DNA of 64,000 nt from Alphaproteobacteria bacterium. GTDB lineage: Bacteria > Pseudomonadota > Alphaproteobacteria > Micropepsales > Micropepsaceae. Shown here one piece after another: positions 1 to 64,000 of the stretch; the stretch's first letter is position 1; the number at the start of each line of letters is the position of its first letter. A program made the translations under genes and the position numbers. Where the stretch lies: contig JAFAWQ010000003.1 in NCBI GenBank assembly GCA_019241645.1, forward strand, positions 124,001-188,000, in the 5' to 3' direction. The notes beneath the pieces were generated by a model that had not been told where the DNA came from, did not search any database, and saw only the letters and a program-made list of their open reading frames with translations.

Positions 1-3000
1 GAAGAAGAGCCGTTCGCAGGGCGACGAAAACCTTGCGCGTCTGACCGAGGGTCGTATTGAAATTGCCCCAGGCGCTGACAATGCCATCGGCAATCAGCGT
101 GTTCATCTGCCTGGCATCGGTGAGGCCGGTTTTGACGGTAGCGAGAGCCTGAGCCGCCTTCTCCAAGGTCTCGACCATTTTTTGATCGCCGATGGAGGCG
201 GCTACGGATTGTGCGATCGGTAGAACTTGTCGAAGCGTCTCCCCAAGTTCCGCCACTTTCTTTTTCAGCGCATCGACTTCTTCTGCAGAGGAGCCATCGG
301 AGAACGCGCGTTGCAGTTCCTGCGCCGCAGTCGTGTATTGCTCCGACAGAGCGGAAATCTGTTGTATGACCGTCTGCGCGTTCTGAGCCTGGTGGCTTAT
401 GTCATAGTAGTAGCCTGCCGCTTGTTTCAGGGAATCGAGCACTCCAGGAGGGAAGCCGCCGCCGGCGTCAGCGAATTTTTTCGTCCACTCGCTGATCTGT
501 TTTTGGATGAATAGGGACCGCTCGGCGCCTTCGCCGTACAGACGAGCCGCCATCGAGGCGTCCTGTGCTGCTTTGGCGTCGTCCTGCCACGCCTTGATCT
601 GATCGTTCAGATCGGTCGTGACCTTCTCTATTTGGGTCTCGCCGGTCGAAAGAATAGGGGACGCCCCACCCATTTTTGTCGCGGCAAAGTTCAAAACATC
701 CGCAACAGTCCGACCTCCGCCGAGGATGGACGGGTTTGAGCGAGTAGCCGAAGCGCCAGCGATCTTCGACGCCAGCTCATCCGGGTTGGCGAGAATCATT
801 TTGATCGCGCCGGACGCTCCGAGAAAATGCGCAAGATAGGTGTTTGCCGCCGTAACCGGAACACCGGCTAGCGCGAGTGCGACTTGGTTCTGCCGGGTAA
901 AAGCTTCCAGAACTTGCCGAGCCGCGTCAGCGTTGGCGCGTTGCGCCAGCTTCGCCTGTTCGGTCCAGTCCGCCAATTTCGGAAAGACCTGATCGAATAG
1001 CTGCAGCCAGGTTGCATTCGTGAATTGGCCGATGCCGAACGCGGAGGAGTTAGGATTCCTCGCCGTGACTTTGCCGCCACTCTCGACATAGATTATGCGT
1101 TCGATGATCGCCTTGTTATCGACAGGGAATGCCGACGCAGCGTCCTTCGCAGCCAGCGCGTGAACCTTGGCGACGACTTCGCTGTACATCTGTATCGCGC
1201 GAGCGAGAAGAACAGGGTCGTTCGCCGCCTGGTCTATAAGTTTCAGGAAAATGGTGGTGGCTTTATTGATTTGGTCTTCAAAACCGAATTGCTTCTTTAG
1301 GTCGGGTGCTATGTCGCCCAATGATCGCAGTGTATCTGCAAAACCTTCGGCGGAATCCCGCGCCTTGTCGAAGCCTGTCGAGGCGTCAAGACCAAGTGTC
1401 TTCAGGTCTCCGGGTGTTCCTTTGCCGCGGGAAAGGCGCAGTTCGGCTTCACCTTCTTTGACGGCTTTAAGCAACTCGCCGTATTTCTTCGCAATGTCGA
1501 GCAATTGGGCCGCGAAATCCTGGTATTGAGGATTCGCTACTCCGAAATCGCTTACTGCTTTCCTGAACTCCTCATAAGAAGCCTTGCCCCTCCGAAACTT
1601 GTCGATGATGGAATCGAGTTTCTTGCCAAGAGCATCCTGTTCAAAGACGGGAACATCGGAACCCGTGCTAACGACTTGCGGCACTGAGGGTAGGTTGTTT
1701 TGCGCCGTCGCGAGTTCGTTCTTGAGTTTCGTCAGGTTGGCGAGAATCTGGACTTCCGTAACGTCCTTGATCTTCTTCGCCCAATTCTCGACCTTTCCCG
1801 CAGCCTCGTCGTAGCCCTCTTTGATTTTTTCGAGGTGACGAGCGTGCTCGTCGAGCGCGGCAGTAGCGCCATCGACACTTGTAATCCACTTCCCCAGAAC
1901 GGTTTCGAGCGCGAAAGCGACTCCGGTGATGATGAGTCCGGTGCCACCGCCAATCGCCGCCCAGAACGCCCGGGCCGCCGCCGCCACAGTGCCGAACTTG
2001 CCAACGAGTCCGAGCAGCCAAAGGTCGATCTTCACCGCCAGCCACGCCTTGAAAGCTGTCGTAATGAGACCGAAGTTTCGAACGACGATCGGAACGAGTG
2101 AAATTATTCTCCCGAGCAACGCCCCCAACTGCGTGAAAAATCGTCGCGCATCGTCGGTCTGTAGGTACTTGTTCAGTTGGGCGATACCGACGCCGAGTTG
2201 TGAAATGAACCCGCCTTGCCCGATTGAGATGGCCGCCTGTTCCATAAGCGCCCGCAGCCGGCCAATCTGGGCCTGCGTGGTCCCCAACGCTGCGGGAAGT
2301 TGCTTGCCGTACTTCTCATCCAGCTTGTCGGCGAGTTTACCGAGGGTATCCTGGTCGGCGAAAATTTCGCCCTGACGCATCATCTTGTCGAGCTTGGCCG
2401 TGGACACGCCCAACGCATCGGCGAAGATTTGGAACGCGCCGGAAAGCCGGTCGCCCAACTGTCGCCGCAATTCTTCCGATTGAACCTTACCCTTCGAAAT
2501 CATCTGCGTCAGCGCGAGGAAGACGCCTGACACCTGTTCCGTAGAAAGCTGTGCTACCCGGCCAGCTTCGGCGACGGACAAGAAGATGCGTCGGGTTTGC
2601 GCGGTGCTGAAGTTCGCGGCTTGTGCGGCAATGGCGAATTTCGAATACTCACCCAACAACACGGAGAAGGAAATACCAAGTCGAATCGATTGCTCGCGCA
2701 ACCATGCGATATCGGCGCCCACCTTCTGCGTGTCGCCATTGAAGGCGACCGCCAAACGGTTCTGTGCGCCTTGGAAACTCTGATAGGCCGTGAGCACGGA
2801 TCCGATGGCGTTAATCAGACCGTAAGGACCAATGAACCCGAACACCATCGACAAGAGTTCGTAACGGAACAGACGAATAGCTTGCGCGATGCCTGCCGAA
2901 CGATCACCGAACGCTGCGGTCGCCGCTGTCGCCCGTTGTGCGGCGCTCGGCATCGCAAAGAACGCAGCCGTGGTTTCCTTTAGTTGTGTCCACAGGGAGC

Positions 3001-3655
3001 GGGTTCCCGCAGCGGCTTGTTGGGCCGCAGGCGCGATAGGTGGTAACGAACTGGCGAGACGACGGACGCCTTCGGCGGCTTGTTGAAGTTGCTGCGGACT
3101 TACCGACCCGGCCCCAATGGCGAACGTCGCCGCAGATCCCGCAGCGCCGGCGGATGAACGCATCTGTTGCAGCGTCGTCGCGGACTTAGCGAGTGCGGCT
3201 TGCTGCGCGGTAATCGACGACGTGAGTTGCTTCGCCTGGACCGACAGTCTCGCCTGTTCGGCCGTCACGCCTTCAAGGCGAAGCTTATACGACTCTGCGT
3301 TCTTTCCGCCCGCAGCAATTGTCGTGTTCAGAGTTGCGGCGGCTCGCTCCGCCGCCTCCATTTGCACCTTGACCGCGGAGAGCTGAGCTTCCGTCTCGGC
3401 GAGATTTTTCTGCTGTTTAGCTAACGATGCAGCCGCCTTATCGACGGCTGAATCGGTCTTCTGAACAGCACCTACGAGTCCGAGACTCGCTACCTTCAAT
3501 TGTTCGAGCAGCGATGACGTAGCGCCGCTGCTCGAACTTAGCTTTTCTTGCGCTCCGGTGAGGGTCTTGATGGCGTCGGCGACCGTGAGAATAGCCTTAC
3601 CGGCTTCCTCTCGGGCCTTGATGACCATTGTGACATCAGTCTGTCGTCCGGTCAT
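1..3655 (-). CDS. Phage tail tape-measure protein with internal lytic transglycosylase-like motif (partial, runs off left edge)
   Basis: Long minus-strand frame missing from the ORF track because it has no stop in the window. Starts MTGRQTDVTMVIKAREEAGKAIL at 3655 (TGATG overlap with the upstream stop). Has coiled-coil regions, 'QLGDRLSGAFQIFADALGVSTAKLDKMMRQGEIF' tape-measure motif, and 'IIYVESGGKVTARNPNSSAFGIGQFTNATWLQLF' SLT-like motif near 1084 in the same phase. Confidence 0.85.
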   Translation of the reverse strand, partial: MTGRQTDVTMVIKAREEAGKAILTVADAIKTLTGAQEKLSSSSGATSSLLEQLKVASLGLVGAVQKTDSAVDKAAASLAKQQKNLAETEAQLSAVKVQMEAAERAAATLNTTIAAGGKNAESYKLRLEGVTAEQARLSVQAKQLTSSITAQQAALAKSATTLQQMRSSAGAAGSAATFAIGAGSVSPQQLQQAAEGVRRLASSLPPIAPAAQQAAAGTRSLWTQLKETTAAFFAMPSAAQRATAATAAFGDRSAGIAQAIRLFRYELLSMVFGFIGPYGLINAIGSVLTAYQSFQGAQNRLAVAFNGDTQKVGADIAWLREQSIRLGISFSVLLGEYSKFAIAAQAANFSTAQTRRIFLSVAEAGRVAQLSTEQVSGVFLALTQMISKGKVQSEELRRQLGDRLSGAFQIFADALGVSTAKLDKMMRQGEIFADQDTLGKLADKLDEKYGKQLPAALGTTQAQIGRLRALMEQAAISIGQGGFISQLGVGIAQLNKYLQTDDARRFFTQLGALLGRIISLVPIVVRNFGLITTAFKAWLAVKIDLWLLGLVGKFGTVAAAARAFWAAIGGGTGLIITGVAFALETVLGKWITSVDGATAALDEHARHLEKIKEGYDEAAGKVENWAKKIKDVTEVQILANLTKLKNELATAQNNLPSVPQVVSTGSDVPVFEQDALGKKLDSIIDKFRRGKASYEEFRKAVSDFGVANPQYQDFAAQLLDIAKKYGELLKAVKEGEAELRLSRGKGTPGDLKTLGLDASTGFDKARDSAEGFADTLRSLGDIAPDLKKQFGFEDQINKATTIFLKLIDQAANDPVLLARAIQMYSEVVAKVHALAAKDAASAFPVDNKAIIERIIYVESGGKVTARNPNSSAFGIGQFTNATWLQLFDQVFPKLADWTEQAKLAQRANADAARQVLEAFTRQNQVALALAGVPVTAANTYLAHFLGASGAIKMILANPDELASKIAGASATRSNPSILGGGRTVADVLNFAATKMGGASPILSTGETQIEKVTTDLNDQIKAWQDDAKAAQDASMAARLYGEGAERSLFIQKQISEWTKKFADAGGGFPPGVLDSLKQAAGYYYDISHQAQNAQTVIQQISALSEQYTTAAQELQRAFSDGSSAEEVDALKKKVAELGETLRQVLPIAQSVAASIGDQKMVETLEKAAQALATVKTGLTDARQMNTLIADGIVSAWGNFNTTLGQTRKVFVALRTALL

Positions 3656-4215
3656 CAATGCCTCCGATGGTTGGTGCGCCGACGTGCGACGCGTTGTGGT
3701 GTTGCCATCGCGGGAAACAAATTGATCCCGCGGGCGAGACATGCCTTCATCACCCGTTCCCGTGCGATGGGCTCTAAAAACTTACCAAGATTGCTTTGCT
3801 GTTCCGCCGATACAGCGAGCTTCGAGATAATTCGGCCCCAGCCAAACAGACGGATCGTTGGCTCAACGATCAGCGCAAAAAGCGAGAAGGACAGGCCGGC
3901 CGGTAGCCTGCCGATATGGCCGTGGGCATCAGGCTCCATTGTGCCAAAAGCGATGACATGCGGGACAATAACGACCAGCGCTTCGGCTAACTCTTGCGCT
4001 GCTGAAGGTAAGTTGGCGGCCGGAATATGAACCTCGTCGAGATACCGAGCAAAACGGTCAAGAATGCCGCCAAGACGTGGCGCCAAGAGCGCGACAATTT
4101 CGTCCAGTTCATGCTCAGATAGCGAGCGAAACAGGATAACCTCGTCGTTTACTATTAAGGTATCGACATGTGGCTGCGCACCGTCCGCCACTCCGAATTT
4201 TGCTGGATTGCTCAT
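3655..4215 (-). CDS. Hypothetical protein, possibly tail assembly chaperone-like
   Basis: 186 aa; lies directly between the primase gene and the tape-measure gene with 1-4 nt overlaps. 'NDEVILFRSLSEHELDEIVALL' is weakly chaperone-like. Confidence 0.6.
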   Translation of the reverse strand: MSNPAKFGVADGAQPHVDTLIVNDEVILFRSLSEHELDEIVALLAPRLGGILDRFARYLDEVHIPAANLPSAAQELAEALVVIVPHVIAFGTMEPDAHGHIGRLPAGLSFSLFALIVEPTIRLFGWGRIISKLAVSAEQQSNLGKFLEPIARERVMKACLARGINLFPAMATPQRVARRRTNHRRH

Positions 4216-6626
4216 GCGGCGTCGTCCAGCTCATCGAAGCCATCATGATCGGACTGAACGACAAGCCCGATGATCCGACGGCCGCTTTTTCTACTCGGAT
4301 CCCGCCGCAGTCCCGGTCGCTGTAGCACTTGGCGTGAAAACATCGGTTTTGATGGCGCGGTCATACCTTCCCTGCCGCAGAACCACCGGTAGCTTAAATA
4401 GGCATCTTCGATCTTCGTGCGAGCAGAGGAGTCGAGTACACAGCACTCTGTTAGCCACGCGCCCAGAATGTCCGTTTCTTCGCGATACGCGGTTGCACGG
4501 GCGCGGATCTCAGTCGGAACTTGCAGCCCGCAACGCTGCCATTCCAGGCAGCCTTGCAATGCCCAGTTCAAAACGCCGGGCAGTTCCGTTGCGATTATCT
4601 GCCTATCTAAATCTGGGATCTGGCTTTCCATTGCGAGCTGTTGTGCGAACTCAATCGGCACCAGCCGCCGCCAAAAACCGTCAGAGTTGTCCAACACACC
4701 GGGGAGATGGTTTCCCCGGATCCATAACTTGTGTGTGGGCACGAAGGAAAACGCTTCGGAATACAGCTTCCGAGCCGCAATGCGCTCCCGCGACGCAAGG
4801 TCTTTAACGCGTTTGTCGTCGAAAACATCGCCCTGCCGAGTCTCGTTGGCTAACACGAGGCGGGCGCCCGGCAGCGTCGCCAGCAAACGATCGCTTTCGT
4901 TTTCGTTTCGCGACTTCGTGAGAAGACCGGCGCCGACGGTCACGGCATAGTCGCCTAGAAGCGAGGAGACGACATTCGCTAGTACGGACTTGCCATTCGC
5001 GCCGACGCCGTACGCAAAGAAGAGCTTTTCCTCGTCAATGTTGCCCGTGAGCGTGTATCCGATCGCCCGCTGTAGAAAATTGCGGATCTCTAGTTGCGGC
5101 TGCACGTCTTCCAGAAACCGCAACCATCGGGGGCACGCTGCGATTGGATCGAAAACCGCCCCTGCTTGCTTCGAAACCATTTGTGAGGGCGCCGGCGAAA
5201 TCAATCGTCCGAGCCGGAGATCGATTACCCCGTTTTTGACACCCAACAGCATCGAGTCGGTGTCGAAGTCATCGGGCAAACGCGCCATTGCCGGAACCGA
5301 ACGCGCCATGCTGAGAACGGACTGAAGACGCGAGCCATCGCGGTTCAACCGCAGCGCATAAGCCAGGTGGGCCTTGTTGCGCTCGTTGGGATTCTCCCCG
5401 ACCGCAGATGCGGCTGCACTGAGTAATTTTTTCGCCAGAATTTTTGCGGCCTCGACCTCTTCGCCACGGCTGCACTCTTCCCATCGCGTGCCACTCCATC
5501 GCAGCCACTGCTTGTGGGAGTAGATGTGAAGAAATTTGTTTTGATAAACACGGGCGAAGCGTTGACCTGCATCGAGATCGCCCGCAGCGGTCTTCATCGC
5601 TTTGTCCGAAGGAACAACGGCAATTTGCAAAGGGTCGCCTAGAAGGTCTTCCTCGTCGGCCGGCAGCTCGTCGAACATCTCGGCAATCTCGACGGCGTAC
5701 GCAGCTGCCTTGAGCGTCGCCATGCTGAGCGGGTTGGGACTGCCGTTAAATGACTTCCAGACACGTCTCGAATCGGTCTCGTCGAATTTGGAGGATTGAG
5801 AGGCCCATTCGCACCACAGGTCGTAACCGCTTTCACCAAATTCGTTATGCAGACACATTCCCGCGGTTACCCATTTGCCTCTATCCTCCCCCCATTCCTC
5901 GAACGGTAGTTTGTCGAGAATGCGTTTTGCTTCCTTGATCGTCAGTCCCAATTTGTTGTCACTGGGGATGTGATTCCGATCGTCGGAAGGCAGAGCACCC
6001 CATGATTGAACGAGTTCGGCGCTCAATGTGGGCGCGCAGCCGAGTTCAATTGCGTCGAAATCCAGTGCCTTTAACCAGCGATAAGGCTTGCCAGTGATCG
6101 GATGGATGGATGGCGGGACGACGATGTTTTTTCCCGAGCCATAAATTGCAATCTCCCAGCACCAAGGGGACTTGCCAGCGTAATTCGTGTGTTCCGTCGA
6201 GCGAGCGATCTGTTTCGACCGGCAGGGTTTGTCGAGGAAGAAATAGACATGGCGTGACGAACCCCCAGACCCGCTCTGTACTGTTGGTGCGCGCCGCCAT
6301 TCAGGCCAACTCTTATCGAGCCAGGCATATGCTTCGGCCGCTTTGGCCTCCTCCCGCACGTCCAAATCCAGGACATGAATGAAGGCACCCCCGACATGCG
6401 AATAAGATCCAGGCCGGATGCCAACATTGAAGCCGGCTCGATAACTCCGCCGGAGCGATTCTGGTGTCTGTATGGGCGCGTTCGGCCATCCTTTATCAAC
6501 GGGGACCTTGTCATTGGGACGCAACCAGTGAACCGCAAACCCTATCGTGGACAGCGATAGCGCCGCGTCGAGGATGGAATCGAGTGCGCGCAGTCTCGCG
6601 GAAGGCTTTGAGCTCGCATGGCGCAT
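4212..6626 (-). CDS. Bifunctional PrimPol / P4-D5 family primase-helicase
   Basis: N-terminal PrimPol motifs (HVLDLDV; SGSGGSSRHVYFF; VVPPSIHPITGKPYRW), PriCT-like middle, D5_N (FLQRAIGYTLTGN), Walker A GVGANGKSVLANVV. Confidence 0.92.
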   Translation of the reverse strand: MRHASSKPSARLRALDSILDAALSLSTIGFAVHWLRPNDKVPVDKGWPNAPIQTPESLRRSYRAGFNVGIRPGSYSHVGGAFIHVLDLDVREEAKAAEAYAWLDKSWPEWRRAPTVQSGSGGSSRHVYFFLDKPCRSKQIARSTEHTNYAGKSPWCWEIAIYGSGKNIVVPPSIHPITGKPYRWLKALDFDAIELGCAPTLSAELVQSWGALPSDDRNHIPSDNKLGLTIKEAKRILDKLPFEEWGEDRGKWVTAGMCLHNEFGESGYDLWCEWASQSSKFDETDSRRVWKSFNGSPNPLSMATLKAAAYAVEIAEMFDELPADEEDLLGDPLQIAVVPSDKAMKTAAGDLDAGQRFARVYQNKFLHIYSHKQWLRWSGTRWEECSRGEEVEAAKILAKKLLSAAASAVGENPNERNKAHLAYALRLNRDGSRLQSVLSMARSVPAMARLPDDFDTDSMLLGVKNGVIDLRLGRLISPAPSQMVSKQAGAVFDPIAACPRWLRFLEDVQPQLEIRNFLQRAIGYTLTGNIDEEKLFFAYGVGANGKSVLANVVSSLLGDYAVTVGAGLLTKSRNENESDRLLATLPGARLVLANETRQGDVFDDKRVKDLASRERIAARKLYSEAFSFVPTHKLWIRGNHLPGVLDNSDGFWRRLVPIEFAQQLAMESQIPDLDRQIIATELPGVLNWALQGCLEWQRCGLQVPTEIRARATAYREETDILGAWLTECCVLDSSARTKIEDAYLSYRWFCGREGMTAPSKPMFSRQVLQRPGLRRDPSRKSGRRIIGLVVQSDHDGFDELDDAA

Positions 6627-6917
6627 TTATCGCTCGCGTCCCAGTGCTTCTGCGGACCACGGCACTGAATCTTCCGTCCCGTAGGTCCAGTAGGAACCGA
6701 CCAGAAGTCCCCGCATCGTGTCATCTGAAAAGAACTCAAGCTGCAGTTCGGCTTTCTCTGCTGCCGCCCGACCATACATCCGGGCTGCGCCGGCTCGCGC
6801 AAATGCGATCGACTTCGAAAATGGAGAGGCAATTTCGATGGGTAGTCCATCGCGAGTGAGCTGACGGGTGTACGCCCGCTGCCATCGCTGCCAATAGGGT
6901 GGTAGGTTTCGGCTCAC
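6627..6917 (-). CDS. Small hypothetical protein, GTG start
   Basis: VSRNLPPYWQRWQRAYTRQLTRDGLPIEIASPF...; GTGA overlap with the stop of the 298 aa gene; ends next to the primase start. Confidence 0.6.
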   Translation of the reverse strand: MSRNLPPYWQRWQRAYTRQLTRDGLPIEIASPFSKSIAFARAGAARMYGRAAAEKAELQLEFFSDDTMRGLLVGSYWTYGTEDSVPWSAEALGRER

Positions 6918-7810
6918 TGCCTTGCTTGCGCCAATACAAGGTTGAGCCAGACTGTTGCTGCCCGGGCAAAACCTGCGCTCGGGACGAAGACCGTCTCGCG
7001 CTCCAAATAGAGGCCAGGGGCAATCTCGCCTTGGGCAGCAAGCGCGCCTGCGACACCCTCCGGTGCGATGGGAAAAACTAGCGACTGTTGATCGCCGCCG
7101 GAAAACTTCAACTGCGCGGGCACTTTTCCAAATTGCTTTTCCAACCTCGCGAGAGATTGCTTTCCTGCGCTCCCTTTCGCGCAAAGTGAGAACGCCTTTG
7201 GTCGTTTTGGAATCCTGGTCGGAGACTGTGAAGCTAACTTAGCCTTCGAGCTCGGTGCTGGGGTCACCGGCACTGTCGTCACTGGACTGGTCGGCTGTGA
7301 CTCGGCCGGTTGATTACGCAACCCGGGACTGTTTGTGAGCAACTCAATCCACTCATGGGACAGTTGCGGCGGCGGATACGAGTCCATGCAAACGCGGCGG
7401 CCTACCTTGGCCTCGGCCTCTTCCCCGGTCCACCGAAACTCTTGCGGATCTGCCTTTGTAATTGCGTATCCGAACCCTTGCGTGATCCATCGCTGCTCAA
7501 CTCGCAACCTGGCCCGCGGCACAATCTCCGTTGGCAAGGAAAACAGAAACAGCGTGAACTCACCGGCCACATGGCGTTCCATCCGGCAGGGTAGAAACAT
7601 CCCAGCTACGCGGCCTACCAATGGTCCAGCTTGCGTTTCAAATTCGGAGAGAGCGTGCTTGCCGCTCGCGCCGAAGGCCGTAACGACTACGAATTCCTCC
7701 GTGCGCTCGTTCCGCACTGGATCCGAGCGAGGACCGTAAGCGGCCTTGGAAATCCGTTTGGCTATCTCGTCGTCATTCGACATGCCTGCATCCTTCCCAA
7801 TCACCGTCAA
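6914..7810 (-). CDS. Hypothetical protein of the phage/satellite operon
   Basis: 298 aa minus-strand ORF in a continuous overlapping gene train; no recognised domain. Confidence 0.65.
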   Translation of the reverse strand: MTVIGKDAGMSNDDEIAKRISKAAYGPRSDPVRNERTEEFVVVTAFGASGKHALSEFETQAGPLVGRVAGMFLPCRMERHVAGEFTLFLFSLPTEIVPRARLRVEQRWITQGFGYAITKADPQEFRWTGEEAEAKVGRRVCMDSYPPPQLSHEWIELLTNSPGLRNQPAESQPTSPVTTVPVTPAPSSKAKLASQSPTRIPKRPKAFSLCAKGSAGKQSLARLEKQFGKVPAQLKFSGGDQQSLVFPIAPEGVAGALAAQGEIAPGLYLERETVFVPSAGFARAATVWLNLVLAQARQ

Positions 7811-8157
7811 ATTAGGTCCTCAAACGACGAATCGGACGACGTTTGGAACGGATATCTTGGCTGCGGCCATGTCTCGGGCTTTGGTTCAACTGGCGACGTG
7901 CCGCCGCTATCTCGTCGCCATACTTTCGTTGCCTCTTCGGCGACCTTTTCCCAGCCGGAATCTAGGACCTCGATGGCACCAGCTTCGAGAAGACGTTGCA
8001 CAACGGCGGGATCATCGATTTCGAATTGGCTTCCAGGTTTGTGAAGGTCAACCTTTGGTGCGAAGCGCACACGGCCGTCCACGTCGAGGCTTCCGGTTGG
8101 AACGAGAACCGCGTTTGGACTGTACTGAATTGCGTGAATAGCTCGGACTTTTGTCAC
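7807..8157 (-). CDS. Hypothetical protein of the phage/satellite operon
   Basis: 116 aa; 4-nt overlaps with both neighbours. Confidence 0.65.
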   Translation of the reverse strand: MTKVRAIHAIQYSPNAVLVPTGSLDVDGRVRFAPKVDLHKPGSQFEIDDPAVVQRLLEAGAIEVLDSGWEKVAEEATKVWRRDSGGTSPVEPKPETWPQPRYPFQTSSDSSFEDLI

Positions 8158-8816
8158 GACGAGGCTCCTTCAGTGGCGGTGACGAGGAGTCGGGCCGTTT
8201 CGTCGGCGACGGCCTCGGGGAAAGCGGTATCCGTCAAGCGCTCGGGTCGGACAAAAAACGTCAGGCCCTTGCGAAACCTGTCCGCGACGAATGTCCCCGA
8301 AAATTCATCCGGAAACTCATCCGGGGAAACGACAGCTTGTACATGCGTAATACCGCGCGCGAGGCCATCGGCCGCCGCCAGAGACACGACATAAGAAGCG
8401 AGAGCATCGAGGCCGTCCTTTATTGCCCGTGCAGCGTCAGACCGGATTTCTGAAGCCGCCGCGAACGCATGATGCGCGATACGCTGCTCGACTTCAGTGA
8501 GGATTTTCTTCAACTCCGTCTCACGGTCTTGCGACAGGGTGATTGCCGCAGGAAGGGGCTCACGTTCGGCTTTGATCTCGAGCAATTCCTTTCGACGCTT
8601 TGCATTTGGTGGTGCCGTTTCTTCACCATCCAACAATCGAAGCGCGGCCTCATGAGACTCCGCTTGCAGTAGCGCAGCCTCCCTATTCCCCAACTTGGCA
8701 TCACGTTCTTGGAGCGATTGTGTGGTCCCAGCCTGCTTTTCGATCTGTTGCAAAATCGCAGACTTCGCTTTCAGCTCGCTCCGTAGCTCGCTTAGCCAGC
8801 GGCTGTCAGTGACCAT
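8154..8816 (-). CDS. Hypothetical coiled-coil protein
   Basis: 220 aa; Glu/Lys/Ala-rich N-terminal half; overlaps both neighbouring genes. Confidence 0.65.
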   Translation of the reverse strand: MVTDSRWLSELRSELKAKSAILQQIEKQAGTTQSLQERDAKLGNREAALLQAESHEAALRLLDGEETAPPNAKRRKELLEIKAEREPLPAAITLSQDRETELKKILTEVEQRIAHHAFAAASEIRSDAARAIKDGLDALASYVVSLAAADGLARGITHVQAVVSPDEFPDEFSGTFVADRFRKGLTFFVRPERLTDTAFPEAVADETARLLVTATEGASS

Positions 8817-9063
8817 CGGATTCTCCTGTGGTTTTCGTGCGCGCCGCAGCCCAGGTCTCTAGGCTGTTCTCACCTGTAAGCGGGTAGACGACCCGTCGAC
8901 CGTTCGGCGGTAGGGAAATGAACGGTGGCGACTTTTCCGGGTGATACAGCCGCAGCTTCTGCAGGTACGACACAGAAACACCGAGCCGTTGGGCAATGGT
9001 CCTAGTGTCGGCAAATTCAGGGCACGCCATGCGTCCTCGCAGTTCGTTTCGCGAGACGATCAT
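8806..9063 (-). CDS. MerR/excisionase-like helix-turn-helix protein
   Basis: 85 aa; 'TRTIAQRLGVSVSYLQKLRLYHPEKSPPFISLPPNGRRVVYPL' winged-HTH pattern; first gene of the minus-strand train. Confidence 0.65.
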   Translation of the reverse strand: MIVSRNELRGRMACPEFADTRTIAQRLGVSVSYLQKLRLYHPEKSPPFISLPPNGRRVVYPLTGENSLETWAAARTKTTGESDGH

Positions 9064-9116
9064 GCGAACAAAAACGAAGGCTAAAGAATAGACTTCTCGG
9101 GGGGACTTTGGCCCAC

Positions 9117-9126
9117 GGGGGGGGGG
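9117..9126. repeat. G10 homopolymer tract
   Basis: Direct read: gcccac-GGGGGGGGGG-tact upstream of the 85 aa HTH gene. Confidence 0.95.
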
Positions 9127-9166
9127 TACTCGCGAAACCCGACTCTGCCGTAACGCGCTCGCGGAG

Positions 9167-9571
9167 TTAACTCTTACACGGAAACGAGTTCGCCAAAGTG
9201 GCGGCCATTGTCGGCCCCGCGGCTGCGTTCATCAACTCAGGATGCGTCCTCAACACTCGCAGGAATAACCCGCGCGCTTCATAAGGGGTGAGGTAGCGCG
9301 TTAAACAGATGAAGCCCTTCTTCTCCCGCCCCTTGCCACCGACAACGCCATCAACAAACCCTACAACATACAGTTCGCAGGATCTGCGCTCGGCCGAGCC
9401 TTCCTTCGCCGAACACAGATCATAGACCGTCCGGGCCTTTGGTCTCTGGAACATCGCCATCGCTTTGACGAACATTGCCTCGACCGCCGCGCTCTCGGAC
9501 GCCGCCATCGACGGCGCTGTTGCGACAGCGAGAACCAAAAGTAAGCTGGAAAACAATCGACCTCGACGCAT
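9167..9571 (-). CDS. Exported Rap1a/Tai-like domain protein
   Basis: Signal peptide MRRGRLFSSLLLVLAVATAPSMA; 'CELYVVGFVDGVV...ICL' resembles the Rap1a C-x2-Y-x-x-G-F-x-D-G signature. Start chosen inside the 9167..9589 ORF. Confidence 0.6.
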   Translation of the reverse strand: MRRGRLFSSLLLVLAVATAPSMAASESAAVEAMFVKAMAMFQRPKARTVYDLCSAKEGSAERRSCELYVVGFVDGVVGGKGREKKGFICLTRYLTPYEARGLFLRVLRTHPELMNAAAGPTMAATLANSFPCKS

Positions 9572-9644
9572 CTTCCCCGCACTCCCCAATCCACAGGGGG
9601 TTGATAGCCGTCAGCATAGTCGAGGGTAAATGTGAGCTTCGCTT

Positions 9645-9755
9645 TGGGGGACGCTGGGGACGCAAACGGTGTGATTTGTAGAAAGTCCCCCTATGAGTCG
9701 TTCATAGAGAGAAGTTCTGGGAAATACGGAATTTCCGTCCCCATCGTCCCCCAGC
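9645..9755. promoter_or_regulatory. Iteron/operator-like cluster of inverted GGGGAC motifs
   Basis: TGGGGGACGCTGGGGACG (9645-9662) and CGTCCCCATCGTCCCCCA (9736-9753) are 17/18 inverted copies; CTATGA-gtcgt-TCATAG (9691-9707) and ACGGAA-t-TTCCGT lie between them; CGGGG-aaa-CCCCG lies just beyond. Confidence 0.6.
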
Positions 9756-9962
9756 AAAAACTCTGCAATAATCCGGGGAAACCCCGAATAAATCCAAAAA
9801 AGCGCACATAAGGCTCGGAAAAAAATTTGAAAACTCCCGAATACCGGGCTCAGCGCCCCTCCCGGTCGCCCGAACGCCGGCGGAAGGACCCGCAGCGACC
9901 GTTGTCAGCCGTTACTGGACAACTAGAAAGCCTTTAACTCGGTCTCTTAAGGCAGGAAGCTC

Positions 9963-10160
9963 ATGTCCGAATCGGCAACCCGATTGCTTCGTCTTCCGGA
10001 AGTATTGAAGCGCACCGGTTTAGGCAAAACCGCAACGTATGCGCTGATGAAAGACGGCACCTTCCCAAAGCCTGTCTCACTTACTGACACTCGCGTCGCC
10101 TGGGTTGAGTCTGAAATAGAAGAATGGCTGCAGCAAAAAATTCGCGATCGGGGCTTGTAA
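9963..10160 (+). CDS. AlpA family phage transcriptional regulator
   Basis: 65 aa; 'LLRLPEVLKRTGLGKTATYALMKDGTFPKPVSLTDTRVAWVESEIEEWLQQKI' is classic AlpA. Confidence 0.92.
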   Translation: MSESATRLLRLPEVLKRTGLGKTATYALMKDGTFPKPVSLTDTRVAWVESEIEEWLQQKIRDRGL

Positions 10161-10169
10161 TCTGAATCT

Positions 10170-10193
10170 GGTGTTCCTATACTTAGGAACACC
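10170..10193. repeat. Perfect 10-bp inverted repeat GGTGTTCCTA-tact-TAGGAACACC
   Basis: Direct read just downstream of the alpA-like stop codon. Confidence 0.9.
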
Positions 10194-10214
10194 AGGCCGG
10201 AAATCGTTCCGCCT

Positions 10215-10493
10215 ATGAGAGCAACGGAGACGCCTACAATGAACACGCAGACTCGCAAATCCATGCGCAAATCAGCGCCGGCTAACATCGCCAGCAATTC
10301 CTGGTCCGCTCAAAACGCGGAAGGTCATAAGAGGGCGGATGCGGTGCTAAGCACAATGCTTGAAGGCGCGCCGGCACTAATTCTCGAACGCACGATTGCG
10401 CGCTTGCTTGAAGACAACACGCCGCTCGGTGTGATGATCGGCTTCTATCAGCGCATTGGCGAAGCTGCGAAGCGCGGCGCCTATCTCCAGTGA
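10215..10493 (+). CDS. Small hypothetical protein in the AlpA operon
   Basis: 92 aa, overlaps the next gene by 4 nt; start may be 10239. Confidence 0.6.
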   Translation: MRATETPTMNTQTRKSMRKSAPANIASNSWSAQNAEGHKRADAVLSTMLEGAPALILERTIARLLEDNTPLGVMIGFYQRIGEAAKRGAYLQ

Positions 10494-10711
10494 AGCGCAA
10501 CATCGAGACATTACGAAGCGTCGGAGAGGCCCTTTATGGGCCTCTTTGGCAAACGCCTATGGCGCGCGCATTGCAGGTCGCAGATCGGACCGTGCGCTAT
10601 TGGGCGGCCGGAGATCGGGAGATCCCGGACGGAATCTGGGCGGACCTCGCCGCGGTATGCCGAACACGCGGCGCCGAACTGGCGAAATGGGCTAAGAAGC
10701 TTGAAGACTAA
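10490..10711 (+). CDS. Small HTH-like DNA-binding protein
   Basis: 73 aa; 'MARALQVADRTVRYWAAGDREIPDGIWADLAAVC' resembles a common phage/bacterial HTH. Confidence 0.65.
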   Translation: MKRNIETLRSVGEALYGPLWQTPMARALQVADRTVRYWAAGDREIPDGIWADLAAVCRTRGAELAKWAKKLED

Positions 10712-10739
10712 GAGCGGCTAATCCAATTTGGTTCGAACT

Positions 10740-10768
10740 AACCCCGCCTCGCGGGCGGGTTTTTCTTG
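10740..10768 (+). terminator. Rho-independent terminator of the AlpA operon
   Basis: CCCGCC-tcgc-GGGCGGG followed by TTTTTCTT. Confidence 0.8.
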
Positions 10769-10904
10769 TCCTCCGCCGTTTTCGTCGCGGCCGAAATCGA
10801 GTCGGCCGCCTGAACTCCCGATCCATTTCCCCGGGCGGGAATCACGTCGGCCGGCCATCTGCCCAATCAAGACCAAAATGTTCACCGCGCCCCTCAGTCT
10901 GCTT

Positions 10905-10941
10905 GGGAACACCCGCGCCGGAATGGGGCGTGGGTGTTCCC
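10905..10941. repeat. Long hairpin GGGAACACCC...GGGTGTTCCC
   Basis: 10-bp perfect arms, extended by GCGCC/GGGGCG; lies just downstream of the minus-strand gene 10954-11598. Confidence 0.85.
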
Positions 10942-10953
10942 ATGTGAGCCGCC

Positions 10954-11598
10954 TTACTGCGTGTGAGAGAGGTCCTTGCCTTGTGACGACTTGATCATCT
11001 TGGCGCCAACTGCAGCCGTACAGGCAGCAGCTTTGCTCTTGTAGTTGTCCAAAGAAGCATTGCCATACGTTCCAAGGCCGCCACCCGTGCCGACGCTTGC
11101 GCCATAGTCGTAGCTGTATTTTTGCGATCCCGCCGCGCTCTTTATTTTCAGCGTGGCAACTGTGCCGCAAACAGACACCGTCATTATGGCGGGGCTTGGT
11201 ACCGGCGAATCGAGGACAAAGAAATAACCGCTCCCGTTGTTACCAGTGTAAAACGCGCCGTTCGTGAAATTTCCAGTGCCATCCTGCGCCTGGAGCTTCA
11301 CAAAGGCATTTGTCCCGCCAGCAATGTCTCCGACAGCGACGGCAGCATATTCCAGGTCTGAGCCGTTGGTGTAAGCCGTGGCGATTACCGTCGAATCACC
11401 ACTGGACTTTTTATGGTAGCCAAGCGAACCAGTGTCCCCCTGAAGCTGATTGTTGTTGATGTAAAGATTTCCATACGGCACGACCCACTTGCTGCCGAGA
11501 GACGCTCGGTCAAAGTCATCCTTGGCCGCCATGGCGCCGCTCGCGCAGAGAGCCGCGCTGGCAAACGCGGCTAAACCGATAGCAAACGTTCTATTCAT
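10954..11598 (-). CDS. Secreted LamG/concanavalin-like beta-sandwich protein
   Basis: Signal peptide MNRTFAIGLAAFASAALCASGAMA; 'DDFDRASLGSKWVVPYGNLYINNNQLQG' pattern typical of LamG-like domains. Confidence 0.65.
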   Translation of the reverse strand: MNRTFAIGLAAFASAALCASGAMAAKDDFDRASLGSKWVVPYGNLYINNNQLQGDTGSLGYHKKSSGDSTVIATAYTNGSDLEYAAVAVGDIAGGTNAFVKLQAQDGTGNFTNGAFYTGNNGSGYFFVLDSPVPSPAIMTVSVCGTVATLKIKSAAGSQKYSYDYGASVGTGGGLGTYGNASLDNYKSKAAACTAAVGAKMIKSSQGKDLSHTQ

Positions 11599-11728
11599 TG
11601 CAAAATCCCCTTTGTGGTGTGAGCACTCGACGTGCTTCCCCGCAAGTTAGACTGCAGCGCCGGCCGTGGCCAAGGGGCACGGGCCGGCCGATACCTGCGG
11701 AATCTGGAAAGAAGTAGCGTGCGGCCGG

Positions 11729-12004
11729 TCACGCCGCTTGCCACCAACGCCACTGGTCGCAATACAGCGCAAGCAGCGCGTGTGTTGCACCTGTCAGTTC
11801 CAAGAGCAGCGGTGCGGCCACCAAGAAGGCCATAACGGCATCGCCCGCGGACACTGCGGCGAGCAGGCGAATGATGTCCAAGAAGATACGCTCTCCCGAT
11901 AGCATCAGGTTGAATCCGCGCCCAGTGTGGACGAACAGGGTAAATGCCGATCGGAATGCACGCGCAGCGGCACGGAAGTCTTTACCAAGTGGGGGTTCAC
12001 ACAT
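11729..12004 (-). CDS. Small hypothetical membrane protein
   Basis: Start MCEPPLGKDFRAAARAFRSA preceded by GGAAGAAGG; hydrophobic C-terminal half. Confidence 0.45.
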   Translation of the reverse strand: MCEPPLGKDFRAAARAFRSAFTLFVHTGRGFNLMLSGERIFLDIIRLLAAVSAGDAVMAFLVAAPLLLELTGATHALLALYCDQWRWWQAA

Positions 12005-12021
12005 CTTTTCCTTCTTCCTGT

Positions 12022-12088
12022 GGCTGCCGGGTCTGCCGACCAGAGCTTCCCGGCGTGCCACTTGGGCGACCCGCGACAATCTTGGGTC
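12022..12088 (+). ncRNA. Candidate structured RNA element, copy A
   Basis: tggctGCCGGGtctgccgaccagagcttCCCGGCgtgccacttgggcGACCCgcgacaatcttGGGTC; two hairpins; paralogous to copy B. Confidence 0.4.
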
Positions 12089-12300
12089 CTCGCGGACTGT
12101 GATTGCAGCCGTATGTGAAGGTACTGTGACAGTCGCCTTTCAGTTTTGTGACGATGGGCAGAGTTAAAAAAATGCTCCGGAGAATTTCCTCACAGGTGAA
12201 ATTTTTTTCCTTGGAATCCCGCGGGTTTCGGCTGCCATGCTGTTGACTAGCTCTCAGATTTTTTGCATTCGCCCCGGGATTTTGAGAAAAACCGAATCCT

Positions 12301-12393
12301 TGGCCGTCGGATCTGCCGACCAAAAGCTCTCCGGCTGCCATTGGGCGACCCGTCGATTTCGCTAGAAGTCGGCGGGTCTTTTTTTTTTTTTTT
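12301..12393 (+). ncRNA. Candidate structured RNA element, copy B, ending in an intrinsic terminator
   Basis: tggccgtcggatctgccgaccaaaagctctccggctgccattgggcgacccgtcga... shares most positions with copy A; ends in GACCCGTCGATTT-cgctag-AAGTCGGCGGGTC + T15. Confidence 0.5.
12347..12393 (+). terminator. Strong Rho-independent terminator
   Basis: 13-bp stem with two G-U wobbles (valid only on the + strand), followed by 15 T. Confidence 0.9.
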
Positions 12394-12588
12394 CTCCGAT
12401 GCTCATCATCCGGCGCGCACTTATTCGTCTTACCCCGGCCCCCCGAATCAAAGCGCGGGTCCTGCTGCCCCTTAGCCCGTTCCCCTCCACAACGGACCCG
12501 CTAGGGATGTTGATGACAACAGCATAGTCTCCTCCCCTGTTTCGGTGTGCTCCGGCCAAGGTGGCAACCAAGCGGGAGGGGGAATAGG

Positions 12589-13080
12589 ATGGAACAGACT
12601 GTCGAAGGTCGAACAGGGGGGCAGCTCGCGGACAATTCATTTTCGCCCCTCAAGATAGCGGCGGCGCTCGCGGCATTTTTTGGTCTGATCGGCGTCAGCA
12701 TTTACTGGAGTCGAGATCCAGAACCGACCGCAATTGAGAAGCAAGCGGAACAGGAAAGAATAATGCAGGCGGATATTGCGTATCGACTGGCGCAGGAAGA
12801 AGCGCCTTTGATTGCTCGTGCCAAAGCATCTGTTCTTCGAACGCTACGCGATCCCGGTAGCGCAGAATTCGGTCGTGTCAGCGTCAGGTACTGTCGCGAA
12901 CTCGATTGCAAGGAAGGCGAGCCAGCGCATGGAACGCCTATGGTCTGTGGCGGCGTGAATGCGAAAAGCGGATTTGGCGGGTATACAGGTTTCAAGGTTT
13001 TTATCTACGGAAACGGAAAGCTAATCCCGCCAGGCGTCGCAGAAGAACACCCCCTTCTTGCCGCAAAGATTTGTTTATAG
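12589..13080 (+). CDS. Membrane-anchored hypothetical protein upstream of the NACHT gene
   Basis: One TM (IAAALAAFFGLIGVSIYW), then 'LRDPGSAEFGRVSV...VCGGVNAKSGFGGYTGFKVFIY', a recurring small-domain pattern. Confidence 0.75.
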   Translation: MEQTVEGRTGGQLADNSFSPLKIAAALAAFFGLIGVSIYWSRDPEPTAIEKQAEQERIMQADIAYRLAQEEAPLIARAKASVLRTLRDPGSAEFGRVSVRYCRELDCKEGEPAHGTPMVCGGVNAKSGFGGYTGFKVFIYGNGKLIPPGVAEEHPLLAAKICL

Positions 13081-13100
13081 GTGGAGGAGGAACATATTGA

Positions 13101-15524
13101 ATGAGCACATTTGACCTTCAAAATCCCGCACCGAAGCCGGGAGACGCTCTGCGCGACGAAGCCGCAAATTTGTTAGCGACGCGATTTGGAACACCCCTCC
13201 GTGAAGCACGAACGATGGGAAAGAAAAGCGATCTATATTTTCAGCGACGGGATTTCGGCAAGACGGTCAAAATCTACGTAGAAGCGAAGGATCATGGCGG
13301 TCCTCTGACGCGCTCAGAGTGTGTGAACGTATGGTCCGACTACTCCGGTATTGTCGTGAAAAACGCTCCCGCTGAACTACTTCTCGTCACTAGGGCGGGC
13401 TTAACGTCCGATGCTCAGGAGTTCGTTCTCAACGAACAGTCCGCAATGCGACATCAGACAATTTGGGAGCTAGAAAATGAAACGCTTGGTCTAACCGAAT
13501 ATGTCCGAACGTTAGCTGAGTTATTCAGTGAAGACGGTTTGGACCACTATTACGTCGAAGGACGCGCCCGCAGAGCCTCCTATTCATCTGACCATCAGTT
13601 GCGTTCTGTCGGTGCTGAAGATGTGGAAATATTCGGTTCGATACTTGCATGGCTTACAAGCGATGATCCGCAGCCCGTTGCCGTCTTAGGTGGATACGGT
13701 GCTGGAAAGAGTAGCTTAGCGAAGCGCTTGGTTAGCCATCTCGCAAAACAGGCCCTGATTGATCCGCTCACTCGTCGGCCCGTCCTGATAAAGCTTGGTG
13801 TGCTCTCTAGGTATTCCAGTTTGGAAGGCTTGCTCGGCGGTATGTTTACATACGAGTTCCCCGTGGATGGCTTTAGTGTCCGGCAGTTTATGATGCTCAA
13901 CAAGAAAGGTCGTCTTGCGGTCGTTCTTGATGGGTTTGATGAGATGAAGCACGCGATGAGTTGGGCAGACTTCCGCTCGCAGATCACGGACCTAAACAAA
14001 CTGACAGAGGGAGCAGCTAAAGTTGTACTTTTAGGTAGGCCAAGCGCGTTTCTCTCCGATGACGAACATATCCATATCCTACGTGGCGTTAAAAGGATGG
14101 GTGACGGCTGGAGACGCTTACCTAATTGGCCAGAATTTCATGAGTACGATCTGCAGGATTTTTCGGCGTCAGAACGGGCCGACTTCGTCAAGAGATATCT
14201 CACATATCGGGCCTCGACTGTCAGTACCACCCAAAAGCTCCCTGAAGCTTGGGTTGAAACGCGTGCTCAAGAGGTCAATCAGCTCGCAACGCGCGGCCAA
14301 GATATTTTTCAAAAGCCCGTTCATGCAAAAATCCTGACGGACCTTGCGTCGGATCCGAAGGTTTCCCTCACAAAGTTTTCGCACAACATCACAAGTTGGC
14401 AACTGTACGAAATGTTCTTCTCCACCCTTGCGGAACGCGAGGTTCAAAAGGAGGCGCGTCGTGACATTGACGAAAATAGCCGCCTCGAATTTTTGAGGGC
14501 GGTCGCATTTTGGATGTGGACCCACAAGTCAGGCGTGACTCACTTTAATGCGTCAGATTTACCAGATGAACTCGTAGCGGCGCTTCCTTCTGGTGGGGCG
14601 GCCGATCTGGAGTCCAAGAAGCGAGAATATTTGTCTGGATCATTTCTGGAACGCAAAGGTGGGGACATTTATTACTTTGCCCATCGCTCATTCGCTGAGT
14701 TCTTGGTGGCCTATAGAATGCTATTGCGTTCTCCCACGGCCGGCGAACAAGGACAGTATTCTGATCTTAGCAAAGACGGCGTCCTCAACTTCTTGCTAGA
14801 GTTCCCGAAACGCGAGAGCCTAGCCAATTGGATTGGAACGTTAGGGGAGGCAAAGGGGCACATTTCTCTGGAATATTTAGCTCTGTTGGCCGACGCGGTA
14901 GGTGGTATCAGCCAGCTACTTTCGCGCTTGCCTGATAATTCCCCTTGGCGCTCTTTGATCGCTCTATTCGGAGAAAAAATTGAATTCAGGGAGGGTCTCG
15001 ACAAAGAAATATTGAGTCGGATGAGCAGCCCGGACAACCAAACTTTTTTTCTCCTGCTTTCGGTTCTGCAAGCCTACCTAGCTGCTCACGATCAAACGGC
15101 TCACAAAAGCATGAGCAAGTATGCTGTAGAACTTGCGGCTGTGCTGCTCAACAGAGTGTTTCACTCAGCGAAAGTCCATGAGCAGTCTGCTCACGCACGT
15201 TTGGACGACACCTACAAGGAGGCTTTGGATCTGGCAGCCGAGGTGCTCCCTGCAGTCAAGCAAGACCACCATGGCAAGCGAATCGTGTTTCGCGGAGGGT
15301 CCTTGTTGCAGAGAAAAGGCGAGAGCATCAAAACCCTTGGCGCGGATGTTGGGCTTCGATCTCGGGCAATTATGAAATTGCCGGTCGAAATACTCGAACT
15401 TTCATTCGATCATGTTCTAGACGCTATGTTGCCTCGTAATTCGGAGAAGGCCACACAGTATTTCCGCAGGGCTAAGAACTTGAAAGGCGCCTTTGTTACT
15501 TCCACTGCGAGAATCGGATCCTAG
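13101..15524 (+). CDS. PD-(D/E)XK nuclease-NACHT STAND NTPase, candidate anti-phage protein
   Basis: N-term E...KKSDLYFQ...IYVEAKDHGG (E/D-ExK Mrr-like); Walker A GGYGAGKSSLAKRL; NACHT Walker B VVLDGFDEM; sensor VVLLGRP; 'YYFAHRSFAEFLVAYRML' post-NACHT motif; RBS ggtggaggagg. Confidence 0.85.
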   Translation: MSTFDLQNPAPKPGDALRDEAANLLATRFGTPLREARTMGKKSDLYFQRRDFGKTVKIYVEAKDHGGPLTRSECVNVWSDYSGIVVKNAPAELLLVTRAGLTSDAQEFVLNEQSAMRHQTIWELENETLGLTEYVRTLAELFSEDGLDHYYVEGRARRASYSSDHQLRSVGAEDVEIFGSILAWLTSDDPQPVAVLGGYGAGKSSLAKRLVSHLAKQALIDPLTRRPVLIKLGVLSRYSSLEGLLGGMFTYEFPVDGFSVRQFMMLNKKGRLAVVLDGFDEMKHAMSWADFRSQITDLNKLTEGAAKVVLLGRPSAFLSDDEHIHILRGVKRMGDGWRRLPNWPEFHEYDLQDFSASERADFVKRYLTYRASTVSTTQKLPEAWVETRAQEVNQLATRGQDIFQKPVHAKILTDLASDPKVSLTKFSHNITSWQLYEMFFSTLAEREVQKEARRDIDENSRLEFLRAVAFWMWTHKSGVTHFNASDLPDELVAALPSGGAADLESKKREYLSGSFLERKGGDIYYFAHRSFAEFLVAYRMLLRSPTAGEQGQYSDLSKDGVLNFLLEFPKRESLANWIGTLGEAKGHISLEYLALLADAVGGISQLLSRLPDNSPWRSLIALFGEKIEFREGLDKEILSRMSSPDNQTFFLLLSVLQAYLAAHDQTAHKSMSKYAVELAAVLLNRVFHSAKVHEQSAHARLDDTYKEALDLAAEVLPAVKQDHHGKRIVFRGGSLLQRKGESIKTLGADVGLRSRAIMKLPVEILELSFDHVLDAMLPRNSEKATQYFRRAKNLKGAFVTSTARIGS

Positions 15525-15613
15525 TGCTGGCTCCTTGCAGTACAGGGACCGGGGTAAACCCTTTACGGTAAACGCGAAAGAAACCACCTTGCGTGCGTAC
15601 TTCGTGAGTATTC

Positions 15614-15638
15614 TAAAAAGGGAGCCACACAGAGGCTC
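15614..15638 (-). terminator. Terminator downstream of tRNA-Arg
   Basis: Minus strand GAGCC-tctgtgt-GGCTC-cctttttag. Confidence 0.7.
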
Positions 15639-15660
15639 AACCCTAACTATCTGAAATGAA

Positions 15661-15737
15661 TGGCGCACCCGGAAGGATTCGAACCTCCGACCCCCAGATT
15701 CGTAGTCTGGTGCTCTATCCAGCTGAGCTACGGGTGC
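15661..15737 (-). tRNA. tRNA-Arg(ACG), CCA encoded
   Basis: Minus strand GCACCCGTAGCTCAGCTGGATAGAGCACCAGACTACGAATCTGG...GGTTCGAATCCTTCCGGGTGCGCCA; acceptor, anticodon (loop CTACGAA) and T arms pair. Confidence 0.97.
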
Positions 15738-15922
15738 CGCGAAGGCGCGGAACCTAAGGACGCCTTCCCCTCTTGGCAAGTTCCTGCCTGCGGAACCTAT
15801 TGAACGCCTCCAATACACAGCTTGTCCCCCTTAGGCGTCATGGCTATGAATTCCCCTCGTTGGAACTTGGTAAATGATCGGCCTGGTCGCGCGCGGCGGA
15901 CAGCGCCTCGGCGGAGCGAGAC

Positions 15923-17224
15923 ATGCGTGCATGGATGTTGCTGACGGGCCTGAGCGTCGCTGCCGCATTGGGCGGTTGCGCCAGCGTCGATGAATCGCTG
16001 TTCGGCAGCAAAGTCGGCGTTTCGGCCACAGAACCCAGCACCACGCCAGCGCCCGAATCGCCGGATGGCTCCGAGGATACCGGCGCGGATGCTTCTGCCC
16101 CCGCGGCTAGCCCGCCAGTGAGTGGCCCGGATCAGGCCACCGGCTCCAGCACGGCCGGCACACTTCCTTCCACCGTCCCCGATGCCGCGTCGATTGAACC
16201 CCCGGTTGCTCCGGCTGCGGCCATTCCCGCCCCCGCTGCTCCTTCTCCCGCGCCTGCGGTTCCCGTGGCTGGTGTTTCTGCGCGGGGCCCGGCCGCTGCG
16301 GTGGTGACTGTTGCGGGCGGCGCCGATACGGGAACGGCCGTCAGCAAGACGATCGCTGGATTGCGCGCCGGCCTTCAGGAAGTGTCGGGGCGGCTTACTG
16401 CGAACGCCCAACAGTTCAGCAGTTTGCGGGCATCCAGCGTGCAGCAGCTGACAACGTACAACCAGGCGCAGGCCCAAATCTCCTCACGCCTGCAGATCGG
16501 CACCACGCGCGGCAATCCGGAGCTGGTGGCACAATGGAACGCCGCCCAGGCCGCACTCGATCAGCTCACCTCCAACGTGAACGCGCTTGGCGCGCTGTCA
16601 TCGAGGATTGCCGCCGACGAGACTCGCACGCGGACCTTGCTGAGCCAGATTCAAGGCATGTCATCGGCGGCGGGCGGCGTCGAAGAAGATCAGCGGCAGC
16701 TGGGCGTAATCGAGGATGAAGCGAACCAGATCAGTGTCGTCCTCGGCCGTCTCGGCCGCGACGTGACGGCGGACATCCGCCGGCAGACGGCCTCGTTGTC
16801 GAATGAGCGTGCCAAACTTCCGCAACTGGCCGCCGCCATCAAATCGGGCGACCTTTACGCAACGCAATCGTCGCGCGGCAGCACTGTCGTGGAGGCCGGC
16901 CCTGCAGCGCCGGTTGCATCCGGTCCCGCGCCGGTTGTCGCCATCCGCTTCGCGCGCGCCAAAACCAACTATCAGAAGACTCTCTACGATGCGCTTTCCA
17001 AGGCGCTTCAGGCGCAGCCGACCGCGTCCTTCCGCGTGATCGGCGTGTCGCCAACGCGCGGCACGGCCGCCGCCGTGCAAGCCGCGCAGACCGATTCCCT
17101 GCGTCACGCGCAGGATGTGATGCGCACGATGACGCAAATGGGCGTGCCGGCAGAGCGCATGGAGATTTCCTCGGCGACCGATCCGTCGGTCCGCGTCAGC
17201 GAAGTGCGGGTCTTCCTGCGCTGA
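15923..17224 (+). CDS. Lipoprotein with C-terminal OmpA-like domain
   Basis: Lipobox LGGCAS, Pro/Ala-rich linker, OmpA-like C-terminus. Confidence 0.7.
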   Translation: MRAWMLLTGLSVAAALGGCASVDESLFGSKVGVSATEPSTTPAPESPDGSEDTGADASAPAASPPVSGPDQATGSSTAGTLPSTVPDAASIEPPVAPAAAIPAPAAPSPAPAVPVAGVSARGPAAAVVTVAGGADTGTAVSKTIAGLRAGLQEVSGRLTANAQQFSSLRASSVQQLTTYNQAQAQISSRLQIGTTRGNPELVAQWNAAQAALDQLTSNVNALGALSSRIAADETRTRTLLSQIQGMSSAAGGVEEDQRQLGVIEDEANQISVVLGRLGRDVTADIRRQTASLSNERAKLPQLAAAIKSGDLYATQSSRGSTVVEAGPAAPVASGPAPVVAIRFARAKTNYQKTLYDALSKALQAQPTASFRVIGVSPTRGTAAAVQAAQTDSLRHAQDVMRTMTQMGVPAERMEISSATDPSVRVSEVRVFLR

Positions 17225-17225
17225 T

Positions 17226-18110
17226 CTAGGCGACGCCGTATTTGCGGAACCACGCAAGCAGCTCGCGCCAACCCTGCTGCGCGTCCATGGCGTTGTAGCT
17301 CGGGCGATAGTCCGCGAAGAAACCATGCTCGGCGTCGGCGAAAATTTCGAGCTTCGATTCCTTGCCTGCCTTCTGCAGCGCGGCATTCATGGCCGCAACG
17401 TCGGCCTGTGAAATGCCCTTGTCCTTCCCGCCATACAGCCCCAGCACCGGCGCGTGCATGTCACCGACGAGATCGAGCGGGTATTTCGGCCGCCGAGCAT
17501 CCGGCGGCTGCGGGCTGCGCAACTGCCCGTACCAGGCTACGCCGGCCTTCACCTGCGGATTGTGCGCGCTGTAGAGCCAGACAATACGTCCGCCCCAACA
17601 GAAGCCGGTAATCCCGAGCCGTTTTGCATCGGCGCCGTCCTTGCCGGCAAAGTTCACGGCTGCATCGAGGTCCGACATCACTTCGCGATCCGGAACTTTC
17701 GAAACAATATCCTTCACGAGCTGTTGTGCCGTACTCATGTCGTATTTGCCCGGATCGCCGTAGCGGGCGTAGAGCGACGGCGCGATGGCGTAGTAGCCGA
17801 GATTCGCGAAGCGGCGGCAGATGTCACGGATGTGTTCGTGAATGCCGAAAACTTCCTGCACCACCAGCACGAGCGGCAGGTTGCTCTTGCCTTTCGGCCT
17901 GGCGCGATAGGCGGGAATCGTCACGTCCGCAGTCGGTATCTTCACCTCAGCGGCGTCGAGGCCGTTCGTATCGGTGACGATCGTGGCGGCGTTGAGTGGC
18001 CCGGTGCACAGTGTGAATCCCGCCACAAGCCCTGAACTTGAGAATCTCCGCCGCGACAGTTGCGTGCTGCGTGCGAAGGCTTCAACCCAGTCCTGTTCGG
18101 AGCGAGCCAT
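17226..18110 (-). CDS. Dienelactone hydrolase family protein
   Basis: GFCWGGRIVWLY nucleophile elbow, 'LVLVVQEVFGIHEHIRDICRRFANLGY', AEHGFF. Confidence 0.9.
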   Translation of the reverse strand: MARSEQDWVEAFARSTQLSRRRFSSSGLVAGFTLCTGPLNAATIVTDTNGLDAAEVKIPTADVTIPAYRARPKGKSNLPLVLVVQEVFGIHEHIRDICRRFANLGYYAIAPSLYARYGDPGKYDMSTAQQLVKDIVSKVPDREVMSDLDAAVNFAGKDGADAKRLGITGFCWGGRIVWLYSAHNPQVKAGVAWYGQLRSPQPPDARRPKYPLDLVGDMHAPVLGLYGGKDKGISQADVAAMNAALQKAGKESKLEIFADAEHGFFADYRPSYNAMDAQQGWRELLAWFRKYGVA

Positions 18111-18116
18111 CCGCCG

Positions 18117-18698
18117 TCAGCCTGCGACTGCCGGAACAGATTTGCGCCCAAGCCACCATGCAATCACCAGGCCTGCCGCAAGATAGCCGACCCCTTCGAT
18201 AAACATATTGGCCACGGTGTAGTCGAGGGGAAAACCGTACCACAGAAAATACGACACATTGGTCGTGATCGTTGCTGCGATTCCGATCAGCACGACGAAA
18301 CCCAACCGGCACAAATAGGCGCCAAGGGCCGCAAGCGAAAGCAGGAAGGCGGCAATCAGCGACTCCGCCAGTTCTTTGACGAACTCGCCGATCAGCGGGC
18401 CCGCCATGTCGGTCTCGCCGTGGCCAGGAGGATGGTAGAGCAGAAGGCCAGATGGATTGACCTTCATGGCGGCATTCATCTTCTGCATCATCTGCGGATC
18501 CTTGGGATCCACCCAAGGGAAGAAATAGAGGCCGTCCTTTTCACCGTTGGAAGCCTGCGCAGCCGTCAGCACAGCTGTCTCATGTGGCATCTGGCTGATG
18601 CCGATCTGCCCCAGCGGCAACACTGTGTGCGCAAGTGTCGACCAGATGTACATGGCGATGCCGCCGAGAATTCCCGCGATCAGCACGTTCGGTTTCAT
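18117..18698 (-). CDS. Hypothetical membrane protein
   Basis: MKPNVLIAGILGGIAMYIWSTLAHTVLPLG...; start chosen within the longer ORF. Confidence 0.75.
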   Translation of the reverse strand: MKPNVLIAGILGGIAMYIWSTLAHTVLPLGQIGISQMPHETAVLTAAQASNGEKDGLYFFPWVDPKDPQMMQKMNAAMKVNPSGLLLYHPPGHGETDMAGPLIGEFVKELAESLIAAFLLSLAALGAYLCRLGFVVLIGIAATITTNVSYFLWYGFPLDYTVANMFIEGVGYLAAGLVIAWWLGRKSVPAVAG

Positions 18699-18835
18699 GG
18701 TTGTCCCCCTCGCAACGGCACGCGCCAATATAGCGCGTATTATCCGGGCGGGCGAGATACCAAGCGGACTGATCCGCAGCCTTGGCGGCCCCCGCTTCCT
18801 GCCATAACAATCCGGGGTCGAAGCTTCAGGACCGC

Positions 18836-19030
18836 ATGATGGCGCGCAAAGTATTCTACGCGTTTCTTCTTTTGATCCCATGCGTCGCCGTGCTGTGGAC
18901 GCCGTTCTACAACCGGGTGACGCCTGAGATCGTCGGTATTCCGTTCTTCTACTGGTACCAGTTGCTCTGGATTCCAATCGGCTCGGCGTTGCTGCTTGTC
19001 CTCAATTGCCTCTGGCGCGCGGAACACTAA
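18836..19030 (+). CDS. DUF3311-type small membrane protein
   Basis: Small 2-TM protein directly upstream of the SSS transporter. Confidence 0.75.
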   Translation: MMARKVFYAFLLLIPCVAVLWTPFYNRVTPEIVGIPFFYWYQLLWIPIGSALLLVLNCLWRAEH

Positions 19031-19033
19031 AGC

Positions 19034-20548
19034 ATGCAAATCGCGCTCTGCGTTTTCCTGCTGCTGTTCGGGCTGGTGACGCTGCTGGGGTTTGTCGCCT
19101 CGCGCTGGCGCAAGGGCGACCTTACCCTGCTGCACGAATGGGGCCTGGGCGGACGGCGCTTCGGCAGCGTGATCGTCTGGTTCCTGCTGGGCGGCGATCT
19201 CTACACGGCCTACACCTTTATCGCCGTGCCGGCGCTGATGTTCGGCGCCGGCGCCACCGGCTTCTTCGCCGTGCCCTACACCATCATGGTCTATCCGCTC
19301 ATGTTCGCGGTCTTTCCGCGGTTGTGGTCGGTGGCCCATGCCAAGGGCTACGTGACGGCGGCGGATTTCGTGCGCGGCCGTTTCGGCTCGCCGATGCTCG
19401 CGCTCGCCATTGCGGCAACCGGCATTCTGGCGACTATGCCATACATCGCGCTGCAACTGATCGGCATTCAGGTGGTGCTGGCCGCGATGGGCATTCGGGG
19501 CGAGTGGCCGCTGATCATCGCCTTCATTGTGCTCGCGGCCTACACCTACACCAGCGGTCTGCGCGCCCCCGCTATGATCGCGGTGGTAAAAGACCTGCTT
19601 GTCTACATTACGATTGCCGCAGCCGTGATCGTGATTCCCGAACAACTGGGCGGATACGGAAAAATCTTCGCAAGCTTGGCGCCGTCCAGGCTGCTGCTAG
19701 GGCCTGCGACGACCGCCAACCTCGGCGCGCAATCCGCTTACGCGACGCTAGCGTTGGGTTCGGCGCTGGCGCTGCTGCTCTATCCGCACGCCATCACAGG
19801 CGTTCTGTCGTCGGCACATCGCGAGGTCATCCGGCGCAATGCCGCAGTGTTGCCCGCCTATTCCATCGCGCTCGGACTCATCGCGCTGCTGGGCCTCATG
19901 GCGCTTGCAGCAGGCGTCCAGAACAACCCCGCTCACGCCGAGGGATTCAAAATGTTCGGCGCGAATTACGCTGTTCCGGCGCTGTTCCTTCAGTCCTTTC
20001 CATCGTGGTTCGTGGGCGTCGCGTTTGCAGCAATCGCAATCGGTGCACTGGTGCCTGCCGCCATCATGTCGATTGCCTGCGCCAATCTTTTCACCCGCAA
20101 CATCTACCGCGAATATCTCCGCCCCGATTGCACGGCCGAGCAGGAGAGCCGGATGGCGAAACTCGTCTCGATTTTGGTGAAGCTCGGCGCGCTGATTTTC
20201 GTGATCGGATTGCCGGCCCAATATGCCATCGAGTTTCAATTGCTGGGCGGCATTCTTATCATACAGACTTTACCGTCGGTGCTGATCGGTCTCTACACGC
20301 GCTGGCTGCATCCGCGGGCTCTGCTGGCCGGATGGGCCGCGGGGATCGCGAGCGGCATCGCGATGTGGGCAAGCCTCAGTTTCGCCAAGACAACCTACAC
20401 CGTCGTTTTCTTCGGTACGGCAATCCCCTGTTACGCTGCGCTGCTATCGCTTTTGATGAACCTTACCGTCAGTGTGGCCTTGAGCTTCGCTTTTAACGCC
20501 TTCGCCGGCAGGCGAACCGACGAAACCGTCGCGACGGACTATCGATAA
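19034..20548 (+). CDS. Sodium:solute symporter (SSS) family transporter
   Basis: 504 aa, multi-TM; 'VTAADFVRGRFGSPMLALAIA'. Confidence 0.92.
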   Translation: MQIALCVFLLLFGLVTLLGFVASRWRKGDLTLLHEWGLGGRRFGSVIVWFLLGGDLYTAYTFIAVPALMFGAGATGFFAVPYTIMVYPLMFAVFPRLWSVAHAKGYVTAADFVRGRFGSPMLALAIAATGILATMPYIALQLIGIQVVLAAMGIRGEWPLIIAFIVLAAYTYTSGLRAPAMIAVVKDLLVYITIAAAVIVIPEQLGGYGKIFASLAPSRLLLGPATTANLGAQSAYATLALGSALALLLYPHAITGVLSSAHREVIRRNAAVLPAYSIALGLIALLGLMALAAGVQNNPAHAEGFKMFGANYAVPALFLQSFPSWFVGVAFAAIAIGALVPAAIMSIACANLFTRNIYREYLRPDCTAEQESRMAKLVSILVKLGALIFVIGLPAQYAIEFQLLGGILIIQTLPSVLIGLYTRWLHPRALLAGWAAGIASGIAMWASLSFAKTTYTVVFFGTAIPCYAALLSLLMNLTVSVALSFAFNAFAGRRTDETVATDYR

Positions 20549-20666
20549 GCCTGCCGCATACGGGCCTTAACGGTCTGGCAACCACGTTGAGAGCAGCTCG
20601 CGGATATCGATTAAATCTTTCGCTAATCCCAGGCAGGTAAGCTGCTTCTCTTCCAGGAGGTTCTGC

Positions 20667-22880
20667 TTGACGGTCGGGCGCTGGGGCACGGTTCTGTTTG
20701 CGCTGCTCATGGTTGCCGCCAGCGCGTTGGCGGCGGCGGATGCGACTCTGCATCAGCAGTTGAGTTTTCTGGACAAACTTGTTCTCGGCGCGTCGGCTAT
20801 TCTCGGCATTGGCCTCCTGCTTCGCGCGCTGCTCGACACGCGCAGGCGGGCGGTCGTGCTGGAAAACCAGGCGGCCGAGTTGCGCACGCTAACCGGAAAA
20901 TTGGAGGACTCTCTTCGTAATCTCTCCGCCGTCAATGCCCAGCTGAATGAGAGCGAGGTCCGCTATAAGGGGCTCGTCGACTCGCAAGGCGACGCGATCG
21001 TCCGGCGCGGTCCCGACAGCAAGCTTACCTATGCCAACGATGCGTTCTTCCGGCTGTTCGGGTTGACGTTTGCGGCGCTGGGGCAACCTTTCGCGCCAGA
21101 GCTTCATCCAGACAGCCGCGCTCCGATATTCGGCAGTTTCGCGGGCCGCGAAAGCGGGCAGGTCCGCGTGAAATACGACCAACACGTGCGTACCGTGTAT
21201 GGCTGGCGCTGGATTGCCTGGGAAGACTACGCCATCCGCAACGCCATAGGCACGCTTATCGAAATCCAGAGCGTCGGACGCGACATCACTGAACGCAAGG
21301 CGTTGGAAGACGCGCTGACGGATGCCCGCGACAAGGCGGAAGCCGCAAGCCGCGCGAAATCGAGCTTCCTCGCGACCATGAGCCACGAGATCCGCACCCC
21401 GATGAACGGAGTGCTGGGAATGGCGCGGCTGCTTCTGGAAACGGAAATCGCGCCGGAGCAGCGCACCTATGTCGATGCGATCCGTCAATCGGGCGAATCG
21501 CTCCTGTCGCTGATCGGCGATATTCTCGATTTCTCCAAGATCGAAGCAGGCGCTCTCAGGCTGGAAGACGAGGAAGTCGAGCCACGCAAGCTGGTGGAAG
21601 ACACGGTCGAATTGCTGGCGCCACGGGGGCACACCAAAGGCATCGAGCTTGTCGCGGTCATCGCGGCCGATGCGCCCCAATCCATCCGTGCCGACGGGCA
21701 TCGCTTGCGTCAGGTGCTGACAAACCTGATAGGCAACGCCCTCAAATTCACGGAAAAGGGCGGCGTGCGGATCGATGTGAGCCGGGGCGCGGGCCGCGAG
21801 CGCCAGTTCTTGAGGTTCGAGGTACGCGATACGGGCGTGGGCGTGCCGTTCGAGAAGCAGGCAACCATTTTCGATGAATTTGTGCAGGTCGATTCCAGCC
21901 ATGCGCGCCGTTTCGGCGGTTCGGGTCTCGGCCTTGCAATCTCGAAACGGCTGATCGGCGCCATGGGTGGCGATATTGGCGTGGCCGATGCGGCCGGGGG
22001 CGGCAGCGTGTTCTGGTTCACAATTCCGGCGCCGACGATTCGCCGGGCGAAATTCGCCGACAGCAAGACGCTTGACGGTCGCAAGATCGCAATCGTCAGC
22101 CGGAATTCGGTGCTGCGCGAGGCGCTGACATCCCAGATCCGCATACTGGGAGGGGAAGTGGTGCCGTTGGCGTTGGGACACCACGAATCTGTTCAGCCCG
22201 ATGCAGCGCTGATCGATGCGGGTCCCGGAGCCGAGCCCAGTCTGCCGCTCTCGCCGCCAGCGGGAGTGCGCTCCATCGTCCTGATCGCGCCGGAAGCGCG
22301 TGGCCAGCTCGCGTCGCTGCGGGCCTTGGGTTTCATGGACTATCTCGCCAAACCCATGCGGCAATCTTCGTTGGCAGACCGCCTGGGCAATGCGGTGGCG
22401 GATTTGACTGAACCCCAGCCAGGGGTGATCGCCGTGCTGCCAAATCGTTTGCATGTCCAACGCCCCGCGCATGCCGGCAAGCGGATACTTCTGGCCGAGG
22501 ACAATCCGATCAATGCGATGCTGGTTCGGGAGCTCTTGCGACGGCGGGGCTATGTGGTGCGGGAAGTTGTTTCCGGCGAGGCGGCCCTTGGATTGCTCGA
22601 GACGGAAAGCTTCGACGCGATTCTGACCGACATTCACATGCCGGGATTGGATGGCATCGAGATGACGCGGCAACTGCGTCAGCAAGAAGCCGATTTCGGC
22701 CGCCGCCGCACGCCCGTCCTTGCGCTGACCGCCGATGCGGTAGAAACAGGCAAGCATGCTTGCATGGATGCCGGAATGGATGGGTTTCTCACCAAGCCCG
22801 TGGACCCCGCGGAACTTGATTCCTTGCTGGGAAAAATCCTCCAGACGGACGATGTGCCGCCGCGTGAAGCCGCCGCATGA
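20667..22880 (+). CDS. PAS hybrid sensor histidine kinase/response regulator
   Basis: His[21 protein letters not shown]; HATPase; REC ([14 protein letters not shown]...[17 protein letters not shown]). Confidence 0.95.
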
Positions 22881-24292
22881 CCTCTGAAGGCCGCGCGCCC
22901 TCACAAGGGCAGCGCGGCAACACCCGCGCGGCTCTCGAATCGTATCTGAAGCCGCGCACCGCCACGATGCTGGTGTTGGGTTCAGCATGCGGATTGCCGC
23001 TGCTGACGATTTCCAACGTGCTTGGGCTTTGGCTCACCGACAATGGCGTCTCGATGACCGAGATCGGTCTCTTCGCCTACACCTTGCTTCCGTACTCCTT
23101 CAAATTCGTCTGGGCGCCGCTGCTGGATCAGGTGCGTCTGCCCGTGCTCCACAATCTGCTTGGCAAGCGGCGCTCCTGGATGCTGGTGGCGCAGGTTGGA
23201 ATTCTTGTCGCCTTTGCCGGGCTGTGGTTTTCGGATCCGCACACCGATCTGTTCCAGATCGCCATGTTTGCGCTGCTGCTGGGATTCTCCGGCGCCAGCC
23301 AGGACATTTCGGTGGATGCCTGGCGCATCGAGAGTGCGCCACCGGAAGAGCAGGGGACCATGCTGGGCGCATACCAGCTCGGCTATCGCTTGACGGCGCT
23401 CGCGACGGCGGCGCTCGCTCCTTATCTTGCGCAACTGGTGTCGTGGCGCGCGGGACTGATCTTTCTGGGCTGCCTGATTTTTCTCGGCATGGGCGCGACA
23501 TTCGCGGCGCGTCGGCCACCGGAGCGCGATGCCGCACAAGAGGTTCAGTCGGCGGAGAAAAGTCTCGGCGTCGGCGGCAGGATCGGCGCTGCGATCGGAT
23601 GGTTTTACGGCGCCGCGGTCGCGCCGTTCATCGATTTCTTTCGCAAGCACGGCTGGGCCGGACTGCTGATCCTGGCGATGATCGGCACCTATCGCCTGCC
23701 GGATTTCATCATGGGAACGGTGGCGCGGCCGATGTACCGGCAGAGCTTTTCGCTGGTGGAGATCGGCACCATGTCGGGACTGATCGGCGTGTGGGTGACG
23801 ATTGCCGGCGCGCTGATCGGCGGGTTTTTCGTTTTCCGTTTCGGCATCATGCGCTCGCTGTTCATCGGCCTCTTCGCTGTGATCCTCGGCAACCTGACCT
23901 ACGCGCTGCTGGCGGCGAGCGGCCACAATATTCCAATCTTCGCGCTGGCCATCGGAGTCGAAAATCTCGCGGCAGGTTTCGCAGGAACTGCGTTGCTGGC
24001 CTACATGTCGAGCCTGACCAGCGCCGCCTTCACCGCGACGCAATACGCCTTGTTCAGTTCGTTCTATGCGCTGCCGGGGAAACTCCTCGGTGGATTGTCC
24101 GGCGTGTTCGTGGACTGGCTGGCTGTTCATCGAAGCCAATTCGAGCCGTTCCTTCCGGCACTTGCCGCGTTGCCGCAAAAGGTCGTGGGGTTCGTGCCGT
24201 TCTTCATCGGCACCGCGCTGGCGGCATTGCCCGCACTGTTGCTGCTGATTCTCGTTTACCGCCGTGATCGCCGGAGACCAGCGGCGGCCTAA
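22877..24292 (+). CDS. MFS transporter, AmpG-like
   Basis: 12-TM pattern; 'GLPLLTISNVLGLWLTDNGVSMTEIGLFAYTLLPYSFKFVWAPLLDQ'. Confidence 0.85.
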   Translation: MTSEGRAPSQGQRGNTRAALESYLKPRTATMLVLGSACGLPLLTISNVLGLWLTDNGVSMTEIGLFAYTLLPYSFKFVWAPLLDQVRLPVLHNLLGKRRSWMLVAQVGILVAFAGLWFSDPHTDLFQIAMFALLLGFSGASQDISVDAWRIESAPPEEQGTMLGAYQLGYRLTALATAALAPYLAQLVSWRAGLIFLGCLIFLGMGATFAARRPPERDAAQEVQSAEKSLGVGGRIGAAIGWFYGAAVAPFIDFFRKHGWAGLLILAMIGTYRLPDFIMGTVARPMYRQSFSLVEIGTMSGLIGVWVTIAGALIGGFFVFRFGIMRSLFIGLFAVILGNLTYALLAASGHNIPIFALAIGVENLAAGFAGTALLAYMSSLTSAAFTATQYALFSSFYALPGKLLGGLSGVFVDWLAVHRSQFEPFLPALAALPQKVVGFVPFFIGTALAALPALLLLILVYRRDRRRPAAA

Positions 24293-24371
24293 CTGGCTGA
24301 ACCGATTGTGAAATTGTCGGGCGGCGCCGCTTCCTGTAGGATGCCGGCTGTAACCGGTTGAGGACTCGCGT

Positions 24372-25217
24372 TTGGTCAATGTCCACGAACCCGGGCCGAT
24401 GGAAGGGCGTGTCGATCGCTGGCCGGTGCTGGCGGCGGCCGGCGCGCTGGAGGTGCGCCTCGCCGAAACCGATGCCGAGGTCGAAGCGGCGCAACGGCTT
24501 CGCTACCGGGTTTTCTATGAGGAGATGACGGCGGTCCCCTCGCCGGGGATGCGCGCGGAGCGGCGCGACTTCGACCGGTTCGATCCCTTCTGCGATCACA
24601 TGCTGGTGGTGGACCGCGCCGTGATGGACGACGAAGGCCAGCCCAGCGTCGTCGGCACCTATCGCCTGATGCGCGACAGCGATGCCAAACGTGCCGGCGG
24701 GTTTTACACCACCGGCGAATACGACATCGGCGCCATGCTGCAGAACCTCCGCGATGCGAACCTTGTGGAGCTCGGCCGCTCCTGCATCCTGCGCGAATAC
24801 CGCGCGCGGGCCGCCACGATGCAGCTTTTGTGGCGCGGGGTGATGGTCTACGACCTGCGCTTCTCCATCGACCTGATGTTCGGCTGCGCTTCTCTGGCCG
24901 GGACTGACCCCGATGCGCTGGCCACAGAGCTCGCCTACCTCCATCATTATCACCGCATGCCGCCGGATGTGCGGGTGCGCGCGCGGCCGGAGCTGTACGT
25001 CGAGATGAACCGAATGCCGAAGGAGTCGCTCGATCCCAAAGCCGCGCTGCATGCGCTGCCGCCGATGATCAAGGGCTACCTGCGCGCCGGAGCCTCCATC
25101 GGCGACGGCGCGGTGATCGACCGCCAGTTCGATACCACCGACGTGTTCATCTTCTTCCCGTTCGCGAAAATGGACGCGCGTTACCGCGCCCGCTTCGCCC
25201 GCGATGTAGGACTCTAA
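24372..25217 (+). CDS. GNAT family N-acyltransferase, OlsB-like
   Basis: 'RLRYRVFYEEM', 'VELGRSCILREYR', 'LMFGCASLAGTDP'. Confidence 0.85.
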   Translation: MVNVHEPGPMEGRVDRWPVLAAAGALEVRLAETDAEVEAAQRLRYRVFYEEMTAVPSPGMRAERRDFDRFDPFCDHMLVVDRAVMDDEGQPSVVGTYRLMRDSDAKRAGGFYTTGEYDIGAMLQNLRDANLVELGRSCILREYRARAATMQLLWRGVMVYDLRFSIDLMFGCASLAGTDPDALATELAYLHHYHRMPPDVRVRARPELYVEMNRMPKESLDPKAALHALPPMIKGYLRAGASIGDGAVIDRQFDTTDVFIFFPFAKMDARYRARFARDVGL

Positions 25218-25221
25218 GGTC

Positions 25222-25458
25222 TCATCCGCCCCCGCTCGCGGAGGATAACTCCGCATCGCGCGCTTTCAGTGCGGCGTTCGCCAGACGCAGCACATCGCGC
25301 ACCGAGCGTTTCAGCTTGCCGACTTTTGAGCGCGTCGCGCGATTGCGCATTGACCAGTATCCGGCCTTGAGCGCGTTGCGGTTGCCGGGCTGCCCGCCGG
25401 GCTTGCGCTTCACCACAACATCTTGTGCCTCGGGCACGGCATAGACAGTCGTTGTCAC
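25222..25458 (-). CDS. Hypothetical protein with GQPGNRNALK motif
   Basis: 78 aa; 'RKPGGQPGNRNALKAGYWS'; overlaps the upstream gene by 4 nt. Confidence 0.65.
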   Translation of the reverse strand: MTTTVYAVPEAQDVVVKRKPGGQPGNRNALKAGYWSMRNRATRSKVGKLKRSVRDVLRLANAALKARDAELSSASGGG

Positions 25459-25874
25459 GACTTTCGCACTTTTCGGCGCGCCAGCTGTTCCGCCTGCCAG
25501 CCGGTGCCGCCCTGGGAGCGGTCGATGCTTTCGGCGAGATCGCCCGACGCCGCAACCACCTCGCCCAGCGAACGGATGGTCTGGCTGCGCTCGTGGAGCT
25601 GCATCGGTAGGGTAATGACTTCATCCGACAGCGTTTGAGTCAGCCGCACGCATTCGGCGAGCTGGACGGCCAGCATGTCGGAAACGTCGAAATTCTCCGG
25701 CAGCGAGAAGGCATACCGCCCCGGCACCTTGGCGGGAGGCGCGGCCGCCGGAGGCACCACGGCTGGAGGTGCCGCCGGCGCAGGCACGGCCGCGAGGGGC
25801 TTTTGACCGGCCGCCGGCGGCAACCGGGCCTCGGCTGGCCGGCTAGCCGCCTGAATTTCCTGATGATTTTCCAT
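25455..25874 (-). CDS. Hypothetical protein, Pro/Ala-rich N-terminus
   Basis: 139 aa; coupled to 25222-25458. Confidence 0.65.
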   Translation of the reverse strand: MENHQEIQAASRPAEARLPPAAGQKPLAAVPAPAAPPAVVPPAAAPPAKVPGRYAFSLPENFDVSDMLAVQLAECVRLTQTLSDEVITLPMQLHERSQTIRSLGEVVAASGDLAESIDRSQGGTGWQAEQLARRKVRKS

Positions 25875-25934
25875 GCTTGTTATCCTGATATTGGTTCATA
25901 ATTGCGGAATATAATCTGATAGAGGAACCATGTC

Positions 25935-25946
25935 AACAATATTGTT
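25935..25946. promoter_or_regulatory. Perfect palindrome AACAATATTGTT, candidate operator
   Basis: 12-bp palindrome about 60 bp upstream of the 25455-25874 gene in an AT-rich gap. Confidence 0.4.
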
Positions 25947-26230
25947 ACTTTGTTCTTTTCAACGGCGGGGCGATTGTCCAGCAGTTCGCGGAAGCGTGAA
26001 GGCCAAGACGGGGCAGCGAGGCACACTCTAGAGGTCGCCGCAGCGGGCGATCACAACACGCTGCTGTTGTAGTCTAGATGCCCGAAAATCGGCGACATCG
26101 CCGCCATGCTGTCAGGGCTAACCTTTAAAAGCGAGATAGCCGAGTTGAGCGTGCCTCCGCGTCGGGGGCTTGTCCTTGCCACTCCAAAGCCGAATACTCG
26201 CCCGACGGCCTAAGGTGCCGCCGGGGGCAT

Positions 26231-26608
26231 ATGAAAACCGAGCAAGAATTACGCGCCGCTCATTTCACTGAGTCCGGCGTTCAGCGATTTCTCGTCACTG
26301 AAAGGGCGTATGCCGACGAGCTCTTCAAAAAGGCAGGCCTGCTGGGTGAAGCGGATAAAGGAACCGACACACCTCTTGAGATAACACATGATCACGTTCG
26401 ACGAGCCGCGCTCGCCTTGGGAATGCGACGCGAAAGAACGTCAGGTTGGTTCATCGCTTGCCAAGTCGCTGAATACGTCTGTGCGGCTGGAGCTGGCGTA
26501 GGATCTAACTATCTCAATACGCAGTCAGGGATAATTCTCTTCGGCGGCTCGCTCGTTGTCGGTGTTATACTCTTCATTGTTCGTATGACCTGGGATCGAA
26601 ACCCATGA
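26231..26608 (+). CDS. Two-TM protein with conserved soluble N-terminus, paralog 1
   Basis: 'FTESGVQRFL...LEITHDHVRRAALALGMRRER' then two TM segments. Confidence 0.75.
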   Translation: MKTEQELRAAHFTESGVQRFLVTERAYADELFKKAGLLGEADKGTDTPLEITHDHVRRAALALGMRRERTSGWFIACQVAEYVCAAGAGVGSNYLNTQSGIILFGGSLVVGVILFIVRMTWDRNP

Positions 26609-27075
26609 AAATTACTTTTACCCCCTCCGGCACTCAAGAAATGGAAAACTACCTGAGCCAACAGACCAACACAATTAGGAAGATTATTATTGAGCGAATT
26701 AGTGAAAAGAAATCCGTTTTGGGTGATGATCTCCTCGAAATCACCGCGTCAGATGTCAAGGAAGCTGCGCAGCACGTACGTATTGAGCGGAAAATGCGAT
26801 CTCGCACCTCCCTCGCTACTCTGACCTCATTTATCTACATCATCGGCGGCGCTTGTGTTGTTATTTACGGAATCTTCTACGATCAAATTAAGGCCTTGCT
26901 TAATACCAATCCGACGCGTGCAGTAACTGTGGGCTTGGGGTTCTCACTAATGCTCGCTGGCATATGCGCACGGATATGGTTTCAGATTCGGCAGAACAAT
27001 ATTGAAGCTGAAGAACAAGCTCGATCTCGTCTCATAACTTCCGGAAGAATATATCGCGACGAACGGGATTCATAG
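26605..27075 (+). CDS. Two-TM protein with conserved soluble N-terminus, paralog 2
   Basis: 'FTPSGTQEMENYL...LEITASDVKEAAQHVRIERKM' then two TM segments; 4-nt overlap with paralog 1. Confidence 0.75.
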   Translation: MKITFTPSGTQEMENYLSQQTNTIRKIIIERISEKKSVLGDDLLEITASDVKEAAQHVRIERKMRSRTSLATLTSFIYIIGGACVVIYGIFYDQIKALLNTNPTRAVTVGLGFSLMLAGICARIWFQIRQNNIEAEEQARSRLITSGRIYRDERDS

Positions 27076-27141
27076 AGCCTTAGCGACCTCTACAAGAACA
27101 CTGATAAATATAATAGGCGACAGCTATTGCGTTTACCCCTC

Positions 27142-27807
27142 TCAGAACAACGTCGGCTCCTCAGCCGGTGGTGCTGTGTTCGCCTTCACCGGCCTGGCTT
27201 CGCGCTCCATCGTCCAGTTCACGCCTTCCATCGTGCGCAACGTTGCCTTCACCTGTTCGGGCGGCGCATCGGTTTCGCCCAGCCATGCGGCCCAATCCGC
27301 ATCCTCCAGAATGGCGGGCATGCGATCGGTGACCGGCTGAATGAGCTTGCTCGCCGGCACCGTCGCCATCACGCAGGCCAACAGCGGCTGGCCTTCGATC
27401 TCATAGCGTTGCCACAGGAAGGCGAAGCCGCGCGGAATGCCGTCTCCGGGATCGATGGTCCACTGCTCGGTTCTGCCGTTGGGCAGATCGAGGCCCTCGT
27501 TGAACGTGTTCATGACGACAATGCCGCGCTGCTTGCCGTGGAACAGCGGGGCGAAGGCTTGCGTGCTGTCGATGGTCTCGGAGCGCGCGTGAATGTGCTT
27601 CGGGGTGAGGGCATTGTTCGCCGCCGGCAATCCCCAGCGCATCTGCAGAACGCGCCGCTGCTTCGTATCGGGATCGAAGACGATCACCGGCAGCGGCATC
27701 ATCGGCCGGTAGGTGACGCGTTCATCGCCTGCCGGTTGCCCGGTCAGCGGACGCGAGAACGCGACCACGCTCCGCCACGACGCCATTGCTGTGAACTTGC
27801 CGCACAT
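27142..27807 (-). CDS. SOS response-associated peptidase (SRAP/YedK/HMCES-like)
   Basis: MCGKFT with catalytic Cys2; 'WGLPAAN', 'HARSETI', 'AFLWQRYE'. Confidence 0.88.
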   Translation of the reverse strand: MCGKFTAMASWRSVVAFSRPLTGQPAGDERVTYRPMMPLPVIVFDPDTKQRRVLQMRWGLPAANNALTPKHIHARSETIDSTQAFAPLFHGKQRGIVVMNTFNEGLDLPNGRTEQWTIDPGDGIPRGFAFLWQRYEIEGQPLLACVMATVPASKLIQPVTDRMPAILEDADWAAWLGETDAPPEQVKATLRTMEGVNWTMEREARPVKANTAPPAEEPTLF

Positions 27808-27815
27808 CCTGCTGC

Positions 27816-27917
27816 CTACGCCGCTGCTATTCGCGGGTTGATTACATCCCAGACGAGTGACGCAACGTCCCGTCTGCCGAAGCGCTTCACCTCGCCGTTG
27901 CCCGTGGAAGAAGTTAT
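27816..27917 (-). pseudogene. 3'-terminal fragment of a gshB paralog
   Basis: Minus-strand ITSSTGNGEVKRFGRRDVASLVWDVINPRIAAA* aligns to the end of gshB at 29598: [34 protein letters not shown]. Confidence 0.8.
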
Positions 27918-27995
27918 CTCGCCCGGATGTCACAGGTTAATGCGCCGCTTTCGCGTCTGCTGCAAACACGCAAGCAACGATTGAGGAATAACCAC

Positions 27996-28430
27996 ATGAG
28001 GACGTTGTTTTTTATCGCCGCGGCGCTTCTGGCGGGCGCGGCGCCGGCGACGGCAAAAACCGTGTCGATCTCCTTCGACGGGTTTTGCGACGGCATGGAT
28101 ATCACCATCGACAAAGACCAGCAGACGGCCGTTGAAGCCGCGAATGGCTGCAGTAAGGGCGCCGGATACGGGGGCGGGACGATCGGCAGGATCAAGAACT
28201 CATTTTTTCTCGAAGGAAAGCGGCTCACCCTGGGCGTGAGAAAAGACGGCAGTCAGGACCAGTTCGTCTATGTGCTGTCATATCCGCTGGTGACAGGCGG
28301 GAACTGGATCAGCTTTTACACAAGCGACGGCAAGACGCTGATTCAAAACGATACGGGACTCTACACCGTAACAGACAAGTCGCACTCACCTCGCAAAGGT
28401 TTGCGCAGCACGAGCGAAATTCACCGATAA
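27996..28430 (+). CDS. Secreted hypothetical protein
   Basis: Signal peptide MRTLFFIAAALLAGAAPATA; start chosen within 27927..28430. Confidence 0.7.
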   Translation: MRTLFFIAAALLAGAAPATAKTVSISFDGFCDGMDITIDKDQQTAVEAANGCSKGAGYGGGTIGRIKNSFFLEGKRLTLGVRKDGSQDQFVYVLSYPLVTGGNWISFYTSDGKTLIQNDTGLYTVTDKSHSPRKGLRSTSEIHR

Positions 28431-28463
28431 TATGAGAGGTGGCAATTTAGATTCGCAGACAAG

Positions 28464-28500
28464 AAAAGGGCAGCGCACATTCCCGGTGCGCCGCCCTTTC
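28464..28500 (-). terminator. Rho-independent, possibly bidirectional, terminator
   Basis: aaAGGGCAGCGCAC-attcccg-GTGCGCCGCCCTTtc; minus side followed by TTTTCTTGTCT. Confidence 0.7.
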
Positions 28501-28514
28501 GCTAAGAACTTTCG

Positions 28515-29132
28515 TTAGCGGGAGATATAGCTGTCGCGTTCCGCCCGCACCTGATCAGCCGTGTAGGGCGCGGCGCTTGGATTGTAACCCGTCCAGCCGG
28601 ACTTTCGATACAGATCGCCCCGCTGGCGCACATTGACCGCGGCGCGATCCATCACAGCTTCGTAGCGGCTGCGCTCGCCATCGGGCACGCGCGCCGTCAC
28701 CAGGGCGCCGCCGCGGCGGATGCCTTCGGCATATACGTCCGCGTCTTCGCGGCTTACGCCGGCTTCCGTCAGCGCGCCGATGATGCCGCCCGTGGCGCCG
28801 CCCGCCAAAGCGCCGGCCGCTGTCGCCGCAAGCCATCCGGCTGCAACGACGGGACCGACACCCGGAATGGCGATAAGGCCAAGACCGGCGAGAAGACCCG
28901 CGCCGCCGCCAAGCACGGCACCGATTCCAGCGCCTTTGCCGGCGCCTTCCGCGCGGTCATCGACGCCGTCATTGTCTTTGTCGTGCTTGCGGCCAGTGGA
29001 ATCGTACCAATTGTCGGCATTGCTTGCCATGATGCTGATGTCGCTGTGGCTCAGCCCTGCCGCTTCAAGGCTTCTTACCGCTTCCTGCGCCTCGACAGGC
29101 GAGTTGTAGAGCCGGGAGATCGTGGTGGTCAT
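28515..29132 (-). CDS. Glycine-zipper / general stress protein (YflT-like N-terminus)
   Basis: 'SRLYNSPVEAQEAVRSLEAAGLSHSDISIMA' and a long Gly/Ala zipper. Confidence 0.75.
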   Translation of the reverse strand: MTTTISRLYNSPVEAQEAVRSLEAAGLSHSDISIMASNADNWYDSTGRKHDKDNDGVDDRAEGAGKGAGIGAVLGGGAGLLAGLGLIAIPGVGPVVAAGWLAATAAGALAGGATGGIIGALTEAGVSREDADVYAEGIRRGGALVTARVPDGERSRYEAVMDRAAVNVRQRGDLYRKSGWTGYNPSAAPYTADQVRAERDSYISR

Positions 29133-29165
29133 TGCTTTGTGTCCTTTGGAGTGAGTTCGCCGGCG

Positions 29166-29486
29166 TTAGCTGCCGATCACGTTGCCTTCGAAGTCGAGGC
29201 TGACATGCACGGGCTGGCCGTCCTTCTGGGCCATGCCGCGCCACACGCCGTCCTTGTCCTTTTTCAGGGCTGAAACGTGGGTGTAGCCGTGCGCTTCAAT
29301 GCGCGTCTTGGCCTCACCCATGGTGAAACTGTTGGCGCCCTTGACGGGAGCGCTGGAGATATTGGTGTCCGGACTTTTTACGGCAGCGTTGTTGGGCCCG
29401 GATCGAGCCGGCGTTTGGTCCTGGGCATTGGCCGCAGAGCAGCCAAGCGTAAATGCAATCGCGGCAGCAGCGTATAACGCGCGCAT
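29166..29486 (-). CDS. Exported PepSY-like small protein
   Basis: Signal peptide; 'TMGEAKTRIEAHGYTHVSALKKDKDGVWRGMAQKDGQPVHVSLDFEGNV'. Confidence 0.65.
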   Translation of the reverse strand: MRALYAAAAIAFTLGCSAANAQDQTPARSGPNNAAVKSPDTNISSAPVKGANSFTMGEAKTRIEAHGYTHVSALKKDKDGVWRGMAQKDGQPVHVSLDFEGNVIGS

Positions 29487-29597
29487 CGTAACCTCTGGGT
29501 TCGGTAATACGCCGCTTAAACACGCCAAAACGCGGTAAGTTCCGCAGTGCGTGGCAGTGCGCTTTTTCAGGCCTGCAAACGACCCCGCGGGACCCGT

Positions 29598-30548
29598 TCA
29601 GCGCGCCGCGGCCAGGCACTGGTCGATGGCGTCCCACACCAGCGCGGCGACATCCGGCCCGCCGAAGCGCTTCACCTCGCGGATGCCGGTGGGCGAGGTG
29701 ACGTTGATCTCGGTGAGATAGCCGCCGATCACGTCGATGCCGGCGAAGATCAGCCCGCGCGCTTTCAGCTCCGGCCCGATCGTTTTGCAGATTTCGAGAT
29801 CGCGCGCGCTCAGTTCGGTGGCTTCGGGCCGCCCGCCCACATGCATGTTGGAACGCGCCTCGCCTTCCGCCGGCACGCGGTTGATGGCGCCGGAGAACTC
29901 GCCATCCACCAGCAGGATGCGCTTGTCGCCCTGCCGCACCTCCGGCACGTAGCGCTGCACGATGATGGGTTCGCGGAAGAACAGGGTGAACATCTCGAGC
30001 ATGGCGCCAAGGTTTTCGTCGTCGGTCTTCACGCGAAACACGCCGGCGCCGCCATTGCCGTAAAGGGGCTTCAGGATGATGTCGCGATGCTTGGCGCGGA
30101 AGCGTTTGATCTCTTCGCGGTCGGAGGTGATGAGCGTCGGCGGCATCAGCTCCTTGAAGGCGGTGACGAAGAGCTTCTCCGGCGCGTTGCGCACATGGAA
30201 CGGATCGTTCACCACAAGAGTCTTCGGATGGATGCGCTCCAGGATGTGCGTGGCCGTGATGTAGGCCATGTCGAAGGGCGGATCCTGCCGCATCAGCACC
30301 ACATCAGCGCTGGCCAGCCGCACGGTCGATGCTTCGCCCAGGGTGAAATGGTCGCCGCGCGTGTCGCGCACCGTCAGCGGGCGGCAGCGCGCCGTGACTT
30401 CGCCGTCTCTAAACGTCAGGTCGCGCGGGCCATAGTAGAGCAACGAATGCCCGCGGGCCTGCGCCTCCAGCGCCAGCGCGAAAGTGGAATCGCCGCCGAT
30501 GTCGATGCGCTCGATCGGGTCCATCTGGATGGCGACGGTGCGGGGCAT
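29598..30548 (-). CDS. gshB: Glutathione synthase
   Basis: '[26 protein letters not shown]', '[16 protein letters not shown]', '[12 protein letters not shown]'. Confidence 0.96.
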
Positions 30549-30576
30549 GTGACCTCAGATATACCTTCAAATGGCG

Positions 30577-30975
30577 CTAGCCAAATGGCGGGCGCCAGTC
30601 TTCCGGATGCCAGGCGCCGGGGAAATGACGCGGCAATCTGCGCGCGCCGACGGTGACCACGTCGAAGCGCACGCCCTTGGCGCCCAGCGCGGGATGCTGC
30701 GAAAGAAAGAGCTGCGCCGCGCGGGCGATGCGGCCCTGCTGCGCCATCCGGACGGAATCGAGCGCGGCGGAGTCCGTCTGGCGCAACTTCACTTCGACAA
30801 AGCACAAAATGCCGGAGCGCGAGCGGGCGATGAGGTCGATCTCGCCGAGCCTGGTGCGCACCCGGCGTCCGAGGATGCGATAGCCTTTCAGCATGAGCAT
30901 CAGCGCGGCGAGCAGTTCGACCTGACGGCCGGAGCGCTCGGAGGCGCGGCGCAGCGTTGTGCTCCTAGCCTTCAT
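30577..30975 (-). CDS. yraN: YraN family (UPF0102) protein
   Basis: 'GYRILGRRVRTRLGEIDLIARSRSGILCFVEVKLR'. Confidence 0.88.
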   Translation of the reverse strand: MKARSTTLRRASERSGRQVELLAALMLMLKGYRILGRRVRTRLGEIDLIARSRSGILCFVEVKLRQTDSAALDSVRMAQQGRIARAAQLFLSQHPALGAKGVRFDVVTVGARRLPRHFPGAWHPEDWRPPFG

Positions 30976-31879
30976 CGGCCGCCTTGAGCGCCAGCGCGCG
31001 GCTGTAGATTTCACCCCTCGGTAGTTCGAGCGCTTCCACCACAAAATCGACGGCGGTGCGCAACGGTAGATGCTTCAGTGTTTTCGCGAGCAGCGCTTCC
31101 GCTTTGGCATAATCCGGCTCTGATTCTTCGGGCGGCGCGATCACGACGGTGATTTCGCCTTTGGGCGGCGGTTCGCTTGCGGCTTGCGCGGCAAGTTCGT
31201 CCAGCGTGCCGCGGCGGATTTCCTCGTGCAGCTTTGTCAGTTCGCGCGCGATGGCCGCCTGCCGATTGCCGAGCGCTTCCGAAATATCCCGCAGACTCTC
31301 TGCCAGCCGTTGCGGCGATTCAAAGGCAATCAGGGTCGCGGGCACGTTGCGCAAGGCGAGCAGGGTGCTGCGGCGCTCCCCTGATTTCGGCGGCAGGAAT
31401 CCGACAAAGCAGAACCGCGCGCTGGACAGGCCCGAAAGCATCAGCGCCGTCATCACGGCGGAAGGGCCCGGCACCGCATGCACGGCCAGGTCTTCGTCAA
31501 GGACTTCGCGCACCAGTTTGTAGCCGGGATCGGACACCAGCGGCGTTCCTGCATCGCTCACCAGCGCGATGCGCGCCCCGGCGCGAAGCTTGGCGATGAG
31601 CCGCGGCCGTTCGCGCGCGCCGTTGTGGTCGTTGTAAGCGGTGAGCGGCTTCGAGATGCCGTGAATTGAAAGCAGCCTGGACGTGACGCGCGTGTCTTCC
31701 GCTGCGATCAGGTCGCAGCTTTTGAGCACATCCAGCCCCCGCAGGGTGATGTCGCGCGCGTTCCCAATGGGCGTGGCGACCAGGTAAAGCCCCGGGCTTT
31801 CGCTTTGCGCATTCCGCGCCGGAAGACTAGGCTCCTTCTCTCCCGTTTTTGAGGACAATCGTTTCGATGCCCGTTTCAT
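30965..31879 (-). CDS. rsmI: 16S rRNA (cytidine(1402)-2'-O)-methyltransferase
   Basis: 'LYLVATPIGNARDITLRGLDVL', 'VSDAGTPLVSDPGYKLV'. Confidence 0.95.
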   Translation of the reverse strand: MKRASKRLSSKTGEKEPSLPARNAQSESPGLYLVATPIGNARDITLRGLDVLKSCDLIAAEDTRVTSRLLSIHGISKPLTAYNDHNGARERPRLIAKLRAGARIALVSDAGTPLVSDPGYKLVREVLDEDLAVHAVPGPSAVMTALMLSGLSSARFCFVGFLPPKSGERRSTLLALRNVPATLIAFESPQRLAESLRDISEALGNRQAAIARELTKLHEEIRRGTLDELAAQAASEPPPKGEITVVIAPPEESEPDYAKAEALLAKTLKHLPLRTAVDFVVEALELPRGEIYSRALALKAADEG

Positions 31880-33096
31880 TCCGGTCTGCCGCTGTGCTGA
31901 ACAAAGTCTGCGCCACTATCGCAGTCATGGCGATAGCCGCCTGCACGCCGCCGCCGGCGCCCAAGCCCGTGCCCCCGCCGGCTCCCCCGGTTCAGCAGGC
32001 CCATCGCACGGTCGCCCAGCACCCGCTGACATCGGACCAACCCGGTTTCATCCGCCTGTCGAACACACCGAAAGACCGGGTGCCCGTGCGCGTTGGCGTG
32101 CTGCTCCCGTTTTCCAACGGCTCGGTCGCCACGCGCAATCTCGCCAAGGCGATGATGAATGCCGCGCAGATGGCGATCTTCGATGCACGCAACCGTGACA
32201 TCCTGTTGATGCCGGCCGATGAGGGCTCCAACCCTCAGACAGCCGCGTCGGCAGCGCGTACTCTGATCGGTCAAGGCGCCGAAGTTATCGTGGGCCCGCT
32301 CTTCGCCACCTCCGTCAGTGCGGTGGCGCCGATCGCGCGGGACCGCGGCATTCCTGTCATCTCGTTCTCGACGGACCGCAGCGTCGGTGGCGACGGCGTC
32401 TATCTGCTCAGCTTCCAGCCTGAAGCCGAAGTCGACCGTGTGATCACCTATGCGGCGGCACAGGGGCACAAGAACTTCACGGCCCTCATTCCGCGTACCG
32501 CCTATGGCGATCGCGTCCTGAAGGCCTTCAATGCCGATACCGCCGCGAAACATCTCACCGTTCGCGCCATCTTCCGTTTCGACCCGCGGGCCCCGGATCT
32601 TGGGCAGACTGCAACTTCCGCGTCTGCAAGCGGCGCCGATGCCGTGCTGATCGCGCAAGGCGGGCAGCCGCTGGCGGTGATGGCCGCGGGCTTCGGCACG
32701 CCGCACCCGCAGCTGTTGGGCACCGGCCTGTGGGCGGACAAGGCGCTGGCACGCGAGGCCATTCTGACCGGTGGATGGTTCGCCGCGCCGACGCCGAGCG
32801 CCGACGTGTCGTTCGAGAACCGGTACCGCTCGGCATACGGCGCGGCACCGGCGCAACTCGCGCCGCTCGCCTACGATGCAATTTCACTGGTCGCCGCCTT
32901 GGCATCCGGCACCCCGTATCATCGCTTCACCGACGCAGCACTGACCGATGCGAATGGATTTTCCGGCATCAGCGGCGTCTTCCGTTTGCGCGCCGATGGA
33001 AGCTGCGATCGCGGGCTTGCGGTTTTGAGCATGCGGCCGGATGGCTTCCACGTCGTCGATCCGGCGCCGAAGACGTTTCAGGTGCCTGCTTCCTGA
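31867..33096 (+). CDS. Penicillin-binding protein activator / periplasmic binding-like lipoprotein (LpoA-like)
   Basis: Lipobox IAAC; 'VGVLLPFSNGSVATRNLAKAMMNAAQMAIFD'. Confidence 0.8.
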   Translation: MPVSFRSAAVLNKVCATIAVMAIAACTPPPAPKPVPPPAPPVQQAHRTVAQHPLTSDQPGFIRLSNTPKDRVPVRVGVLLPFSNGSVATRNLAKAMMNAAQMAIFDARNRDILLMPADEGSNPQTAASAARTLIGQGAEVIVGPLFATSVSAVAPIARDRGIPVISFSTDRSVGGDGVYLLSFQPEAEVDRVITYAAAQGHKNFTALIPRTAYGDRVLKAFNADTAAKHLTVRAIFRFDPRAPDLGQTATSASASGADAVLIAQGGQPLAVMAAGFGTPHPQLLGTGLWADKALAREAILTGGWFAAPTPSADVSFENRYRSAYGAAPAQLAPLAYDAISLVAALASGTPYHRFTDAALTDANGFSGISGVFRLRADGSCDRGLAVLSMRPDGFHVVDPAPKTFQVPAS

Positions 33097-33122
33097 TCTT
33101 TACAAAGAAAATAACTCATCTC

Positions 33123-33218
33123 CGTCATCACCCGGCGCCGCGCGAAACAGCGCGGGTCCGGGTGACCCAATTCATTTGGAACGAAAATTGGGTCGCCCGC
33201 ATAAAGCGGGCGATGACG
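33123..33218. repeat. Composite intergenic palindromic element
   Basis: CGTCATCACCCGG...CCGGGTGACCCAATT / AATTGGGTCGCCCGC-ataaa-GCGGGCGATGACG. Confidence 0.8.
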
Positions 33219-33252
33219 ACATTTTTTGATGATCAATTCAAACTATGGCGCC

Positions 33253-34536
33253 CTATGGGGCCAATTCTGCTATCAATCGATTGAGAACCAGACGCCCACG
33301 CGGGGTGGCACGGATGCGGCCATCGGCGATCGACAGCAAGCCGTCTGCCGCGAGTGAAGCAACGCGATCTTCGTTCAGGCCGACACCCCAGCGCCTATCA
33401 TATTCCGCGGTATCGAGTCCTTCGGTCAGGCGAAGCGCCATCAGCAAATGTTCGTCGGCAGAAACCTCTGCCGATACCTCCGACCATTCGACAAATCCGT
33501 GGCCCGTCGTTTCGATCCGCTGACGCCAGCGCTCCGGCAATCGCTCCGTCGATGTCGCAATGCGACGGCCATCGACGGTGATGCGTCCGTGCGCGCCGGG
33601 GCCGACACCGGCGTAATCGCCATAGCGCCAGTAGAGAAGGTTGTGGCGGCACTCCGCCCCGGCCCGTGCGTGATTGGAAATTTCGTAGGCGGGCAGACCG
33701 GCGCTTTCGGCGATCTTCTGGGTGACTTCATACAATTCGGCCGCGGCATCGTCGCCCGGCACAACAAGCGCGCCGGTCCGCGCCAGTGTTGCGAATGGCG
33801 TCGCCGGCTCGATGGTCAGCTGGTAGAGCGACAGATGTTCCGTTCCGAACGCCACCGCTCCGGCAAGTTCGTCTCTCCAGTCTGCAAGCGTTTGATGCGG
33901 CCGCGCATAAATGAGATCGAACGAGACTCGTTCGAATGTTTTCGTTGCGACGGCCAGGGCCGATTTTGCTTCCGCCGCATTGTGCAGGCGGCCGAGCGCT
34001 TTCAGGGCGGCATCGTTCAGCGCCTGCACGCCAAGCGAGAGCCGGTTTATCCCGGCAGCGCGATAATCCCGAAACCTGGCCGCTTCCACGCTCGCCGGAT
34101 TGGCTTCGAGCGTGATTTCCACGTCAGGCGAGACCGGCCACAGTGCGACGATGGTTTCCAGCACAGCGGCCGTCGAACGCCCTCGCATCAACGATGGCGT
34201 CCCGCCGCCGAAAAAAATCGTCTCGACGGTGCGGCGTTGCGCGCTCTGTAACTCCGCAACGTAATGCAACTCGCGGACGATACCGCTCACCCACGCGTCT
34301 TCGTCAAACACCTGCCGAACGTGACTGTTGAAGTCGCAATACGGGCATTTGGCCGCGCAAAATGGCCAATGGATGTAGATGCCGAATTCACCTCCCCTTG
34401 GTGGGGAGGTCGGCGAGCATGAGCGAGCCGGGTGGCGGGTTTTCGGTTTCTGTGATTGCCCCCCACCCGATTTGTCGGCGCTGCGCGCCGCCAAATCGAC
34501 CTCCCCACAAGGGGGAGGTGAAAGGGAGTCCATCAT
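33253..34536 (-). CDS. hemW: Radical SAM HemW (coproporphyrinogen III oxidase-like)
   Basis: '[23 protein letters not shown]'; ATGA start overlapping the rdgB stop; the repeat 34389-34520 is read through in frame. Confidence 0.9.
34389..34520. repeat. Palindromic repeat element inside the hemW 5' coding region
   Basis: CACCTCCCCTTGGTGGGGAGGTCGG... inverted against ...CGACCTCCCCACAAGGGGGAGGTG. Confidence 0.85.
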
Positions 34537-35138
34537 TTCGACAATCCTGTTGCGGCAATGAATTTCTCGAAAGCGCGGGCGCGATGGCTCATGGCGTGCT
34601 TTTCCGCCGGCTCGATCTCGCCGAAGGTTTGCGTGAAGCCTTCCGGAACGAAGATGGGATCGTAACCGAAACCCTTGTTGCCGCGCGGCGGGAATGTCAG
34701 ATGGCCGCGAACTTCGCCCTCGAATGTTTCGACGTTCCCTTGCGGTGTCGCCAAGGCAAGCACGCAAACGAATTTCGCCGAGTGGTCCGCCTTGCGCTTT
34801 GGCCCCAACTCTTGCCGCACGCGTTCCATCGCCGCGCCGAAATCCTTTTGCGGCCCAGCCCATCGCGCGGAGTAAATGCCCGGCGCACCGCCCAGGGCAT
34901 CCACGCACAAACCGGAATCGTCCGACAGCGCGGCCAGCCCGCTCGCCTCCGCAGCCGCTCGTGCTTTGAGGATGGCGTTTTCCGCGAACGTGCCGCCGGT
35001 TTCTTCCGGCTCAGCCAGACCCAGTTCGCCGGCGCTGCGTGTTTCGATCCCGAAGGGCGCTAGCAGATCGCCGATTTCGCGCACCTTGCCGGGATTGTGC
35101 GTGGCAATGACCAGTACCGTGCCGCGCTCCAGTTTCAC
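34533..35138 (-). CDS. rdgB: XTP/dITP pyrophosphatase
   Basis: '[13 protein letters not shown]', '[26 protein letters not shown]'; GTG start overlapping the rph stop. Confidence 0.95.
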
Positions 35139-35848
35139 GCCAGCGCGTCCGCCTGCAGCTTCACCAATTCCGTCACGCCTTTGCGCGCCAGCCGCAGGAG
35201 TTCGGCAAACTGTTCGTCCGTGAACGGAGCACCTTCTGCCGTGCCCTGTATTTCCACCAATCCGCCGGATCCGGTCAGCACGAAATTGGCGTCGGTGTCC
35301 GCGGATGAATCTTCCGCATAATCGAGATCGAGCACCGGCTGGCCGCGAGAGATGCCACAGGAGATTGCGGCGACGTGATCCTTGATCGCTGGCTTGTCGA
35401 TCATGCCCGTCCTGCGCATGAAATCGAGGCACTGGGACAAAGCCACGAAACCTCCGGTGATCGACGCGGTGCGCGTGCCGCCATCGGCCTGAAGCACATC
35501 GCAATCGAGCACGATCTGCCGCTCGCCCAGCGCAGTGAGATCGACGACCGCCCGCAACGAGCGCCCGATCAGCCGCTGAATTTCCAGCGTGCGGCCCGAT
35601 TGCTTGCCTTGCGCCGCCTCCCGCCGCATCCGCTCATGGGTGGAGCGCGGGAGCATGCCGTACTCCGCCGTCACCCAGCCTTTGCCGCTCCCCCTGAGGA
35701 ACGGCGGCGCCTTCTCCTCGAGGCTTGCGGTCACCAGCACATGGGTGTCGCCGAACTTGACCAGGCAGGAGCCCTCGGCATGCTTGGCAAAGCCCCGTTC
35801 GAGGGTCACGGGCCGCATTTGGTCCGGCGCGCGGCTGGATGGACGCAT
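35135..35848 (-). CDS. rph: Ribonuclease PH
   Basis: '[59 protein letters not shown]'. Confidence 0.97.
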
Positions 35849-35978
35849 GGTCAATACCTTGAAGTGAGCGGCTTCACCCGCTACCTAGCCTTCCCGGGGT
35901 GTATGCTCAATCCGGCCAGGTTGTTCGGAAAGAAATGAACCAAGCCAAAGGCTTAAGGAGCCCGCCTTGGGCGGAACG

Positions 35979-37058
35979 ATGATGGACAGCACCCAGGCCC
36001 GCCTGCTCGCCGGCGATCTTGGCGAGCGGTCGCGGGATGTGCTGCGGCATCTGGTGGATGCCTACCTTTCCTCCGGCGAACCGGTGGGGTCGCGCACCCT
36101 CTCACAGCGTCTGCCGCACACACTCTCGCCCGCTTCCATCCGCAATGTGATGTCGGATCTCGAGATGCTGGGGCTTCTCTACTCGCCGCACACCAGCGCA
36201 GGCCGCGTGCCGACGGAAAAGGGTCTTCGCCTGTTCGTGGATGGGCTCCTGGAAGTGGGCGAGTTGTCGCCGAGCGAGCGCGCCGCGATCGAGGCGCGTG
36301 TTTCGGCGAAGGCGCAAGGGCTTGAAGATGTGCTGACCCAGGCCACGATGATGCTTTCCGGGTTGTCGCGCTGCGCCGGCCTGGTGGTGGCGCCGAAGCA
36401 GGAAGCGGTCCTCAAGCACGTCGAATTTGTCGGGGTGACGCCGGGCAAGGCGCTGGTCGTCATCGTCAGCGACGACGGTCAGGTGGAAAACAGGCTGATC
36501 GACGTGCCGGTTGGCCTGCCTGCATCCGCTCTCTCCGAAGCATCGAGTTATCTGAACTCGCGCCTTCGCGGCCGTACGCTCGAAGTCGCCCGCGGCGAGA
36601 TTTTGGCGGAGCTGGAAGGACAGCGCGCCGAACTGGATCAACTCACCGCCAAGATCGTGGCGGAAGGCCTGGCCACTCTGGCTGTCGGCAACCATCCGGA
36701 GCGCAGCGAGGAAGAAAAGGTGCTGATCGTTCGCGGCACCTCCCACCTTCTCGATACGGTCGAAGCGCAGGCCGACATCGCGCGTGTCCGCATGCTGTTC
36801 GAGGATATCGAGCGCAAGAATGAACTCATCCGCCTGCTGAAGCTCGCCGAGCAGGGCGACGGGGTGAAGATCTTCATCGGCTCGGAGAACCGGCTGTTCA
36901 GCCTTTCCGGTTCCTCCATCGTTGCCGCGCCCTACGCCAACGCGCAGGGCAAGGTTGTGGGGGTGATCGGCGTATTGGGCCCGACCAGGCTGAACTATGC
37001 CCGCATTATTCCGATGGTGGATCACACTGCCAAAGTGGTAGGCCGATTGCTGGCCTGA
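35979..37058 (+). CDS. hrcA: Heat-inducible transcriptional repressor HrcA
   Basis: 'LVDAYLSSGEPVGSRTLSQRLPHTLSPASIRNVMSDLEMLGLL'. Confidence 0.96.
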   Translation: MMDSTQARLLAGDLGERSRDVLRHLVDAYLSSGEPVGSRTLSQRLPHTLSPASIRNVMSDLEMLGLLYSPHTSAGRVPTEKGLRLFVDGLLEVGELSPSERAAIEARVSAKAQGLEDVLTQATMMLSGLSRCAGLVVAPKQEAVLKHVEFVGVTPGKALVVIVSDDGQVENRLIDVPVGLPASALSEASSYLNSRLRGRTLEVARGEILAELEGQRAELDQLTAKIVAEGLATLAVGNHPERSEEEKVLIVRGTSHLLDTVEAQADIARVRMLFEDIERKNELIRLLKLAEQGDGVKIFIGSENRLFSLSGSSIVAAPYANAQGKVVGVIGVLGPTRLNYARIIPMVDHTAKVVGRLLA

Positions 37059-37072
37059 AACGTTTGAGACCT

Positions 37073-37645
37073 ATGAGCGATACCCAGGACTACACCCCCG
37101 AGTCTCAGCCCGCGAACGATAGCGAGGCGCCGGAGACCGATAACCTCGCCGGGCTGACGGCGGAAAATGCCGAGCTCAAGGATCGGCTGCTGCGCGCGCT
37201 GGCCGATGTCGAGAACACCCGCCGCCGCGCCGAGCGCGACCGGCAGGACGCCTCGCAATATGCAGTGACCGGTTTTGCCCGCGACATTTTGGCTGTGGCG
37301 GACAATTTCGCCCGCGCCATCGAGGCGTACCCGGCCGATGCACGCGAAAGCGCCAGTCCGCAGGTGAAGGCGGTGATCGAAGGCGTCGAAGCGACCGAGC
37401 GCCAGCTGCTCGCCACGCTGGAGCGCCATGGCGTCAAGCTGATCGACACGTCGGACGGCAAATTCGATCCGCATTTCCATCAGGCCATCGCGGAAGTGGC
37501 GGGCGAGGGAAAGGCGCCCGGAAGCATCGTCAACGTCGTGCAGACCGGTTACGTGATCGGCGACCGTTTGCTGCGGCCGGCCATGGTAACCGTGGCGCGC
37601 CGCGAAACGCCGGCCCAGCCGTCTCCTTCGGCCGCCGAGACCTGA
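37073..37645 (+). CDS. grpE: Nucleotide exchange factor GrpE
   Basis: 'DVENTRRRAERDRQDASQYAVTGFARDILAVADNF', 'FDPHFHQAI'. Confidence 0.96.
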   Translation: MSDTQDYTPESQPANDSEAPETDNLAGLTAENAELKDRLLRALADVENTRRRAERDRQDASQYAVTGFARDILAVADNFARAIEAYPADARESASPQVKAVIEGVEATERQLLATLERHGVKLIDTSDGKFDPHFHQAIAEVAGEGKAPGSIVNVVQTGYVIGDRLLRPAMVTVARRETPAQPSPSAAET

Positions 37646-38349
37646 TGACGCCTCTGCGCATTGCGATTGCCGGCGCCGATGGCCGCATGGGGCAGGCGCT
37701 TGTTCGCGCCATCGGCGAGGATGACGGTTTCGCCCTGGCGGGAACGCTGCTGCGGGAGAGCGGCAGCGGCGAAGGAAACCGGGCGACGGCGTTGAAAGAC
37801 GTGGACGCAGTCATTGACTTCACCGCGCCGGATTCCTCGGTGCAACTGTCGCGAGTGACGTCAGAACTGAAGCTGCCGCATGTCATCGGGACAACGGGTT
37901 TCAGCGCAGAGCAGGACGCACAAATTTCAGCGGCGGCGCGCCAAACAGCAATCGTGAAATCCGGCAATATGAGCGTTGGTATCACGCTGCTTGCAGCGCT
38001 CGTGAAGCAAGCCGCGTCGGCGCTCCCGGATTTCGACATCCAGATACTGGAGATGCATCATCGCGCCAAAGTCGATGCGCCTTCCGGCACGGCGCTGCTG
38101 CTCGGCGATGCAGCGGCGAAAGCGCGAAACACGCCGCGCGATTCAATCGGCATTGCCAGCCTGCGCGGCGGCACGGTCACCGGCGAGCATGCGGTGATCT
38201 TCGCCGGGCCGCAGGAGCGCCTCGTTCTTTCGCACACGGCGGAGGATCGCATCATCTTCGCGCGCGGCGCGGTCGCAGCCGCCCGCTGGCTGCAAGGCAA
38301 ACCGCCCGGCCTCTACACGATGGCGGACGTGCTGGGATTATCGGCTTAG
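37645..38349 (+). CDS. dapB: 4-hydroxy-tetrahydrodipicolinate reductase
   Basis: 'IAIAGADGRMGQALVRAI', 'EMHHRAKVDAPSGTAL'. Confidence 0.97.
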   Translation: MTPLRIAIAGADGRMGQALVRAIGEDDGFALAGTLLRESGSGEGNRATALKDVDAVIDFTAPDSSVQLSRVTSELKLPHVIGTTGFSAEQDAQISAAARQTAIVKSGNMSVGITLLAALVKQAASALPDFDIQILEMHHRAKVDAPSGTALLLGDAAAKARNTPRDSIGIASLRGGTVTGEHAVIFAGPQERLVLSHTAEDRIIFARGAVAAARWLQGKPPGLYTMADVLGLSA

Positions 38350-38831
38350 GCCGGCCGCCAGGAGCGGGCGCATTGGAGCGCCGCCTTGAGCGCGTTCGCG
38401 AACGACAGCCGCTCCCGCGGGCCGAGAAAGTTTCCCACCGCCAGAATCTTGCCATGACTGCGCAAGGTCAATCCGCGCGGCATGTCTTCCGGCTGTTCGA
38501 GTTCGATGCTGACCCAGTACGGATTCAGCAGCGTTTCGCGTGGCGCTCCCCGCGCCGGATGATACGCCACGAACAGCTCCGAGGCCGTGACCTTCACGCG
38601 CTCATAGGCGCGCGCGGCCAATCGGCTGGCGTGAAAGGCCCAGGCGAGCAGCGCCACATCCGCGCCCAGAAAAGGCGCGATCGGCCAGGCGCCGCGCAAG
38701 ACAAATCCTACGGCGATGGCGGCGTTGATCCCGGCTACCAGCGCAAGGATGAGCCGCAGGGCGCGCGGGTTCATGGGCGGATTGGGCCGCAACACCGCAT
38801 CAAGAAACACCGGCTCGGTCGCGCCGCTCAT
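38346..38831 (-). CDS. DUF2244 membrane protein
   Basis: 'LRPNPPMNPRALRLILALVAGINAAIAVGFVLRGAWPIAPFLGADVALLAWAF'. Confidence 0.8.
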   Translation of the reverse strand: MSGATEPVFLDAVLRPNPPMNPRALRLILALVAGINAAIAVGFVLRGAWPIAPFLGADVALLAWAFHASRLAARAYERVKVTASELFVAYHPARGAPRETLLNPYWVSIELEQPEDMPRGLTLRSHGKILAVGNFLGPRERLSFANALKAALQCARSWRPA

Positions 38832-38909
38832 CGCGCCAGTCTAGCATTGAACGCGGCAGAAACGATGCCGTCTTTTGCAGGCCGTTACTATCCCTTAAGC
38901 CTGGGCGCC

Positions 38910-39680
38910 ATGGCGCGCCCGTTCCGCAAGGCAGAGGTGGAAAGTTTTTTCGCGCGGCTGAAAGCGCAGATGCCCGATCCGCGCACGGAGCTCGAATTCA
39001 AGAATCCCTATACCCTGCTGGTCGCCGTGGTGCTTTCGGCGCAGGCGACAGACAAGGGCGTCAACAAGGCGACCGAGCCGCTGTTCAAGGTCGCGGATAC
39101 GCCGGAGAAGATGCTGAAGCTCGGCGAAGCCCGGCTCATCTCGTACATCAAAACCATCGGCCTGTTTCGAACCAAGGCCCGAAACGTCATCGCGCTGTCG
39201 AAAGCACTGGTGGACGGGCACGGAAGTGTTGTGCCGCGCTCCCGCGAAGAATTGCAGGCGCTGCCAGGCGTGGGCCGCAAGACCGCCAATGTGGTGTTGA
39301 ATGTCGCTTTCGGTGAGCCGACGATCGCGGTGGACACGCACATTTTCCGGGTTGCGAATCGAACCGGCCTGGCGCCGGGCCAGACGCCGGAAGCGGTAGA
39401 GGCCGGTTTGGAACGCGCGGTACCCCCCGAATACAAGCTCAACGCGCATCACTGGCTGATCCTGCACGGCCGCTACACCTGCGTCGCGCGCAAGCCGAAA
39501 TGTCCGCTCTGCGTGGTGCGCGACCTCTGCCGCTATCGGCCCAAGACGACGGAAGCCGAGCTCGGCCCTCTTATGTCGCGGGCTGCGATGACGCCGACTT
39601 CGCCTGGGTCAGCAGCGCCTGGAGACAGCCCGCATCGGCGGCCGCGCCGGCTCCCTGCGGCATCGTCTCGACGTGCCTGA
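38910..39680 (+). CDS. nth: Endonuclease III
   Basis: 'LPGVGRKTANVVLNVAFGEPTIAVDTHIFRV' HhH and FeS Cys (CVARKPKCPLCVVRDLC). Confidence 0.95.
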   Translation: MARPFRKAEVESFFARLKAQMPDPRTELEFKNPYTLLVAVVLSAQATDKGVNKATEPLFKVADTPEKMLKLGEARLISYIKTIGLFRTKARNVIALSKALVDGHGSVVPRSREELQALPGVGRKTANVVLNVAFGEPTIAVDTHIFRVANRTGLAPGQTPEAVEAGLERAVPPEYKLNAHHWLILHGRYTCVARKPKCPLCVVRDLCRYRPKTTEAELGPLMSRAAMTPTSPGSAAPGDSPHRRPRRLPAASSRRA

Positions 39681-39942
39681 CCGACAGAGAGGCGCCGTTC
39701 GGATACATGAAGAAGAACGCCCGGCAGTTGGCTGTGTCGTAGCGCCAGATTTCGATCTGTCCGTCCTTGCGGACGAATTGCGGCGCGCCGAAGGCCACGC
39801 GAATGCGCGTTGCGTCCATGCCGGCAAGATTTCCGGGCTCTCCCACGCGCGGCGCTGAAGGCAACCGTGTTTCCGCGGGCGGCGTGGCGCAGCCCGCCAA
39901 TGCACAAAGCGACAGGACACACGGCAGGAGAAACTGCTTCAC
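39571..39942 (-). CDS. Lipoprotein, SmpA/BamE-like pattern
   Basis: Lipobox LAGCAT; 'IRVAFGAPQFVRKDGQIEIWRYDTANCRAFFFMY'. Confidence 0.7.
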   Translation of the reverse strand: MKQFLLPCVLSLCALAGCATPPAETRLPSAPRVGEPGNLAGMDATRIRVAFGAPQFVRKDGQIEIWRYDTANCRAFFFMYPNGASLSVRHVETMPQGAGAAADAGCLQALLTQAKSASSQPAT

Positions 39943-40318
39943 GCCATTGGCTCCGCGAAACGGGTTGAGCAGCCGGAATCTTAGCGCGCCCTGGCAAGGC
40001 CAGGCAACAACAGCAACACCCGCCGCTTAACACAGAACCTTGCCGGCTGGTGAGTGGTTTCCACCCCGGCGGCGGCGGCGAAGATTCGCCACCAGAATGC
40101 CTTTCAACAAGGCACCGAATCCGGTGCGGTTGCCAGCGCACAGAGGGTGCGCGCATTCCGATAACATAAGATAAGCAGGCGCATTCGCGGAAGAACTCGC
40201 CAGTGGCTATTGGGCTAATACAATCCGCATCGGCTGATGGCGAGAACGACCGCAATATTTGTGTGCTGCCCCCATTCCATTTTTAGGGTAGAACAGGACC
40301 AACAAGGTGGGGTCAAAC

Positions 40319-43300
40319 ATGTCCGAGGATGCGCGCCTGCCGCAGAACGGTAGTGGCGACGAAGCGCAACCGCAAACAATCATCGTCGGCATTGGCGCGT
40401 CGGCGGGCGGCGTCAAGGCTCTATCGAACTTTGTCGAGGCGCTTCCAGAACGGGTAGGCGCCGCGTTCGTTGTCATTGCCCATCTCGATCCTGAGAGCCG
40501 AAGCGAACTAGCTCAGATACTGGCGAGCCGCACCAAGCTGCCGGTCAATCAGGTGACGGGTACCTCGGCGTTGAAAGCGGATTGCGTGTATGTCATTCCG
40601 CCGGACCGCCAATTGCGGATTTCCGACGAAGAAATTTCCGCCATCCCGTTTGAAGAACCACGCGGACGGCGCATGCCGATCGACTTCTTCTTCCGCTCTC
40701 TGGCGGAGCAGCATGGCGACGGCTTTGCCGTGATCCTCACCGGCGCCGGTTCGGATGGCGCCGTCGGCGTCAAGGCGATCAAAGAGCATGGCGGGATAAT
40801 TCTGGTTCAGGATCCTGAGGAAGCTGAATATCCGTCCATGCCACGAGCAGCCATCGCCACGGAAGCCGCCGATGTGGTTCTGCCTATCAGGCAGTTGGCG
40901 ACCCGGTTGGTCGAGCTGGTGGCGACGAAGCGCCAGAATCTCAGCCTCGCGAAGCCGGCCGGCGAGGACGATGCGCTGCGCCGCATCCTCGCACATCTTC
41001 GCGTCCGCACCGGGCATGATTTCACGCACTACAAGCGCTCGACCGTTTTGCGACGAATTGCCCGGCGAATGCAGGTCTCTCGCAAGGAGACCTTTGACGA
41101 GTATTTCGCGCATTTGCGCGAAAGCGGTGATGAGGCTCAATTATTGCTGGCCGACCTGCTCATCTCCGTGACGACATTCTTCCGCGACGCCCAGGCATTC
41201 GACAGCCTGGCGAGAAACGTGGTTCCCAATCTCTTTGCCAACAAGGATTCGACCGGTCTTATTCGTGTCTGGGTGGCGGGCTGCGCCACGGGCGAAGAGG
41301 CCTACAGCATTGCGATCCTGCTTCTGGAGGAAGCTGCTCGACAAGAATTACGTCCGGAAATTCAGATCTTCGCCACCGACATGGATTCGCGCGCCCTGAA
41401 CATTGCGCGGGAAGGCCGCTATCCTGCCGCGATCGAAGCCGACGTGAGCGAAGAGCGGCTGCGCCGCTTCTTTCATCGCGATGGCGACGATTACCGGGTG
41501 AAGCGTGAGCTGCGCGATCTGGTGCTTTTCGCCAACCACAGCCTTCTGAAGGACCCCCCGTTCTCGCGCATCGATCTCATCTCCTGCCGCAATCTGCTGA
41601 TCTACCTGAACCGCGACCTGCAGCAGCAGGTGTTGATGACGCTCAACTACGCATTGAACCGCGACGGTTACCTTTTCCTCGGTACCTCCGAAAGCGCGGA
41701 ACATCCCGATCACCTGTTCCGTTCCGTCGACCGCGAAGCCCGTGTCTATCAGACGGCAGGACGGTCCGATAAGCCGCCCCTGCTGCCGCGCCTGCTGGGA
41801 ATGACTCCTTTGGGGAGCAGGCTCCCCGAGCTCCCTTCCGCGGTGCCTTCCGGGCGAGTGTCGCGCGGGCAGCATCGGGAGGCGCTCGAAGGCAGTGCTC
41901 CACCAAGCGTGCTTGTCGACAACAATTATCGTGTTCTGCATCTGTCGGAAAATGCCGGACGCTACCTGTCACCGCCGGGTGGGGCTTTCACGGCGGATGT
42001 GACCGAGTTGGTGCGCGAGGAAATTCGCTTCGACCTGCGCAGCGCCTTGAGCCGCGCTTTCGAGCATGGCGAGCCGACGCTCAGTCCCGCGCTGATGGTA
42101 AAATTCAATGGCGCGGCACACCGACTTTATTTTCAGGTCAAGCCGTTGCCACCGGACGCCGCGAACCAGGCTACGGGGCGGGCGCTGATTTTCTTCATTG
42201 AGGGCGGCTCCGTCACGAGCGGGTCCAGCGTCGACATTCCGGAAGAAACGCGCGTCGTGGCGGGCGATACCATTCAGCGCCTGCAGCAAGAACTGGAAGT
42301 GGCCCACGGGCGCCTGCGCACGATGCGCGAAGAATCGGAGGCGGCGAACGAAGAGCTACGGGCAGCGAACGAGGAGCTCCAGTCCATCAACGAGGAATAC
42401 CGCTCGACCGCCGAAGAGCTGGAGACAAGCAAGGAGGAACTGCAGTCGATCAACGAGGAGCTGCAAACGGTAAACAGCGAGCTGAAGCTCAAGCTCGATA
42501 CCGTGTCGCGCGCCAACAGCGATTTGCAGAACCTGATGGCGGCCACGGACTTCGGAACCCTGTTCCTCGATTCAGGCCTGCGCATCAAGCGGTTCACGCC
42601 GCGCACGACCGAACTCTTCAACATCACGCAGAGCGATGTCGGCAGGCCCATCACCGACTTCACCCACCAATTGGACTATGAGAATCTCGCCGCCGACGCG
42701 CGCGCGGTGCTCAGGGAGCTCATGCCGGTAGAGCGGGAAGTCAAAAGCCGGAACGATGGGTGGTACCTGGTGCGTTTTCGTCCCTATCGGACCGTAGACG
42801 ACAAGATCGACGGCGTGGTTGCCACCTTTATCGACATCACCCAGCGAAAATTGTGGGAAGCCCGCCTTCGTCTTCTGCTTGGCGAGCTGACGCACCGGGT
42901 GAAGAACATCCTCGCCGTGGTGCAGGGCATGATACATCAGACCTGGCGCACGAGCGCCGATGCCAAGGATTTCGTACAGCGATTTGACGGCCGGATCATG
43001 TCGCTATCGGCGTCGCATAGATTGCTGGTGGAATCGGAATGGAGCGGCGCCGATCTTCGCAAGCTGGTCCAGGCGGAGATGGATGCATACGTCTCCGGCC
43101 CCGAACGGGTGCGCATTCGCGGGGAATCCATCAACCTGCCGGCAGATCTCGCAACGCCCTTCGGCCTTGTCGTGCATGAACTTGCCACCAACGCAATCAA
43201 GTACGGCGCGCTTTCGGACGAGAACGGCGTCGTCGAGATCGACTGGAACGTCGACCGCGGTGACAGCGCCGGCGCGCGCCTTCGTTTTCGCTGGCAGGAG

Positions 43301-43486
43301 AGAGATGGGCCCTCCGTGGGGACACCGTCCCAGCCGGGATTCGGAAGCACGCTGATCCGGAAGGGACTGCCGGGCGCCGCCGTGCAACATGAACTGTTGT
43401 CCGAAGGCGTGCGATGCACGGTCGATGTGCCGCTCCGCGACCGGCCGGCTCAGGACTTCAAGGGCGTCGCGGCCGCGTCAGCGTGA
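40319..43486 (+). CDS. CheB-CheR-PAS-HWE/HisKA_2 histidine kinase fusion
   Basis: CheB (GIGASAGGVKALSNFVEAL), CheR (WVAGCATGEEAYSIAILL), coiled coil, HWE kinase (ELTHRVKNILAVVQGMIHQTWR). Confidence 0.95.
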   Translation: MSEDARLPQNGSGDEAQPQTIIVGIGASAGGVKALSNFVEALPERVGAAFVVIAHLDPESRSELAQILASRTKLPVNQVTGTSALKADCVYVIPPDRQLRISDEEISAIPFEEPRGRRMPIDFFFRSLAEQHGDGFAVILTGAGSDGAVGVKAIKEHGGIILVQDPEEAEYPSMPRAAIATEAADVVLPIRQLATRLVELVATKRQNLSLAKPAGEDDALRRILAHLRVRTGHDFTHYKRSTVLRRIARRMQVSRKETFDEYFAHLRESGDEAQLLLADLLISVTTFFRDAQAFDSLARNVVPNLFANKDSTGLIRVWVAGCATGEEAYSIAILLLEEAARQELRPEIQIFATDMDSRALNIAREGRYPAAIEADVSEERLRRFFHRDGDDYRVKRELRDLVLFANHSLLKDPPFSRIDLISCRNLLIYLNRDLQQQVLMTLNYALNRDGYLFLGTSESAEHPDHLFRSVDREARVYQTAGRSDKPPLLPRLLGMTPLGSRLPELPSAVPSGRVSRGQHREALEGSAPPSVLVDNNYRVLHLSENAGRYLSPPGGAFTADVTELVREEIRFDLRSALSRAFEHGEPTLSPALMVKFNGAAHRLYFQVKPLPPDAANQATGRALIFFIEGGSVTSGSSVDIPEETRVVAGDTIQRLQQELEVAHGRLRTMREESEAANEELRAANEELQSINEEYRSTAEELETSKEELQSINEELQTVNSELKLKLDTVSRANSDLQNLMAATDFGTLFLDSGLRIKRFTPRTTELFNITQSDVGRPITDFTHQLDYENLAADARAVLRELMPVEREVKSRNDGWYLVRFRPYRTVDDKIDGVVATFIDITQRKLWEARLRLLLGELTHRVKNILAVVQGMIHQTWRTSADAKDFVQRFDGRIMSLSASHRLLVESEWSGADLRKLVQAEMDAYVSGPERVRIRGESINLPADLATPFGLVVHELATNAIKYGALSDENGVVEIDWNVDRGDSAGARLRFRWQERDGPSVGTPSQPGFGSTLIRKGLPGAAVQHELLSEGVRCTVDVPLRDRPAQDFKGVAAASA

Positions 43487-43491
43487 AACGC

Positions 43492-44463
43492 CTATTCGGC
43501 CGGCGACATGGCTTCCGGCCGCCGCCATTCGGCTTCTGTCATCTGCCGGATCGCCGCCTCGCGGCTTTTCGCTTCATCGGCGGCCTGGCGCCATTCGGCT
43601 TCGGCAGCTCCATTGCCGCGGCCGCCATGCTTGTTGGCGATATCGTTGCACAATTCGACCCGCTCATTCAGCATGCGAAGAACGGCTGACAGGTCATATT
43701 CCAGAATTTCGAGCTGTGCCGCCGCCAGAACCTGGGCCGTCATCACGTGCCCGATGTGGCAGCGGAATTGCGTCAGCTTTCCCAGAACCTCCTCGCGCAT
43801 GGCGCCGCCGCATTCCGGGCAGGTTTGCGCGATCGGGTGTTGCATTTCTTGATTTGAATGCGCCATCGCACTCACTCCAGTTTCGTGGGTAGCTCTTTGG
43901 ATTGAAGGCTCGCGCGCCAACCGCGTAAGCAGGCCCGGAAGCTCGCGCAGCGGAACGCAAAAATCGACGTCCACGTTCTCGGCCGCGCTTTGCGGCATGG
44001 AACGTGCCTCTGCATCGGCCGGATCCTGGACAATGGCGATGCCGCCGCGCCGCTTGATTTCATAGAGGCCGGCCGTCCCATCGTTCAGCCCTCCGGTGAG
44101 AATGACGCCAATGGCATCCTGGCGATGGCTTTCTGCCAGGCTGCGAAACAACGGATCTATTGCAGGCCGCGTCCAGTTTTCCCGTGGCCCCCGCGTAAGC
44201 TCCAAGGCGCCGTCGTTCACAAGGAGATGGTGATCGGCCGGCGCAACGTAGATGTGGCCCGGCTCGATCCTTTCTCCATCCCGGGCATGGCTGGCGGGCA
44301 GAATTCCCAGGTCGTTCAGAAGCACAGGAAGGATGCTGGGCCCGGCGCCGATATGCATGACCACCAGAATGGGAGCCGGAAAACCCTTATCCAGCCCGGA
44401 GACAAGCGCGTGAAGAGCCTCAACTCCCCCCTGCGAGGCACCGATTGCCACAATTCGGGCCAT
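43492..44463 (-). CDS. Chemotaxis protein CheB-type methylesterase with C-terminal zinc-ribbon-like region
   Basis: 'IVAIGASQGGVEALHALVSGL', 'ILTGGLNDGTAGL', 'CPECGGAMREE'. Confidence 0.9.
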   Translation of the reverse strand: MARIVAIGASQGGVEALHALVSGLDKGFPAPILVVMHIGAGPSILPVLLNDLGILPASHARDGERIEPGHIYVAPADHHLLVNDGALELTRGPRENWTRPAIDPLFRSLAESHRQDAIGVILTGGLNDGTAGLYEIKRRGGIAIVQDPADAEARSMPQSAAENVDVDFCVPLRELPGLLTRLAREPSIQRATHETGVSAMAHSNQEMQHPIAQTCPECGGAMREEVLGKLTQFRCHIGHVMTAQVLAAAQLEILEYDLSAVLRMLNERVELCNDIANKHGGRGNGAAEAEWRQAADEAKSREAAIRQMTEAEWRRPEAMSPAE

Positions 44464-44546
44464 ATAAAGCGTTCTCCGTCCCCCACGTAACGCGCTAAAC
44501 GATAATTTGGCTGCCGGGCGGCCGCATCAGCCCTGCATCCACGCGA

Positions 44547-46064
44547 CTATTGTGTATGCGACAGCCGGCGGTAGCTGAGCGCTTCGGCGATATGCGCGCG
44601 CTGCACCGATTGCGCACCGGCGAGATCGGCAATCGTACGAGCCACCCGCAGCACCCGATGATATCCGCGCGCCGTCAGGCGCATGGCGTCTGCCGCATCC
44701 GTGAGCAACTTCTTGCCGGCGGTATCGGGTGCCGCGGCCGTGTCGAGCATTTCGCCTTCGGCTTCCGCATTGGTGCGGATGCCCGAGCCGTTGTAGCGCT
44801 CGCGCTGCACATTGCGTGCGTTCGCGACGCGCTCCGCCACGGCCGCGGTGCCTTCCGCCGGCGGCGGCAAGGAAAGATCCTGCGCCGACACGCTGTTCAC
44901 TTCCACATGGATGTCGATGCGATCGAGCAGCGGACCGGATAGCCGCGCCTGATAATCGCCGCCGCATTTCGGCGCGCGGCCGCAAGCCTGCGCGGGCTCC
45001 GAGAGATAACCGCAGCGACAGGGATTCATCGCCGCCACCAGCTGGAAGCGCGCGGGATAACGCACATGCGCATTGGCGCGCGCCACAACCGATTCCCCGG
45101 TCTCCATGGGTTGCCGCAAGGAATCCAATACACCGCGCTGAAACTCCGGCAGCTCGTCGAGAAATAAAACGCCGAGATGGGCCAGCGACACCTCGCCCGG
45201 CTTTACCCGCAAGCCGCCACCGACCAGCGACGCCATCGAGGCGGAGTGATGCGGATTGCGGAACGGGCGGCGGCGAGAGATCGCACCGTCGCGCAGTTCG
45301 CCGGCCAGCGATTGCACCATGGAAATCTCCAGCGCCTCGCGCGCATCGAGCGGCGGCAGCAATCCCGGCAATCGCGAAGCCAGCATCGATTTGCCGGCTC
45401 CCGGCGGACCGATCATCAGCATGTTGTGGCCACCGGCGGCGGCGATCTCCAGCGCGCGCTTCGCCGTTTCCTGTCCTTTCACATCGCGCAGATCGGCGAT
45501 TGCGCCTTTTTCCTCAGCGAGCTTGGCGGCGGGCGGGTTGAGCACCTGCACGCCCTTCATGTGATTGACGATGGCGATCAGCGATGGCGCGGCGATGATC
45601 TCGATGCCGCCGGCCCACGCTGCTTCCGGCCCGCAGGCAGCCGGGCAAATGAGGCCGCGGCCCGCTTCGGAAGCCGCCAGTGCTGCGGGCAACACACCGG
45701 CCACCGGCGTGATCTGCGCGTCGAGCGAAAGTTCGCCCATCGCGGTGTAGTGCGCCAGTTCGCTGGCTGGCAAGACGCCCATCGCGGCCAGCAATCCGAG
45801 TGCGATCGGCAGATCGTAATGGCTGCCTTCCTTGGGCAGGTCGGCAGGTGCGAGATTGATGGTGATCTTCTGGTGCGGCAGGGCAAGGCCGATTGCCGAG
45901 AGCGCCGCCCGCACGCGTTCGCGGCTTTCCGCCACTGCCTTGTCCGCCAGGCCCACGATGCTGAAGGGGTTGTTGATGCTTGTGTTGCTGGCGACGTGCA
46001 CCTGCACGTCGACCTCGCGGGCTTCGATGCCCTGAAACGCGACCGTGTAAACGTGCGCGACCAT
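44547..46064 (-). CDS. comM: YifB/ComM family Mg chelatase-like AAA ATPase
   Basis: 'GPPGAGKSMLASRLPGLLPPL', 'PFRNPHHSASMASLVGGG'. Confidence 0.95.
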   Translation of the reverse strand: MVAHVYTVAFQGIEAREVDVQVHVASNTSINNPFSIVGLADKAVAESRERVRAALSAIGLALPHQKITINLAPADLPKEGSHYDLPIALGLLAAMGVLPASELAHYTAMGELSLDAQITPVAGVLPAALAASEAGRGLICPAACGPEAAWAGGIEIIAAPSLIAIVNHMKGVQVLNPPAAKLAEEKGAIADLRDVKGQETAKRALEIAAAGGHNMLMIGPPGAGKSMLASRLPGLLPPLDAREALEISMVQSLAGELRDGAISRRRPFRNPHHSASMASLVGGGLRVKPGEVSLAHLGVLFLDELPEFQRGVLDSLRQPMETGESVVARANAHVRYPARFQLVAAMNPCRCGYLSEPAQACGRAPKCGGDYQARLSGPLLDRIDIHVEVNSVSAQDLSLPPPAEGTAAVAERVANARNVQRERYNGSGIRTNAEAEGEMLDTAAAPDTAGKKLLTDAADAMRLTARGYHRVLRVARTIADLAGAQSVQRAHIAEALSYRRLSHTQ

Positions 46065-46180
46065 CCTTCCCCCGTAACGTCGCATCTAAGCCGTACGGGG
46101 CGCAGGCAGGCAATCTCATCGGTCACGCTTTGTCGCAAGTCGCGTCGCAAAGTTTCGCGCCGGCCGATCGTCGGGAGAAT

Positions 46181-46582
46181 TCAGAGAAATATCGCCGCCG
46201 CGATGCCGGCGATGAGGAAGCGCACGAGATAGCCGGCACAATGGGCGCCGACGATCGCCCAGTCCAGTTTCATGAAGAAGCCATTGGTGATCATGAGAAC
46301 CAGCGGACCCGCCAGCCAGGCGAAGAACGCCACTTCCAGCGCCGGCGACAACGTTGTCGCGTCCGCCAGAACGCAGAGCGCCACCACGGCTGCCGCCGAC
46401 ACAAACCCGAGCGCCGCGGAATAGACGACCGCCGTTCGGTCTTGCCCGCCGACAATGCCGTCGCGCCAGACTTCCGGGTAGCGCATGTAGCGGTCGTGAA
46501 ACAGTACACCCATGAACAGCCAGTCGCTGAACGTACCCGCAATCCCCGCCAGCAAAACCGCCAGAACCACCATGCCCGACAT
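46181..46582 (-). CDS. DUF1761-like membrane protein
   Basis: 133 aa, four TM segments. Confidence 0.6.
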   Translation of the reverse strand: MSGMVVLAVLLAGIAGTFSDWLFMGVLFHDRYMRYPEVWRDGIVGGQDRTAVVYSAALGFVSAAAVVALCVLADATTLSPALEVAFFAWLAGPLVLMITNGFFMKLDWAIVGAHCAGYLVRFLIAGIAAAIFL

Positions 46583-46609
46583 GACGTCCTCCCCGCTTTG
46601 TGAGGCAGT

Positions 46610-48466
46610 CTACTTCGGCACCACGTCGAAGGCGATGGTGGTGCGCGCGTTGGGCGAATGGAACGGCACGGTGCCGTGCCACATATACGAGGGGAAAAGC
46701 ACCAGGGTGCCTGGTACAGGCTTCACCGCACGGCGCACGGGATCCTTAAACTTTGGCTCGAAGGCTGGTTCGCCAAACTTGATCCAGCCCTGTTTTTCGG
46801 CCATGTCCTCCGCCGCTTCCGGCACGGCAATGTAATACGCCGAGCTGATCCAGCCCTGCGGATGCACATGGTTGGTGTGAAAACCGCAATCGTGGAGCCG
46901 CGATGACCATGAACCGGCATAGCGGAAATCCGGCTGACGGCGGCGCAGCAACGGATGATCGGTGTTGTCTTCCATGCGCGCGATATAGGACGCTACCGCT
47001 TTGTCGATCTGTGCGCGGAGCTGCTCGACTGGCGCGTGGCCCACGCCGAAGATGTTGTCCAGCGTCTGAGTGCCGCCGCGAAGGGTCTGGTCGATGAACT
47101 CACGCCGGTCGAGATGCAGCCGGTCAAGATAGATATTGAGATCGCGGTTGAAGCTTTCCTTATCGGCATAGCCGTCTGGCGGATCGATCTCGAACACCTG
47201 TACGAAGCGCTCGTAATCGTTCAGCCATTCCTCGCGCGCATCATCGAGGCTGCGCAGCGCCAGGCCCCACATGGCCAGCCCATGCTGATTGTCTGGCGCG
47301 ATGGCGATTGCGCGCTCAGCGGCGGAAAGGCCCCTGCCGGGATCGCCCGCGCGGATCAGCGTCTCGGCGAAATTCGTCCAGCAATTGGCGTTTTCCGGTT
47401 CGATGCGGACAGCGGTTTCATGCTTTTGAATGGCACCATCGAAATCTCCCATGCGGGCGAGCACAAGCGCCAGTGCGTCGTGCGGAGTGACGTTCTCAGG
47501 CAGAAGGACTGCCGCGCGCTCAAATTGCTCGCGCGCCGCCTCCAAATCGCCGCGCTGGAAAAGGAATTTTCCCTTCTGCAGCGGCAACTGGCCGATTTCG
47601 GGATAGAGAAAGGCCGCGTCGTCGAACGAGCGCAGGAATTCCTCATTGCGGCCCAGCCGGTACAGCAGCTGGTTGAGGTCATGGTGCGCCAGCATGTTGA
47701 GCGGATTGCGCGCCAGCGTGCTCTGGTAAGCCTCAACGGCTTCCTCCAGCCGCCCCAGATACTGCAGCGCGTCTCCGCGATTGTAATCTGCCAGTACCAT
47801 GTCGGACGCGAGTTCCCGCGCCTTGTCGAATTGTTGCAGCGCTTCGCTGTAGCGGCGTTGCAGTTTGAGCGACATCCCGAGGTTGAAACTGAGCGCCGCG
47901 GTCTGGCGCGGGTCGCGGCTGCTTTGGACAATGGCGGGACGCAACAGGGCCTCGGCTTCCTTCGGCCGATTGAGATCGTTCAGCACCGCCGCAAGGGATT
48001 GCTTCAGCATCAGCCAGTTGGGCTGAATTCGCAAAGCGCTGCGCAACGCTTTCTCCGCATCTTCGAACTGTCTCAGCGACTGCAGCGACAGACCAAGCCC
48101 GAGAAGCGCATCGACGTAGTTGGGCTTCAGGCGGATGGCCTCGCGAAAGCAGTTCGCGGCGTCTTCCTCACGTCCCAGATTGCGCAGGAGATTGCCGAGA
48201 TTGTTGTGGACCTGGGGCAGGTTTGGGTTTGCCGCAATCGAGCGGCGGTAGAAGGCCTCCGCCTCTTCGGTGCGGTTCTGCGCGCGACGCAATATCCCCA
48301 TAAGCTGCAGGGCATCGGCCTCTTCGGCGCGCTCAGCCAGCACGTCATCGAGAGCGGCTTCCGCCGCAACGAGTTCGCCGCGATTGAGCAGATCGAGTGC
48401 CTGCTGCAGTCGAACGCGGATTTGCGTGTCCGGCGGCGCGGACGTTTGCTCAACAATATCGCTCAT
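46610..48466 (-). CDS. TPR protein with C-terminal putative 2OG-Fe(II) oxygenase
   Basis: Multiple TPRs; 'YAGSWSSRLHDCGFHTNHVHPQGWISSAYYIAVP', 'PGTLVLFPSYMWHGTVPF'. Confidence 0.9.
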   Translation of the reverse strand: MSDIVEQTSAPPDTQIRVRLQQALDLLNRGELVAAEAALDDVLAERAEEADALQLMGILRRAQNRTEEAEAFYRRSIAANPNLPQVHNNLGNLLRNLGREEDAANCFREAIRLKPNYVDALLGLGLSLQSLRQFEDAEKALRSALRIQPNWLMLKQSLAAVLNDLNRPKEAEALLRPAIVQSSRDPRQTAALSFNLGMSLKLQRRYSEALQQFDKARELASDMVLADYNRGDALQYLGRLEEAVEAYQSTLARNPLNMLAHHDLNQLLYRLGRNEEFLRSFDDAAFLYPEIGQLPLQKGKFLFQRGDLEAAREQFERAAVLLPENVTPHDALALVLARMGDFDGAIQKHETAVRIEPENANCWTNFAETLIRAGDPGRGLSAAERAIAIAPDNQHGLAMWGLALRSLDDAREEWLNDYERFVQVFEIDPPDGYADKESFNRDLNIYLDRLHLDRREFIDQTLRGGTQTLDNIFGVGHAPVEQLRAQIDKAVASYIARMEDNTDHPLLRRRQPDFRYAGSWSSRLHDCGFHTNHVHPQGWISSAYYIAVPEAAEDMAEKQGWIKFGEPAFEPKFKDPVRRAVKPVPGTLVLFPSYMWHGTVPFHSPNARTTIAFDVVPK

Positions 48467-48508
48467 GCGGCGAGCTTATCGCGGATCGGCCACGGCGGCG
48501 CAAACCAT

Positions 48509-49522
48509 TCAGCCGATGGCGCGCAAGACCTGTTTTTGGAACCAGGCGACGCCCTGTTCGTGCTTGGGCGAAAGGCGGCCCGACTGATAAATGCCCGCAT
48601 CCAGGTTGCGCTGCACGGCCTCGCAGATATCGAGGTCTTCCTTGGTCGTCACCAGCGAGGCGGCGATCTGCCTTTCGATTTCCGCTTCGTCGGCATCCTC
48701 GGTGAACAGGAAAAGGTAATCGAGCCGCGTGCGATCCACGGAGAGGGGCCAGATCCGCTCCATCAGGATGCCATCGGCGTACACGTTGATGCCGAGGCAC
48801 GGCCATGTCCACGCCCACAAGCCAGCGATCGGCGCATCGTTCTTCGGCGTGGCGCGATAGAACTGCGCGGGCGGCTCGACCTCGACGCCGTAATCCGCCG
48901 CGATGGTGGAGTTCAGCATCGGGTGCAGCACCGGGATGTGGTAGCCTTCGAGATAGTTCTCGACATAGGCCTTCCAGTTGCAGCGCATTTCATGGCCGGA
49001 GGCGCGCGCGTTCTGGAATCGCTCCGCCGCGATATGCCGCATGCGATTTTCCAGCGGCGCAATCGCGGATTCGAGTGGCGCTGAGTCTGTGTCCATGTTC
49101 ACGAACACGAAGCCACGCCAGATTTCGCATTTCAGCGGAAACAGCGCGAACTGGCGGGGATCGAATCCTTCCGCTGGGCCGAAATCGCGCGCGCTGGCGA
49201 GCCGTCCGTCCAGCGCATACTTCCAGGCATGGTAGCGGCAGACGAATGCGCCGGCGCAATGGCCCGTGCCGTCCTCCACCAGCGGTCCGGCGCGATGGCG
49301 GCAGACATTGTGGAATGCGCGCACCGTCCCGTCCTCGCCCCGCACCGCGACAATCGGATAGCCGGCAAAATTGGTGGCGAGATAGTCGCCCGGCCGTGGC
49401 AACTGGCTTTCGTGCGCCAATAACTGCCAGGTGCGCGCGAAAATCTCGCGGCGTTCGGTCTCGTAGACCGAAGCGTCCCGGTAGAGACTGGCGGGAAGGG
49501 TTTCGACGGCCGGCTGGCGCAT
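48509..49522 (-). CDS. Rieske-type aromatic ring-hydroxylating dioxygenase alpha subunit
   Basis: 'CRHRAGPLVEDGTGHCAGAFVCRYHAWKYALDG'. Confidence 0.9.
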   Translation of the reverse strand: MRQPAVETLPASLYRDASVYETERREIFARTWQLLAHESQLPRPGDYLATNFAGYPIVAVRGEDGTVRAFHNVCRHRAGPLVEDGTGHCAGAFVCRYHAWKYALDGRLASARDFGPAEGFDPRQFALFPLKCEIWRGFVFVNMDTDSAPLESAIAPLENRMRHIAAERFQNARASGHEMRCNWKAYVENYLEGYHIPVLHPMLNSTIAADYGVEVEPPAQFYRATPKNDAPIAGLWAWTWPCLGINVYADGILMERIWPLSVDRTRLDYLFLFTEDADEAEIERQIAASLVTTKEDLDICEAVQRNLDAGIYQSGRLSPKHEQGVAWFQKQVLRAIG

Positions 49523-49642
49523 GATCCGTTCTAGCGCAACGGCCGCTCTTTGCGAAGACCGGCCTTGAACTCCCCTTGGCGGCGGCCCCATGTTGCGCCA
49601 TTGGCGCCCGGCTGGTTACCGATGGCGAACAGGGTGACATTG

Positions 49643-50206
49643 ATGGCGATAAGACAGCTCTCGCTCCTCTTGCTGACGGCATTATTTGCCGCAGCCCCCG
49701 CCACGGCGCAGACCGGCAGCGATTCATTCCGCGATCGGGACGACGGCGCGAAGGCACATGTCTCCGGCTTTGTCTGCCCGCATCGCATCGGCGACTTCGA
49801 GCGCGATGCCGTTGGCGAGTACGATCTGGAAAAGAACCAGGATTTCTGTGCCTATGCGGCCCGCGACGCCGTCTATGGCACGATTACCCTGGCTCCCCTC
49901 AGCGGCGGGTTCGATCCGAAAGCAGCGTTCGCGGATGAGTTCCGCGGGCAGGAATCGACCGGCGGCAAGCGGCTCTCCGAATTCACCGTTCACTTGAACG
50001 GTTCGCCGTTGCCCATCTACACGCGAACCTATCGCACGGCGCAGGCCGAAGCGCTGGAGTATCGCATCGTGTTCGCGGGCGCGGCGGTGCGGAACTGGGT
50101 GGTGCAGGCGACCGTCGAGTACGCGGACCCGCGCGACACGCAGACGGAAGCGGAATTCCTGCGCGCCGTATTTGCGGCGGCCGAGCGTCAGATCGGGAGC
50201 CGCTGA
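49643..50206 (+). CDS. Exported hypothetical protein
   Basis: Signal peptide MAIRQLSLLLLTALFAAAPATAQ. Confidence 0.75.
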   Translation: MAIRQLSLLLLTALFAAAPATAQTGSDSFRDRDDGAKAHVSGFVCPHRIGDFERDAVGEYDLEKNQDFCAYAARDAVYGTITLAPLSGGFDPKAAFADEFRGQESTGGKRLSEFTVHLNGSPLPIYTRTYRTAQAEALEYRIVFAGAAVRNWVVQATVEYADPRDTQTEAEFLRAVFAAAERQIGSR

Positions 50207-50243
50207 TGACCGGCGCCGAAGCGAAGCCGTTCCACCTGTCTCG

Positions 50244-51929
50244 ATGAATCCTGGATCGGGCAAGAAGGCTCCTTCCGTAACGGGAAAAGTCATCGCCTTC
50301 GACCGCGCCATGGCTGCCTTGAATCCGGATGTCGCGCGATGGTCTTCGCGCCTGCGCCAGATCGCGCGCATGGTGAAGCAAGGGCAGATTGAGGCGGCGA
50401 TGAAACCGCTGCAGGCGCATCTCGCCAAACACCCGGATGATGTCAACGGCCTCTATCTGGTGGCGGAAATCGCTTGGCGGAAGCAACGCCATGCCGAGGC
50501 CGCCCAACTGTTCGCGCGCTGTGTCGAACTTGAACCGCATTCCGCGGCGGCGCGGTTTCGCGGCGCCAATGCTCTCCTTGAATCGGGCCAGCCGCATGCG
50601 GCGCTGACCGAGGCGGAGGCGTTGCTAGCGCGCGATCCGCAGAACCCGGTGTTCCACGCGCTGAAAGCAATGGCGCTCGAGCTTGCCGGCGATCATGCCA
50701 GCGCGGCATCGGAATGGCGGTCGGTGGTGGAGGGGAATGCGCCGCTGGAATATTCGGTGCGGTACGCCCATACGCTCCGGGCAATTGGACGGCGGGCGGA
50801 TTCGCAGGCCATCTGCCGCGCGGCATTGGCGGATGATCCGTCATTCGGGCCGGCCTGGTGGGCGCTTGCACAGCTCGGCGCGTCTTGCCTAGGCGAGGGC
50901 GACCTTGTGACGATGGAACAACAGGTAGCGCGCGCCGGCCTTGCGCCGGAGAGCCGCGTGCCGCTCCTGTTTGCGCTCGGCAAGGCCTACGGCGATCGCG
51001 CGCTCTATGAAAAATCGTTTGCCGCCTACGCCAAAGGAAATGCGCTGCATCGTTCGCGCGTTCGACACGATCCGGCTGTCCTCACGGCGTATGTGGCGCG
51101 CAACAAGAGCTTGTTCACGGAAGATTTTTTTCGCGCGCGTGATCGCGCGGGATGCGACAGCCGTGCGCCGATCTTCCTCATCGGCATGTTGCGGGCGGGC
51201 TCCACCCTGGTCGAGCAGATTCTTGCCAGCCACTCCCAGATCGAAGGCACGCGCGAATTGTTCAATGTCGCGGCCGTCGTGCAGCAGATGGAGCGCGAAT
51301 TCGGGCCGCGCCTGCAGAGCAAGTATCCCGACCTGCTTGCTGCGCTCGATCCCGCCCAATTCACGACGATGGGGCAACGCTATCTCGAAAGCGTGCAGCC
51401 GTACCGAAGGCTGAAGCAGCCGTTCTTCATCGACAAGATGGGCAATAATTTTTTGCATGTGCCCGCCATTCATCTCATGCTGCCACGCGCGAAGATCGTC
51501 GATGTGCGCCGCCACCCGATGGCGTGCGGATTGTCCAACTTCACGCAGTACTATGCCAATGGACAGAACGAGACGTATCGGCTGAGCGATTTCGGCCAGC
51601 TCTATCGCGACTACGCTGCACTCATGGCGCATTTTGATTGCGTGCTTCCGGGCCGGGTCCATCGCATCCACTACGAACAACTGGTCGCCGATCCGGAAGG
51701 CGAAATACGCCGGCTGCTGGATTACCTCGAATTGCCGTTCGAAGAATCATGCCTCGCGTTCCATGAAAACGCCCGGGCCGTGACCACCGTCAGCTCCGAA
51801 CAGGTGCGCGCGCCGCTATACCGCGAAGCACTGGACCATTGGCGCCATTACGAACCCTGGCTCGGACCTCTCAGAGCCGCTTTTGGTCCCATCACGGACA
51901 CCTATCCCGCGTTGCCCCCGCTGGACTGA
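50244..51929 (+). CDS. TPR-containing sulfotransferase
   Basis: TPR N-terminus; 'IFLIGMLRAGSTLVEQILASHSQIEGTREL', 'IHYEQLVADPEGEIRRLLDYLELPFEESCLAF'. Confidence 0.92.
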   Translation: MNPGSGKKAPSVTGKVIAFDRAMAALNPDVARWSSRLRQIARMVKQGQIEAAMKPLQAHLAKHPDDVNGLYLVAEIAWRKQRHAEAAQLFARCVELEPHSAAARFRGANALLESGQPHAALTEAEALLARDPQNPVFHALKAMALELAGDHASAASEWRSVVEGNAPLEYSVRYAHTLRAIGRRADSQAICRAALADDPSFGPAWWALAQLGASCLGEGDLVTMEQQVARAGLAPESRVPLLFALGKAYGDRALYEKSFAAYAKGNALHRSRVRHDPAVLTAYVARNKSLFTEDFFRARDRAGCDSRAPIFLIGMLRAGSTLVEQILASHSQIEGTRELFNVAAVVQQMEREFGPRLQSKYPDLLAALDPAQFTTMGQRYLESVQPYRRLKQPFFIDKMGNNFLHVPAIHLMLPRAKIVDVRRHPMACGLSNFTQYYANGQNETYRLSDFGQLYRDYAALMAHFDCVLPGRVHRIHYEQLVADPEGEIRRLLDYLELPFEESCLAFHENARAVTTVSSEQVRAPLYREALDHWRHYEPWLGPLRAAFGPITDTYPALPPLD

Positions 51930-51996
51930 GGTTTCGCAAACGGGCGGCTCGCGCTCGCGTTTTGGCTCTGGCGCGCCAACCTTTATGCTTGCACGC

Positions 51997-52668
51997 ATGG
52001 TGCGCTTCGAAAATGTCGGCATGCGGTACGGCGAGGGCCGCGAGGTGCTTCGGGACGTGACCTTCACGCTCGACCCGGGCTCGTTCACCTTTCTCACCGG
52101 ACCCTCTGGCGCCGGCAAATCGACCCTGCTGAAGCTCATTTATCTGGCAGAGGCTCCTTCCGGCGGTTCGATCAGCATGTTCGGCGTCGATCTGGCGAAA
52201 ACCGGCCGCCCCAACTTTCCGGCGCTGCGGCGCCGCATCGGCGTAGTGTTTCAGGATTTCCGGCTGTTCGATCATTTGTCCGCCTTCGATAACGTGGCGA
52301 TGCCGCTGCGAATCGCGGGCCGGGATGCCGTCAGCTACCGGCGCGACGTCGAGGAGCTGCTGTCCTGGGTCGGTCTCGCCGACAGGCTCACCGCGCTGCC
52401 CGCAACCTTGTCCGGCGGCGAGCAACAACGCATCGCCATTGCCCGCGCCGTGGTGGCGCGTCCCGATCTGCTGCTTGCCGACGAACCGACGGGAAATGTG
52501 GACCCGGACATGGGCCAACGTCTCATCCGCCTGTTCGAGGAACTCAACAAGCTGGGAACCACCGTGCTGATCGCAACGCATGACCGGAGCCTGATCGAAA
52601 GCGCGCGCGCGCGAGAAATGCGCCTGGTGGGCGGCAGGCTCGTGGCGCTGGGGAGCCCCGCGGCATGA
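51997..52668 (+). CDS. ftsE: Cell division ATP-binding protein FtsE
   Basis: 'GPSGAGKSTLLKLIYLAEAPSGG', 'LSGGEQQRIAIARAVVARPDLLLADEPTGNVDPDM'. Confidence 0.94.
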   Translation: MVRFENVGMRYGEGREVLRDVTFTLDPGSFTFLTGPSGAGKSTLLKLIYLAEAPSGGSISMFGVDLAKTGRPNFPALRRRIGVVFQDFRLFDHLSAFDNVAMPLRIAGRDAVSYRRDVEELLSWVGLADRLTALPATLSGGEQQRIAIARAVVARPDLLLADEPTGNVDPDMGQRLIRLFEELNKLGTTVLIATHDRSLIESARAREMRLVGGRLVALGSPAA

Positions 52669-53549
52669 AGCCCCGCGCGCTCATCATGCCGCGTGACAAG
52701 GGGGCGGGCTCGCTCGATGTGGTGATCGCGGTCATGGCTTTCCTCGCCTCGCTCGCGTTGGGCGCCATGCTGATCGCCGAGCGCGCGGCGGCAACTTGGC
52801 AGAGTGGGCTCGCCGGGCGTCTCACCGTGCAGGTGCTTCCGCCCGAGAACTCAGCGATACCGCTGCAAGCGCAGATCGAGGCCGCACTTCGGGTTCTGCG
52901 CGGGACATCGGGCATTGCCCATGCCGCCATCGTTCCAGAGCAGGAGACGCTCGATCTGGTAAAACCCTGGCTGGGGTCCGACACGATGGTTCGCGAACTG
53001 CCGCTGCCGCGGCTGCTGGACGCGACGGTGGCACCGGGGGCAGAGGTAGACCTTCCGAAACTCCGGCAACGGCTGTCAGCGGCAGCGCCGGATTCGCTGC
53101 TCGACGATCATGGACGCTGGCTTGACCGTCTGCGCGGGTTGACGCGCGGCATCATCTGGTCGGCCTATGGCGTTCTGGCGCTGATCGCGCTGGCCACCGC
53201 GGCGACAGTTTCATTCGCCACGCGCGCGGGCCTGGAAGCGCACAAGGAAATTGTCGAGCTGCTCCATCAGATGGGCGCGCATTCCACCTTCATCGCGCGC
53301 GCCTTCGAATGGCACTACTTTCTCGCAGCACTGGTTGCAGGCGCCATCGGCGCGGCGCTGGCCGCCTGTCTGTATCTGCTGGGCAGCGGTTTGGAGTTGG
53401 CCGGCATCGAGGCGGTGCCGTTTCTGCCGCCGTTGACCCTGCACGCGACGGAGCTGGGTTGGCTGCTCATGGTCCCCGTTGCGGCCAGCTGGATCGCCCT
53501 GCTGACCGCCAGGCTGTCCATTTTGCGGGTTCTTTCAAGGATTTACTGA
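52665..53549 (+). CDS. ftsX: Cell division protein FtsX
   Basis: Directly downstream of ftsE; 'EIVELLHQMGAHSTFIARAFEWHYF'. Confidence 0.93.
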   Translation: MKPRALIMPRDKGAGSLDVVIAVMAFLASLALGAMLIAERAAATWQSGLAGRLTVQVLPPENSAIPLQAQIEAALRVLRGTSGIAHAAIVPEQETLDLVKPWLGSDTMVRELPLPRLLDATVAPGAEVDLPKLRQRLSAAAPDSLLDDHGRWLDRLRGLTRGIIWSAYGVLALIALATAATVSFATRAGLEAHKEIVELLHQMGAHSTFIARAFEWHYFLAALVAGAIGAALAACLYLLGSGLELAGIEAVPFLPPLTLHATELGWLLMVPVAASWIALLTARLSILRVLSRIY

Positions 53550-53602
53550 GGGTTACGGAGATTGTGCGATTCACCTAAGGTCGCGCCCGCCGAAGGCGCT
53601 CG

Positions 53603-54235
53603 GTGTGGGAGAATTTGGTGGAAAGGCTAGGGAAGTCGCTCGCCTTCATGGGAAGGATCGTGCTGGCGGTATTTCTTGTCTATTGCCTGGGATTTCTCGT
53701 TTTCGCCACGACGCTGCCACATCGACCGGCTTCCGTTCCCCGCGCCGACGCCATCGTAACGTTGACAGGCGGGGATTCGCGGCTCGAAACGGCCGTTCAC
53801 CTGCTCGAGCAGGGAAATGCGCGACGCTTGCTGATCACGGGCGTCCATCCCTCCATCACCAAGCCGGAGATCAAGCAGATCGCCAGCGGCGGACACCGGT
53901 TCGACTGTTGCGCGGATCTCGACTTCGCGGCCGAGGACACCCGCGAGAATGCGGCGGAAGCTGCCGGGTGGATGCGCGCGCACAAATTCCGCAGCCTGAT
54001 TCTCGTCACTGCCAATTATCACATGCCGCGCAGCCTGGCCGAGTTTTCCGCCGACATGCCGAAGGTGAAGCTGGTCCCCTATCCCGTCGAGCCGGAAGGG
54101 ATCGATTTTGCCCGCTGGTGGCGCAATCCGCATGCGGTGCGGCTGTTGCACGCCGAGTACGCCAAATATCTCGCCAGTCTCGTGCTCGATCGCTTTGTCT
54201 CGCGCGACACTGGCGCCGGACATCATCGCAGTTAA
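53603..54235 (+). CDS. YdcF/ElyC-like DUF218 protein
   Basis: 'DAIVTLTGGDSRLETAVHLLEQGNARRLLITG', 'TRENA', 'LVTANYHMPRS'. Confidence 0.88.
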   Translation: MWENLVERLGKSLAFMGRIVLAVFLVYCLGFLVFATTLPHRPASVPRADAIVTLTGGDSRLETAVHLLEQGNARRLLITGVHPSITKPEIKQIASGGHRFDCCADLDFAAEDTRENAAEAAGWMRAHKFRSLILVTANYHMPRSLAEFSADMPKVKLVPYPVEPEGIDFARWWRNPHAVRLLHAEYAKYLASLVLDRFVSRDTGAGHHRS

Positions 54236-54248
54236 GCGAGCGCCGGAC

Positions 54249-54968
54249 ATGGTTCTGCTGCGCTCGTCCCTCTTCCTGATCTACTTCATGGCCGCCACCG
54301 TGATCATCTACCTCGCGGCGTTTCCGGCGCTTGTTCTGCCGCGGCACTTGATGGTGCATGCGTCGCGCCTGTGGTCGCGAGCGATCTTGTTCGGGCTGAA
54401 GCACATCGCGAATCTTGACTACGAAGTCCGCGGAGAAGTTCCGAAAACACCGGTCCTCATTGCCTCAAAGCACATGAGCATGTGGGATACGATGGCGTTG
54501 TACCTGCTCGTTTGGGATCCAGCGGTCGTGCTCAAACGGGAGCTGCTGTATGTGCCATTCTACGGCTGGTACATCGCCAAGGCGCGCGTGATCGCCATCG
54601 ATCGCGGCGCCCATGCCTCCGCGCTCCGGCGCATGGCGGTCGCGGCGAAGAATGCGCTCGCCCATGGAAGGCCCATTCTCATTTTTCCGGAAGGGACGCG
54701 GAAAAAGCCCGGTGCCGCGCCCGACTACAAGCCGGGAGTAGCGGGCCTCTACAGCTTGCTTGGCGTGCCATGTGTTCCCGTTGCACTGAATTCGGGCTTG
54801 TTCTGGACCGGTCCGATGGGCTTCATCAAGAAACCGGGTCGCGTCGTTGTCGAATTTTTGGAAGCCATTCCTGCCGGGATGAACCGCGCTGATTTTCTGC
54901 GCCTCCTGGTGGCGCGGATTGAGACGGCCACGGCGAGACTGGTCGCCGAAGCCCGTCAGGCCCACTGA
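54249..54968 (+). CDS. plsC: 1-acyl-sn-glycerol-3-phosphate acyltransferase
   Basis: '[13 protein letters not shown]' (HX4D-like) and '[11 protein letters not shown]'. Confidence 0.9.
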
Positions 54969-55705
54969 TGCCGCGTTATCGCCTCGTGATTGAATATGAC
55001 GGCGCGCCCTTCGTCGGCTGGCAGCGGCAGGAGAACGGGCCATCGGTGCAGGCCGCGCTCGAGGAAGCGATTTTTCAGCTCTCCGGCGAGCGGATCACGG
55101 TGACGGGCGCCGGCCGAACCGATGCCGGCGTGCATGCGCTCGGGCAGGTCGCGCATTTCGATTTGTCGAAAATATTTTCATCGGACAAAGTCCGGGATGC
55201 TCTGAACCATCACCTAAAGCCCGCACCGGTGTCGGTTCTCGATGCCGATCAGGCCACTGGCGATTTTCATGCGCGCTTTTCGGCGACACGCCGATCGTAT
55301 TTGTATCGTATGCTCTGCCGGCGAAGTCCGCCGGCATTGGAGCGCGGCCGCGCCTGGCATGTCATGCGCGAACTCGACGCCGCCGCCATGCACGAAGCCG
55401 CGCAATGCCTTGTCGGAAAGCACGACTTCACCACCTTCCGCGCAGCGGAATGCCAAGCTTTGTCGCCGATGAAAACGCTCGATGTTCTTACGGTACGGCG
55501 CGATGGCGACCGCATTTCGATTGACGCCGTGGCGCGTTCTTTCCTGCACAATCAGGTGCGTTCGATGGTGGGATCGTTGAAACTGGTCGGCGAAGGCAAA
55601 TGGACGCCGGATGATCTGAAGGCGGCGCTGGAAACAAAAGATCGGTCACGTTGCGGGCCGGTTGCGCCCCCGGACGGATTGTATCTTGTCAGGGTCGATT
55701 ACTAA
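54968..55705 (+). CDS. truA: tRNA pseudouridine(38-40) synthase
   Basis: '[19 protein letters not shown]', '[19 protein letters not shown]'. Confidence 0.97.
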
Positions 55706-55716
55706 TGCGTTCGCCG

Positions 55717-56199
55717 CTAATGGCACTTGAAGCGGTCGAAGGGTTCCCGGCAATCGAGGCAGCGGTGCAGCGCCTTGCATGGTGTCGAGCCGAACCGGCT
55801 AAGCTCTTCCGTATGCAGAGAGCCGCAGCGGGGGCATTCGGCCGGTGCTTCCCGCAAGGAATGCTTGGCGGCGCCTTTTGCTGGTGGCGCGATGCCGTAG
55901 GCGCGAAGCTTTGCGCGGCCCTCCTCGCTGATCCAGTCGGTCGTCCACGGCGGCGACAGCGTGGTTTCGATCTTGATGAGAGACATGCTGGCGCGATCGA
56001 GCGCCGCGCGAATGTCCTGCTCGATGGCAATCGTTGCGGGACAGCCGGTGTAGGTCGGTGTGATCACGAGTGTCGTGCCGCGCACTTCGCGCACAATTCC
56101 CAGGTCGACGACGGAAACGCATGGAATCTCCGGATCGGGAACATGCGAAAGAATTTCGAGAATGCGATCCTTCAGCGAGAGCTCTGCAATCGCGCTCAC
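55717..56199 (-). CDS. paaD: Phenylacetyl-CoA epoxidase subunit PaaD
   Basis: 'VPDPEIPCVSVVDLGIVREV', 'TPTYTGCPAT', C-terminal CPRCGS; GTG start overlapping the paaC stop. Confidence 0.93.
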   Translation of the reverse strand: MSAIAELSLKDRILEILSHVPDPEIPCVSVVDLGIVREVRGTTLVITPTYTGCPATIAIEQDIRAALDRASMSLIKIETTLSPPWTTDWISEEGRAKLRAYGIAPPAKGAAKHSLREAPAECPRCGSLHTEELSRFGSTPCKALHRCLDCREPFDRFKCH

Positions 56200-56918
56200 C
56201 AGGTCGCTCCCGGATAGGCGCGTTGCATAAACTGCATCTCGGTCAGCAGGTGCCCGAGATGCTCCGAGTGATGGCCAGCACGCCCGCCCATGGCGCCGCG
56301 CCGGGGCTTCGGCATTTCGAGCGCGGCATCCGACAAAGTTCGTGCGATCCGCGCATCCCATTCCGCGCGCAGCGATGCCGCGCCGTCTTTCGGATCGAAC
56401 AGTTCGTCCACGAAGCGCCACATCCAGTCGAGGCCTGCGATCATGCGCGAGCGGCTCTCTTCCGTGCCGTCGCCCAGCCGCACCACCCATTCGCTGGCGA
56501 ATTTCGCATGGTAGGCGATTTCCTTCACCGCCTTGGCGCCGATGGCAGAGAGCCGCGGCTCCGGCGCAGTGGCAATCTCGCGCATCAGCAATTCCTGCCA
56601 GTTGGAGAACAGGAATTGCCGCGCGATGGTCTGCGCGAAATCGCCGTTCGGCTGCTCGACGAGCAGACAATTGCGGAAATCGAGTACATCGCGGCGGAAG
56701 GCCAGCGCATCGGCATCACGGCCCTCGTCTTCGATCTCGCCGGCAAGATTGAGAAAGTGCGTCGCCTGGCCAAGCAGATCCAGCGCGATGTTGGCGAGCG
56801 CGAGATCGACCTCCAGCATCGGCGCATGGCCGCACCATTCCGAGAGCCGCTGTCCGAGAACCAGCGCATCGTCCCCCAGCCGCAGCGCATGATGGAACAA
56901 GGTATCGTCGCCCGGCAT
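56196..56918 (-). CDS. paaC: Phenylacetyl-CoA epoxidase subunit PaaC
   Basis: 'LGDDALVLGQRLSEWCGHAPMLEVDLALANIALDLLGQA'. Confidence 0.95.
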   Translation of the reverse strand: MPGDDTLFHHALRLGDDALVLGQRLSEWCGHAPMLEVDLALANIALDLLGQATHFLNLAGEIEDEGRDADALAFRRDVLDFRNCLLVEQPNGDFAQTIARQFLFSNWQELLMREIATAPEPRLSAIGAKAVKEIAYHAKFASEWVVRLGDGTEESRSRMIAGLDWMWRFVDELFDPKDGAASLRAEWDARIARTLSDAALEMPKPRRGAMGGRAGHHSEHLGHLLTEMQFMQRAYPGATW

Positions 56919-57205
56919 CAGATGTTCTTCACGCCGTCCGGGATCGTGTAGAAGGTCGGGTGGCGATAAACCTTGTCCGCCGCCGGCTCGAACAGGTCAG
57001 TGGTTTCCTTCGGGTCCGAAGCAACAATGGCGGTGGACGGCACCACCCACAGGCTCACCCCTTCCATCCGCCGCGTGTAAACGTCGCGCGCGGCTTCGAT
57101 GGCCATGCGCGCATCCGCGGCGTGCACGCTGCCCGCATGCTTGTGCGAAAGGCCGTTCTTCGCCCGCACGAACACTTCCCAAAGTGGCCAGTTGGAGTTC
57201 ATCAC
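56918..57205 (-). CDS. paaB: Phenylacetyl-CoA epoxidase subunit PaaB
   Basis: '[43 protein letters not shown]'. Confidence 0.96.
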
Positions 57206-58200
57206 TCCGCTGCCATGCGCATGGCGCGCTTGTTGGCATGCACAGCCGCCGCCTCCCGCACCCAGGCGCCGTCTTCCCAGGCCCTTATGCGGGCATGGTT
57301 GCGATCCTTCGCGACCGGCCCCTCGCCGCGCACCACCGCGTAGAATTCTTCCCAGTCGATCTCGCCGAAATCGTAGGCGCCGCGCGCTTCATTCCATTTC
57401 AGCGCGGCATCGGGGACCCGCAGACCGATGGCTTCCGCTTGTGGCACTGTGGTATCGACAAATCTCTGCCGCAGCTCGTCATTGGTTTCGCGCTTGATGC
57501 GCCAGCGCACCGATTGCGCCGTGTTGGGCGATTTGTCGTCCGGCGGGCCGAACATCATCAGCGACGGCCACCACCAGCGGTCCAGCGCATCCTGTGCCAT
57601 GCGCTTCTGCTCAGGCGTGCCGGCTGCCAGCACGCACATGATCTCGTATCCCTGGCGCTGGTGAAAACTTTCTTCCTTGCAGATGCGCACCATGGCGCGC
57701 GCATACGGCCCGTAAGACGTGCGCTGCAGCGGCACCTGATTCATGATCGCCGCGCCGTCCACCAGCCAGCCGATGGCGCCGATGTCGGCCCAGGTGAGCG
57801 TCGGGTAGTTGAAGATGGTGGAGTATTTCGCCTTGCCGCTGTGCAGCGCCTCGATCATTTCCTCGCGGGAGGTACCCAGCGTTTCGGCGGCGGCATAAAG
57901 ATAAAGTCCGTGGCCACCTTCATCCTGCACCTTGGCCAGCAGGATGGCCTTGCGGCGCAGGTTCGGCGCCCGGGTGATCCAGTTGCCTTCGGGAAGCATG
58001 CCGACGATTTCGGAATGGGCGTGCTGGGAAATCTGGCGGACTAGCGTCTTGCGATAGGCCTCCGGCATCCAGTCTTTAGGCTCGATGAAATCGTCCGCGG
58101 CCACGCGCGCCTCGAAGGCGGCGAGCTTTTCCGGGTCTTCATCCGCCAGCGACAGGCCGGCGGATTTCTGGTTCTTGTCCTTGAGTTCGGTCGTGTACAT
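57202..58200 (-). CDS. paaA: Phenylacetyl-CoA epoxidase subunit PaaA
   Basis: '[43 protein letters not shown]'. Confidence 0.97.
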
Positions 58201-58244
58201 GGGTTCTCCAACGCTCACCCTATAATATGGAAACGGGCAAGCCG

Positions 58245-58685
58245 TTAAGCGGGGTCCAGCACCGGCTGGTTCAGGCTGCGGGACAACCCCTGAAATTCCG
58301 CGATTTTCCGGCCGTCTGCCGTTGAGACGGTCACCAAATAGACCGCGGAACGGCCGCTGGAAGCCTGCTCGCGCGCTTCGGCAACCAGCCTCTCTCCCGC
58401 TTTCGCCGATGCGAGAAACACAATCGAGGCCGCCTGCGCGACCGCGGTCACGTTCCGCGAATTGCAGGCATAGGCAAAGGCGGTATCGGCCAGCGCGAAG
58501 ATCATCCCGCCATGGGCAATGCCATGACCGTTCAGCATGTCCGCCCGCAGGGTCATGGAGATGCGGGCGTAGCCTTCCCGCGCCTCTTCGATGGCGATCC
58601 CCCAGGCCGGTCCGGTACCTTCACGCGACAGCAGATGCTCCGCCACGCGGCGGGCCAGATCGTCTGCGGGAGTGACCGTTCCCAT
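58245..58685 (-). CDS. paaI: Hydroxyphenylacetyl-CoA thioesterase PaaI
   Basis: Hotdog fold '[25 protein letters not shown]'. Confidence 0.93.
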
Positions 58686-58713
58686 CCGTGCATCCTAGAC
58701 CTATTGTCCGCCT

Positions 58714-58824
58714 ATGAAGGATCGAAATATCGCGAGAGCCGGAGAGTTTCTCCCGGTCATCGCCGCCGCGGCAACTTTGGCACTGATGCTGCTGTGGGTC
58801 GCACAATGGCTGATGCGCGGCTGA
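58714..58824 (+). CDS. 36-aa single-TM small protein
   Basis: MKDRNIARAGEFLPVIAAAATLALMLLWVAQWLMRG*; below the ORF-track cutoff; sits immediately before paaG. Confidence 0.5.
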   Translation: MKDRNIARAGEFLPVIAAAATLALMLLWVAQWLMRG

Positions 58825-58836
58825 GGGGGCGGGGCG

Positions 58837-59628
58837 GTGGCGTACGAGACCATTCTGTTCGACATCGCGAGCGGTGCGGCGCGGCTGACCTTCAAACGGC
58901 CGGACCGGCTCAACAGCTTCACCGTACAGATGCATGGGGAAGTGGCCGATGCGCTGAGTCGGGTGGAAGAAGATGACGGCATTCGCGTGCTGCTGATCAC
59001 AGGTGCGGGCCGCGGCTTCTGCGCCGGGCAGGATCTGGGCGATCGCACCGTCGCGCCGGGCGGCGAAGGCGTTGACCTCGGCGACTCGTTGGCCAACTAT
59101 TACAATCCGCTGATCCGCCGCATCGTCGGCCTCAAGATGCCGGTGGTGTGTGCCGTTAACGGTGTGGCGGCCGGCGCCGGCGCGAATATCGCCTTCGCCG
59201 CCGACATCGTGCTTGCCGCCAGGAGCGCAAAATTCGTGCAGTCCTTCGCCAATCTCGGGCTGGTGCCGGATTCCGGCGGCACCTGGATCCTGCCGCGGCT
59301 GATCGGCCAGGCACGCGCGATGGGGATGGCGCTCACCGGTCAGGCGGTCACTGCGGAGCAGGCGGAAAACTGGGGCATGATCTGGCGCGCCGTCGATGAT
59401 GCCGATCTGATGACCGAGGCCAACGCGCTGGTCGAGCGCTTCGCGGCCGGCCCAACCCGCGGATACGCCGCCGTGAAACGCGCCATCCGCAACAGCTGGG
59501 CGATGACTCTGGAGGAGGAGCTCAATCACGAGCGCGACATGCAGCGCGAACTTGGCCGCTCCGCCGACTATCGCGAAGGCGTCGCCGCCTTCACCGAAAA
59601 GCGCAAACCAAATTTCTCTGGACGCTAG
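58837..59628 (+). CDS. paaG: 2-(1,2-epoxy-1,2-dihydrophenyl)acetyl-CoA isomerase
   Basis: Crotonase fold 'GAGRGFCAGQDLGDRTV', 'NGVAAGAGANIAFAADIVLAARSAKFVQSFANLGLVPDSGGTW'. Confidence 0.95.
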   Translation: MAYETILFDIASGAARLTFKRPDRLNSFTVQMHGEVADALSRVEEDDGIRVLLITGAGRGFCAGQDLGDRTVAPGGEGVDLGDSLANYYNPLIRRIVGLKMPVVCAVNGVAAGAGANIAFAADIVLAARSAKFVQSFANLGLVPDSGGTWILPRLIGQARAMGMALTGQAVTAEQAENWGMIWRAVDDADLMTEANALVERFAAGPTRGYAAVKRAIRNSWAMTLEEELNHERDMQRELGRSADYREGVAAFTEKRKPNFSGR

Positions 59629-59645
59629 AAAAGTATTGACACCGA

Positions 59646-60002
59646 ATGACTTTGGCATCGCACTGGACAGAGATAGCGAACGCGTTAGGTCTGGAGATTC
59701 AGAGTCCGGTTGAAGTGGCGCTGTCGGATGGCACGACTCTCCATGCGCCTGTTCTTCTAAAAAACTTTGGTGCCGAAAAGGGAATGATCCTCTTTGAAGG
59801 CATCCGCGATGACATTTTTGAACTCAACGAAGTTCTGGTCAGTCTCGGTTACGGTTTTTCTTGTCTAAGCTCTTACCGCGAGAACGAACCCGTCGATTTG
59901 GAGGGCGCGAAAGAGGTGTTGGCCGACTGGGAATGGTCCGGTCCCCCAAACCAGCGTCCAGCATGGTTGGCTGATCCACCTCAAGACGAGGACGATAATT
60001 AG
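59646..60002 (+). CDS. Hypothetical 118-aa protein between paaG and paaZ
   Basis: Acidic soluble ORF; no paa assignment recognised. Confidence 0.65.
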   Translation: MTLASHWTEIANALGLEIQSPVEVALSDGTTLHAPVLLKNFGAEKGMILFEGIRDDIFELNEVLVSLGYGFSCLSSYRENEPVDLEGAKEVLADWEWSGPPNQRPAWLADPPQDEDDN

Positions 60003-60018
60003 TGCCTAGGAGCGGCAG

Positions 60019-62031
60019 ATGAAGCCACTGAAATTGATGAGCTATGCCGAAGGGCGATGGCTGGAGCCGGCCGGCGCGCTCAACGACATCGTTTCCGCAT
60101 CGACGGACGAACTGGTGGCGCAGGTCGGCCAGGGCATCCGCGACTTCGCGGGGATGCTCCATTACGCGCGGAGCGCCGGCGGGCCGGCCCTGCGTGCCAT
60201 GACGTTTCATCAGCGCGCCGCGATGCTGAAAGCGCTCGCGCAGGCCATCATGGCGCGCAAGGAAGAGCTATACGAGCTCTCCTACGAGACAGGGGCCACC
60301 CGCTCTGATAGCTGGATCGACATCGAAGGCGGCGCGGGCACGCTTTTCACCTATGCCTCTAAAGGCCGCCGCGAGCTGCCGGATGACGTCGTCCTTATCG
60401 ACGGCGCGGTCGAGCCGCTTTCAAAAGGCGGCACCTTTGTCGGCCAGCATGTGCTGACCTCGCTGCAAGGCTGCGCGGTGCACATCAACGCCTTCAATTT
60501 TCCGGTGTGGGGCATGCTGGAAAAGCTCGGGCCCACCTTGCTGGCCGGGGTTCCTGCCATCGTGAAACCGGCCACAGCGTCCGCTTATGTGGCGGAAGCC
60601 GCGTTCCGCATCATGATCGATGCCGGCGTGCTGCCGGACGGCGCATTGCAGCTGATCGTGGGGCCGACCGGCGACCTGCTCGATCATCTGACCGGCCAGG
60701 ATGTCGTCTCCTTCACCGGCTCGGCGAAGACGGCGCAGACCTTGCAGCGCCATCCCGTCATCGCGCGCGAGAGCGTGCGCTTCATCGCCGAACGCGACTC
60801 GCTGAACGCCGCGGTGTTGGGGCCGGACGCGACGCCGGAGCAGCCGGAGTTCGAGTTGTTCGTGAAGGAAGTCGTCCGCGAGATGACGGCCAAGGCCGGC
60901 CAGAAATGCACCGCCATCCGCCGGGCGTTGGTTCCGGCCGCGCTGATCGATGCTGCGCAAGCCGCGTTGCAAGAGAGGCTCGCCAAGGTTGTCGTCGGCG
61001 ATCCGCGCAATGAGAAAACGCGCATGGGAGCGCTGGTGAGCACGGCGCAGCGTTCGGATGTGCGCGCGCAGATCGAAAAGCTCAAGCGCGAGGCCCGTAT
61101 CGTTTGCGGCGATCCCAACCGAAACAACGGCCACGGCGCCTTCCTCGAACCCATTCTGCTGCGATGCGATTCGCCGGCAGGCGCAACCGCGGTGCATGAA
61201 GTGGAAGCCTTTGGCCCGGTCGCGACCCTGATGCCGTATGACGGCATCGATGACGCCGTGCGGCTGGTGAATCGCGGGCAAGGCTCGCTGGTGATGTCGC
61301 TCTTCACCTACGATCCGCACGTTGCGCGCACGATTCTGACCGGCGCCGGCGCTTTCCACGGCCGCCTGCTGATCGTGGACCGCGACTGCGCCAGGGAATC
61401 CACCGGCCACGGCTCGCCGTTGCCCATGTTGGTGCATGGCGGGCCGGGCCGCGCCGGCGGCGGCGAAGAGCTCGGCGGTCTGCGCGGCGTGATGCACTAC
61501 ATGCAGCGTACGGCCTTGCAGGGCAGCCCGCGCATGCTGGGCACCGTCACGCATAGCTGGATCAGGGGCGGACCCGAAGAGCGCGATGCGCCGCATCCCT
61601 TCCGGCTGAAATTCGGTGAAGTGCAGCCGGGCAAAACTTTCGTCAGCCCGCTGCGGAAGATCACGCTCGAAGACATCGAGCATTTCGCGCACTTCACCGG
61701 CGACACCTTTTACGCGCACATGGACGAGGACGCCGCCGCAGCCAATCCGTTCTTCGAGGGCCGCGTGGCGCACGGCTATCTGCTGCTCGCGTTCGCCGCC
61801 GGACTGTTTGTCGATCCGGCGCCGGGGCCGGTGCTCGCCAATTACGGCCTCGACAATCTGCGCTTCCTGAAGCCCGTCAACCCCGGCGACAGCATGCGCG
61901 TGCAACTCACGGCAAAGTCGAAAATTCCGCGCAAGGACGAATACGGCGAAGTGCGCTGGGCCGTGACCCTCACCAACCAGGACGACGAGATCGTCGCGAC
62001 CTACGAACTGCTGACGATGAACGCAATTTAA
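60019..62031 (+). CDS. paaZ: Bifunctional PaaZ (oxepin-CoA hydrolase / aldehyde dehydrogenase)
   Basis: N-terminal ALDH (VNAFNFPVWGMLEKLGP; AGQKCTAIRR) and C-terminal MaoC hydratase (FTGDTFYAHMDEDAAAANPFFEGRVAHGYLLL). Confidence 0.96.
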   Translation: MKPLKLMSYAEGRWLEPAGALNDIVSASTDELVAQVGQGIRDFAGMLHYARSAGGPALRAMTFHQRAAMLKALAQAIMARKEELYELSYETGATRSDSWIDIEGGAGTLFTYASKGRRELPDDVVLIDGAVEPLSKGGTFVGQHVLTSLQGCAVHINAFNFPVWGMLEKLGPTLLAGVPAIVKPATASAYVAEAAFRIMIDAGVLPDGALQLIVGPTGDLLDHLTGQDVVSFTGSAKTAQTLQRHPVIARESVRFIAERDSLNAAVLGPDATPEQPEFELFVKEVVREMTAKAGQKCTAIRRALVPAALIDAAQAALQERLAKVVVGDPRNEKTRMGALVSTAQRSDVRAQIEKLKREARIVCGDPNRNNGHGAFLEPILLRCDSPAGATAVHEVEAFGPVATLMPYDGIDDAVRLVNRGQGSLVMSLFTYDPHVARTILTGAGAFHGRLLIVDRDCARESTGHGSPLPMLVHGGPGRAGGGEELGGLRGVMHYMQRTALQGSPRMLGTVTHSWIRGGPEERDAPHPFRLKFGEVQPGKTFVSPLRKITLEDIEHFAHFTGDTFYAHMDEDAAAANPFFEGRVAHGYLLLAFAAGLFVDPAPGPVLANYGLDNLRFLKPVNPGDSMRVQLTAKSKIPRKDEYGEVRWAVTLTNQDDEIVATYELLTMNAI

Positions 62032-63050
62032 CGCCTGCGCGCCATGGCCGCGATGGTGAACAAGGCTCGGCTGGTCACCACCTCCGCCGGAATGGCGGTG
62101 GTGCGCGTCAGCGCTTCGGTCTCGAACAGCAGATCGCAGGCGTCCAGAAGCGCCTCCTCGCTCCACCGCGACACCTGCGCTTTGAAGCTCGTCGTGCGCG
62201 TGAAATGGATTTGTGGCCAGCCGCGCTTCATCGCGGTCTCCACCGATTCTCCCGCCGCGCTTGCCGCCTTCACCTGCAGCAGACGCTGAAAATGCGACAG
62301 CGCCGGCCGCAGGATAGCGGTTGGCGACGCATCCTCCGACCAGAGTCGTTCCAGCGCCAGATCGAGGCGTGGCAGATCGCCCTCGCCGGCCGCGTCGCAT
62401 GCTTCCTCCGCGCGGATTTCGGACTCGTCGCCCATGACGGCGCGAACATCGGCAAGCTCCACATGCTTCTTGCCATGCATGTAGAGCGCGAGCTTTTCGA
62501 CTTCACGCCGCGTGATGCCGCGATCCGAACCCAGGCGCGCGGCCGCGTCGTCGAGCGCCTCCGGGGCGATCGTGAGCCCCTCCGTTTTCAAGGCATGGCG
62601 AAGGACGGCGGCGATACTCTGCGCAGTATCGGCATAGCACGGGATCGCCGCGGCATTGCCGGCGCCTTCGAACACTTTGCGCAGGCTTGAGCTCTTAGCG
62701 AGATCACCGGCTTCTACAATCACCAAAGCATCGCCTTTGGGATCGTCCAAAAATGTGTCGAACACGCCGGCCAGAGAATTGCCGGCGCCGCGCACCCGCA
62801 CCACGCGGCGGCCACCCAACATGGAAATCGCGGCGGCTTCATCGGCAAGGCGAGCCTTGTCGGCATTCAACGTGGCTTCATCCAGCTCGGTCACGCGAAA
62901 AGGATCGCGCAGATCGGACACAATGGTTTTGGCAAGCGCCTCCGCGCGTTCGCGGACAAGGCCCTGATCGGGACCGAAGATGAGCGCCGCGACCACTGTT
63001 TTGGGAATGCGTTCGACATAGCGGTCCGCGTCGCCGGATTTGACGATCAC
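62028..63050 (-). CDS. holA: DNA polymerase III subunit delta
   Basis: 'ALIFGPDQGLVRERAEALAKTIV', 'EAGDLAKSSSLRKVFE'. Confidence 0.93.
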   Translation of the reverse strand: MIVKSGDADRYVERIPKTVVAALIFGPDQGLVRERAEALAKTIVSDLRDPFRVTELDEATLNADKARLADEAAAISMLGGRRVVRVRGAGNSLAGVFDTFLDDPKGDALVIVEAGDLAKSSSLRKVFEGAGNAAAIPCYADTAQSIAAVLRHALKTEGLTIAPEALDDAAARLGSDRGITRREVEKLALYMHGKKHVELADVRAVMGDESEIRAEEACDAAGEGDLPRLDLALERLWSEDASPTAILRPALSHFQRLLQVKAASAAGESVETAMKRGWPQIHFTRTTSFKAQVSRWSEEALLDACDLLFETEALTRTTAIPAEVVTSRALFTIAAMARRR

Positions 63051-63640
63051 GGCGGCGTGCCGGCCTGCCGCGCGAAATAGACCGCGAGGCGCGTCTGAAT
63101 TTGCCGCGCCAGGTCTTGCGCGGTCCGCACCTGCACGTCCTGCTTCGCCACCAGGGTTGCATAGGGAGACGCGACCACATCGTATGCGGAGAGAGAGGTC
63201 GCGCTGCCTCTGGTCAGAGGCTTCTGCGTCTTGCGGTCTATCAGCGCGTAGGACGCGATCAGCGTGTAGTTGTAACGCGTGATCTCGATTTCCTTGATGC
63301 CATGCACGGTCTCGTTCTGAATGGCAATCGGCTCCTGGCGATCGGTCAAATCGATTTTGAGATCATAGCTGGCGCCTTGCGGGTCGATTCTGGCGCGAAG
63401 AGCATCCACCAAATCGTTGCGCAATTCGTAACCCGCCCTTTCAAGCTCGATCGGCGGCACGTAAACCGAATCGAAGATGATCCGCGCGCCCGGCTTGCCG
63501 TTGATCTCGCCGTAGAGCGGATGAAAGCCGCATGCGCTCGTCGCGATTGCGACGAGCGCAGAAAACAGAAAACGGAACCCGGAAATCAGAAGGAACGGGC
63601 GTCCTGACTTCTGAATTCTGATTTCCGATTTCTGATTCAT
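63047..63640 (-). CDS. lptE: LPS-assembly lipoprotein LptE
   Basis: 'ACGFHPLYG' lipobox and start overlapping the leuS stop; holA-lptE-leuS order is typical. Confidence 0.9.
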   Translation of the reverse strand: MNQKSEIRIQKSGRPFLLISGFRFLFSALVAIATSACGFHPLYGEINGKPGARIIFDSVYVPPIELERAGYELRNDLVDALRARIDPQGASYDLKIDLTDRQEPIAIQNETVHGIKEIEITRYNYTLIASYALIDRKTQKPLTRGSATSLSAYDVVASPYATLVAKQDVQVRTAQDLARQIQTRLAVYFARQAGTPP

Positions 63641-64000
63641 GCCACTATGTTCACAATGCGGTCGGGTACCACGATCACGCGCTTCGGCGGCTTGCCCTCA
63701 ATGGCACGGACAACCGCCTCCAGCGCCAGGGCGGAAGATTCTGCCTCGGCCTTGTCAGCGCCGCGCCCAATTTCCATTGTGCCGCGTAGCTTGCCATTCA
63801 CCTGCACGGCCATGGTGACGGTGTCGGACCGCACCAGTTTCGGATCGGCTTTCGGCCACAGGGCATCGGCCACGAGCGTGTCGTACCCCAGCGCGCGCCA
63901 GCAGCTCTCCGCAAGGTGCGGCATCATTGGGCTGATGAGAAGCACCAACGTCTCGAGCGCCTCGCGGCGGACCGACATTGGCACGGAAGCGTCCATCCCA
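63637..64000 (-). CDS. leuS: Leucyl-tRNA synthetase, C-terminal part (runs off right edge)
   Basis: 'LETLVLLISPMMPHLAESCWRALG', 'VQVNGKLRGTMEI'. Confidence 0.96.
   Translation of the reverse strand, partial: GMDASVPMSVRREALETLVLLISPMMPHLAESCWRALGYDTLVADALWPKADPKLVRSDTVTMAVQVNGKLRGTMEIGRGADKAEAESSALALEAVVRAIEGKPPKRVIVVPDRIVNIVA

Follow-up and report, generated by a model that had tools for sequence, protein, structure and literature searches.

A nuclease-NACHT gene, probably a stand-alone defence gene, as cargo at one end of a phage-like element integrated in a tRNA gene of a Micropepsaceae bacterium

Introduction

In the stretch of alphaproteobacterial DNA analysed here (64,000 nucleotides of contig JAFAWQ010000003.1, hereafter the window), a gene for a small membrane protein is followed on the same strand by a gene combining a nuclease-like N-terminus with a NACHT NTPase, which lies in turn beside a tRNA gene. 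The first-pass annotation regarded the two genes as a candidate defence locus in which the membrane protein could be a partner not described for this class. The locus therefore raises the questions of whether the NACHT protein is a defence protein, whether it acts with its neighbor, and what the adjacent tRNA gene signifies. The features concerned are as follows.

12589..13080, + strand: 163-aa one-TM protein of a phrog_2320-like family (phrog_2320, E 7e-14)
13101..15524, + strand: nuclease-NACHT protein, 807 aa (ORF call, Pfam, invariant columns, AlphaFold model, Foldseek)
13101..13550, + strand: Mrr-like PD-(D/E)XK nuclease domain, approximately residues 12-150, with D44, E61, and K63 as catalytic residues
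13650..14730, + strand: NACHT NTPase module and winged-helix/HRSF region, approximately residues 184-543
14733..15521, + strand: divergent C-terminal presumed sensor domain, 263 aa (low identity, no Pfam match, confident model)

Domain organization and predicted structure

Both ORFs, the 20-bp gap between them, all motifs quoted in the first-pass annotation, and the nearby tRNA were recovered at the positions given there. The 807-aa ORF is intact, and its match to the Pfam NACHT family (PF05729) scores 27.8 bits against a curated cut-off of 26.7 (E 2.7e-6), with Walker A (GGYGAGKSS, K203), Walker B (LDGFDEM, D277/D280/E281), and the sensor motif LLGRP (R313) all in place. The Mrr_cat match of this protein alone is weak (E 0.059); across the family, Mrr_cat was detected in 18 of 21 members, with a best E of 9.5e-10, and NACHT PF05729 in all 21, which bears out the Mrr-like nuclease N-terminus and NACHT core proposed for this gene. 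Two sets of residues, D44, E61, and K63 of the nuclease and K203, D277, D280, E281, and R313 of the NACHT module, are invariant in the 21 full-length sequences, and the invariant columns of this alignment include YG.GK.S (Walker A), LDGFDEMKHAM (Walker B), and GRP (sensor motif), a pattern that points to purifying selection acting on nuclease and switch alike.

The AlphaFold model of the 807-aa protein has a mean pLDDT of 86 and shows an alpha/beta core in the nuclease domain; judged from sequence and model, the D-ExK motif on the core fold that marks the PD-(D/E)XK/Mrr superfamily is present. Foldseek searches with this model ranked the mammalian proteins NOD2, NLRP3, and NLRC4 first (E down to 1e-11) and also matched the bacterial Avs4 (8dgf, E 3e-8); full-length TM-scores of these matches were low (approximately 0.37), as expected because the core alone is common to both proteins in each comparison.

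Past the conserved HRSF motif, the C-terminus comprises approximately 260 aa without recognised repeats, and its 263 residues agree with the modest length of around 250 aa originally claimed. While whole-protein identity to the relatives is 24-52%, it is only 13-32% in these 263 residues, which have no Pfam family and no NCH or SNaCT match. A search of 17 C-termini of the family against the NCH families detected none at E<=1, using a Pfam copy that includes NCH2 (PF22727) and in which the presence of the NCH1 model is uncertain; NCH2 was found in neither the source genome nor the controls. Modelling of the C-terminus, which had been asked for in the first-pass annotation, gave a confident structure for the isolated domain (pLDDT 87, pTM 0.86), for which no PDB fold match was detected at E<=1. 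A PDB sequence search with the single protein returned nothing, and the S100B matches of a PDB profile search were chance matches only. As a fast-evolving region behind a conserved effector and a conserved switch, the C-terminus would be the sensor of the protein. It is conceivable, though we rate it below an even chance, that these approximately 260 residues form an undescribed compact sensor fold and provide a route of phage-signal recognition that is new for NACHT/Avs proteins.

Distribution of the NACHT family

A genome scan revealed relatives encoded at 31 genomic loci in Alpha-, Beta-, and Gammaproteobacteria, with best-segment identities of 26-62%, an observation far beyond chance. Further relatives were found in a plasmid search (Streptomyces, Rhizobium, Azospirillum, Bosea, and others), and three more in a scan of viral contigs. 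The source genome has a single copy of the gene, no relative was detected in any of the 59 same-genus genomes tested, and one class-level genome gave a marginal match. The distribution of the family is thus patchy and mobile, with relatives on plasmids and viral contigs and none among these 59 genomes. Three Brevundimonas genomes have an apparently truncated relative of 260 aa with 61% identity (L013, L014, and L015, approximately 8070-8852), probably a decayed copy.

Regarding genomic context, PADLOC analysis of 99 neighbors of the relatives detected GajA, GajB, a CBASS cyclase, CapP, a type II restriction enzyme with its methylase, and IetA. The genes for GajA and GajB, which together constitute Gabija, are located upstream of the relative at locus L002, which is among the closest (52% identical). 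In the same 99 neighbors, Pfam identified five phage integrases and three rve transposases. Most neighbors are not known defence genes, and one check found none in nine of ten cases. The defence genes near relatives are suggestive of a defence role, the counts being made without a random background and hence not a measure of enrichment.

Some loci have features of their own. In a betaproteobacterial MAG, the NACHT relative is preceded at a distance of 1.1 kb by 26 tRNA genes in an array (L024:4166-6825), which hints at a phage or integrative element that carries a tRNA set of its own. At three loci (L021:4872-7955, L029:4058-7864, and L031:4042-7866), an ORF of 1000-1270 aa precedes the NACHT relative on the same strand at a distance of 25-128 bp; this ORF is common to L029 and L031, both of which are Bradyrhizobium loci.

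The upstream one-TM protein

The small protein is encoded by an ORF of 163 aa from the ATG at 12589, or 177 aa from the GTG at 12547, whose stop ends at 13080. It has one strong hydrophobic segment (peak Kyte-Doolittle value 1.94), in agreement with one TM helix, and is one of a small family of proteins that share the motif CGxVNxKxxFGGYxGF. A role as tether, sensor, or inhibitor of the NACHT protein, confined to this lineage, could be envisaged from the shared strand and the 20-bp gap, which contains a GGAGG-type ribosome-binding site and would allow co-transcription in the source strain. Against such a role, no relative of the small protein was detected in 38 loci around NACHT relatives (a weaker result where upstream flanks are short, e.g., L027 and L017), and neighbors vary from locus to locus, with no other neighbor family shared beyond close relatives. 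The small protein's own relatives are found elsewhere, on plasmids from hosts such as Shewanella, Bradyrhizobium, and Sphingopyxis; five of their loci were inspected, and none has a NACHT relative. Phage records and viral contigs yielded no match to the small protein. Conservation of the upstream gene with the NACHT gene had been named in the first-pass annotation as a check of the pairing, and its absence at all NACHT-family loci fetched leads us to reject the two-gene system, a joint function in this lineage alone being quite improbable. The pairing is most likely incidental, a matter of chance neighbors, and the NACHT gene is a single-gene system. The membrane partner, from which most of the claimed novelty of the locus derived, is not supported and should be dropped unless experiment revives it. 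On a Sphingopyxis plasmid, approximately 1.3 kb separates a relative of the small protein (L045:738-4393) from the anti-phage genes QatA/QatB.

The tRNA gene and the integrated element

The tRNA gene noted beside the NACHT gene proved to be an attachment site, a meaning that had been missed in the first-pass annotation. The following features of the window belong to this part of the locus.

15661..15737, - strand: tRNA-Arg(ACG), integration target (ARAGORN)
15660..15708, no strand: attR, 49 bp identical to attL (perfect repeat)
9963..10160, + strand: AlpA/excisionase-like regulator of the element (phrog_2790, E 5e-13)
4212..6626, - strand: phage primase-helicase of the element (phrog_1156, E 1e-127)
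1..3781, - strand: tape-measure-like protein, assigned by reading the sequence and not by family search

The attL copy (C51:114242-114290) is located 9.8 kb left of the window, has 0 mismatches to the 3' part of tRNA-Arg, and lies 25.4 kb from attR; a gene for a tyrosine integrase (L038:10390-11721; phrog_1, E 1e-47) starts 100 bp inside it. Because 49-bp direct repeats are present at the 3' end of the tRNA, with an integrase beside attL, a phage-like element of 25.4 kb has integrated here, with the tRNA-Arg gene as its att site. The G+C content of this interval is 52-59%, against mostly 60-66% on either side. The tape-measure-like frame is open over 1473 aa and runs on to the left of the window (L040:11360-15781). 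No capsid, portal, or terminase was recognised in the ten larger element ORFs scanned with PHROGs, and the element could therefore be a prophage remnant or satellite.

The NACHT gene is the last before attR and thus cargo at the attR end of the element; given this position and its own G+C content of 51%, it may have entered the element as a later acquisition. Inside the element there is also a gene for a 519-aa sensor histidine kinase (L038:17593-19152) with a membrane part that appears MHYT-like by eye, an unusual cargo for a phage-like element. To the left of attL is a gene for a 635-aa TPR-like protein of a large paralogous family (L038:8221-10128), to which approximately 30 stretches, many in tandem, match in one same-genus genome (G004).

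Comparison with known systems

The architecture itself is already known: bNACHT25 and bNACHT32 are PD-(D/E)XK-NACHT proteins with demonstrated phage defence, in which protection requires D48 of the nuclease and infection leads to DNA degradation (PMC12169576). Compared by architecture, the present protein shares with these members of bNACHT clade 6 an N-terminal PD-(D/E)XK nuclease and a central NACHT module; D48 is a catalytic aspartate in those proteins, and D44 is invariant in the present family. Among the features that define bNACHT proteins, a NACHT match above the cut-off with all motifs and the order effector, NACHT, C-terminal domain (presumably the sensor) are found here. Clade 6 has the C-terminal helical domain NCH1, whereas the present family has no NCH or SNaCT match in Pfam.

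Avs4 likewise joins a nuclease effector to a STAND NTPase and was matched by Foldseek; however, its C-terminal sensor is long, and the whole protein runs to approximately 1540 residues. This large sensor is absent from the 807-aa protein, for which no Avs model was among the PADLOC matches at E<=1. DS-8 (DefensePredictor) is a single-protein defence system that also has a NACHT domain, but its effector is a metallophosphatase (PMC13092281) and not an Mrr-like nuclease; identity with DS-8 was rejected, the NCBIfam match covering the NACHT domain only and scoring 17.7 bits where the cut-off is 790. No model of the named PADLOC or NCBIfam defence families scored above its cut-off for the 807-aa protein. 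Mammalian NLRs (NOD2, NLRP3, NLRC4) share the NACHT domain and the helical/winged-helix core that follows it; they have CARD/PYD domains where the present protein has a nuclease, and no leucine-rich repeats were recognised in the latter.

Discussion

There is good support for reading the gene product as a defence protein that joins a nuclease to NACHT and has a short C-terminus, and the gene is real and probably functional. We consider it likely that it encodes a stand-alone NLR-like defence protein, consisting of an Mrr-type PD-(D/E)XK DNase, a NACHT module, and a short C-terminal sensor, carried as cargo of the element. Its function would most likely be that of a phage-sensing, self-destructive DNase, an infection-activated nuclease being proposed because bNACHT25 and bNACHT32 have the same order of effector and switch. 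In the proposed mechanism, we infer phage defence, oligomerisation, the DNase output, and the trigger: the NACHT module would hold the protein inactive in the ADP state until the C-terminal domain recognises a phage-induced signal, directly or via a host protein; exchange for ATP would let the NACHT modules oligomerise and bring the nuclease domains together; and the resulting DNA degradation would end the infection by sacrificing the cell, or halt the phage.

The protein could instead serve the mobile element, excluding or destroying rival plasmids or phages or acting in post-segregational killing, in place of serving the host. The cargo position at the attR edge would suit such a role, as would relatives on conjugative plasmids, one of them beside repABC genes; yet the family has no conserved immunity or antitoxin gene, and relatives also occur near ordinary defence systems, so that we regard service to the element as unlikely to be the explanation, though it is compatible with the main one. 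Even less probable is a STAND NTPase that acts in regulation or DNA repair and has no part in defence, since the sporadic, mobile distribution and the invariant nuclease triad better fit a conflict system.

Regarding the stand-alone defence protein preferred here, nuclease-NACHT defence proteins now extend to a family in Alpha-, Beta-, and Gammaproteobacteria and on Streptomyces plasmids, and the presence of such a gene in a phage-like element integrated at a tRNA is in line with the idea that host defences travel on mobile elements. With its conserved effector and switch and its short, fast-diverging C-terminus, the protein offers a compact model for studying how infection is recognised by a NACHT protein whose sensor is short.
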